Source of the DNA: a virus
IMG/VR virus record: IMGVR_UViG_3300033153_006874
Span: 1 to 33,421 of that record
DNA length: 33,421 bases
Direction: 5' to 3' (one strand)
Part shown: positions 1 to 33,421 of the stretch, one piece after another
How the letters are laid out: every line of letters begins with the position of its first letter
Numbering within the stretch: the stretch's first letter is position 1
Position numbers and translations under genes: made by a program
Notes under the pieces: model-generated
Told to the model about the DNA's origin: nothing
Seen by the model: the letters and a program-made list of their open reading frames with translations, nothing else
The model's database searches: none

Positions 1-39
1 GGCGTCTACCTAGTAGATAGCATTACATTCAACAATGAT
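1..39. repeat. terminal direct repeat, left copy (assembly overlap of a circle)
   Basis: Bases 1-39 are identical to bases 33383-33421. The repeat lies inside a gene that becomes whole when the two copies are merged. This fits an assembler overlap on a circular or terminally redundant genome better than a biological end. Confidence 0.9.
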
Positions 40-60
40 TACAGAAAGGTTGTCATATGA
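1..60 (+). CDS. 3' part of the gene crossing the circular join
   Basis: Twenty codons ending in TGA at 58-60 complete the frame that starts at 33173. Positions 1-39 duplicate 33383-33421, so only positions 40-60 add new sequence (Tyr-Arg-Lys-Val-Val-Ile-stop). The stop overlaps the ATG of the next gene at 57, the same ATGA coupling seen through the rest of this arm. Function unknown. Confidence 0.72.
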   Translation, partial: GVYLVDSITFNNDYRKVVI

Positions 61-338
61 GACGTAGTCTATTAAGTGTGTTAGATCACTATGGTATTCA
101 AATTCAAACTGAGAAATTTAGGGAGGAGCTAGCTGAGCTCTCTTTGGCTCTATGCCGATTTGTTAGCAGCAAGGAAGTAGAGGCTATAAATCCTGTTATC
201 GAGGAAATCGCTGACGTGGAGAATTTGATTGAGCAGTTTAAATATGCGTTTAGAATACAAGATGAAGTTGAGGACATTAGAATATCTAAAATGCAGCGTG
301 AAATTAATAGGATAGAGAATGGACCAAAGAATAGTTAA
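57..338 (+). CDS. MazG-like NTP pyrophosphohydrolase
   Basis: A 93-residue, mostly helical protein with the two acidic motifs of the MazG/all-alpha NTP-PPase fold: EELAE at residues 23-27 and EEIAD at 49-53. In this fold they hold the Mg ions that bind the triphosphate. The family hydrolyses (d)NTPs to monophosphate and pyrophosphate. Phage members are thought to clean the nucleotide pool or lower alarmone signalling; which applies here is unknown. The start overlaps the stop of the junction-crossing gene (ATGA), with AAGG about 8 bases upstream. The length is typical of short phage MazG-like proteins. The call rests on the motifs and helix pattern only. Confidence 0.68.
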   Translation: MRRSLLSVLDHYGIQIQTEKFREELAELSLALCRFVSSKEVEAINPVIEEIADVENLIEQFKYAFRIQDEVEDIRISKMQREINRIENGPKNS

Positions 339-420
339 TCTCATGGTTTTTGTTATCGCCGGGAGCTTTATGGCACTAGCGATAGGAGTTATTCTAATCG
401 TCGAGTTTTTATGTAGCTAG
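319..420 (+). CDS. 33-residue single-span membrane microprotein
   Basis: ATG at 319 inside the end of the MazG-like gene (20-base overlap, different frame), stop TAG at 418-420. AGGA at 308-311 is a reasonable ribosome site. After a short polar start (MDQRIVN) almost all of the product is one hydrophobic helix (LMVFVIAGSFMALAIGVILI) ending in VEFLCS. It fills the gap between the MazG-like and SGNH genes exactly. It could be a small holin-like or inhibitor peptide, or a membrane partner of the lipoprotein that follows; nothing in the sequence decides this. Confidence 0.5.
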   Translation: MDQRIVNLMVFVIAGSFMALAIGVILIVEFLCS

Positions 421-421
421 A

Positions 422-464
422 CCTGTGGTCGAGGCATAAAATAACTCTACACCTCGACTACAGG
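422..464 (+). promoter_or_regulatory. hairpin covering the ribosome site of the SGNH lipoprotein gene
   Basis: CCTGTGGTCGAGG at 422-434 pairs with CCTCGACTACAGG at 452-464: 13 pairs, one of them G-U, with a 17-base AT-rich loop. The 3' arm runs into the ribosome site AGGAG (462-466), six bases before the ATG at 472. The folded form would hide half of the ribosome site. No T-run follows, so a simple terminator is unlikely. A translational switch, a processing site or a repressor operator are all possible. Confidence 0.6.
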
Positions 465-471
465 AGTCTAC

Positions 472-1611
472 ATGCGCTTACTTCCATTATTGTTATTCAG
501 CGTTCTTTCTTGTGCCTTAAACAACCCGCCAGTAGCAGCAGGGGAGGACGTAGCTGGTCCCCCTTGTCATGTACCCGTTAAAATCGAACGAACAGATACT
601 AAGATTGTATTTACTCCCTGTAATGGGGAACCTACTGAGGTAGCGTTTGCTGACCTCAAGGGTGAGCAAGGTCCTGCTGGTAAGCCTGGTGGGGACGGTC
701 CTCGTGGTCCTGCTGGTTCTGGGAGCGTTGATAAAGTTGTTAGCTACTGCATGCATGACGATAACACTCACGTAGCTCGTACAGTCCGAATGAAACAATC
801 AGATATTATCAGCCAAAGGCAAGGCTGGTACGGGATGTACGACCATTCAGATAGTTGTTTGCCACATGAGGAGGGAGCTTGTAACTGTGACCAATGTGGC
901 TTTGGATTTCATGAGGGTCCTAAAGAGCGCAAGGATTACTTTGTGGCGGCCTTAGGTGACTCGATGACTACTGCCTTTAATTCTGGTGGGGAATGGAGTC
1001 AGCCTCAAAATAGCTGGGCTACTGGCGGATTGATTGACTCTCATGTGGAAAAGATAAAGAGAGCGTTTCCTGATAGGGATGTGGGTTACATCAATGTAGC
1101 TTTTCCTGGTGTTACATCTAGTGATCTTAAGAGACAGCTTCTGATAGTCAATCGCTGGACTGTGGACTATGCGACGGTACTAATGGGAGCTAATGACTTG
1201 TGTGCTGGTGGGGTCGATTTGGATCACTATCAGAGACATATGGAAAAGACTCTAGATAGTTTGGTTAGTCATTCGCCTAATATTAAAATCCTGTTATCTG
1301 CCATCCCGGACATCAAACAGGCATTAGAAGTATCGAGGGATAATGACTGTAATCTGGTATGGAAAAAGATCTTGAGGAATTGTCCTGCGGTTCAGGACTT
1401 TAACCTCCTGAGCCATACCTGGGAGGCGATGAATTTCATTTTAGAAACTGTTGCTCTCAAGCACAAGGAAAACGTGATTTTTGCCAATGATGTTAATGAA
1501 AGAAAAATAGAGCCTGGGGATATCTCTAAGGTCGATTGCTTCCACGCATCAGTTTCTGGCCAACAGAAGCTAGCTGACTCTACTTGGAAGCTTGGTTGGT
1601 ACGAACAATGA
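472..1611 (+). CDS. lipoprotein with collagen-like segment and SGNH/GDSL hydrolase domain
   Basis: A 379-residue protein. Residues 1-14 are a lipoprotein signal (MRLLPLLLFSVLSC, lipobox VLSC, Cys14). Residues 64-82 are six Gly-X-Y triplets (GEQGPAGKPGGDGPRGPAG), a short collagen-like linker. A Cys-rich stretch follows (Cys93-Cys142). From about residue 155 there is an SGNH hydrolase: nucleophile Ser164 in GDSMT, Gly213 in block II, Asn241 in GAND, and Asp355-x-x-His358. This family cleaves O-acyl esters in sugars, lipids or peptidoglycan. The predicted product is therefore lipid-anchored at the outer membrane or periplasm with the enzyme held off the surface. It is the last gene of the rightward arm. 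A polysaccharide deacetylase or esterase of the host envelope is plausible; the substrate is unknown. Confidence 0.82.
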   Translation: MRLLPLLLFSVLSCALNNPPVAAGEDVAGPPCHVPVKIERTDTKIVFTPCNGEPTEVAFADLKGEQGPAGKPGGDGPRGPAGSGSVDKVVSYCMHDDNTHVARTVRMKQSDIISQRQGWYGMYDHSDSCLPHEEGACNCDQCGFGFHEGPKERKDYFVAALGDSMTTAFNSGGEWSQPQNSWATGGLIDSHVEKIKRAFPDRDVGYINVAFPGVTSSDLKRQLLIVNRWTVDYATVLMGANDLCAGGVDLDHYQRHMEKTLDSLVSHSPNIKILLSAIPDIKQALEVSRDNDCNLVWKKILRNCPAVQDFNLLSHTWEAMNFILETVALKHKENVIFANDVNERKIEPGDISKVDCFHASVSGQQKLADSTWKLGWYEQ

Positions 1612-1622
1612 CAGACTTTGAG

Positions 1623-1645
1623 AGGAGGCTACTGGTTAGCCTCCT
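1623..1645. terminator. hairpin between converging gene ends
   Basis: AGGAGGCTA (1623-1631) and TAGCCTCCT (1637-1645) form a perfect 9-bp stem with a 5-base loop. It sits between the stop of the rightward SGNH gene (1611) and the stop of the leftward lipoprotein operon (1647). No clear T-run is present on either side, so the stop signal may be weak or factor-dependent. The position argues for a shared bidirectional terminator. Confidence 0.6.
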
Positions 1646-1646
1646 G

Positions 1647-1907
1647 TCAATACTCTCGTTTGTCTGTGTTGTGAGGTTCTTCGTTATGCTTCGGATTATC
1701 GTCAGTAACCTCTAACGAGAACCAAGCTACTGTTCCGTTATTACAATGGCATCCGAGTCCTTGTACTATCTCGTCACAAGCCTCTAAGACTCCCTCATGA
1801 TCTCTACAGATTTCTTCACAAGCTTCCCAGTGAGCTTTCTTCACTGGGGTAGAGCAGGACGCTAGGAAGAATGTAACGAAATAAGGTGTGATCATGATGA
1901 GCCTCAC
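1647..1907 (-). CDS. small Cys-rich lipoprotein
   Basis: 86 residues with a clear lipoprotein signal (hydrophobic residues 4-17, lipobox LASC, Cys18). The mature part has six further cysteines between about residues 30 and 55 in close spacing (EACEEIC, EACDEI, GCHC), suggesting disulfides or metal binding in the periplasm. The CxC-type end (GCHCNN) is not a CxxCH heme site. Its start overlaps the stop of the cytochrome-like gene before it by four bases (ATGA), so it is the third gene of one operon. Family not recognised. Confidence 0.72.
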   Translation of the reverse strand: MRLIMITPYFVTFFLASCSTPVKKAHWEACEEICRDHEGVLEACDEIVQGLGCHCNNGTVAWFSLEVTDDNPKHNEEPHNTDKREY

Positions 1908-2224
1908 TGTAGGTACTCCAATGCTTTGGATTTGACGAAACCTGATTTATTGGGAGGCATAGTGTCGTCCTGGATCCTCGCTCTTACCTTTGGGCTTGCT
2001 CTAAATCCTGCTTCATCAAGGGGAATAGGAGGAGCTGAGGAATTGTGGCAATTGAAACATGCCTTTTTCATGTCCGCCCAAGTGTAGACCTTAGGTAGAG
2101 GTTTTGGTTTTTCGTCCTCGAAGACTATCTCGGTTCTTTCGTCCTCGAAATATCCGCCACAGGCGACCACAAACATGGTTGTCAGCAACACAAAATAAGT
2201 ACTGATAGCGATACGTTTTATCAT
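1904..2224 (-). CDS. small c-type cytochrome-like lipoprotein
   Basis: 106 residues: lipoprotein signal with lipobox VVAC (Cys22), an acidic/proline-rich linker (30-47), then CFNCH at 56-60, the CxxCH motif for covalent heme c. Met-Pro-Pro at 89-91 could supply the distal heme ligand, as in short cytochrome c domains. The domain is truncated compared with a usual 80-100 residue cytochrome c, so heme binding must be tested. The gene starts one base after the stop of the 635-residue cytochrome-like gene and overlaps the Cys-rich lipoprotein gene, so the three are co-transcribed. An electron-transfer or heme-dependent role in the periplasm is inferred. Confidence 0.72.
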   Translation of the reverse strand: MIKRIAISTYFVLLTTMFVVACGGYFEDERTEIVFEDEKPKPLPKVYTWADMKKACFNCHNSSAPPIPLDEAGFRASPKVRARIQDDTMPPNKSGFVKSKALEYLQ

Positions 2225-2225
2225 G

Positions 2226-4133
2226 CTAGTCCCCTATGGATTGACGGTTTAGCGGTTCTTGTCCAATAAGTAGATCGGCTACCAATTGGTCGAATACATT
2301 ATTGAAAACATCAAAGGCTACAGTTTGGCCGAGAAATATCTGTCCTAAGTCGCCAGCTACTGAGGTCCTTTGGATTTCGTCTGAGCAGGTATTGATCGGA
2401 AATCTAATAAAAGCGCAGATGTCATCAAGGGACCAATTTTTGCGGTATCTGTCTGAGTAGTAGTTGATTGGATCGCCTTGCAGCGTATCGACTCCAATTT
2501 TTGCACGAGTTTTTCTGAATTCGTCATTGAATCTAATGAATGTGGCATCTAATTCCCCTTGTGTTCCGTAGAGCTCCTGAACTAGTAGGACATCGTTTCT
2601 ATCGAAATCCCCGGCGTTTCTGGGATCCAGGACTGAAGCTCTGATCTCATCCTGGAATGGTATCAAGCCTCCTGAATGACACCTGTAGCAGTCAGCAGCG
2701 TTGAGGATTTCGAAGTCTCCATTTACTTTTCCTCCCTCCACATCTACGACGATATCTGTGGGAGCTACGTTTTGTCTTAGGCCAGCAGCATTCCAGAGAG
2801 ACATCTCAAAACCGCCATTGGGTAGTGAGCACAATACTTCTGAGGCGTCGAATAGGAATCTCGCTATACCGACGCCTACTAGGGGGAATTTTGTGAGATT
2901 GGACTCAGCGTTACCGGCAACGTCCTGTGGGTCGAATGTTATTGAGCATTGGCCATCGTCTGAGTCGAAGAATGCTATCAGTCGATTCTTGAATATTCCT
3001 ATAGGGGATTTGTTAGTCCCGCCGAAAGTAGCTCGGAAATCTAAAATGTCCTGCTCGAAGTCCACTCCCTTTAAATCCCAGTAGGCTTCCAGATGGAGAG
3101 GTATACCCATGATGTCATAGTAAGTCTCTGAGTCGAATAGAGCTCCCTCCATGAATTGATCGCCTGTAAGCCATGGTACGTCTGAGCCTACTAGCTCCCT
3201 GAGGAGTTTTCCTTGGTTTGTGACCGATACAAAAACCAGGGAAGAATTGAGCACAATTCGCTCCCAATTCTCAGGGGTCAGTCCTGCGCTCTCTAGATCT
3301 ATCTTACAAGCTCCCTTGATTCTATCTATAGGAACGCATAGGAGCGGGTCATCCTCGACTGTAGACAGGGCATTTAGAGCCTTGTTTATTCCGTTGTAAT
3401 AAATCTGCATTTCCTCAGGGGATGAGCCTAAGTTGGATTTTGTGTCGGCTGTGATGAATCTAGTATTGAGCTGATCACGTCTACTGGACTCTAGGACAGC
3501 GTTGACAGCGTCCCTCTCTAAGTCGTCTAGGGTATTGAAATTGAGTTGAGTCTCACTCTCAGGAGATTGGCACTCGATATCGTTTAATAGGCCATCTGTG
3601 ATCCATTGCTTGAATTTCTCTCGGTCGTCGAAATTGAGAGCTTTGTTATCTGGATAGGGAGGCATCCTTTGGACTTGATCGCCTAGATTGATTCTTCTGT
3701 AGGACTCCTCAGCTAGAGCAGCCATGAATTCGTACTCGTTTAGTCTTAGAGAGCCGTGACAGGAAATGCAGTTTTTCCGGCCGTCTGTTTCTGCTGCTAC
3801 CTTCCCGACTATAGGGAGGATGTCTTTTACAAACGTTACTTTGTTGGCGGACTCGGTTTCGCATTGGCTAGGAGGAGGCTTACACGTTGATTTGATTAGC
3901 TCCCAATTGCCTGAGTCTTTACATTCCTGCTCGATAAAACCTAGGTATCCCTCCTGATCACAGACTAGCTGGCGTTTGTTGCCGACTGGTGAGCCCTGAC
4001 ATGATGTAGGCTCGGTATTAGCTGGTCTCTTTACGGTTATGATGTTTTTGCCTTTGGGGGACCCACAAGCTAAATAGATCACAAATATGACAAAATACAT
4101 GAATGCTATTGCCGGAACCCAAATTTTGTTCAT
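2226..4133 (-). CDS. large lipoprotein with two CxxCH heme motifs (cytochrome c-like)
   Basis: 635 residues. Lipoprotein signal at 1-23 (lipobox YLAC, Cys23). A small Cys-rich segment follows (45-91). A cytochrome c-like domain covers about 98-182, with CISCH at 122-126 and RMPP (Met157) as likely axial ligand; its layout (DILPIV, then CxxCH, then RIN, MPP and a final WI) matches short cytochrome domains of many Bdellovibrionota, Myxococcota and Planctomycetes lipoproteins. A long middle region (200-460) is unassigned. A second motif, CYRCH at 482-486, is followed by a PFQDEIR segment that I recall from uncharacterised proteins of the same groups. AGGAGA lies nine bases before the ATG. It is first gene of the accessory operon at the far end of the late arm. 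Enzymatic role unknown. Confidence 0.78.
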   Translation of the reverse strand: MNKIWVPAIAFMYFVIFVIYLACGSPKGKNIITVKRPANTEPTSCQGSPVGNKRQLVCDQEGYLGFIEQECKDSGNWELIKSTCKPPPSQCETESANKVTFVKDILPIVGKVAAETDGRKNCISCHGSLRLNEYEFMAALAEESYRRINLGDQVQRMPPYPDNKALNFDDREKFKQWITDGLLNDIECQSPESETQLNFNTLDDLERDAVNAVLESSRRDQLNTRFITADTKSNLGSSPEEMQIYYNGINKALNALSTVEDDPLLCVPIDRIKGACKIDLESAGLTPENWERIVLNSSLVFVSVTNQGKLLRELVGSDVPWLTGDQFMEGALFDSETYYDIMGIPLHLEAYWDLKGVDFEQDILDFRATFGGTNKSPIGIFKNRLIAFFDSDDGQCSITFDPQDVAGNAESNLTKFPLVGVGIARFLFDASEVLCSLPNGGFEMSLWNAAGLRQNVAPTDIVVDVEGGKVNGDFEILNAADCYRCHSGGLIPFQDEIRASVLDPRNAGDFDRNDVLLVQELYGTQGELDATFIRFNDEFRKTRAKIGVDTLQGDPINYYSDRYRKNWSLDDICAFIRFPINTCSDEIQRTSVAGDLGQIFLGQTVAFDVFNNVFDQLVADLLIGQEPLNRQSIGD

Positions 4134-4180
4134 GATATACTCTCCTAGTATCTAAGCACGATTTTACCATAGGCTGAGTC

Positions 4181-4453
4181 ATGACACCTAACGCTGACAT
4201 AGTCGCTCTCATGACCACAGAAGCCGGTAGATTACTCATCATGATTTTCTTTTACTTTCTAGCTATTAAGCCAATCAAGAAAGATGTTCACGCTATGGCT
4301 GAGAAAATTAATCTGATTTTCGTTCGGTTAGCACAGGCAGATAGCACAAAGCAGAGAGTAGAGGACATCCGAACAGATGTGGAAAAGTTAGAGAATAGAC
4401 TCCACGCTGTAGAGATCCAGCAGCGTGGTTGTCCTGCTAATCGCCTACAATAA
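4181..4453 (+). CDS. membrane protein with coiled coil, holin candidate
   Basis: 90 residues: a polar start, one hydrophobic span at about 17-30 (RLLIMIFFYFLAIKP), then a charged amphipathic helix (32-80) likely to form a coiled coil. This plan resembles BhlA/UviB-type holins, which have one N-terminal span and a charged coiled tail, and the gene lies beside the endolysin. It is on the opposite strand to its neighbours: divergent from the cytochrome operon (47 bases apart) and overlapping the end of the leftward 99-residue gene by 17 bases. The ribosome site is weak (AGGCTGAG region). A spanin-like or regulatory membrane protein is also possible. Confidence 0.5.
   Translation: MTPNADIVALMTTEAGRLLIMIFFYFLAIKPIKKDVHAMAEKINLIFVRLAQADSTKQRVEDIRTDVEKLENRLHAVEIQQRGCPANRLQ
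4402..4428 (-). terminator. hairpin just past the end of the leftward late genes
   Basis: CCACGCTG (4402-4409) and CAGCGTGG (4421-4428) form a perfect 8-bp stem with an 11-base loop. It begins nine bases beyond the last leftward morphogenesis stop (4437) and lies inside the end of the holin candidate. Only a weak T-rich stretch follows on the minus strand. It may partly separate the late genes from the cytochrome operon or may be chance within coding sequence. Confidence 0.3.
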
Positions 4454-4736
4454 CGTCTTTAATTTCGTCTACAGCTTCCATCAAGTCGATTTCAAGCTCT
4501 AGGAGGTTTTCGCCGTCCTGGTCGCTATCAATCATTAACTTCAGTTTTGTGGCTGAGAATTCGAAGCCTACTAGCTGAGCTCCCTCCATTTTTTCGCCTT
4601 TTTGTAACGCTTCCTGGATTCCCTCAGTGATATTTAGTTTTAGATCTAGGACCTTGTCCCCGTCCTCATTTGAGTCTACGCCTAGGACTAACATGCCGTT
4701 TTGTACTTCATATGATAAAACGCTCATTTTGGCCAT
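4437..4736 (-). CDS. small acidic protein with internal duplication
   Basis: 99 residues built from two similar halves: VDSNEDGDKVLDLKLN followed by a helix, and IDSDQDGENLLELEID followed by a helix. The DxNxDG and DxDxDG strings resemble calcium-binding loops, though the usual acidic residue at loop position 12 is one place early. No signal peptide or membrane span. It overlaps the endolysin stop; a second ATG at 4727 makes an ATGA overlap and may be the true start. Small proteins with this style often sit next to phage lysis or virion genes, but the function is unknown. Confidence 0.65.
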   Translation of the reverse strand: MAKMSVLSYEVQNGMLVLGVDSNEDGDKVLDLKLNITEGIQEALQKGEKMEGAQLVGFEFSATKLKLMIDSDQDGENLLELEIDLMEAVDEIKDVIVGD

Positions 4737-5269
4737 CTATAGCCGAGGATTTGGTCTTTAGAATACGACGATATTTTAACACAATTTCCCTGATTGCCAC
4801 CTAGGAGCATGATTCTGGTTTCGTCCATAGGGTCAACACCCATATAAAAGCCTACATGGCCTGAGCCTGACTCTAGGGATTTTCTCCATAAAACGACTAT
4901 ACAGCCCTGGTAAGGCTCTATGGGGATACCCCAAGTTTCAAAGCTTCTGGCTCTAGCGCTTCGGGTAGATGGCCAGCCTGCTTTCTCTAAGCAAAAACAG
5001 GTAAATGCTGCACACCAGGGAATCTCGTCATTTTTGAAATCGTAAGTTGTAGAGCGTCCATACTCTAGGATCCTGGCATTGTCCTTTCTGCCAGGGATTT
5101 CACAGTTTCCAATTTCTCCTAGAGCGATAGGAAGCCAGTCGCGTTTTACAGGGGTATCTGGAAGCTGAGCAGCTACAACGGTTTGTACCGCTGGTTTGTT
5201 GCCGAAATACTTTAGGATGTATTTGACGACTAAATCCCAGGGGATGAATCCTAGTAGCTTCCATGGCAT
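4724..5269 (-). CDS. endolysin, CHAP-like cysteine peptidase (TIGR02594-type)
   Basis: 181 residues. A hydrophobic/amphipathic N-terminus (1-23) is followed by a CHAP-like NlpC/P60 fold: catalytic Cys in PWCAAFTCFC (about 85-94), His in SGHVGFYMG (about 137-145) and the closing GGNQGNCVKIS motif. These match the TIGR02594 family, common as phage peptidoglycan peptidases or amidases. It would cut peptide bonds in the murein at lysis. It follows the large ejection protein genes and is coupled to the small protein downstream. AGGGG before the ATG at 5269 lies in a tight GGGG/CCCC inverted repeat. The N-terminus has no cleavable signal, so a holin is expected. Confidence 0.8.
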   Translation of the reverse strand: MPWKLLGFIPWDLVVKYILKYFGNKPAVQTVVAAQLPDTPVKRDWLPIALGEIGNCEIPGRKDNARILEYGRSTTYDFKNDEIPWCAAFTCFCLEKAGWPSTRSARARSFETWGIPIEPYQGCIVVLWRKSLESGSGHVGFYMGVDPMDETRIMLLGGNQGNCVKISSYSKDQILGYRWPK

Positions 5270-5278
5270 AGGGGACCC

Positions 5279-7474
5279 CTATTGTTTGTTGAATTCGTCT
5301 ATGGCTTCTTTTCTAGCTGCTCCTGGGAATTGTTGTGAGAAATGCTGATTGAATTTAGCTTCAGACATATCAGGTTTGCGTTTCTTCAGTAGCCAGAGTT
5401 TGACCATAGCTGAGCGCTCTTTTTCGTCGAATGAATCTAAGGATTTCCCCGATTTCTCGGCTACCATTTTGCGGAATTCGTCCATTTGATTGACAAATCC
5501 TGATGGAGCTCTAATCGCAGTCTCTACAAGGGAGTCATCGCCCATGATGGCGGTAGCTCTCTCCATCGCTGGGCTTGAGGGCCCTTGCTTGTAACGGAAT
5601 CCTGTTAGATCTCTCTGGGAAGCGCTTTTTTCTAAGGCTGATTCTAGTTTTGTTATCAGCTCCTGGCCTTGTCCTTTGAATGAATCGCTAATGTCATCCC
5701 TGGTCATGAATGTCTTTAGGGAGTCGATGGAATCTCTGAACCTTCCAGCAGCGTCAGTATCGTTCAGCATTTTAGTTATCTTGTACTGGTCGATATCTAT
5801 GTTGCCGTGTTTATTGAATTCAATAGCTCCGAAGAATTTGTTCTCTACTTCCTTGGATGCTTGCCATAGGTCATCGCCTTTAGCTTTAAAGCCTGACATT
5901 TTCAGAGCTTCATCTATGTCCATTCTCGCGCCTTTGAGGACTTTCTCTATGTTGTCCTCATCGTGCTTTACTGCCCATTTGATTTTTGAATCTAGGAGCT
6001 CTCTAGCTTTTTGGAGTCTAGTGAAATGCTCAGCAGAATCCATCTCCTCTAACGCGCCTTTTTTGAGCTTGTGGAGTCTTAGTCCCTGGCCGCTCTCTAT
6101 CATGGCTTTGGCGTCTACTAGGAGGTTTTTGATTCCACTAGGGATACTAGACATGCTGTTAGCGTCCTCTATTGCTCCATCTAAGCTTTTCAGGACTTTA
6201 TCGGTATGCTCTGTTGTGAATTCGTTTCTTGCTTTGTTCTGTAGAGCGTCCCAACCCTCTCCTCTAGCTTCCTTGAAACTAGCTTGAGTCTTTTCGAATA
6301 CTGGTTTTAGCTGCTCACCTGCTTTGGATTTATCGAATGCTCTAGCCTCTATTCTCTGACCTGCTGGCATAGAGAGGATTTTGTTGTATTGGTCCGCTGA
6401 GAAATTGTCGGGGAATTCTACAGCAGCTCTCTGGGATATCCAGCGTTTGACGCTATTCTCTCCATCTGTCATCAAAGCCTCTAGAATGACTTCATCGTCA
6501 GACATCGCCTTGATTCTTTTACCGTTGGCTATGACCTCTAGTTTTGACAGGTTCGGGGATTCCATGAGCGGCTTGATTAGTATCTGTCTAGCCTCAGCTA
6601 CCTGCTCAGCGATTTCAGAGCGTAATTCCTTTGTAGCTCCTCCCTCAGTGAACGCGCCTTTGATACCCTTGTAGATTTTCTCTATATTGGCTGGGATTCC
6701 TTCGGTTACGGTTTCCTCGCTAGCAGCTTCCTTAAAACCACGTTTCATGGCTGAAATATCTGGGAGCATATCCCCTGCTGCTCTGGATGCTTTTCCGGCA
6801 TACTCAGAGATTTTCTCCATGGCCTTACCGCCAACCAGTCCGCTAGCTCCTCCTATGAGAGCTCCCTTGCCAGCGTCCTTCATGATTTCTAATGCTTCTT
6901 CTTCTTCAGATGAGCCAGCACCGTACAAGCCTCCCTCGATTGCTCCGAGCTTTGCGGCTTTTACTGCTAATGAGCCTCCCTTGAGAGCGCCGCCTGCTGG
7001 CATTGCCGCGCCGCCTGCAATTTGACCTGCCATGAAGGATTTCGGGTTAGCTGTCTCAGCTTCCTTGTCTAGAGCACGTCTCCTGTCTCTCATAGCCTCC
7101 TGGACTTCTGAATAGGATTGTTTGTCCTCCTCGTCAGTTTCCAGGCGGATATCTGACATAGTTGGACTACCGATACCTCTCAGGCCGATTTTAGAGCCTA
7201 AGGCTTCCATGTGGCCGCCTAGCTCATCTCCGAAGCCGAGTGATAGGGTGTCAATGGCTCCTCTGAGTCCGGAATCACCTTCACTTACATCGCTACTCAT
7301 TAGCGGCTTGTAGCCATCTGAGGCAGCTTTGGGGAAATCTGATTTACTTACACGGTGTTCCTCAGTTCCGTTGGAGACTACTGCTAGATAGCCATCTTTT
7401 TCGGCTTCATCGAGTTTGTCCTCGTCTACATCAAAGGCGTTACCTGCCTCGTTTCTAACCGTGTAAGTTTGCAT
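5279..7474 (-). CDS. large internal virion / DNA ejection protein
   Basis: 731 residues, mostly charged helices. A glycine/alanine-rich stretch at about 148-215 (GGAAMPAGGALKGG, GALIGGASGLVGG) resembles the membrane-active segments of podophage ejection proteins. It is the last of four adjacent genes (10874 to 5279) with the same helical, Gln/Asp-rich style, ending just before the endolysin, where podoviruses place their internal core proteins. The N-terminal 50 residues have two short repeats around DGYLAVVS and DGYKPLMS. No lytic transglycosylase or peptidase motif is evident. The start overlaps the preceding stop as TAATG. Confidence 0.6.
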   Translation of the reverse strand: MQTYTVRNEAGNAFDVDEDKLDEAEKDGYLAVVSNGTEEHRVSKSDFPKAASDGYKPLMSSDVSEGDSGLRGAIDTLSLGFGDELGGHMEALGSKIGLRGIGSPTMSDIRLETDEEDKQSYSEVQEAMRDRRRALDKEAETANPKSFMAGQIAGGAAMPAGGALKGGSLAVKAAKLGAIEGGLYGAGSSEEEEALEIMKDAGKGALIGGASGLVGGKAMEKISEYAGKASRAAGDMLPDISAMKRGFKEAASEETVTEGIPANIEKIYKGIKGAFTEGGATKELRSEIAEQVAEARQILIKPLMESPNLSKLEVIANGKRIKAMSDDEVILEALMTDGENSVKRWISQRAAVEFPDNFSADQYNKILSMPAGQRIEARAFDKSKAGEQLKPVFEKTQASFKEARGEGWDALQNKARNEFTTEHTDKVLKSLDGAIEDANSMSSIPSGIKNLLVDAKAMIESGQGLRLHKLKKGALEEMDSAEHFTRLQKARELLDSKIKWAVKHDEDNIEKVLKGARMDIDEALKMSGFKAKGDDLWQASKEVENKFFGAIEFNKHGNIDIDQYKITKMLNDTDAAGRFRDSIDSLKTFMTRDDISDSFKGQGQELITKLESALEKSASQRDLTGFRYKQGPSSPAMERATAIMGDDSLVETAIRAPSGFVNQMDEFRKMVAEKSGKSLDSFDEKERSAMVKLWLLKKRKPDMSEAKFNQHFSQQFPGAARKEAIDEFNKQ

Positions 7475-8499
7475 TATTTAGCCCACCCTGGTTTTGGTCC
7501 ATCGTTTCTGCCTGGGAATACGCCCGATTCCTTTTTTGGAGCTGTCGTCCTGCTGGCTGTCCTGGCATTACCCATTTTAGTTTTTCTAAGTAGAGCCTTG
7601 TCTTTCACAGCTTGTTCTGTATCGCCCGGCTGTGGGAAATATATCTCGAAATAGGAAGCTCTCTCATCTGTGGGTATCGCCGCGCCTGATTCATCTCTAA
7701 GGTATGAATCTATCCAACTAGCAGCGTTTGCCTTGGATTCTATCGCCGCGTCCGATTTCATCCAGTTAGGAGCCCATGAGCTGCTGTCGACCATTTCAAG
7801 TGATGAAGTAGGATCATAGTCGCCAGACTTCATTCCCCTATCAATCGACTTCCGATACTGGTCCTCGGCTTGTTCGCCAATTACTGCCAGACCTTCCTTT
7901 TTCAACTCATTTGGGGATTTCTTCTCTAACTTGTCCTCTAAAGCCTGTTGCTTTAACTCGTTAGATATTTTCACTTGGTCCTGTCTAGCGGTCAATCTCT
8001 GTCGGTCCATCCCTGTGCTGATATTAAATCGCCTTAAGGATTCCTCGTCAGCAGCTTTTCGGATTCTCTCGTTAGAGTCTAGTCGGTCCTTTTTCTGCTG
8101 GTCTTTTATGGTATCTCGGCCTCGGTCGTATCCTTGCTGCTCAGAGTCTCTAGAGTCTTTCTTGTCGCTTAGGTATTTCTTCACAGCTGCTCGTCTAGCC
8201 ATCTGAGCTTCCCGGACATCGCCTTTTTTGTTTGCGCCTAGTTTATTCCAGAAATTGCTATCAACGCCTTGTCCGCCGATAGCTTGGGACTCAGCTCTAG
8301 TCATTCCCTCTAGGGCTTGACCAAACATGGCCATTTTACCTTGCTTGTCACTTGCGGACCTGGCGTCAGCTACTGACGAGTTTTCCCGATCCATCATAGC
8401 AGCGTACAAGTCCTCTTTTTGCTGAGGGTCAAGTCCTGACTGCTGTGGTCCGAATTCTTTCTCCTCGTCCTCATCCATGAATCCTTCTAGTCCTTGCAT
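7474..8499 (-). CDS. probable internal virion protein, charged coiled coil
   Basis: 341 residues, very rich in Lys, Asp, Glu, Gln and Ser, with long predicted helices from about 100 to 220 and a basic C-terminus. No signal, span or enzyme motif was seen. It is joined to both neighbours by TAATG overlaps, so the three are made together. Position and composition suggest a core or ejection protein. Homology to a named family cannot be claimed. Confidence 0.55.
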   Translation of the reverse strand: MQGLEGFMDEDEEKEFGPQQSGLDPQQKEDLYAAMMDRENSSVADARSASDKQGKMAMFGQALEGMTRAESQAIGGQGVDSNFWNKLGANKKGDVREAQMARRAAVKKYLSDKKDSRDSEQQGYDRGRDTIKDQQKKDRLDSNERIRKAADEESLRRFNISTGMDRQRLTARQDQVKISNELKQQALEDKLEKKSPNELKKEGLAVIGEQAEDQYRKSIDRGMKSGDYDPTSSLEMVDSSSWAPNWMKSDAAIESKANAASWIDSYLRDESGAAIPTDERASYFEIYFPQPGDTEQAVKDKALLRKTKMGNARTASRTTAPKKESGVFPGRNDGPKPGWAK

Positions 8500-9824
8500 T
8501 ACATACCCTTTCTATGGAGCATAGCGATACCAGCTAGCATGATGCCCATTAGGTTATCTTTATCGTAGGCCATATATCCGCCGTCTGTCGGTCGGATCAT
8601 AGCCTTGCCTAATTTAGTATCCTGGACATCCTGGAGCATTAGGCCGAGTCTACGTCCTTCCCCATGCTCAGAGTCATTGTAGTTGTAGCTTTTCGGCTTC
8701 ACTGCGTCGAAAAACTCCTCTACGTCTTTAACTGGGATAGTGTCGATGTGGTTTTTTACTCTCTCATCTGACATCGCTGTAGCGCCCACCTTTACTACGT
8801 TGCCTACCATGTTCGCTTTGGCTTTGGTTTCGTCCGCTGCTTGCTTAGATAAGTTTGCTGCATTCTCGCTGTATACTCCAGCATTCCTGTCAGTTTGAGC
8901 TACGGAGTTGTCATAGCGTTGTTGCTCAAGGTTTTGGTTATATTGCTGTTGCTGGTTGCCGGAATCTACGTTCTGATTAGATATCCCTTGCTGTCCTTGT
9001 ACGTTGAACCTGTTGGTATCAGCCCGTTGGTTAGCGTTGTATTGGTCAGCTGTCATCTGGTTTTGAGCGTTGAATTGGTTGCTCTGTTGAGTATTGCTAG
9101 TATTAAATCTGTTGATTGCATCCTGAGCTTGAGCCTGTTGAGACTGCTCTCCCCAATCCTGAGATCTAATGTTACCGCCCATATTGCCGCCCATTTGCAT
9201 AGCTTGTAGAGCTCTGTCTTGAGCCATGCCAGCTACATCAAGTCCCATTTGAGCTGACTGGTTGGTAGCTGCTTGGTTTCCTTGGAGTTGAGCTAGGAGC
9301 TCCATTCCTGAGCCTCCCATGCCGCGCTGTTGCATTTGCTGTTGGATAGCTCCTCTACGTCCCCTGGCTGCTTCCCCTGTCTGGGATTGGATTCTTGCTA
9401 GGTTAGCCTGGTCAGCTTGGGTCATGCCTCCTGACTGAGCTACGTCTTGTAATGACTCTAGAGCGCCCATTTGAGCGGTTCTGAGCCTTGGGTCCATAGA
9501 GATATTTGACATCTCTGATTCGCCCTGTTGAGCTGAGGCGATGTCCTGATAGGCGATTTCTTCTGGTGTTAGGTCCCCTTGCCATTCGTAATCCTGAAAT
9601 TCTAAGTCGGCTAGCTCAGGAGCTGAAAGGTCCTGGTAAGCAGCTTCCTTCCTTGCTCTCTCGGCTTCAGCTAGAGCTTTGGTATCGTCAGGATTTTTGA
9701 GTAATGGGTCCCATAGGCCGATAGGGTCGGCTACTTGATCCAAGTCCTCGTCAGAGATACCTATTTTCCTATGTAGGTTTCCTGTACTAGCTTTTCTGAT
9801 TGTGTCTTTCCAGTCCCTTGCCAT
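8499..9824 (-). CDS. Gln/Asn-rich virion protein with S74-type autoprotease/chaperone tail
   Basis: 441 residues. Residues 60-340 are rich in Gln, Asn, Met and Ala with coiled-coil character (strongest at 160-310). From residue 352 the pattern SDERVKNHI, then KPKSYNY, then GRRLGLMLQDV matches the intramolecular chaperone (peptidase S74) domain. In that family the enzyme cuts itself just before the Ser of the SDxRxK motif, here Ser352 with Lys357 as the likely partner. S74 domains usually trim trimeric tail spikes. Here the body is helical and sits among ejection-type proteins, so the domain may drive assembly or maturation of an internal or tail-tip component. Confidence 0.66.
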   Translation of the reverse strand: MARDWKDTIRKASTGNLHRKIGISDEDLDQVADPIGLWDPLLKNPDDTKALAEAERARKEAAYQDLSAPELADLEFQDYEWQGDLTPEEIAYQDIASAQQGESEMSNISMDPRLRTAQMGALESLQDVAQSGGMTQADQANLARIQSQTGEAARGRRGAIQQQMQQRGMGGSGMELLAQLQGNQAATNQSAQMGLDVAGMAQDRALQAMQMGGNMGGNIRSQDWGEQSQQAQAQDAINRFNTSNTQQSNQFNAQNQMTADQYNANQRADTNRFNVQGQQGISNQNVDSGNQQQQYNQNLEQQRYDNSVAQTDRNAGVYSENAANLSKQAADETKAKANMVGNVVKVGATAMSDERVKNHIDTIPVKDVEEFFDAVKPKSYNYNDSEHGEGRRLGLMLQDVQDTKLGKAMIRPTDGGYMAYDKDNLMGIMLAGIAMLHRKGM

Positions 9825-9836
9825 GATATCCCTTCC

Positions 9837-10874
9837 TTAGAATCTTGAAATTAAGTCCAAATAGTCTGTGTCATCCTCCTCAGCAGCCGGTGTGACTGGC
9901 GAGGTAGCGTCTAGGTTCGGCGCTACATCGTAAGCGCTGAAATCTGTCATATCTGAGGTGTCTTTTCCCTCTAGTTCTCTTAAAGCCTTGAGTTGAGCGC
10001 TGTTGGTTTCGCCTCTCGTCTTATTGAAAGCATCTGAGCCTTGAATGTTTGTTCCGCCAGATAGTGGGTTATTCCAGACATCTCCTCCTGTACCTCCATC
10101 AAGGAAGTATTTGGCAGTATCTATCTGGTCCTGATATCCCTGGGCTTCATCGGATACCTGGGATCTAAAACCCTGTTGAGTGGCAGCTGTTGTGTCCTGG
10201 GCTGATTTGATGCCGCTACCTAGGTCAGCTTTGGATTTGTTGAGGTCTGACTCAAAGCCTGTGTATTCGTCTCGGATCCCTTGCATGGTTTCCTTGCCTT
10301 GCTTACCGCCAGAGACTAGGAAGGTATCTAGGAGATTCATTCCCTTGCCGTAATCGTCTCTTTTGAATGAGTCGTTTACTAGTCCTTGTCTACCAGCGAA
10401 TGAGTCTGTGGCTGTGCTCAGTCCTTGGAATTTCTTAGCTCCTGAGTCAGCTGCTTGGAATTTGCTGCTGTCCTCGGCTGTTTGCGGTCCCTTGTATTCG
10501 GCGTCATAGTATTTGGAAAAGTCGTCTTGACCCATTTGGCTCATTGGTCCTGAGCCACCGAAAGCAGATGTAGTACCTGACGCGGTTTTGTCCTGGACAT
10601 CTGTTTTCCAGTCAGCTGTGTCGCTTCTGGTCTGGTCCATGATTCCTTTTGTGTCTGAGGCAATTTTGTTAGCCATTTGGCCGTCATTTCCCTCGTTTGA
10701 CTTAAGGTAGCTTTGGAGGTTAGTCCAGCCGGTTCCAGAGCCGCTGCTAGATTCCCCGCCAGATGGAGCGCTTGAGTCTCCTCCTGTTGCCTCACCAGAT
10801 GCTTGGGACATAGCTGGCGCTGAGCCGATTGCTTTTTGCTTTTGTTCTTCTTCTGCATTTCCGACGAACGCCAT
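9837..10874 (-). CDS. probable virion protein, Gly/Ser/Asp-rich
   Basis: 345 residues. A low-complexity Ser/Gly linker (about 25-47) is followed by a conserved-looking GTGWTNLQSYLKSNEG segment and a long helical, Asp/Gln/Thr-rich body; the end is acidic (EEDDTDYLDL). The TGWTNLQ-type segment is one I recall from uncharacterised proteins in phage morphogenesis clusters. No span, signal or catalytic motif was seen. It sits between the tail-nozzle region and the S74 protein. A tail-tip or ejection role is inferred from position only. Confidence 0.55.
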   Translation of the reverse strand: MAFVGNAEEEQKQKAIGSAPAMSQASGEATGGDSSAPSGGESSSGSGTGWTNLQSYLKSNEGNDGQMANKIASDTKGIMDQTRSDTADWKTDVQDKTASGTTSAFGGSGPMSQMGQDDFSKYYDAEYKGPQTAEDSSKFQAADSGAKKFQGLSTATDSFAGRQGLVNDSFKRDDYGKGMNLLDTFLVSGGKQGKETMQGIRDEYTGFESDLNKSKADLGSGIKSAQDTTAATQQGFRSQVSDEAQGYQDQIDTAKYFLDGGTGGDVWNNPLSGGTNIQGSDAFNKTRGETNSAQLKALRELEGKDTSDMTDFSAYDVAPNLDATSPVTPAAEEDDTDYLDLISRF

Positions 10875-10876
10875 GA

Positions 10877-11227
10877 TTACCCCGTGACCGCTATGATGTT
10901 GATATAGAATTTGTCTGTACTACTTGCTCCTAGACCTACGATATTATCTATCTCTATCTCTCCTGAGTCGTTGTAGTGCCAATCTAGCGTCACAGCAGCT
11001 GAGAGAGAGGATGCCGCGCCGTCAAATCTTCGGATTCTCCCTATCCAAACGGCTGTTGGCTTTGAGGTTCGTCCCCATGCTAATTTTACAGGGTATTCCC
11101 CATTGTCTAGGAATTCTTTTACTGCTCCATCAAAATTGTCTGTGAAGGTTAGGCGTTTATTGAACGCTCTCGTTACCTCCTCGATAAAGACGTTGATAGG
11201 AGCTGCTAGTCTCGGCATCCAAGGCAA
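10877..11227 (-). CDS. small structural protein with damaged or displaced start
   Basis: 116 residues if the TTG at 11227 is used, with a likely beta-rich C-terminal half. The frame stays open upstream to 11287, and the extra codons (IPTLKKILQESFPD) read naturally into LPWMPRLAAPINVF. The real N-terminus is therefore probably about 14 residues longer and may begin at a rare ATT at 11269. No ATG in this frame and no good ribosome site precede it. The HNH endonuclease gene lies directly upstream, so its insertion may have removed the original start. The PW...PxNxF pattern is one I associate with small phage tail-region proteins; function unknown. Confidence 0.55.
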   Translation of the reverse strand: MPWMPRLAAPINVFIEEVTRAFNKRLTFTDNFDGAVKEFLDNGEYPVKLAWGRTSKPTAVWIGRIRRFDGAASSLSAAVTLDWHYNDSGEIEIDNIVGLGASSTDKFYINIIAVTG

Positions 11228-11269
11228 ATCAGGGAATGATTCCTGAAGTATCTTTTTTAATGTAGGAAT

Positions 11270-11277
11270 TCTAGCGA
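11270..11277. repeat. 8-bp direct repeat at HNH insertion border (left)
   Basis: TCTAGCGA, identical to 11795-11802. The two copies bracket the HNH-AP2 gene almost exactly, as expected for an insertion scar. CTAG is common in this genome, so chance remains possible. Confidence 0.4.
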
Positions 11278-11279
11278 TA

Positions 11280-11795
11280 TCATGCCTCTATTTTGTTAAG
11301 AGTGGCGTAGCTGCCTTGAATTCTAATCGCCGCCGCATTGTACGCTCGTCCCGCCGCGTCCTCGTCTGTGAAGAAACCCAAGCATTCAGTCCTTCCGTTT
11401 CCCCTAATCCTCGCTCTGTATTTCTGACGAACCTTGTCGAAATATACTCCTTTGTGCCTAGATGACCCCGAAACCTTATACCTGGTGTTGTGCATATTGT
11501 TTAATCGACTCGCTGGCCTTAGGTTTTCAATTCTGTCGTTACTAGTATCCCTGTCGATATGGTCAATTTCAGCCGGTAGCCATCCATGATGGAAAAGGAA
11601 GATTAATCTATGTGTTCTATGTCTCTTCTTAAAAAACCCAATTTGCCGATATCCTTTTTTGTCTGGTCCACCGGCTTCATCCCCCACTCGTGCTACATTT
11701 CTTGTTGATGTTCTCTCTCTCCAAAATAATTTGCCCTCACTGTATGTGAAATGCTTAATCATTAAAGACTGTGTAATTTTTCTACCCCATGCCAT
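11280..11795 (-). CDS. HNH homing endonuclease with AP2 DNA-binding domain
   Basis: 171 residues. An HNH nuclease core occupies about 60-95 (THRLIFLFHHGWLPAEIDHI with His79, then Asn86/Asn91 and NLRP). An AP2/ERF-type DNA-binding domain covers 112-171 (RHKGVYF, YRARI, LGFFTDEDAAGRAY). This HNH-AP2 pair is typical of free-standing phage homing endonucleases, which cut a target allele and copy themselves in. It is wedged between two tail-region genes: its ATG follows the stop of the 831-residue gene directly, and its end abuts a gene lacking a normal start. The 8-base string TCTAGCGA occurs at both borders (11270-11277 and 11795-11802). Confidence 0.85.
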   Translation of the reverse strand: MAWGRKITQSLMIKHFTYSEGKLFWRERTSTRNVARVGDEAGGPDKKGYRQIGFFKKRHRTHRLIFLFHHGWLPAEIDHIDRDTSNDRIENLRPASRLNNMHNTRYKVSGSSRHKGVYFDKVRQKYRARIRGNGRTECLGFFTDEDAAGRAYNAAAIRIQGSYATLNKIEA

Positions 11796-11802
11796 CTAGC
11801 GA
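11795..11802. repeat. 8-bp direct repeat at HNH insertion border (right)
   Basis: Second copy of TCTAGCGA. It includes the stop codon of the 831-residue tail gene and touches the first base of the HNH start codon. Confidence 0.4.
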
Positions 11803-14291
11803 GTCGTCCTATCTGAGCCCTGGTTAGCGAATATTGTGATTCCCTCTAGCTCCCATGGGGAATATCCCCAAGCGTGTCGAAATGAGACTGTGAGCTGAGA
11901 GGCTATTTGTTTGTTTCTTGGGACCCATTGGCGGACAGGACGTTTGAGAGCTACTCCACCCCATGGTTGGTTTCCAAATCCGAAAAGTCCCCATAGCCCG
12001 TTACCTAATCCCTCGACGGTTACTAGTTCCTCATACTGGCTGAGGTCTGACTCTACTGCGAAATATCCTGTTCCGTTGAAATCCTTTTTGAATAGGAGCT
12101 CCATCGTGTGAAATTGCTTAGTAATGCCAGCGTTGCCTAATACTTCCGGGATCCATTGGATGTCTGTCGCTACTGAGGTCAGGATGTCGCAGCTAGCTAC
12201 TGTGAAGCCTGGTTCGGTGTCTACTGTTACCGTAGAATTTATTGTGTCTATGGCTGTGATAGTCGCAAACAGAGAGTCTGACTGGTAGATAATGTCACCT
12301 ACTGTCGTGTTGTCTACGTTACTCAGTAGAGTGATTACGTTGGAGGCTATGACTGTGATAGACGTTGAGAATCCGAAATCGGCGTAATCTAGGTACGAGT
12401 AGTTTTTTCTGTCCTTGAGTACATATTCTGAGCCAGAGTCCCCAAGGTAGAGATTATTCTCGTACACAATCCCTGAGCCCGCTCCGACCGTGTGTTTTGT
12501 CCAAGCGTTTGTGAACACGTTGAATACATAGGATTCAATTGGGGTAGTGTCCCCTGAATCACCGACCAGAAAAAGGTGGTACTTTCTATCTGTCTCATAA
12601 CTTACCCCGAAGCTTGTTTTTTTCACCAGAGACAAGTCATCGGCTAAAAGCTCAAGTAGGTCCTGCTCAATAGGTCTGGATATGATTTTGACTGAATCCG
12701 ATACTGTTACTACTCCCTGGTCTGTTAGGCAGTAAATCTGATTGTTTAGTATCGCTGGCGTATCTTGTCCAATGAGTTTGGCTGAGCTATCTAGGAGCTC
12801 TGTCTCGAAATTTGGGTAGTAGCCTGTCAGTCTGTAGATTCCTTCATCCTTGAATATTAAGAGAGCTTCCTTGAGAGGGAGGATTCTTAGGATTGAGGAG
12901 TCTTTAGAACCTACTTGAGTTTGGTTTACTAATGGGACTGATTCCGGCTGGAAGGGTTTTGACCACATCATGCCGTTCTTGAATCTATCGTTTGATGACT
13001 GCTCTGTGTCCCCTGATGTTGGGATGTCTGAGGGATTCCAGCATGTGGCTATATTGGATCTGATGCTAAATGCAGCTCCTCCTATACCTCGCTCCTCTAT
13101 GAGGATTTTACCTGGGAGGTCATCGGGTCCGCTGAGGTAGTAAGCGTAGACTGTGGAGCTTTCGTGTCTGTTTATTACTCGGACTAGTGAGAACATTGTG
13201 TCTTTAATTTGCTGGGAGACTGAGAGGCTACCACTATTTTCGACTTTGAAATTGGGAGTCGCGATAGTTTCGGTGCTAGCTCCTGTGTATGTAATGCCGC
13301 CCAAGTAGAGGGTATCGGTTGCTGAGATTCCATTGGTTCCGCCCACCGCTGTGAGAGTCAGGTAGTATCTGTGCTTACTGGTAATGTTTGCAAAGAATGT
13401 CACATCCCTGAAAGACGCCAAATCGTGAGACATAGGCGGTCGTTCGTTTTGGAATGCTAATCCCTCCTGAGTGGCAGCTGTGTAGATAGTCGCGCCTCTC
13501 AGGGAGTCAGGTACTACATCGCTGATTGTCAGAGTTTTGGCTGTGATCTCACCAGCTGTTGGATTTCCCTCGAAAACTAGCTGAAGCTCATCGTTTGGTT
13601 GTACTTCTGCTGAGGAGTTATCTACCTGGCTAGATCTATATAGTTGATAAAACCAGTCAGTAGTTACACCAGCTGGGATAGTAGTAGCCACATCTATGTC
13701 ATCTGTGTTGCCGCTCGTGTTTTTGACATCTGTTCGGCCTGTAGGAGCTCCTAGGATTAAGTTGTCGTTCTCATCCTTTTTACCCCATAGGATTCTGTAG
13801 GCTACTCGGTAACTGACAGCTAGGAAGCCTGACCCACTACCGGCTAGGGTAGCGTCTATATCTAGTCCTTTGTCAGCTCCTGATAGTCCTGGTGTTCCTG
13901 TGTAGATGTCTAGTTTTTGGATACCTGTGGAGCTTGTGAAATATAGGTTTTGGTTAGCTTCCAGGAATTTGATTCTGATATCAGCTGCTGGGGATGTGAA
14001 ATTTCCTGACGAGGTCCATGAGCCAGAGTCGAAATAGGATAGTTCCCCGGCTGTATACTGAGTCCCATGATGTCCGAATTGTTTGGCTTGGTAGAAAAAT
14101 GTGGCGTCCATTCTATCTGTAGACGTTGAGAATCCTGCTGACAATCTTTCAAAGCCGCGTCTAGGCTGAGCTACGTGGTCTTTTATAATATCAATATTGT
14201 CAGCTTTGAGGAGAGCTCCCTCAGGGACAGAGCTAAGCTCATTCAGGCTTGTGTGTAATCCAGCAATTTTCAGCGTCAGCGATTGACTCAT
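11796..14291 (-). CDS. large tail protein, candidate tail nozzle/tubular protein
   Basis: 831 residues, strongly beta-rich throughout, without signal or transmembrane segments. The N-terminus (GLHTSLNELSSVPEGALLKADN, split as GLHTSLNEL, VPEGALLKADN and QPRRGFERL) is a layout I recall from long podophage tail proteins that follow the adaptor. Repeated YFTS/KLDIY-like strands would suit a beta-propeller of the P22 gp10/T7 gp12 nozzle kind. It lies directly after the adaptor candidate, which is the order expected for that assignment. Fold assignment needs structure prediction. The gene ends at the HNH insertion; its own C-terminus looks intact. Confidence 0.58.
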   Translation of the reverse strand: MSQSLTLKIAGLHTSLNELSSVPEGALLKADNIDIIKDHVAQPRRGFERLSAGFSTSTDRMDATFFYQAKQFGHHGTQYTAGELSYFDSGSWTSSGNFTSPAADIRIKFLEANQNLYFTSSTGIQKLDIYTGTPGLSGADKGLDIDATLAGSGSGFLAVSYRVAYRILWGKKDENDNLILGAPTGRTDVKNTSGNTDDIDVATTIPAGVTTDWFYQLYRSSQVDNSSAEVQPNDELQLVFEGNPTAGEITAKTLTISDVVPDSLRGATIYTAATQEGLAFQNERPPMSHDLASFRDVTFFANITSKHRYYLTLTAVGGTNGISATDTLYLGGITYTGASTETIATPNFKVENSGSLSVSQQIKDTMFSLVRVINRHESSTVYAYYLSGPDDLPGKILIEERGIGGAAFSIRSNIATCWNPSDIPTSGDTEQSSNDRFKNGMMWSKPFQPESVPLVNQTQVGSKDSSILRILPLKEALLIFKDEGIYRLTGYYPNFETELLDSSAKLIGQDTPAILNNQIYCLTDQGVVTVSDSVKIISRPIEQDLLELLADDLSLVKKTSFGVSYETDRKYHLFLVGDSGDTTPIESYVFNVFTNAWTKHTVGAGSGIVYENNLYLGDSGSEYVLKDRKNYSYLDYADFGFSTSITVIASNVITLLSNVDNTTVGDIIYQSDSLFATITAIDTINSTVTVDTEPGFTVASCDILTSVATDIQWIPEVLGNAGITKQFHTMELLFKKDFNGTGYFAVESDLSQYEELVTVEGLGNGLWGLFGFGNQPWGGVALKRPVRQWVPRNKQIASQLTVSFRHAWGYSPWELEGITIFANQGSDRTTR

Positions 14292-14292
14292 A

Positions 14293-15174
14293 TCATATCC
14301 AATCCGGTGGTAAGACAGCTCTAGGAGCTCCCTGTACTCGTGGGCTGATCATATCTTTAGCGGCGTTGAGCATTTTGCTGAGTCTAGCGTAGGCTTTTTC
14401 TGAGCCTGGTAGATTCATGTTGTCTAGGATGAATGCTGCTACTGCTTGAGCTAGGCATGGTTGATAGTCAGGGGGAAGCTGGATTACTTGGGATTGTCCC
14501 TGTAATGCTACGTAATCTCCCACGCTCAGTGTAGATGGCAATGAGGAAAAGGTTATATCTGATCCAGAGACAGTAGTTGAGGTTAGGTCGAAATCCCTAT
14601 ACTCATGGCCGCCTTGTTTGGAGATTAGGTCGAATATGTCTCCTGTAGCCCAGGTCGATACAATCGTACCAACTGTTACTACATTCGTTCCTGTGTCTAT
14701 CGCTGTGATAGTGGCACCAGCTGAGGACTCGATTAGGTCCCCTGGTCTTAGAAAGAAATAGACTCTTAAGGTTCCTTGAGTAGTCGACGGCGTTCTGTGG
14801 AGCATTATTTGGTTGTTTCTGAGGTAGAACGCTCTCGGTATGGCTTCAGTGAGAGAGGTATGGTCTACGTCCTCAGGTTCCATTCTGTCTAGATCGGAAA
14901 CACTACCGGCTGAGTCGAGATAATGGACTTCTCTACAAATCATGCCTACAGCTCTCGCTGGGATATCGTAAGCTGCTTGGTTGGCTGTGATTGCATAGTC
15001 TGTGTAATGGACGAAATACTCCTCTCTTATAGAGAGAATTTCAGGGAGTATGGTCGATTTGATTTCCTCATTGCCTATCTCTAGGATATCAGCCGTTTCA
15101 AACGTAGTCTGGCCAGTCGGCGCGAATGAGCGTCGATTTACTGAGCTTAGGAATTCTGCTGTCGTATGGCTCAT
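14293..15174 (-). CDS. head-tail adaptor candidate
   Basis: 293 residues from the ATG at 15174, chosen because AGGAAGG lies about six bases upstream and the previous gene stops at 15176. An earlier in-frame start at 15210 would overlap that gene. The protein opens with a helical region (TAEFLSSVNRRSF, DILEIGNEEIKSTILPEIL, REEYFVHY) followed by beta-rich segments (YDIPARAVGMICREVHY, IPRAFYLRNNQIMLH). This pattern is common to the adaptor protein placed between portal and nozzle in podovirus-like clusters (P22 gp4/T7 gp11 role). It precedes the 831-residue nozzle candidate with a one-base gap. Confidence 0.6.
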   Translation of the reverse strand: MSHTTAEFLSSVNRRSFAPTGQTTFETADILEIGNEEIKSTILPEILSIREEYFVHYTDYAITANQAAYDIPARAVGMICREVHYLDSAGSVSDLDRMEPEDVDHTSLTEAIPRAFYLRNNQIMLHRTPSTTQGTLRVYFFLRPGDLIESSAGATITAIDTGTNVVTVGTIVSTWATGDIFDLISKQGGHEYRDFDLTSTTVSGSDITFSSLPSTLSVGDYVALQGQSQVIQLPPDYQPCLAQAVAAFILDNMNLPGSEKAYARLSKMLNAAKDMISPRVQGAPRAVLPPDWI

Positions 15175-15175
15175 G

Positions 15176-15508
15176 TTATGCCTTCCTAGTAACTTCGATG
15201 AGTAAAGCACAGCTGCCTGTATTGATCGTACAAACTACCCGGAAATACTTGTAGTAAACTTGGGACACGTTATAGACGATAGTGTCATTTCCCGCGAAAT
15301 GGAGAGAGGTTCCTGTGAGCTGTGCAAAGTTTCCATTGCTACAGGCTGAGCCCTCTATGTAGATATCCATCGAAAACATGGAAGTAGCTTCAGTAAGCAC
15401 AAAGGACACAGAGTACCCTTTGTAGACATCGACTAAGCAGTCATCGGTGGTGAATGTAGCGCTTACGCCACTATCGTTAAATAGCGCTATTGTAGTTGGT
15501 CCTCTCAT
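15176..15508 (-). CDS. small beta-rich structural protein
   Basis: 110 residues with alternating beta-type hydrophobics and four cysteines; no signal, span or known motif. It overlaps the preceding 260-residue gene by four bases and ends one base before the adaptor start, so it is made with them. A head- or tail-decorating protein is a guess from position. Confidence 0.55.
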   Translation of the reverse strand: MRGPTTIALFNDSGVSATFTTDDCLVDVYKGYSVSFVLTEATSMFSMDIYIEGSACSNGNFAQLTGTSLHFAGNDTIVYNVSQVYYKYFRVVCTINTGSCALLIEVTRKA

Positions 15509-16287
15509 TCGCCGACTCCTAAGTGTGACAGTAAGATTTGGTAATCAAATGAGCCTGAAGCTGATCCAGCGCTTACGACGCCTGTCACTCTTAAGTCTGT
15601 GTACTCATCTATAAATAGTGGGGACCTTGGAGGCAAATGGTTACTGCCCTCTAGGCCGGGAGCTTCAAATAGTACCTGCCAGCTTGAGAATGGGACCGTG
15701 TTGTCATTCGCTCGTGTTCTTTTGTATACGTTGTAAGAAACTGACTTAGATGTATCAACTGAGGCGTGCATATCAATAATATAGGCTTTATGACCCCTCG
15801 GGATTGTGTAATGAGCTCCCTGAGTCTGACCTTGGTTAGTTGAGATATAAGCTTGTGTTGACCCGGCACTAGATACTCTGATTGTGACGTTACCAGCGTT
15901 TGATCCGCCGTATGCTCCCGCTTGGGATACTACAGCTCTGAATACTCTGATGAATGTGGTTGTCGTAGCTGTGCTGGCGCTAGTACCGGCTGTTGCTACA
16001 GTTTCAGATGCCTCATTCCAGTTCTCGTCTAATCCCTCTATGGTAATCTCTCTCGCTCCTGTTCCAGCAGCAGTATCGTTTGTGCTCGATGAGATAACCT
16101 CTATTGTTGCGGCTGTAGTTAGGTAAGTGAGTGTGCCGCCAGCTGCCCAGATGTCCTCGGCTGTAGTGCCGATTGTTGCGTTGATTCCGAATTTGTTGAC
16201 CATAGTAACGGACGGTACGTTGCCACTTGCTATGTCAAAGTAGAAATCTGAGCTATCTGAGCCCGGTATGTTTATGATTCTAGTCAT
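15505..16287 (-). CDS. structural protein, phage capsid/tail beta-protein family
   Basis: 260 residues, Thr/Ser/Ala-rich and almost all beta. Features include YFDIASGNVPSVTMVNKFG near the N-terminus, a GAREITIEGLDENWNEASET segment (about 75-95) and HYTIPRGHKAYI near 165. I recall this order of segments in abundant uncharacterised virion proteins of marine and environmental podo- and siphophages. Role (head fibre, decoration or tail) unknown. It overlaps the lipoprotein gene before it by one base and the 110-residue gene after it by four. Confidence 0.6.
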   Translation of the reverse strand: MTRIINIPGSDSSDFYFDIASGNVPSVTMVNKFGINATIGTTAEDIWAAGGTLTYLTTAATIEVISSSTNDTAAGTGAREITIEGLDENWNEASETVATAGTSASTATTTTFIRVFRAVVSQAGAYGGSNAGNVTIRVSSAGSTQAYISTNQGQTQGAHYTIPRGHKAYIIDMHASVDTSKSVSYNVYKRTRANDNTVPFSSWQVLFEAPGLEGSNHLPPRSPLFIDEYTDLRVTGVVSAGSASGSFDYQILLSHLGVGE

Positions 16288-17108
16288 TAGCTAACTCCCA
16301 ACAATAGTTTACATGTGAATATTCGCTCTGCTAATTCGCAGTTTTCGTCATCGCATCGAACGTAGTCCCCGACTTGATTGTCATCATCAAGGCACAAGTT
16401 GATAGCGCTATCAACTGGCCCACCGTATCTAGCGCTAAGAGCCGCATAAAAGCCGCTAGTAGGAATGCGGTCACTATGTTCGTGAATGCGATTCCGCATA
16501 CTATCGCTGATTTGTCCATTTTCTAGTGTTCCTGTTAAATGGATGAATAGCATCTGTAAGTGAGCTTGGTAGTCTGTTAGGCCGCTTGGGTAGACGTTTG
16601 AGACTTCTGTGTACCCGTAGTCGTGCCCTAGGACTCTCGCTGCTTTGTACCATAGGCCGATTAGAGCGGGAGTGTAATAAGTTCGATTGATTGCTCCCTC
16701 GCCCATGATCCAGCCGTTTTCATCGCCGTATTCTATGTGACGCTCAATCGCTGCTAGGTTCTTCTTTTCTATCAGGCAATTCAGGAGGCCGAGGCTCATG
16801 TCTCTTGAGAAAGATGAGGCTGACCTTGTGTCTGCGAAACACGTTTTTGATGGCGTTCTGTAATATCTCCCATCGACTCCAGCTGATTCCAGATCCGTGA
16901 TATTCAAACATGCTTTTCCACTCCACAACATTGAGTCACAAGATTTTGATACTAGCCAGCCGTTTTCGTCTGACAGGGATTCTGCTTCTAGCTCTAGTTC
17001 TGCGAGTTTTTCGCGTACCAAACTCGTGTCTAGGACTACCTCATTTCTTGGACTCGGTAGAACCTTTGAGCACGAGATCAGTATGAATGTTAGAGCTAGT
17101 AGTTTCAT
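16287..17108 (-). CDS. lipoprotein of unknown function inside the tail module
   Basis: 273 residues with a short lipoprotein signal (MKLLALTFILISC, lipobox LISC, Cys13). The mature part is helical with conserved-looking stretches DENGWLVSKSCDSMLW (about 47-62), SRDMSLGLLNCLIE, GWIMGEGAINRTYYTP and GLTDYQAHLQML, plus a Cys-rich end. The Trp/Gly/Asp pattern could fit a helical-barrel glycan-active protein, but no catalytic pair can be named. It is coupled by TAATG-type overlaps to the tail fibre gene before and the structural gene after it. A lipid anchor is unusual for a virion protein, so it may act on the host membrane, or the hydrophobic start may serve in the virion. Confidence 0.62.
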   Translation of the reverse strand: MKLLALTFILISCSKVLPSPRNEVVLDTSLVREKLAELELEAESLSDENGWLVSKSCDSMLWSGKACLNITDLESAGVDGRYYRTPSKTCFADTRSASSFSRDMSLGLLNCLIEKKNLAAIERHIEYGDENGWIMGEGAINRTYYTPALIGLWYKAARVLGHDYGYTEVSNVYPSGLTDYQAHLQMLFIHLTGTLENGQISDSMRNRIHEHSDRIPTSGFYAALSARYGGPVDSAINLCLDDDNQVGDYVRCDDENCELAERIFTCKLLLGVS

Positions 17109-20100
17109 TAGTCGACCACGTAAGTAATAACGTAAACATCCGTAAACCCGGCTGCTGCCGAATTTGTAAAGGTTGTTGCTACGACATCCCTGAGTAGTCT
17201 AATCTTTCCATCCGATTTAACTTGGAATAACCCGCTTGGTGACGATACCGCTGCGCCGTTGTTGTAGACAAGGGCTGTACTTGACTGATTACTGGTAGTA
17301 GGTTTAGCCCAATCTGGGAGCGCTGTATCTGTTGTGAGGAATTGACTTGATGTGCCGGTAACAGGTGAGGTGGGTGGAACAAGCAGAGTTACTACCCTCC
17401 CAACCCTTGTGACTAGGATGTTTTTTGAGGAGCTAGAACTTCCTGAGCCATCCCATGTCCATGTTGTAGCTAGCGTGTATTCTTGATATTCGCCTACATC
17501 GTTCGTAGTCGCGCCACTGTCCATTTTGGTGAGGCCCGAATGTTCCGCTGTCGCATTTCCAAATCCTACTGTGTTGCCACCTCGGGTTATTTTGATTCTC
17601 CAACGATAATTGTCGGTAACATCAATGCCGGTGTAATCATCTCCGACTGCGTTAAATGCTCCTCGGTTTCTACGCCCGGCGTTTCCGAAAATAATCCGGA
17701 TATTTGTAGATGAAGTTGTGTAGGCGGTAATCCCATATTGAGTTAAGTCGTTTCGTGTATACAGCGTTATGGTTGGATCACCCACAAAGTCCACCCAAGC
17801 TCCACTATTCTGTATTACTTGCAGAACCATTGTGTCGGTTTCTTGCAGTTCAGGAATAGTGATCCCGTAGTAAGTGTATTGGTCGACCGCTGATGTTGCG
17901 ATATTTGCAAACTGAGCGCCACTTGGCGACCTAGATACTTTACTCTGGTCTGCGTACCCTGTGTTTGCTGTTATCGCTGAACTATCGAAATATGAGTAGT
18001 ATTCCACATCATTACTACCCGCGTATAGCGTGCCGCTGCCTGCCCATTCGGCGATTGGGATTATTATAGTCCCGGACAACTGATCGCTACTATCAACGTC
18101 CGTAATGGCCAATGTTCCTTGGGAATCTGTCGCTGAAGCAGATTTTGAAAATCTAATGTTATTGCTTCCAATGCCTGAATTGTAAGCGGGTATCACGTCA
18201 ATCCAAACGTTAGCCGACGAATCATACATCTGGCCATACCCAAGCCCAGATACTCCGCTGTCTCTAACGCGAGTAGTGTCTATGGTTTTACCATCTGGTA
18301 CTTCTAGGGTTAAATCCCCACTTCCGGTCCAGTCTCCACTTGCTGCGACTCCGAAAGTCACTTCCATAACATCGCCATTGCGCTTCCATCTGCAATTCGC
18401 ATCGGATTCAGCCACGCTGGTTGTTGAACTAGAGCCTTCCCATACGGCAGTGAAAACAGTATCAGGCCCAACAATCGCTCCACTAGTAACCTTCCCAAAC
18501 CCTATGGATATCTCATTCAGCGAGATAAACCCGGCTGTACCACCAGCGTTAACGATTCTCATCTCGTAATAATCTGAATCATTTGTATCGAACGTGTTGC
18601 CCTGGTAGACGCCATTTAGATTCGGAATGAATGAATCACCTGAGGAGTCATCGCCGGATAGCGCTATCTCGGCTGCTGTACCTGTGTAGTCTGCTGATGT
18701 ATCTGTCCAGATTTCTACGTTAGCTGTATCGGTTACGTAGCTAGATACTAGCTGGACCCATGATAGACCGAGTTTATGGTTCTTGAGGGATTCAGGCATT
18801 GTGAATCGGACACGAGTATAGTGCCCTGTTCCGGTTGCTAGCGTGAATTTAATAGCTGTGCCCTTGCTTGGATCAAGGGGGATTTCTGAGCCGGTTGTAG
18901 TGCTTACACCTACAACGCCTGTACTTGAGTCTATCCAGTCCTGAACGTCATTTGTGGCTGTCTTATCTAGAGCTGAGCCACCGTCCTGGTTCTCTATTAG
19001 ATTGAATCCGCCACCGCCGCCGCCTGAGCCTAGTTCCTGCTCTATTCCGGCGTCGTCTAGGTGATAGAATTTTCCGTCTGATTTTGGATACAAGCCTTGA
19101 TAGCCGGTATTTGGGTTAGATGGTGTTGAGATTTCTTTTAGCTGTAATTCGGTATCGAATGACTTAATAGCTGTGAATGTCTGAGCGTCCTCAAGTGTAG
19201 CTATCGTTTTTGTGCCGCTTGGGAATGTGACGTTAGTCATATCAGCGCCAGCACCACCCCTAGATTTACCTAGAGTAGCTTCTGAGGAGAATTCTCCTGA
19301 GCCGTCATTTATTAGGACATGGTCCGCTGTACCAGCTGCGAGTTTTAATCTGGCTATGTCGGCGCCAGCTACTATCTCGCTATCCCCTATGGCGTTAGCC
19401 GCAATTGTGGCTACACCAGCATTATCTAGGGTTACGTCCCCTGACATCGTTACTGAGGTAGCTACGTTTGAGCCGTTACCTACTAAGATGTTGGCTGCTG
19501 TTAGGGTAGCGAGTTTTGAGTAGGCTATTGCCGCTGAGGTACTAACGTCAGCGTTCACGATTACTTCTGAGCCAATCGCCGCTACACCAGCGTTGTCGAG
19601 GCTTACATCCCCTGACATCGTTACTGATGTGGCTACGTTGGAACCATTACCTACTAGGATATTTGCTGCTGTAAGAGCTGCGAGTTTTGAATAGGCTATT
19701 GCTGCCGCTGAATTCACATCGGCGTCGATAATCACATCTGAGGCTATGGCTACTACACCAGCGTTTGACAAGCTTACATCACCTGAAACGGCAGTCACTG
19801 TAGCTACGTTAGACCCTGAGCCTATTAGGATGTTAGCTGAGGTCATTGCTGCGAGTTTTGAATAGTCGATTGCTGCTGCGGCGTCTACGTTCAGATTCAC
19901 TAGCAAGTCATACTCTGAAGCTGTTCCGCCAGCGTTCACGTTTAGAACCGTATTAGCTGCGCCTAAGGCTAGTGTGTTTAGCGGATTTCCGTTGAATTCT
20001 AATACATCTGAGGAATTTACTGTCAAATCAAGGTTGGCGCTATTCGCCGCGTTACGCCACGAGACATTCTCATCGTTCCCGAGTCTCATTATTCCAGCTG

Positions 20101-20314
20101 TTGCTGGTGTAGATCTAGAGCTGAAGTATGCGGATTTTAGCCCGTAAGTCGCTCCGAAATCTACGTCAGCAGTGAGAGTAAATGAGCCGCCAGCTTTTTG
20201 GAGGACTCCTGAGGCTAGAGCCACGAGGTAGTTTGTGACGTTTGTACCCCATGAGCCTTCTCCGACTGCTGGAATGGTATACGATGTCCCGTTTAGCGTA
20301 ACATTTGTTGACAT
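17108..20314 (-). CDS. tail fibre / receptor-binding protein with tandem repeats
   Basis: 1068 residues. The first 110 (VTLNGTSYTIPAVGEGSWGT, AGGSFTLTADVDFGATYGL, VSWRNAANSANL) form an attachment-type start common in environmental phage fibres. Residues about 147-310 hold three near-identical units of 57 residues (each with AAIxYSKLA, ILxGxGSNVA, SGDVxLxNAG). A Gly-rich hinge (GSGGGGGGF, about 430) leads into a long beta-rich C-terminal half with several modules, likely binding the receptor. No S74 tail or named lyase motif was found. It is the longest gene and is followed by the lipoprotein gene with overlap. Confidence 0.75.
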   Translation of the reverse strand: MSTNVTLNGTSYTIPAVGEGSWGTNVTNYLVALASGVLQKAGGSFTLTADVDFGATYGLKSAYFSSRSTPATAGIMRLGNDENVSWRNAANSANLDLTVNSSDVLEFNGNPLNTLALGAANTVLNVNAGGTASEYDLLVNLNVDAAAAIDYSKLAAMTSANILIGSGSNVATVTAVSGDVSLSNAGVVAIASDVIIDADVNSAAAIAYSKLAALTAANILVGNGSNVATSVTMSGDVSLDNAGVAAIGSEVIVNADVSTSAAIAYSKLATLTAANILVGNGSNVATSVTMSGDVTLDNAGVATIAANAIGDSEIVAGADIARLKLAAGTADHVLINDGSGEFSSEATLGKSRGGAGADMTNVTFPSGTKTIATLEDAQTFTAIKSFDTELQLKEISTPSNPNTGYQGLYPKSDGKFYHLDDAGIEQELGSGGGGGGFNLIENQDGGSALDKTATNDVQDWIDSSTGVVGVSTTTGSEIPLDPSKGTAIKFTLATGTGHYTRVRFTMPESLKNHKLGLSWVQLVSSYVTDTANVEIWTDTSADYTGTAAEIALSGDDSSGDSFIPNLNGVYQGNTFDTNDSDYYEMRIVNAGGTAGFISLNEISIGFGKVTSGAIVGPDTVFTAVWEGSSSTTSVAESDANCRWKRNGDVMEVTFGVAASGDWTGSGDLTLEVPDGKTIDTTRVRDSGVSGLGYGQMYDSSANVWIDVIPAYNSGIGSNNIRFSKSASATDSQGTLAITDVDSSDQLSGTIIIPIAEWAGSGTLYAGSNDVEYYSYFDSSAITANTGYADQSKVSRSPSGAQFANIATSAVDQYTYYGITIPELQETDTMVLQVIQNSGAWVDFVGDPTITLYTRNDLTQYGITAYTTSSTNIRIIFGNAGRRNRGAFNAVGDDYTGIDVTDNYRWRIKITRGGNTVGFGNATAEHSGLTKMDSGATTNDVGEYQEYTLATTWTWDGSGSSSSSKNILVTRVGRVVTLLVPPTSPVTGTSSQFLTTDTALPDWAKPTTSNQSSTALVYNNGAAVSSPSGLFQVKSDGKIRLLRDVVATTFTNSAAAGFTDVYVITYVVD
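19396..19876 (-). repeat. three tandem ~171-bp units in the fibre gene
   Basis: Units of 57 codons start at about 19876, 19705 and 19534. Units two and three are nearly the same protein sequence; the first has drifted. They encode repeated shaft modules whose number may change by slippage or recombination. Confidence 0.6.
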
Positions 20315-20317
20315 AGC

Positions 20318-20908
20318 TTAGTCCTTGCTTAGTATTTTGGCGTCTACTGTCATCCTACCGGCTGTTATCGCATAGATTACTCTGATATAGCGGTAAGTAG
20401 CATCGACTACCTCAAACCAATAACTTCCATCTGTTGTGATAGATGTGGCTGAGGCTTGATTTGTCCAGTTACTGTCATCGTTTGATTTTTGTAGCGTTAC
20501 AGTCGCACCAGCTACTGAAGTCGGTGTGAAAGTGTGTGTACCTGTTCCCTGGTCAGTTATGTCTATCTGAGTACCTGCTAGGGAATTGGCTAAGGATGTG
20601 GCTAGCTGATACGTGTCTACATCTATTACGATTACGAAATAATCTGTAGATGTGGACAAGCCTGCTGGGAGTGTCGTCGTAGTTGAGGTCTGACCCTTTA
20701 GCCCGGTCGTGAATCCGTGAGCTACTTCAGTGATCTCATCGTCTGTAGTGTTCACGTCAGATGTAGCGAATGCCAGAGCAGCTGGCGTATTGACGTCAGC
20801 TACTACTTGGATACTGAAATTGTCGATACGGCCGATATCAAATGAGACACCGTTAGTCGTAGTGATTATCTCAGTCTGAGTCTGTGTACTTTCTAGAGAG
20901 TTTCTCAT
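20318..20908 (-). CDS. beta-rich structural protein
   Basis: 196 residues, Thr/Ser/Asp-rich. A central segment (HGFTTGLKGQTSTTT, STDYFVIVIDVDTYQLATS, GTGTHTFTPT) recurs in many phage structural proteins and reads as a small beta domain. A final domain (VTLQKSNDDSNWTNQ, YRYIRVIYAI) resembles coat- or tail-associated jelly-roll modules. It lies between the coat-proximal 183-residue gene and the fibre gene. A head-decoration or fibre-base role is inferred. Confidence 0.6.
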   Translation of the reverse strand: MRNSLESTQTQTEIITTTNGVSFDIGRIDNFSIQVVADVNTPAALAFATSDVNTTDDEITEVAHGFTTGLKGQTSTTTTLPAGLSTSTDYFVIVIDVDTYQLATSLANSLAGTQIDITDQGTGTHTFTPTSVAGATVTLQKSNDDSNWTNQASATSITTDGSYWFEVVDATYRYIRVIYAITAGRMTVDAKILSKD

Positions 20909-20919
20909 TAGATGGTCCC

Positions 20920-21471
20920 TTATAGTCCACAGGCAAATGCTACCTGAGTATCTTGTCCGCCACCGGTCCCACCGACCAGGTACGTACTAGATGTAGTGAT
21001 AGTGGAGTCAGCGTCTGAAATCGCTACCATGTTTCCTAGAACGCCTGGGACTCTAGCAGTTACTGTAACTACACCAGCTGAGGAGGAGGCTAGGACTTGC
21101 TGAGATACTGTCGCATGAGCATTCAATGCTGCTGCTAATGCTGCTGCATCTGCTGTGTCGTCAGCTCCATCTACTTCCACATCTGTAGAGGCTGAAGGCG
21201 TTGAGGTAAATGTGAAGGTAATGCCACCGATTGTACAAGCGTCTGTAGCTACTACTGACACTAGGGTCCAAGTAGCTGAAGCCCTAACAGGAGCTGCGTC
21301 ACCAGTTTGAACATCGAAGTTTCCTCGCATACGTTCGGCTGCGAGATCTCGGAAATATCTAGACAAGGCGAGAGCTGCCTCTCGGTCCTTGTTTGCGTTT
21401 TTCTTGAATAGCTGCTGTAAGAGCGCTTGTGTTTCGTCTGATTGGACGACAACAGATAGTGTAGATGCCAT
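20920..21471 (-). CDS. head- or tail-associated structural protein
   Basis: 183 residues. A helical start (QALLQQLFKKNANKD, ALALSRYFRDLAAERMRG) is followed by a beta domain with ALAAALNAHATVSQQVLASS, VVTVTARVPGVLGNMVAI and LVGGTGGG. The latter is a module I recall from many phage tail and head-completion proteins. It is the first gene after the coat protein terminator, 88 bases beyond the coat stop, so it probably has its own promoter or depends on read-through. No obvious promoter was picked out. Confidence 0.58.
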   Translation of the reverse strand: MASTLSVVVQSDETQALLQQLFKKNANKDREAALALSRYFRDLAAERMRGNFDVQTGDAAPVRASATWTLVSVVATDACTIGGITFTFTSTPSASTDVEVDGADDTADAAALAAALNAHATVSQQVLASSSAGVVTVTARVPGVLGNMVAISDADSTITTSSTYLVGGTGGGQDTQVAFACGL

Positions 21472-21501
21472 GATTTGATTCCTTTAGTCGCAGTTTGATA
21501 C

Positions 21502-21537
21502 AAAAAATGGGAGCTGTAGCGTGGACTACAGCTCCCA
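21502..21537 (-). terminator. strong intrinsic terminator after the coat protein gene
   Basis: Read leftward: TGGGAGCTGTAG, six-base loop, CTACAGCTCCCA (12 perfect pairs, 21508-21537), followed at once by six T (21507-21502). It starts 22 bases beyond the coat protein stop and is the clearest rho-independent terminator in the window. Confidence 0.88.
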
Positions 21538-21558
21538 TTAGACGGGAGCTAACAAATA

Positions 21559-22788
21559 TTAGCTATTTGTAATGCCTGAGTAATAAACACACTTAGCTGG
21601 GCATATTAAGAGAATACAGTAATCATACTGAGCTACAATCTGGTAGCCAGCAGTAGACTCAAGTCTCTCGAAATATTCGCCGTCACCCATACCGAAAGTG
21701 ATATCAGTAGCGCCGATTCGTTTGATGCCCTTCTTAGGGAATGCAAACGCCTCGCCTTCCTTAGCAAATGGATGTGGAACGATTTCTAACATTCCGCCTT
21801 GGAAGTGGTACTTGATGGATTTAACACCCAACTCGGCTTTGTCAGACTTGTACGATGAGTCGAATGCTCTAAGAGCAGCGATATCACTGTTCAGACCTTC
21901 GAAAGTCAAACTAGAGAGGAGCAAACAAGTGTCCTCCTGTAATCCGCCTTTTCCTACAGCTTTTGCTAATCCCTTAAGGACCTCAGCCATAGTTAGGTTT
22001 CCACCGACTGGATGAGCGTTTGCTGCCCATAAATCGTACGTTCCAGCTGCAATTCCGAATAATGTTCCAGAGTTTTGAAGCTGCTTTGCTACACCATTCA
22101 TGCTGTTGGCGTATGAGCCTTTGAAGAATATATCGTCAGCAGCAACAACGTTTCCGATGTCTGTTGAGTTACCAGATACTGTGATGGCTTTATTAGCCAC
22201 ATCGACAGAATCAAGAACCAAGTCGGCATTGGTATTGATCTTAGTACCAGAGCTACGTTGCTCTAGGAGACTATTTTCCATGCCTCCCCACACACCTGGC
22301 GCCCAGCTGGCATCAGAGAAGGTTATCGTTTCATGAGTGGAATCTACGTTAGCAGATGAGCCAATGACACCTAAGCCGACCTTACCGTGAATGATTTCGA
22401 TCTCAGCTCGTTTAGCTAAAGAGTCTTTCATGTTTCCAGAGCGTAGGCTCATGTGAGTAATGAAAGCTTGCTCGCTTGTAGCCATGCGATTTGCAGCTGA
22501 GAGAGCTACTTGTGACCGTAACACCACGGGAACACTGTCGATTTCTATTTCATCGTATACCCCCGCAATCGCTGCCTCATATGTAAAGCTGCTATCATCG
22601 CCATAAGTGATGCCATTCTCGTGGGTTAGAGCTACTGGCCACAGGAATTTTCTACCAGTTTTTTGAGCAGCTGATAATTTTGGAATCATTTTTTGCATGA
22701 TACCGCATGAAGGAACCAAGTTGTTTACCTTGTCAGCTACCTTGTATTTGAACATGGTATCTAACGTGGTTTTAGTATTAGCAGACAT
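21559..22788 (-). CDS. major capsid (coat) protein
   Basis: 409 residues, well-mixed alpha/beta composition, no signal or spans. It follows the portal and scaffold genes, is insulated by hairpins on both sides and has a good ribosome site (AAGGA), all typical of the highly expressed coat gene. Segments such as GRKFLWPVALTHENGITYGD, VPVVLRSQVALSAANRMATS and a late EYFERLESTAGYQIVAQYDY suit the HK97-type coat fold. I cannot place it in a named coat family from sequence alone. Confidence 0.78.
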   Translation of the reverse strand: MSANTKTTLDTMFKYKVADKVNNLVPSCGIMQKMIPKLSAAQKTGRKFLWPVALTHENGITYGDDSSFTYEAAIAGVYDEIEIDSVPVVLRSQVALSAANRMATSEQAFITHMSLRSGNMKDSLAKRAEIEIIHGKVGLGVIGSSANVDSTHETITFSDASWAPGVWGGMENSLLEQRSSGTKINTNADLVLDSVDVANKAITVSGNSTDIGNVVAADDIFFKGSYANSMNGVAKQLQNSGTLFGIAAGTYDLWAANAHPVGGNLTMAEVLKGLAKAVGKGGLQEDTCLLLSSLTFEGLNSDIAALRAFDSSYKSDKAELGVKSIKYHFQGGMLEIVPHPFAKEGEAFAFPKKGIKRIGATDITFGMGDGEYFERLESTAGYQIVAQYDYCILLICPAKCVYYSGITNS

Positions 22789-23104
22789 TTGTATATCCTT
22801 TCACAGACACAATATTAGAATGTAGTTAAAACGAGTTTTTGCCTGATCTAGCGCTGTTGAGGTTGGAGCTAATGCTCGCCCAGCTATCTGGCTGTGTGTG
22901 AAAGACATGGAGTTATTAGCAGAGAAGGTTGGACCGAAGTCGCCTAAAAGCCAAGCTGTTGCCTTCACTTACATACTGACCCCTCAGGTTGGTATGACCA
23001 TAGGACTATTTTGTAAGCTGGTGTTATTGCTGGAATGAAATTCGGGCTCGTAAGGGGAGTTAATTCCTACGAGCCCAATAAGACCTGCTGAGTAATTGGT
23101 ATGT
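22789..23104 (-). other. 316-base non-coding stretch ahead of the coat gene
   Basis: No frame longer than about 15 codons makes sense here on either strand. It holds the hairpin at 23044-23076, a TAATAT possible -10 box near the coat gene without a clear -35, and AAGGA before the coat ATG. This looks like a dedicated leader or promoter region. No tRNA-like fold was recognised. Confidence 0.5.
23044..23076 (-). terminator. hairpin after the scaffold gene
   Basis: GGGCTCGTA (23044-23052) pairs with TACGAGCCC (23068-23076), nine perfect pairs. Two more G-C pairs follow a one-base bulge. It sits about 28 bases past the scaffold stop. The T-run on the leftward transcript is weak (GAATTTCATT), so it may attenuate or protect RNA ends more than fully stop transcription. 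Confidence 0.5.
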
Positions 23105-24229
23105 TTAGCCTAGCATGTCCTCTCTCATTTCCTCAACTGAGGAATAAGCCTTTTTCTGAGCTGCTCTAGGCTCGGCATTTTGGACCACGTTTGCGGGTTT
23201 TTGTGTACCGGCTTTGTATTTTGCTACCTGGTGTTTTCTAATCCTGGTCATTGTGTCATCACCTAGGACTGATATGAGCTCCTCGGTGTCTCCGATTTGT
23301 CCGAAGAAATCTCGGTTAGACTTAATCCAGTCTTGTCTCACAAACTGAATGAGGTTAGCTGGGGATGAATCTAATCCCTTTGATACTGCCTGTCTCATGT
23401 AGCCAGCCATTCTAGCTATCGTCCAATCCGTTACAGGGATACCTGAGCCGTCCAGGGATTCCTTAATTTTGGTTGTAAACTCTGTGCGATATTTAGACTG
23501 CTCATCTTGTTTGGTCTGAGTTTCCCTAGCTTCCTTGGTGTCCGCCTCATGAGTCCTACGCCTAGCCAATTCCTCATTATCTGTCTTTTGCTGACGCTGC
23601 TCGGGAGTCATAGCGTCCATTTCTAACTGGTTATATAGATACTGCTCTGCAAGATCTCGGACGTTTAGTCCCAAGCTCTCGTTTCCCAAGGCTTTGAAAG
23701 GATCATCCTTTAGGGATTGGATGAAGTTTTCTGCTTCTTTTCTCATTTGAGCAGCTTCTTGCATCTTACTATTCGCACCTAATCCGTGCTGTGCGAGTTT
23801 CTGAATTTCTTCCATACTAGTGTACGTTTTTTCATCGTCCCCTACCTTGAGAGTCATCTCGAAAGCATCTTTTAGATCGGTTTCCTGCTCAGGCGTGAGT
23901 GTCTCTGTTTCTTCAGAAGTAATTGCCTTTGGTTCGTCAGGTTCGGTTTCAGCTTTTTCCTTTGAAACTTCAGTAGTGGTTTTATCAAGACTCGATTTTT
24001 CACGCTCGTCAGCCTCCATCTTGTCAACATCTGGGATGTCCTCATTGTCGGGGTCATCCATGAGCTTTACACCAGCTGCCTTCATCGCTGCTCTGTATTC
24101 GGCGTCAGCTCCTCCTGAGTCTCCATCCGAGCCTAAGTCAATATTAGGCTCGGTAGTGGTTTCCCCGGTATCCCCGCCTGTGTCCACGTCTACTGGTATA
24201 TCTGCTCCCGTTTCTTCACTCATACTCAC
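23105..24229 (-). CDS. scaffolding protein
   Basis: 374 residues, very acidic and low in hydrophobics, with a disordered Asp/Glu/Thr/Gly-rich first third and long charged helices (about 150-250). It ends in a basic Ala/Lys-rich tail, as expected of a coat-binding helix. It lies between portal and coat genes, the standard place for scaffolding proteins. The GTG at 24229 overlaps the portal stop (GTGA); an ATG at 24223 with GGAGG nine bases before it may be the true start. It should be absent from mature virions. Confidence 0.75.
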   Translation of the reverse strand: MSMSEETGADIPVDVDTGGDTGETTTEPNIDLGSDGDSGGADAEYRAAMKAAGVKLMDDPDNEDIPDVDKMEADEREKSSLDKTTTEVSKEKAETEPDEPKAITSEETETLTPEQETDLKDAFEMTLKVGDDEKTYTSMEEIQKLAQHGLGANSKMQEAAQMRKEAENFIQSLKDDPFKALGNESLGLNVRDLAEQYLYNQLEMDAMTPEQRQQKTDNEELARRRTHEADTKEARETQTKQDEQSKYRTEFTTKIKESLDGSGIPVTDWTIARMAGYMRQAVSKGLDSSPANLIQFVRQDWIKSNRDFFGQIGDTEELISVLGDDTMTRIRKHQVAKYKAGTQKPANVVQNAEPRAAQKKAYSSVEEMREDMLG

Positions 24230-26238
24230 AGTCCTCCCGTTTGATTATCGAACGTATTCCCGGTTAGGGGATTATTTGGCATGTTTGGTTGGTTAGGCAT
24301 CTGCTGCCCTTCCATCGGTCCTGGTGCATTCAAAACCGGCTGTGGAGGTCCTGCTTGTGGAGGAGGAGGTCCTGGTGGTTGCTGACCCTGTGGAGGTCCC
24401 GGTGGTTGCGCCGGTGGAGGAGGAGGCTCCTGTCCAGTGATCATCATTATTGCTGGGTCCATAGAGCGCCAGAGTCCTAAATGTTCCTGGATATGCCCTA
24501 AGACTAATCCGACCAATGCCGGGTCCTTTTTGGCCTCAGGATTTTCTATTAGGTTTTTATGCTCCCTAATATGGTCAGCGTGATTTTCAGTCATGATCGC
24601 TTGGACTGGTTTTCCATCTCTAAGGTCCTCGTTTTCCGAGCGAATGTTGAGCATTGCGTGTTGTGCTCCCTCTATCGCTGGGTCAAGCTGTCCTGTAGTG
24701 AGGACGGTTATGTACTGTTTCGCAGTCTCAATCATTCCCTTCTCCATGAGATTGTTGGCTATCTCTACACGTCCTGAGATAGTTTTGCTCAGAGCTGAGG
24801 ACTGTTCCACTACCACTCGATTGATCATAGAGAGGTCATCTGAGGTAAATTCCTTCTGGAATGGTCTATTGGACTCACCTAGGATGGCCGCTACTCTCGG
24901 AGTTTTTGCGAAATCTCTGAGGTTATCTATCAGCCCAGTCCCCAAGTCCTCTACTAGCTCATTGTGAGACTCTTCTAGGAGTGAAGAAAATTGGATAGAC
25001 TGGCTCACTACCAGAGCTAACGCTGATCCCGATTTCAGAGACGCCTCAGGATTTCCCCTCACTGTGGCTGAGATACCTCCTAGAGTTTCCATCTCTCCAA
25101 CTAGATCTTTTCTGAAATTGAAAGTTTCCCCGGCAGTTTTGGTAAGATTTATGGCCTGTGGAGGAGTTTCAGATTGTAGATGCTTCATGCCTCCCGAGAG
25201 GTCTTTCACTGACAAGTCATCGCCTTTTTGGGTCCATAGGTTCTGGACAGCATTGGAAGCGTTGTTAGTCATGATGGCTGTGGAGAGGACATCTATTCCC
25301 TGCTGTAGTCCTAAAAGCTCAAATCCTGGTGAGTAGCCGAATTGTGACTCTAGGAGAGTATCTGGCTTGAGGCAGTAGAGAGGCATTTTTCTATAAGGTA
25401 AATCTCCATCAAACAGAATCACGTTCCCTACAATCATGATTAGGCGGCCATTTGGCATAGCGTCTGTACGTTTATGGTACATCGTATACATGGGGACTCT
25501 GGTATCTCTGGTGGTATTTTGGGAAATATTGAATCTAAAGGACTCGATTTCCTCATAGTCATAGCCGATCATGGTAAGGATTTGTTCCTTAGCCTCAGGA
25601 TATTTGGCGGCTAAATTGAATTTATTCTGGTAATCCCTGAGAATTAGCCATTCATGGGAGTCGTCATCTAACTCGGTATCTCTGATCACATCTAGGGGAC
25701 TGTGGACACTGTAGACCATGTCTCCCTCATAGATTGGTTTTCCGGCCTCATCTACCTCATAGATATCCCCGCCGGTTTTGTCCCATGGAGCGTGTACCCA
25801 GCCTTCAGAGAATACTAAGCCGCGTTCTACAGCTTCCTTGATCACTCTACCGACCTTTTTCTCTCTCATGTAGTAATCAACTAGGCCATTACCTAGGACT
25901 GTCTGGGCTTGGGATTTGTAATCAGAATTTGTCGCTCTACACGCCCAAGCTGGTTTTTGAGCTACAGCTAGGAGGAGTGTGTGTTTTAGGACGTTTCTGT
26001 AATGATTCGATTTTAGTCTGACAATCTGCTTTTCCTGTCTCAGATAGGCGGCATCGAATAGCTGACCTCTCGAAGCGTTAGACAGGTTAGAGCCGTAATA
26101 GGCTAGAAATGAGCGTTGCCACAGGTAATAGATTCCTGTGTCCTCAAGGTGTCTGTAGTACTCATCCAATTTAGTATGGATATGCGATACGATATTTTCT
26201 GGGTCCTTCACACTGGCCCAATACTCCATGTCATCCAT
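24226..26238 (-). CDS. portal protein
   Basis: 670 residues following the large terminase gene by nine bases. A helical N-terminal region, then KVGRVIKEAVERGLVFSEGW, YSVHSPLDVIRDTELDDDSHE and a long helical stem/crown region (EMETLGGISATVRGNPEAS, SGSALALVVSQSIQF) match the layout of large podovirus-type portals. The last 60 residues (about 610-670) are an unusual Pro/Gln/Gly-rich tail with long proline runs. It would form the 12-fold ring through which DNA is packed. The call rests on size, order and motifs. Confidence 0.82.
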   Translation of the reverse strand: MDDMEYWASVKDPENIVSHIHTKLDEYYRHLEDTGIYYLWQRSFLAYYGSNLSNASRGQLFDAAYLRQEKQIVRLKSNHYRNVLKHTLLLAVAQKPAWACRATNSDYKSQAQTVLGNGLVDYYMREKKVGRVIKEAVERGLVFSEGWVHAPWDKTGGDIYEVDEAGKPIYEGDMVYSVHSPLDVIRDTELDDDSHEWLILRDYQNKFNLAAKYPEAKEQILTMIGYDYEEIESFRFNISQNTTRDTRVPMYTMYHKRTDAMPNGRLIMIVGNVILFDGDLPYRKMPLYCLKPDTLLESQFGYSPGFELLGLQQGIDVLSTAIMTNNASNAVQNLWTQKGDDLSVKDLSGGMKHLQSETPPQAINLTKTAGETFNFRKDLVGEMETLGGISATVRGNPEASLKSGSALALVVSQSIQFSSLLEESHNELVEDLGTGLIDNLRDFAKTPRVAAILGESNRPFQKEFTSDDLSMINRVVVEQSSALSKTISGRVEIANNLMEKGMIETAKQYITVLTTGQLDPAIEGAQHAMLNIRSENEDLRDGKPVQAIMTENHADHIREHKNLIENPEAKKDPALVGLVLGHIQEHLGLWRSMDPAIMMITGQEPPPPPAQPPGPPQGQQPPGPPPPQAGPPQPVLNAPGPMEGQQMPNQPNMPNNPLTGNTFDNQTGGL

Positions 26239-26247
26239 TTTTTCCCC

Positions 26248-27777
26248 TTAGCTTCCAAACACGTTCAACATATCCATTACACCTTGATCCGTTTGAGAGT
26301 CCTCTCCCTGCCTAACATGATGGCTAATTACTGATTTTCCAAGGTTAGCAGGAAAAGGATTATCTCTATTAAGATGTCTCAAAAAATACATGAGAGCTGC
26401 CACAATGTCGAGATGTCCGAATTTTGGATGTCTCTCGAAGTCGGTACGCTGCTTATTCAATTTCCCATATTTTAATGCTGCTATGAGGTTTATACACCTA
26501 GGATGTATCTCCATGGTCCCTCCCTGTATGCCCATACGTATCTGATTAATACCGGCCTCAAATGAGCCAGCTGCCTTGGATGGCAAGGAACAAGGGAATC
26601 CATTACCCCTGAGGTCGACTAGGAGCTGTCCGGGAGCGTCAATCTTTCTCATATGGCTAACTACCTCAGATGCCATGTAATCGCTCTCTAGAGCCTCAGT
26701 CTCTTCGATAATGACATCTGTACCGGTATTGATATCTAGCTGGTACTCAGCAAGGATGACATCCTTAGCCCGCTTGAAATCGTGATAACCCAGGACAGCA
26801 GCGTGTTTATCTCTCGTGCCGCCGAAATCTATGGAGGTGAGCCAATTGCTGTAGACTGGCTGGTCTGTCTCCCTGACGATATTGTCCTCATGAAACTCAG
26901 GAACCACAGTCAGCATGGTTGACCGCACTACACGCACTAAATACTCTCGCTCCCAAGACTCAGTAGTACCATCGAATATCTTAATAAATGCTTTTATGAT
27001 TTGCCGGTCGTTTAGTTGGGGATTCTTGTAAATCGTGAGATTACACAGAGTCCCGGCCTCCTGGCATTTGGGCTGAACCACAGTATGGATATGATGGAGC
27101 TCATCCTTACTCGATGTAGTGATATGGATCATCTGACCTTCAGACCTAAGCAGCTGAGGTCCTAGCACGTTATCAACGGCATCCTTAAAAGTCTCACTAG
27201 GGGAAAAGGCGGATTCTTCAGTAATGATTAATGTGGCATTACCTCCACGTTTTCCATGGACCCTAGCTCCCGCAAGCATTCCCAAGCGCAATTCACCGCA
27301 CCCTATCTGGTAACGCTTCTCGGATTTCGTTCTCACTATGTAACCAGGAGGAGCTACCATCATGATCAAATCCATATTGTCCTGGACGATATCCTTGATC
27401 TGGTCCTGAGTTTCACAGAAAATCCTGACCATAGGCTTTCTCTTACCAAACGGTCTAGCCAGATGAGAGAGAGCTATCAGCAAACCAATGAATGACTTCC
27501 CTAACTGCCTTGAGCATAAAATCAGGAATTCTGGCTCATCTGGATGGCTAGTCATCATTCTATTGATCTCTAGCTGGCCATCATGCATGAGGAATTCTAA
27601 GTCTCCCTTGTAGAACTGCTCATAGACTACAGCTCTCAATTCCTCGTCAATCTCCATTTTCTCGGCTAATCGGTAAATGTACTCAGGGTCATTGGCAGGA
27701 CGCTTACTGTACTCGCTATGTCTATTTACGAGATTTTTGTCATTACTGGGATGTAAGGGACTTTCTTCAGGTTTCAC
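26248..27777 (-). CDS. terL: terminase large subunit
   Basis: 509 residues with both enzyme halves visible. ATPase: Walker A CSRQLGKSF (Arg90, Lys94, Ser95), Walker B LIITEE (183-188) and a coupling TTSS motif (220-223). Nuclease (RNase H-like): Asp317 in SIDFGG, Asp388 in LLVDLRG and Asp457 in GHLDIVAALMY. It pumps DNA into the prohead and cuts the concatemer. The GTG start at 27777 overlaps the stop of the small-subunit candidate (GTGA). The length is normal and no residue seems missing. Confidence 0.93.
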   Translation of the reverse strand: MKPEESPLHPSNDKNLVNRHSEYSKRPANDPEYIYRLAEKMEIDEELRAVVYEQFYKGDLEFLMHDGQLEINRMMTSHPDEPEFLILCSRQLGKSFIGLLIALSHLARPFGKRKPMVRIFCETQDQIKDIVQDNMDLIMMVAPPGYIVRTKSEKRYQIGCGELRLGMLAGARVHGKRGGNATLIITEESAFSPSETFKDAVDNVLGPQLLRSEGQMIHITTSSKDELHHIHTVVQPKCQEAGTLCNLTIYKNPQLNDRQIIKAFIKIFDGTTESWEREYLVRVVRSTMLTVVPEFHEDNIVRETDQPVYSNWLTSIDFGGTRDKHAAVLGYHDFKRAKDVILAEYQLDINTGTDVIIEETEALESDYMASEVVSHMRKIDAPGQLLVDLRGNGFPCSLPSKAAGSFEAGINQIRMGIQGGTMEIHPRCINLIAALKYGKLNKQRTDFERHPKFGHLDIVAALMYFLRHLNRDNPFPANLGKSVISHHVRQGEDSQTDQGVMDMLNVFGS

Positions 27778-28109
27778 ACAGCTCCCAGCTTAGCGGACTT
27801 CTGAGCAGGGGTCAGCTCTCTTACTGGTGGTTCTTCTTTCTTCATCTCGACTGGATTAGGTTTTGGGAAGTATTCCAGCACGATTTTGATGAGTAAAATC
27901 TTCTGATCTGGGGTCGCATAGTCAAATGCCTTTTTTATCTCTGCTCCGATGTCTACACCGCTGTTTGCTAATATTTCGTGCAGTATGATAGAGCGCTGAT
28001 TTTTCACACCTTTCTTACGTCCGCCCGTCTTAGGCGAGCCTTTCGGTCGGCCCACTACTTTCTTTCCAATATTCTCCACTGTAGAAATTGTAGGCTTGTC
28101 TGTGCTCAT
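27774..28109 (-). CDS. terminase small subunit candidate (DUF5681-like)
   Basis: 111 residues. A basic RPKGSPKTGGRKKGVKNQRS segment (about 20-40) resembles the KGNP..GRPKGS-type start of DUF5681 phage proteins; helices follow (ILHEILANSG, IGAEIKKAFDY, DQKILLIKIVLEYF). It is directly upstream of and overlaps the large subunit gene, where the DNA-recognition subunit is expected. The HTH is not obvious, so this rests mainly on context and the basic motif. Confidence 0.62.
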   Translation of the reverse strand: MSTDKPTISTVENIGKKVVGRPKGSPKTGGRKKGVKNQRSIILHEILANSGVDIGAEIKKAFDYATPDQKILLIKIVLEYFPKPNPVEMKKEEPPVRELTPAQKSAKLGAV

Positions 28110-28351
28110 AGTGCTAAACCCTCCTTAACCATTAGATTTGCTACCTTTTCTTGAACACCTAGTAATACCTCGTCAGTTTCGTTCAGAGACATTTCTAGCT
28201 CACTACTTGCTACCTGAATCTTGCTTAGTTCTTCTGAGATTCTGACTGTCTCTTTAGAAAATTCGAAAAAATCAACTAATCTCGCATTCACTAGGAAAAT
28301 CACTAGTAACGTCAGCAGGTAAGGGACAAAGCCTAGAATTTCAATAATCAC
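28106..28351 (-). CDS. membrane-anchored coiled-coil protein
   Basis: 81 residues: an N-terminal hydrophobic span (IIEILGFVPYLLTLLVIFLVNARL, about 2-25; no signal cleavage site) followed by a helix with heptad-like pattern (ETVRISEELSKIQVASSELEMSL...). Plan and size fit a small inner-membrane protein such as a holin or an i-spanin-like protein. It is however placed in front of the terminase genes, far from the endolysin. The GTG start overlaps the previous stop. Confidence 0.62.
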   Translation of the reverse strand: MIIEILGFVPYLLTLLVIFLVNARLVDFFEFSKETVRISEELSKIQVASSELEMSLNETDEVLLGVQEKVANLMVKEGLAL

Positions 28352-28587
28352 TTCTTTTTTGCCTTTTTCTTCTTAGCGCCAGATTTCTTCTTAGGCTTGA
28401 TATCAGATAACTGCTTTTCGATTACTGCTACCATGTTCCGGGTGAGATCTATGGCCATTCCCGCTACTGATATCGACGCTGCTGGGTACGTCCCCGACCT
28501 CAAGGCGTCCAGAACTATTTTTTGCTGTCCTAGAGCGTCCTTCAGCTGATCCCTGTCTATCATTGCTTCCGTCGACTGTACTTCCAT
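28348..28587 (-). CDS. small helical protein with poly-lysine tail
   Basis: 79 residues: two helical stretches (DRDQLKDALGQQKIVLDALRSG and MAIDLTRNMVAVIEKQLS, given in parts) and a Lys-rich end (KPKKKSGAKKKKAKKK) that could bind nucleic acid. AGGAGG lies eight bases before the ATG, a strong ribosome site. The first 185 bases also fall inside an overlapping longer frame (28403-28828). The present frame looks more protein-like in this overlap. Confidence 0.65.
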   Translation of the reverse strand: MEVQSTEAMIDRDQLKDALGQQKIVLDALRSGTYPAASISVAGMAIDLTRNMVAVIEKQLSDIKPKKKSGAKKKKAKKK

Positions 28588-28828
28588 CTCTGTGCCTCCT
28601 AGTGATCTTATTGTATATATCTGTCCAGAGTTTCGCCTTACCTACGATTATGATGTCATCGCATAGCTTGATTCTCTCTGTTACCTGCCCGTCTACGATT
28701 GTTACCTGCTCTACTAGTATCTGTGTGAGTCCTGACTTCTTTACATGCCACATAACCTCAGTGATTTTGGGTGTAGGCAGGACTGTGGTATTCATTTTGG
28801 ATTTAGATTTCTGCGGTTTTTTCGCCAT
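28403..28828 (-). CDS. hypothetical protein whose end overlaps the next gene out of frame
   Basis: 141 residues. The first 80 (before 28587) look like a normal small protein: basic start MAKKPQKSKSKMN, then beta-rich LTQILVEQVTIVDGQVTERI. The last 60 (RRHRDGSTVDGSNDRQ...) are Arg/Ser/Gly-rich, low in hydrophobics and lie entirely over the next gene in another frame. Either the long overlap is real, or the stop was lost recently, or a base error hides an earlier end near 28590. Function unknown. Confidence 0.5.
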   Translation of the reverse strand: MAKKPQKSKSKMNTTVLPTPKITEVMWHVKKSGLTQILVEQVTIVDGQVTERIKLCDDIIIVGKAKLWTDIYNKITRRHRDGSTVDGSNDRQGSAEGRSRTAKNSSGRLEVGDVPSSVDISSGNGHRSHPEHGSSNRKAVI

Positions 28829-29099
28829 CTACTGGTCCTTTTTGGGAAATTATCTTTAATTCGTCGTAGAGAGACTGGTGAGAGAAATTCGCTCTCGTGT
28901 TCCAATCTACCATCTGAGCTACTTGGATTTGTTTTGTCCCGAAATCCTCTTTAAATCGGAAATTAGAAAGACACAGGGAGAGGTTGTTTTGAGCGTCCTC
29001 TACTTTCTGCGCGAATTCTAACGTGGTTTCTAGGAGCTCTAACGGTGTCGGTTCGACAGGTTCTGGTGTAATGAAAAGATTCCTGACCCATGAAATCAC
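28803..29099 (-). CDS. hypothetical helical protein
   Basis: 98 residues, GTG start overlapping the previous stop (GTGA). It begins ISWVRNLFITPEPVEPTPLE and continues as charged helix (LLETTLEFAQKVEDAQNNLS). No signal, span or known motif is certain. It is the second gene of the leftward arm. Function unknown. Confidence 0.6.
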   Translation of the reverse strand: MISWVRNLFITPEPVEPTPLELLETTLEFAQKVEDAQNNLSLCLSNFRFKEDFGTKQIQVAQMVDWNTRANFSHQSLYDELKIISQKGPVDGEKTAEI

Positions 29100-29449
29100 G
29101 GTTTTCCCTTTATATCGTGAACAGTAGCTAGCGATTGTTGATCAATTGCCTCGATTAAGGCATCTGCGAAAGATATTACCGACGCTGGCGAGTAATCGTC
29201 CAGTGTATAATACCTTTTCGGTGCTTTTATTTTTGGTTGGGTCGCTTTTTGTTTCCCGTTAGCCATCAAATCACGTTCGTTTAATTTCTTTCTCTGATGG
29301 CCTGAGAGAGCGTTCTTAGGGTCCGGGGATTCCCCTAGGTAGTAAGCCATATTGAAATTGACTAGCCAGTCCTTGTCCTCAGGAGACAGCTTGTCGGTGT
29401 AGTCCTGATCTAAATACATGAGCGTAGCTTTTGGAATTCGCTTTTTCAT
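29096..29449 (-). CDS. hypothetical protein, first gene of the leftward arm
   Basis: 117 residues, charged and soluble: KEDKDWL-like helix near the start (SPEDKDWLVNFNMAYY), then a basic middle (GHQRKKLNERDL, KQKATQPKIKAPKRYY). No family recognised. It starts 75-85 bases after the leftward promoter-like site at 29532-29560 and heads the operon leading to terminase and the virion genes. Confidence 0.6.
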   Translation of the reverse strand: MKKRIPKATLMYLDQDYTDKLSPEDKDWLVNFNMAYYLGESPDPKNALSGHQRKKLNERDLMANGKQKATQPKIKAPKRYYTLDDYSPASVISFADALIEAIDQQSLATVHDIKGKP

Positions 29450-29531
29450 GTATTTAATTTTAGCAGGGTATGAGCTAAAATCATAACATTCTCAAAATTG
29501 CTGGCAGAATCTCTCAGGTCTATATTTGCGA

Positions 29532-29560
29532 CTTTTAGGCTTGGGAGCTGTCTGTGTCAA
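29532..29560 (-). promoter_or_regulatory. sigma70-like promoter for the leftward arm
   Basis: On the minus strand: TTGACA (29560-29555), 17-base spacer, TAAAAG (29537-29532; 4 of 6 to TATAAT). The expected start near 29525 leaves a leader of about 75 bases before the first leftward gene. Confidence 0.5.
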
Positions 29561-29642
29561 GGTCTACAAAAATAGTCTGAAATTTACCTTGTACGTTCTG
29601 ACCGGCTGGTCAACTATGCCCGTAAGTAATACCAAGCAAACG

Positions 29643-29672
29643 AAAAAAAAGACCCGGTGCTGAAGCCGAGTC
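29643..29672 (-). terminator. intrinsic terminator pointing leftward, possibly bidirectional
   Basis: Leftward RNA: GACUCGG, eight-base loop, CCGGGUC (7 pairs, one U-G) then eight U (29650-29643). On the other strand the stem has one C/A mismatch, followed by ATTTTT. It lies upstream of the leftward promoter-like site, so it would insulate it or end a short leader transcript. Confidence 0.7.
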
Positions 29673-29718
29673 ATTTTTGAAGAAAACATAATAGTTTGAC
29701 AGACAACCACGTTTCCTA

Positions 29719-29744
29719 ACAACAGCCTTAAATTAGGCTGTTGT
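29719..29744. promoter_or_regulatory. inverted repeat (operator or leader hairpin) before the first rightward gene
   Basis: ACAACAGCCT (29719-29728), TAAATT, AGGCTGTTGT (29735-29744): ten perfect pairs with a 6-base loop, 38 bases before the ATG at 29782. Placed just ahead of a gene for a small winged-helix-like protein, it may be that protein's operator. As RNA it would be a stable hairpin. Confidence 0.55.
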
Positions 29745-29781
29745 CCGCCGTATGGCAATAACTAATTTGAGGAGTACCTTT

Positions 29782-30075
29782 ATGTTTCACGCCGACTACA
29801 TCGAAATTCACGAATCAATCAACAGTCCTGATCCTAAAATCAATAAATTTGCTGGTAAGCCGGTATTACGAGATATATTTATCTGGTTATGTAGGGCGTC
29901 CGGTGTATCCGGTACATTTGTTACCAGCATTGCTGAAATTTCAAAAAAGACTGTCCGGTCAGCTAGCAAGTGTCGAAAAGCCGTCTCCGATCTCACTTCA
30001 CTCGGATTAATAGAAGCGAATTCTACCAATTCCGGAACCAAGATTTCAATCATACCTAACAAGTACGTTCGATAA
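29782..30075 (+). CDS. small winged-helix-like DNA-binding protein
   Basis: 97 residues from the ATG at 29782, preferred because GAGGAG lies nine bases before it; an earlier ATG at 29752 lacks such a site and overlaps the control region. The part from about residue 45 (TFVTSIAEISKKTVRSASKC, RKAVSDLTSLGLIEANST) reads as a winged helix: an HTH with SKKTVRSASKC as recognition helix, then a wing (TKISIIPN). It may regulate the divergent region or support the replication initiator encoded next. Confidence 0.62.
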   Translation: MFHADYIEIHESINSPDPKINKFAGKPVLRDIFIWLCRASGVSGTFVTSIAEISKKTVRSASKCRKAVSDLTSLGLIEANSTNSGTKISIIPNKYVR

Positions 30076-30098
30076 CAAATCTTACTAGGAGGAATGCT

Positions 30099-31055
30099 AT
30101 GTCTCACCCGGTAGGTTGGTTTGCGACTCATCGAAAAATCACTGAATCTCAGATTATTTTTAGAGGAGGCGACTGTATAAAATTGTGGATTTTGCTACTT
30201 GCTGAAGCCAATTGGGCAGTGAGTAACGAACCCGTAAATTGGAAAGGCGAGAAAATCTACCTGCAACCAGGACAATTGCTAATAAGTTTCAAGCCTTGGG
30301 TCGAAAAATACAACATAAACCACCGTACCGCGTGCAGGCATTTATCATGGTTATCCACAGGTAACCGGATCGGTACTGAAAGAGGTAACCGAAGTACACT
30401 GATAACTATCCGTAATTGGAGGAAATACCAGTGTATAGAAAAGGAGCCTGTCATAACAAAACGGTATCCGGAATGGTACTTCCATAATAAGGAGAATACT
30501 TTAACAAGCAAAAATGACCCTGCCCATTTTAAAAAAGAGGTGTCGGATTATCTGTCTATTGTTCCTACACCGACAGATAGCGAGTATGAGCCATTCGAGG
30601 CTGATAATGAATCCTACTACCAGAATGAGAAACAGAGCCCTGTAGGCATTGAGGAAATGGATGAGAGCGCTACGTCTGTACCTGAGGCCCCAAGCGAATT
30701 GCCATCATGCAGCGTAACTGTCCGTCGTCCTAAATATCCTACAGAAGCTGACTACAAATTAGCTAGGGACTGGCTAGAATATGCTCAATACATGCAGCCA
30801 GCAAAATCTCATGACTTGGAAATATTCGCTCAGGAAATTCGTTTGAATCGGGAATGTCTGAAATTCGACGCTGAGAAAATGGAAGCCATGTTCGATTGGA
30901 TCAAGGCTCATGAGTTTTGGTCTGAGAATGCTGTTAGGCCAATTGGGTTACGCAGGTATGCTGAGGAGGACACTGACATGAAGAAAATAGAGAACATTGC
31001 ATTGCAATTTGAATCCTCATGGCGGAATTATCAACATCGAGTCAGGGGGAATTGA
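30099..31055 (+). CDS. replication initiator / replisome organiser-like protein
   Basis: 318 residues. The N-terminal 110 show the layout of phage replication proteins of the O/DnaD-like wHTH type: KLWILLLAEANWAV (28-41), YLQPGQLLISFKPWVEKYNI (54-73), a HRTACRHLSWL recognition helix (75-85) and ITIRNWRKYQ (102-111). An acidic linker (140-210) leads to a second helical domain (PTEADYKLARDWLEYAQ onward). AGGAGGA precedes the ATG. Such proteins bind the origin and load the host helicase, which agrees with no polymerase or helicase being seen here. Iterons were not found, so the origin is not placed. Confidence 0.7.
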   Translation: MSHPVGWFATHRKITESQIIFRGGDCIKLWILLLAEANWAVSNEPVNWKGEKIYLQPGQLLISFKPWVEKYNINHRTACRHLSWLSTGNRIGTERGNRSTLITIRNWRKYQCIEKEPVITKRYPEWYFHNKENTLTSKNDPAHFKKEVSDYLSIVPTPTDSEYEPFEADNESYYQNEKQSPVGIEEMDESATSVPEAPSELPSCSVTVRRPKYPTEADYKLARDWLEYAQYMQPAKSHDLEIFAQEIRLNRECLKFDAEKMEAMFDWIKAHEFWSENAVRPIGLRRYAEEDTDMKKIENIALQFESSWRNYQHRVRGN

Positions 31056-31102
31056 TAATCGTTTATAATCAAGTAAGGGAAATAATTGCCATGGGGAATG
31101 AA

Positions 31103-31501
31103 ATGAGACTAGAGGCAGAAATACAGAAAGATATTCTAGATCACTTACAAGCTCATCCTGTGGTCGCTAAGACCTACCGCACGCACAACCAAGGCAAACG
31201 TGGGATAGGAGGAGGAGGGAGGCGCAAGACCGATGTTACGGGCTTACCTGACATATCTGGATACCTTAAGGAAACTGGTAGAGCTCTTTACATCGAAGTT
31301 AAAAAGACTGGGGGAAAACTCTCATATGACCAATGGGAGTTTCTGACTGAAGCTAACTGGAATGGAGGACTGGCATTTGTGGCTAGGAGCATTCCAGATG
31401 TGGAGTTTTATATTAATAATTTCAAGGATACTGGGCTTACTCAGTTTGATAGAATCTACGAGTACAACAAATACCTAGAAGTCTACGCAAAGCTCTGGTG
31501 A
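31103..31501 (+). CDS. VRR-NUC-type endonuclease
   Basis: About 132 residues from the ATG at 31103 (GGGGA five bases before). The frame is open from 31019, inside the end of the previous gene, and an ATG at 31091 is also possible. The order E at the start (RLEAEIQKDILDHL), GLPDISGYL and LYIEVKKTGGKLSYDQWEFL gives the PD-(D/E)xK core of VRR-NUC nucleases (Asp in LPD, Glu-x-Lys in IEVKK). These act on branched or nicked DNA in replication and recombination. It follows the initiator, as in many phage replication modules. Confidence 0.8.
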   Translation: MRLEAEIQKDILDHLQAHPVVAKTYRTHNQGKRGIGGGGRRKTDVTGLPDISGYLKETGRALYIEVKKTGGKLSYDQWEFLTEANWNGGLAFVARSIPDVEFYINNFKDTGLTQFDRIYEYNKYLEVYAKLW

Positions 31502-31659
31502 GAATTGTGTAGTGATTGCTGTTTACGTTGCTAGCTAGTCAATAATCTTACCTAAATTACCTCAGAATTCCATCCGTAAAATCTGCTTTATTTCCTCCCA
31601 CAATTAGCTAGTAACGTAGCAGATAGCTTGGTAAGGTATTACCTTTCAGGAGAAAACTT
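31502..31659 (+). promoter_or_regulatory. non-coding region with long-range stem and repeats
   Basis: TACGTTGCTAGCTA (31524-31537) can pair with TAGCTAGTAACGTA (31605-31618): 14 pairs, one G-U, around a 67-base loop. A second small stem GGTAA/TTACC (31630-31634, 31639-31643) sits just before the ribosome site AGGAG (31648-31652). TTACCT occurs three times (31548, 31557, 31639). The region may be a leader, a processing site or part of the origin; no gene was seen. Confidence 0.5.
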
Positions 31660-31863
31660 ATGCCTCATGTGAGAATCGGCAAGGATGCCGCTGACCATCA
31701 ACTATGTGACAAAATAGTGACTTGTAAGGTCACTGCGCAGATGAAATCCGATTTATTTGATATTGTTGGAGAAGGACATATCTCAGCATTTATCAGACAA
31801 ACCCTGAAAATGGCTCTAGGCCGTAAAAAGGCGAATAGAGCTAAATTCAATCGGAGAAACTAG
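31660..31863 (+). CDS. small basic protein, possible DNA-binding
   Basis: 67 residues, good AGGAG site seven bases before the ATG. The middle (TCKVTAQMKSDLFDIVGEGH, ISAFIRQTLKMALGRK) has a strand-helix-helix pattern like a ribbon-helix-helix protein, ending in a basic tail (KKANRAKFNRRN). It is the first gene after the structured region. It could be its repressor, but this is inferred from the fold pattern alone. Confidence 0.55.
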   Translation: MPHVRIGKDAADHQLCDKIVTCKVTAQMKSDLFDIVGEGHISAFIRQTLKMALGRKKANRAKFNRRN

Positions 31864-31865
31864 CT

Positions 31866-32147
31866 ATGGATTACTCATTTGGAGAAATCGCAGGTTACGC
31901 GGCATTGCTGCTTAGTACAGTCATGTGGCTCCCATGGGTAATATACAGGTTCACAGTGTTTTTTTGCAGACACCAGTATACAGGCTGGTGCGGTTCCCAG
32001 TTTGGGGACGAGTCAGGAGGACGGTATTTTGCGTTTAGAGTCCGCTGGTGTGATGAGTGTGAAAAGCTCGACAAGCAGCAAACCGAGAACATGTTCGAAT
32101 TTAACAGATGGACTGCTGAGGCTGAAAACGGGGATTGGTATGGCTGA
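31866..32147 (+). CDS. small membrane protein with Cys/His cluster
   Basis: 93 residues: one or two hydrophobic stretches at about 8-34 (AGYAALLLSTVMWLPWVIYRF), then FFCRHQYTGWC and RWCDECEKL, whose paired cysteines could bind a metal. A Trp-rich acidic end follows. It starts two bases after the previous stop and overlaps the next gene by eight. Function unknown; a membrane-placed anti-host or exclusion protein is one option. Confidence 0.55.
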   Translation: MDYSFGEIAGYAALLLSTVMWLPWVIYRFTVFFCRHQYTGWCGSQFGDESGGRYFAFRVRWCDECEKLDKQQTENMFEFNRWTAEAENGDWYG

Positions 32148-32331
32148 CTATGCGAATAAGACTGAGGTAGAGGAATTGTGTCGAGTATTCACAGATAGGC
32201 TTACAAAGCTCGGTTATGACTTCTCACTGGCTGACGACGGATTAGGACATCTGTACGTAGGAAACACAGGAGTAGAGGTAGCGACCACGTTTGGGACGCT
32301 ACAGGAGCTAGATTGGTTAACTTTAAATTAG
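32140..32331 (+). CDS. small hypothetical protein
   Basis: 63 residues from the ATG at 32140, which overlaps the preceding stop by eight bases and has GGGGA upstream. The frame is open further back to 32002, but that part lies over the membrane protein gene and looks non-natural. The start is helical (TEVEELCRVFTDRLTKLGYD), then beta-type (LYVGNTGVEVATTFG). Family not recognised. Confidence 0.55.
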   Translation: MADYANKTEVEELCRVFTDRLTKLGYDFSLADDGLGHLYVGNTGVEVATTFGTLQELDWLTLN

Positions 32332-32340
32332 GAGTTTTGA

Positions 32341-32598
32341 GTGGTTGGGACTGAATTAAGTAGCAAGTGTGTGAAGTCTGGGAGGCTAATGGAGTTAATT
32401 ACCGTAGACGGAGTTAGTAGGGAGGCCCTACTTAGGGAGATCTATGATGTGACAGATGACTCGTCTGAGCGCTTTAGAGAGAGCGCTTTGAGGAATCTAT
32501 CTAGAATGTTGAGTAGAATGAGGACTTTGGGTTTTAATATTGCCTCTCAGGGACGGATAGTTTTTAGGAGGGGACCTGATGTCAGCGTTACTAGATAA
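32341..32598 (+). CDS. small helical protein
   Basis: 85 residues from a GTG at 32341 with TAGGAG six bases before it. The central part (SREALLREIYDVTDDSSERF, RESALRNLSRMLSRMRTLGF) is strongly helical and ends in a short strand pair, a shape that could be a winged helix with basic recognition face. It overlaps the next gene by 20 bases. Function unknown. Confidence 0.55.
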   Translation: MVGTELSSKCVKSGRLMELITVDGVSREALLREIYDVTDDSSERFRESALRNLSRMLSRMRTLGFNIASQGRIVFRRGPDVSVTR

Positions 32599-32794
32599 AA
32601 AGGATTTTAAGATTTGGTTGGATATGAGTGAAGTCGGAGGAGAGGAGTTAGCTCTACCTTGTAGGCTTACTCTCGCTGTGAATGCTTTGAGCGGATTTCT
32701 CATGGAGATCAATCCAAGTCATTTGCCTCCTCAGATGAGATATAGGCGTGAGAGCGTACTTAGGAGGGTTTGGGGGGATAAAGATGACATCTGA
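32579..32794 (+). CDS. small hypothetical protein
   Basis: 71 residues, ATG at 32579 preceded by GGAGGGG. Sequence of mixed type (DFKIWLDMSEVGGEELALPC, RLTLAVNALSGFLMEI) with a basic end (RYRRESVLRRVWGDK). It overlaps both neighbours. No family recognised. Confidence 0.55.
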   Translation: MSALLDKKDFKIWLDMSEVGGEELALPCRLTLAVNALSGFLMEINPSHLPPQMRYRRESVLRRVWGDKDDI

Positions 32795-33176
32795 ATATAA
32801 CTTGCGTCTGAGTGAAGCTATGGCCGCTATGATCGACGACGGTGTTCGAGTTGAGCAGTCGAACTCGTATGGTGTGTTTTACTATGATGCTAATAATTAC
32901 TGTTTTCGACGTTCTAGGGATCCTGATTCCGATGAGATCGGGACCCCATGCAATCACTGGCAGCCCGGTAGCCATTGGCGAGTTGAGAAGCAAGAGCCTG
33001 AGCTTGTTACTTGGTGGGCACCTGTTTGGGTTTGGTACAAAGGAAATAGAGAGCCGCAAATTTGGCGGGGGGACGCAGAGAGATCGAAAGAAGAATTTTA
33101 CAGGATACATCCTAAATACAAAGTCCTGATATGGGGTTCTATCGAAGCGCCAGAGACGTTTGAGGGTATCGAATGA
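32784..33176 (+). CDS. hypothetical protein, Trp/Tyr-rich
   Basis: 130 residues from the ATG at 32784 (overlapping the previous stop; GGGGGG upstream). An earlier GTG at 32748 is open but lies in the previous gene. After a short helix (LRLSEAMAAMIDDGVRVEQS) the protein is rich in Trp, Tyr, Asp and Arg (CNHWQPGSHWRVE, TWWAPVWVWYKGNREPQIW), suggesting a compact beta domain. It is coupled to the junction-crossing gene by ATGA. Function unknown. Confidence 0.58.
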   Translation: MTSEYNLRLSEAMAAMIDDGVRVEQSNSYGVFYYDANNYCFRRSRDPDSDEIGTPCNHWQPGSHWRVEKQEPELVTWWAPVWVWYKGNREPQIWRGDAERSKEEFYRIHPKYKVLIWGSIEAPETFEGIE

Positions 33177-33421
33177 AACAATATCAACGAAAAACTACAC
33201 CTAACGTACAAGTATGGTTCTGGCTTGGAGGTAAGTTTCCTCCTAAGGTTCCTACATGGATTAGGAAATTCTGTCGAGTTAATGACCTCGGTCATAGTCG
33301 CTTCACAATCGTAGCAGATACCAAGACAGGGATAGCTAAGTCCTTTGGCTCCTGTTGGGTAGTGAAGGAACATGATGGAGGAGGCGTCTACCTAGTAGAT
33401 AGCATTACATTCAACAATGAT
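33173..33421 (+). CDS. hypothetical protein, 5' part of a gene crossing the circular join
   Basis: The frame opens with ATG at 33173 and has no stop before the window ends. It continues in the same frame at position 40 of the window (the first 39 bases repeat the last 39) and stops at 58-60, giving an 89-residue protein. The ATG overlaps the TGA of the preceding gene (ATGA), so translation is probably coupled. The product is small, basic and rich in aromatic residues (VWFWLGG, SCWVV), with no signal peptide or membrane segment that I can see. I do not recognise a family. It lies inside the string of short coupled genes at the end of the replication arm. Confidence 0.75.
   Translation, partial: MKQYQRKTTPNVQVWFWLGGKFPPKVPTWIRKFCRVNDLGHSRFTIVADTKTGIAKSFGSCWVVKEHDGGGVYLVDSITFNND
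33383..33421. repeat. terminal direct repeat, right copy
   Basis: Identical to bases 1-39. Merging the two copies gives a circle of about 33,382 bp. Physical virion ends (cos, short terminal repeats or headful permutation) cannot be read from this. Confidence 0.9.

Follow-up and report, generated by a model that had tools for sequence, protein, structure and literature searches.

A putative three-gene operon of a tailed phage very probably encodes a two-heme cytochrome (gene 1), followed by a predicted small c-type cytochrome (gene 2) and a Cys-rich protein (gene 3). It lies in a window, i.e. the whole stretch of DNA analysed, of 33,421 nucleotides (IMG/VR virus record IMGVR_UViG_3300033153_006874). 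We see an even chance that genes 1 and 2 form a two-heme redox module that is targeted to the envelope and connected with lysis. Phages appear to use here a redox device, so far undescribed, that works in the envelope of the host. A single occurrence could be a stray captured gene. The gene pair is found in about 20 diverse phage records, with proteases of unrelated catalytic types and the cytochromes constant, and this suggests a conserved function for which the host must supply cytochrome c maturation. In the following, we infer heme binding by the cytochromes, where they are localised, their ligand, their late expression and their coupling to lysis.

Layout of the putative operon and heme motifs

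Three leftward genes with lipoprotein signals had been predicted at 1647-4133, and the open reading frames are as described (Table 1). Lipobox-like cysteines follow hydrophobic stretches at Cys23 (LAC) in gene 1, Cys22 (VAC) in gene 2 and Cys18 (LASC) in gene 3. Genes 1 and 2 are separated by a 1-nt gap, and genes 2 and 3 overlap by 4 nt. The announced motifs are also at their positions: in gene 1, CISCH at aa 122-126 (3756-3770) with RMPP at aa 156-159 (3657-3668), then CYRCH at aa 482-486; in gene 2, CFNCH at aa 56-60 (2045-2059) with TMPP at aa 88-91. The third protein is Cys-rich, as anticipated; it has no CxxCH motif and was dropped as a heme protein for this reason. It presents a weak match to phrog_6873 (unknown function, E 0.0046). 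All three CxxCH motifs of the window are confined to the gene 1 and gene 2 proteins, whereas 0.014 are expected from composition (39 predicted genes, 10,531 aa), and three were reached in none of 2000 protein shuffles.

Table 1. Features of the operon and its surroundings (window positions)
Feature	Position	Strand	Description
Gene 1	2226..4133	-	635-aa predicted lipoprotein; two heme c motifs, in a PSCyt1-like module and a P460/c'-beta-like domain
Gene 1, N-terminal cytochrome module	3573..3779	-	aa 119-187; CISCH, RMPP, then 'W-I-x-x-G' tail of PSCyt1 modules
Gene 1, large C-terminal domain	2259..3536	-	aa 200-625; not in any Pfam family; homologues in cells and phages
Gene 1, c'-beta/P460-fold part of large domain	2640..3119	-	aa 339-498; predicted fold; CYRCH at 2676-2690
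Gene 2	1904..2224	-	106-aa predicted lipoprotein, small c-type cytochrome; CFNCH and TMPP
Gene 3	1647..1907	-	GTG start; 86-aa Cys-rich predicted lipoprotein without heme motif
CHAP-type endolysin (papain-like fold)	4724..5269	-	phrog_1259 tail lysozyme 1e-33; CHAP 9e-4, below Pfam cut-off
99-aa acidic protein	4437..4736	-	Between endolysin and operon; unknown
90-aa ORF	4181..4453	+	One hydrophobic stretch, coiled tail; holin-like by eye only; no PHROG match
Phage-type MazG-like pyrophosphohydrolase	57..338	+	phrog_2245 4e-23
GDSL/SGNH esterase lipoprotein, short collagen-like stretch	472..1611	+	PF13472 1.5e-11; convergent with operon; context

The suggested search with known families, PSCyt1 included, gave a mixed outcome. 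No cytochrome family was found over cut-off for the window proteins in Pfam, NCBIfam or PHROGs; gene 1 has no Pfam or NCBIfam match of any kind over cut-off, and its N-terminal module reached 0.016 with Cytochrome_CBB3, under the Pfam cut-off. Phmmer and profile searches of PDB sequences returned nothing credible. An HMM built from phage small cytochromes and cellular PSCyt1 modules did recognise this module (full E 4.5e-7, domain 3e-4). Gene 2 matches the same HMM with E 0.007, which is weak alone, and its position is that of the small partner in other phages. The N-terminal module has the CxxCH..MPP..WI layout of PSCyt1 (PF07635), a family matched by 7 of 22 relatives (best 6e-10) and carried by cellular relatives before the same large domain. 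It differs from these modules in being below the Pfam cut-off and in having a partner domain without a Pfam model.

The operon could be host DNA, either a bacterial operon at a provirus contig end or a misassembly. The contig ends 1.6 kb away, gene 1 has a cellular appearance, and a single-protein scan of IMG/VR found no close relative of it. However, the MazG-like gene lies outside the operon, so that phage genes flank it on the left, and there is no break in GC content between operon and flanks. Both ends of the contig carry early-type genes on the forward strand, which points to a permuted and nearly complete genome. Moreover, in a planctomycete prophage a related cassette is seen in situ, on a single bacterial contig. 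We consider a host origin of this DNA extremely improbable, and a chimera was dropped in view of the phage genes on both flanks and the even GC. The terminase, portal and capsid proteins of the window have their best or only match in a Silvanigrella aquatica phage (CP017838), which suggests a Bdellovibrionota-type host; no CxxCH gene was found in the CP017838 phage. Single-protein scans of IMG/VR with the terminase and with the GDSL protein gave no close match.

Predicted fold of the large domain

The second CxxCH of gene 1 lies in a large domain for whose protein family Pfam has no model. The window protein shares 17-26% full-length identity (most about 20%) with 20 aligned relatives, and the CxxCH is invariant in all 21 sequences. 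R384 and E432 are also conserved at this level of identity, and these Arg and Glu residues could occupy pocket positions. The domain probably adopts a cytochrome c'-beta/P460-like fold, as judged from predicted models. This signal comes from VIA-align run on Foldseek candidates, a comparison that is blind to heme and whose scores are moderate here (Z <8); Foldseek alone gave no significant match in PDB or BFVD, none reaching E 0.001. With the model of the window protein (pTM 0.68), PDB ranks 1-7 are all cytochrome c'-beta/P460 chains with Z 5.0-5.9 (7ead 5.9, 9hrk 5.7). When the domain of a planctomycete relative was folded alone (pTM 0.85), ranks 1-11 all belong to this superfamily; the match to 7ead has Z 6.4 and rmsd 3.3 over 102 of 135 residues, versus Z 3.4 for the next unrelated chain. 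Superfamily matches across both predicted models span Z 4.4-6.4.

Several details are consistent with this fold. Five antiparallel strands are predicted, as in the published description, and, as in the c'-beta/P460 superfamily (7ead, 6hih, 9hrk; PMC11928373, PMC6427953), the CxxCH lies close to where the domain ends on its C-terminal side. CYRCH is predicted at the heme position. The aligned part ends 12 residues past the CxxCH His in both models and about 15 past it in McCP-beta; in the c'-beta of M. capsulatus, His 123 is the proximal ligand (PMC6427953) and the aligned chain runs to residue 138. Other features set the gene 1 domain apart. The PF16694 profile matched none of 22 members, and hhalign against 18 PF16694 proteins reached a probability of only 31%, which stems from the CxxCH region. 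The fold is embedded in a region of about 420 aa with an extra N-terminal part, and a second heme module is either joined to the large domain or encoded beside it. The conserved cross-link Lys is absent: the alignment of 21 sequences contains no invariant or nearly invariant Lys, whereas 11 of 18 PF16694 proteins show, by eye, a Lys on the equivalent strand and the heme-cross-linked Lys is conserved in all 144 P460 (PMC6427953). Hydroxylamine oxidation as in P460 was dropped because this residue is missing. A 2025 review of c'-beta/P460 proteins does not mention phages (PMC11928373).

The CxxCH motifs might be disulfide or metal motifs rather than heme sites. The gene 1 protein contains 17 Cys, and a Cys-rich segment precedes its first motif, and gene 3 is Cys-rich without heme motif. 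We regard this as very unlikely since both gene 1 motifs occur in a known heme c context (Met-Pro-Pro for the first, the c'-beta/P460 fold for the second) and since c'-beta/P460 chains ranked best in a comparison that ignores heme. With a cytochrome fold predicted around the second CxxCH, the motif kept in all aligned homologues and nothing pointing to a chimera, the original prediction, a tailed phage with cytochrome-like proteins anchored in the membrane, stands.

Relatives in phages and bacteria

A search for the same genes elsewhere, also proposed beforehand, recovered related gene pairs in about 20 other phage records and the fused protein in bacteria. In tblastn, the gene 1 large domain matches Neorhizobium WP_227705619 (6e-11) and the huge phage LR756511 (1e-2). 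In cells, a PSCyt1-type module (PF07635) is fused to the same large domain, as in the window, and such fused proteins are patchily distributed in Planctomycetota, Alphaproteobacteria and one Acidobacterium. Phage records of up to 595 kb (20 distinct records) have a split version, a gene for a big cytochrome with a small CxxCH..MPP gene after it; the two cytochromes are encoded by separate neighbour genes in 17 of the 20. That they are fused in the window and in cells and are neighbours in other phages argues that the two hemes work together. The window has the cassette order, gene 1 then gene 2, but its gene 1 is itself fused. A terminase is present in 8 of 13 records tested, the window included. 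In the tree, the window protein is on a very long branch on the cellular side and the phage clade is monophyletic; joining the window protein to this clade was not rejected (AU p 0.44). A 12-row alignment of relatives contained no stretch conserved enough for a scan.

The operon may alternatively be a moron, acting in lysogenic conversion or as an auxiliary metabolic gene set: a captured host two-heme oxidoreductase serving respiration or stress tolerance (NO, peroxide) and unrelated to lysis. Cellular homologues exist, and gene 1 has their fused architecture and falls on their side of the tree. The operon is at the junction of late and early genes, a frequent moron site. c'-beta proteins have been proposed as NO-binding stress proteins (PMC11928373), and phage SoxD auxiliary genes with cytochrome c domains are known, two of them with missing heme motifs (PMC8190135). 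However, cellular relatives are rare (1/118 other Planctomycetota and 1/248 other Pseudomonadota sampled), and the protein is thus no standard respiratory component; besides, the monophyly of the phage clade and its persistent protease neighbour do not fit. We consider a moron possible, though on balance unlikely. The SoxD genes are of another family and context and extend a known host pathway (PMC8190135), unlike the setting of the window genes. That the system is not a described one thus holds in part: in the open-access PMC literature, phage cytochromes of this kind were not found, only SoxD auxiliary and heme-synthesis genes, but phage genes with cytochrome c domains as such are known.

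Small phage lipoproteins often act in superinfection exclusion (Cor/Llp type). Blocking of receptors or of DNA entry, or surface remodelling, with the heme incidental or structural, would agree with the lipobox-like start of five window-phage proteins. This role is improbable for the cytochromes, as relatives of about 20% identity retain the heme motif, R384 and E432. In addition, the phage relatives mostly have plain signal sequences by eye, yet remain paired with a second cytochrome.

Possible role at lysis

To our knowledge, exported heme proteins are part of no known phage lysis or envelope system. A protease is encoded directly upstream of the cytochrome pair in 15 of the 18 phage records with upstream sequence: C1 (papain) in eight, M10 (matrixin) in four, S8 (subtilisin) in two and astacin in one. 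As the protease neighbours share ancestry within types, these represent about four types and not 15 independent events. An N-terminal signal is absent in 11/12 tested proteases and present in the cytochromes. In the planctomycete prophage, which has terminase and portal genes, the upstream protease combines PG_binding_1 and matrixin. Seven distinct contigs fetched after the pattern was noted all have the small partner (7/7), and four of the five with upstream sequence have the protease. The window has no protease of the four types directly upstream; a CHAP endolysin is found instead, two genes upstream and on the side that the protease occupies in other phages, a similar position but not an adjacent one. 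The 99-aa gene and the opposite-strand ORF lie between endolysin and operon, which therefore need not share a transcript. The cytochrome module can be placed with the lysis end of the genome: it is near the endolysin here, and in most other pair-bearing phages it neighbours a lysin-like protease that usually has no signal. For the phage clade, a functional link with this lysis/protease slot is a balanced proposition; for the window phage it is more tentative and less likely than not.

In the mechanism that we propose, genes 1 and 2 would be exported, lipid-anchored c-type cytochromes: Sec would translocate them, a lipid would be added, and the host's cytochrome c maturation machinery would attach the heme. 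The class-I/PSCyt1-like module of gene 1 (CISCH, Met of RMPP) would exchange electrons with the C-terminal beta-sheet heme domain, whose c'-beta/P460 fold may offer an open heme site that binds or turns over a small ligand (NO, peroxide or similar); gene 2 would be a second small electron carrier. Any particular chemistry is doubtful, and the roles listed beforehand, such as rerouting of host electron flow or lysis through loss of membrane potential, are guesses. The module may act in the envelope late in infection. By altering the redox or respiratory state there, or by eliminating a reactive small molecule, it would time lysis by the nearby hydrolase or make it efficient.

A comparable arrangement by description is Mtz-Tim of Listeria, of phage origin, in which a metzincin is encoded next to an envelope lipoprotein and the pair sensitises cells to phage lysins (PMC8235301). 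It differs from the phage cassettes in that Tim is TIMP-like and not a cytochrome, and in that the metzincin is secreted whereas most cassette proteases have no signal. A broader and quite speculative view, which we think unlikely to hold, is that many tailed phages, the largest reaching 600 kb, have a cassette for the lysis stage that combines a lysin-like protease with an exported heme pair, the cytochromes being a redox or small-ligand trigger of the lysis machinery at the envelope. The bacterial fused version near caspase-like proteases would then be the cellular counterpart, a heme sensor governing a protease. This last association, not universal and not seen in phages, occurs in 5 of about 18 cellular loci, where a C14 peptidase lies in the vicinity of the fused cytochrome (a Neorhizobium plasmid, Isosphaeraceae and others).

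The predicted lipoprotein operon in the window phage

The three leftward genes for predicted lipoproteins were recovered as proposed in the original prediction, with the lipobox cysteines and CxxCH motifs described there, and the third is indeed Cys-rich. The window, an IMG/VR virus contig of 33,421 bases with 39 predicted genes (10,531 aa), holds three CxxCH motifs, all in the operon, versus 0.014 predicted by composition, and none of 2000 shuffles of the window proteins reached three. It is unlikely that the operon is a host flank or an assembly chimera, since phage-type genes lie on both sides and GC shows no shift along it. Beyond the endolysin come the genes for tail, head, portal and terminase, and both window ends hold forward-strand early-type genes. 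Because the terminase, portal and capsid each have their best match in a Silvanigrella aquatica phage, the host is likely of Bdellovibrionota type. In total, five lipoprotein-like genes were counted in this 33-kb phage.

Features of the window (bare coordinates) and of compared phage loci (L-numbers)
Feature	Location	Strand or setting	Motifs and matches
Phage-type MazG-like gene	57-338	left of operon	phrog_2245, 4e-23
GDSL/SGNH esterase	472-1611	convergent with operon	lipobox-like start; collagen-like stretch
Gene 3	1647-1907	leftward	lipobox Cys18; Cys-rich, no CxxCH
Gene 2	1904-2224	leftward	lipobox Cys22; CFNCH 56-60; TMPP 88-91
Gene 1	2226-4133	leftward	lipobox Cys23; CISCH 122-126; RMPP 156-159; CYRCH 482-486
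CHAP/tail-lysozyme-type endolysin	4724-5269	right of operon	phrog_1259, 1e-33
HNH endonuclease	11280-11795	inserted among tail genes	phrog_99, 9e-53
Further lipobox protein	16287-17108		
Papain-type protease gene	L014:4639-6555		intein/Hint insertion (Intein_splicing 6e-10)
Secreted protein	L002:6755-7531; homologues in L014, L015, L017, L018, L019	cassette head, before protease	no Pfam match
Small helical, amphipathic, repeat-like protein	L002:8349-8825; L017:9164-9679; L018:9002-9676; L023:7570-8130; L021:4568-5035	adjoins protease	

Relatives of gene 1 and predicted fold of its large domain

Gene 1 gave no match over cut-off in the family libraries. Two leads came from tblastn: a 'c-type cytochrome' on a Neorhizobium plasmid, matched in its C-terminal part (6e-11), and an ORF in phage LR756511, whose genome is 595 kb. 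Relatives in IMG/VR and bacterial genomes were retrieved with a three-row alignment, the bacterial ones belonging to Planctomycetota, Roseibium, Nitratireductor and an Acidobacterium. In nearly all cellular relatives a CxxCH..MP module precedes the large domain (aa 200-625 of gene 1, including CYRCH), and the protein often continues with WD40, FGE-sulfatase or Ig-like parts, as judged by eye. Seven of 22 members have PSCyt1 as this module (best 6e-10), and the N-terminal module of gene 1 matched an HMM built from modules of this kind (4.5e-7). Since cellular relatives carry it ahead of the same large domain, the architecture of gene 1 is of the cellular type. In one planctomycete genome the two-heme cytochrome follows, by eye, a Ser/Thr protein kinase-like domain within a single fused protein (L035:1-2490).

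The cytochrome reading called for motifs kept in homologues and for a cytochrome fold around them. Alignment A7 covers the window protein and 20 relatives, and every row has the CxxCH of the large domain; D, F, Y, S, R and G residues are invariant too. Gene 1 keeps the heme motif at 17-26% identity to these relatives. The AlphaFold model of gene 1 has a pTM of 0.68, with pLDDT around 90 for most of 200-400, and the domain of a planctomycete relative modelled alone reached 0.85. Foldseek with the two models gave no significant match. When its candidates were run through VIA-align, ranks 1-7 for gene 1 (Z 5.0-5.9) and ranks 1-11 for the planctomycete domain (Z 4.4-6.4; next unrelated chain 3.4) all went to cytochrome c'-beta and P460. 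It is informative that models without heme match a heme c family with its CxxCH close to the C-terminal end. The five antiparallel strands are as in the described fold, and the aligned end lies 12 residues past the motif His, versus about 15 in McCP-beta (PMC6427953). A cytochrome c'-beta/P460-like fold is likely, not proven, because Z stays under 8. The conserved R384 and E432 of gene 1 could be distal-pocket residues. P460 proper was rejected: A7 has no conserved cross-link Lys, PF16694 did not match and the hhalign probability was only 31%.

A phage cassette with an upstream protease

Phages encode the large domain and a small CxxCH..MPP protein (small partner) in two separate genes that are neighbours. 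This cassette was compared in 20 distinct records (L002, L013-L020, L021, L022, L023, L044, L079, L081, L083, L085, L090, L093 and L100), after setting aside L007 and L008 (duplicates of L021) and L084 (of L083). The small partner was found in 17; L019 and L023 are truncated where their contigs end, and none is seen in L022. In L044, a planctomycete prophage, one 103-aa gene separates the two, and terminase (Terminase_6N 2.8e-8) and portal (Phage_portal_2 1.5e-18) share one bacterial contig with the cassette. Terminase was present in 8 of 13 records tested, the window included. Fusion of the two parts in bacteria and their adjacency in phages make it very likely that they act together.

A protease lies one to three genes upstream in 15 of the 18 records having upstream sequence: papain-type C1 (L002, L014, L017, L018, L019, L079, L081, L083), matrixin M10 (L013, 2e-24; L020, 7e-16; L044, 7e-18; L100), astacin (L016, 3e-6) or subtilase S8 (L023, 4e-53; L021, 3e-56). 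Some C1 members, under the Pfam cut-off, were assigned via homology to members over it. L022 has a C39-like protein instead, by motif only, and L015 and L085 have no adjacent protease. Across the first twelve loci all matches to these proteases fell in this slot, except the C39-like gene of L015. The last seven contigs, fetched once the pattern had been noted, formed a test set (small partner 7/7; protease in 4 of the 5 that have upstream sequence). The slot proteases look endolysin-like: 11 of 12 tested lack an N-terminal hydrophobic signal, which the cytochromes have, and that of the L044 prophage carries PG_binding_1 (7e-9). For the window the parallel is suggestive only: its CHAP endolysin occupies the corresponding side, but at a distance of two genes and with an opposite-strand ORF intervening. 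The small helical amphipathic protein near the protease could be a putative membrane-active partner.

Novelty, possible role and distribution

Neither the protease-cytochrome cassette nor the large-domain family is described in the open-access papers searched, so the cassette appears new as a system, made of known folds and with unproven function. The idea that cytochrome-like phage proteins are undescribed stands for this cassette but not for cytochrome c domains as such, which phage SoxD genes can carry (PMC8190135). Cytochromes are unmentioned in the main text of the huge-phage paper (PMC7162821). In Listeria, a metzincin-lipoprotein pair of phage origin illustrates how lysis can be modulated by a phage protease that has a partner in the envelope (PMC8235301).

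Motifs, conservation, homology, pairing, predicted fold and protease/lysin neighbourhood are the supported steps of the mechanism we propose. Gene 1 would encode an exported two-heme redox protein deployed at the envelope near lysis, its PSCyt1-like module acting as electron carrier and its open-site c'-beta/P460-like heme possibly binding a small ligand. The host Ccm would load the heme, the proteins would be lipidated and expressed late, and lysis may be affected. The chief competing explanation is that the phage captured a gene for stress or respiration (moron/auxiliary gene). In the tree, 12 phage/prophage copies form one group versus 18 cellular copies (100/99). Gene 1 has a very long branch, placed on the cellular side; a tree joining it to the phage copies is not rejected (p-AU 0.44). 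Cellular copies are rare (1/118 other Planctomycetota and 1/248 other Pseudomonadota genomes sampled); one planctomycete genome has six, one being the prophage copy. Among about 18 cellular loci, 5 have caspase-like genes nearby (L033, C14 4e-26), and four such genes surround one cellular cytochrome copy (L052, G220:C1:975500-992500).
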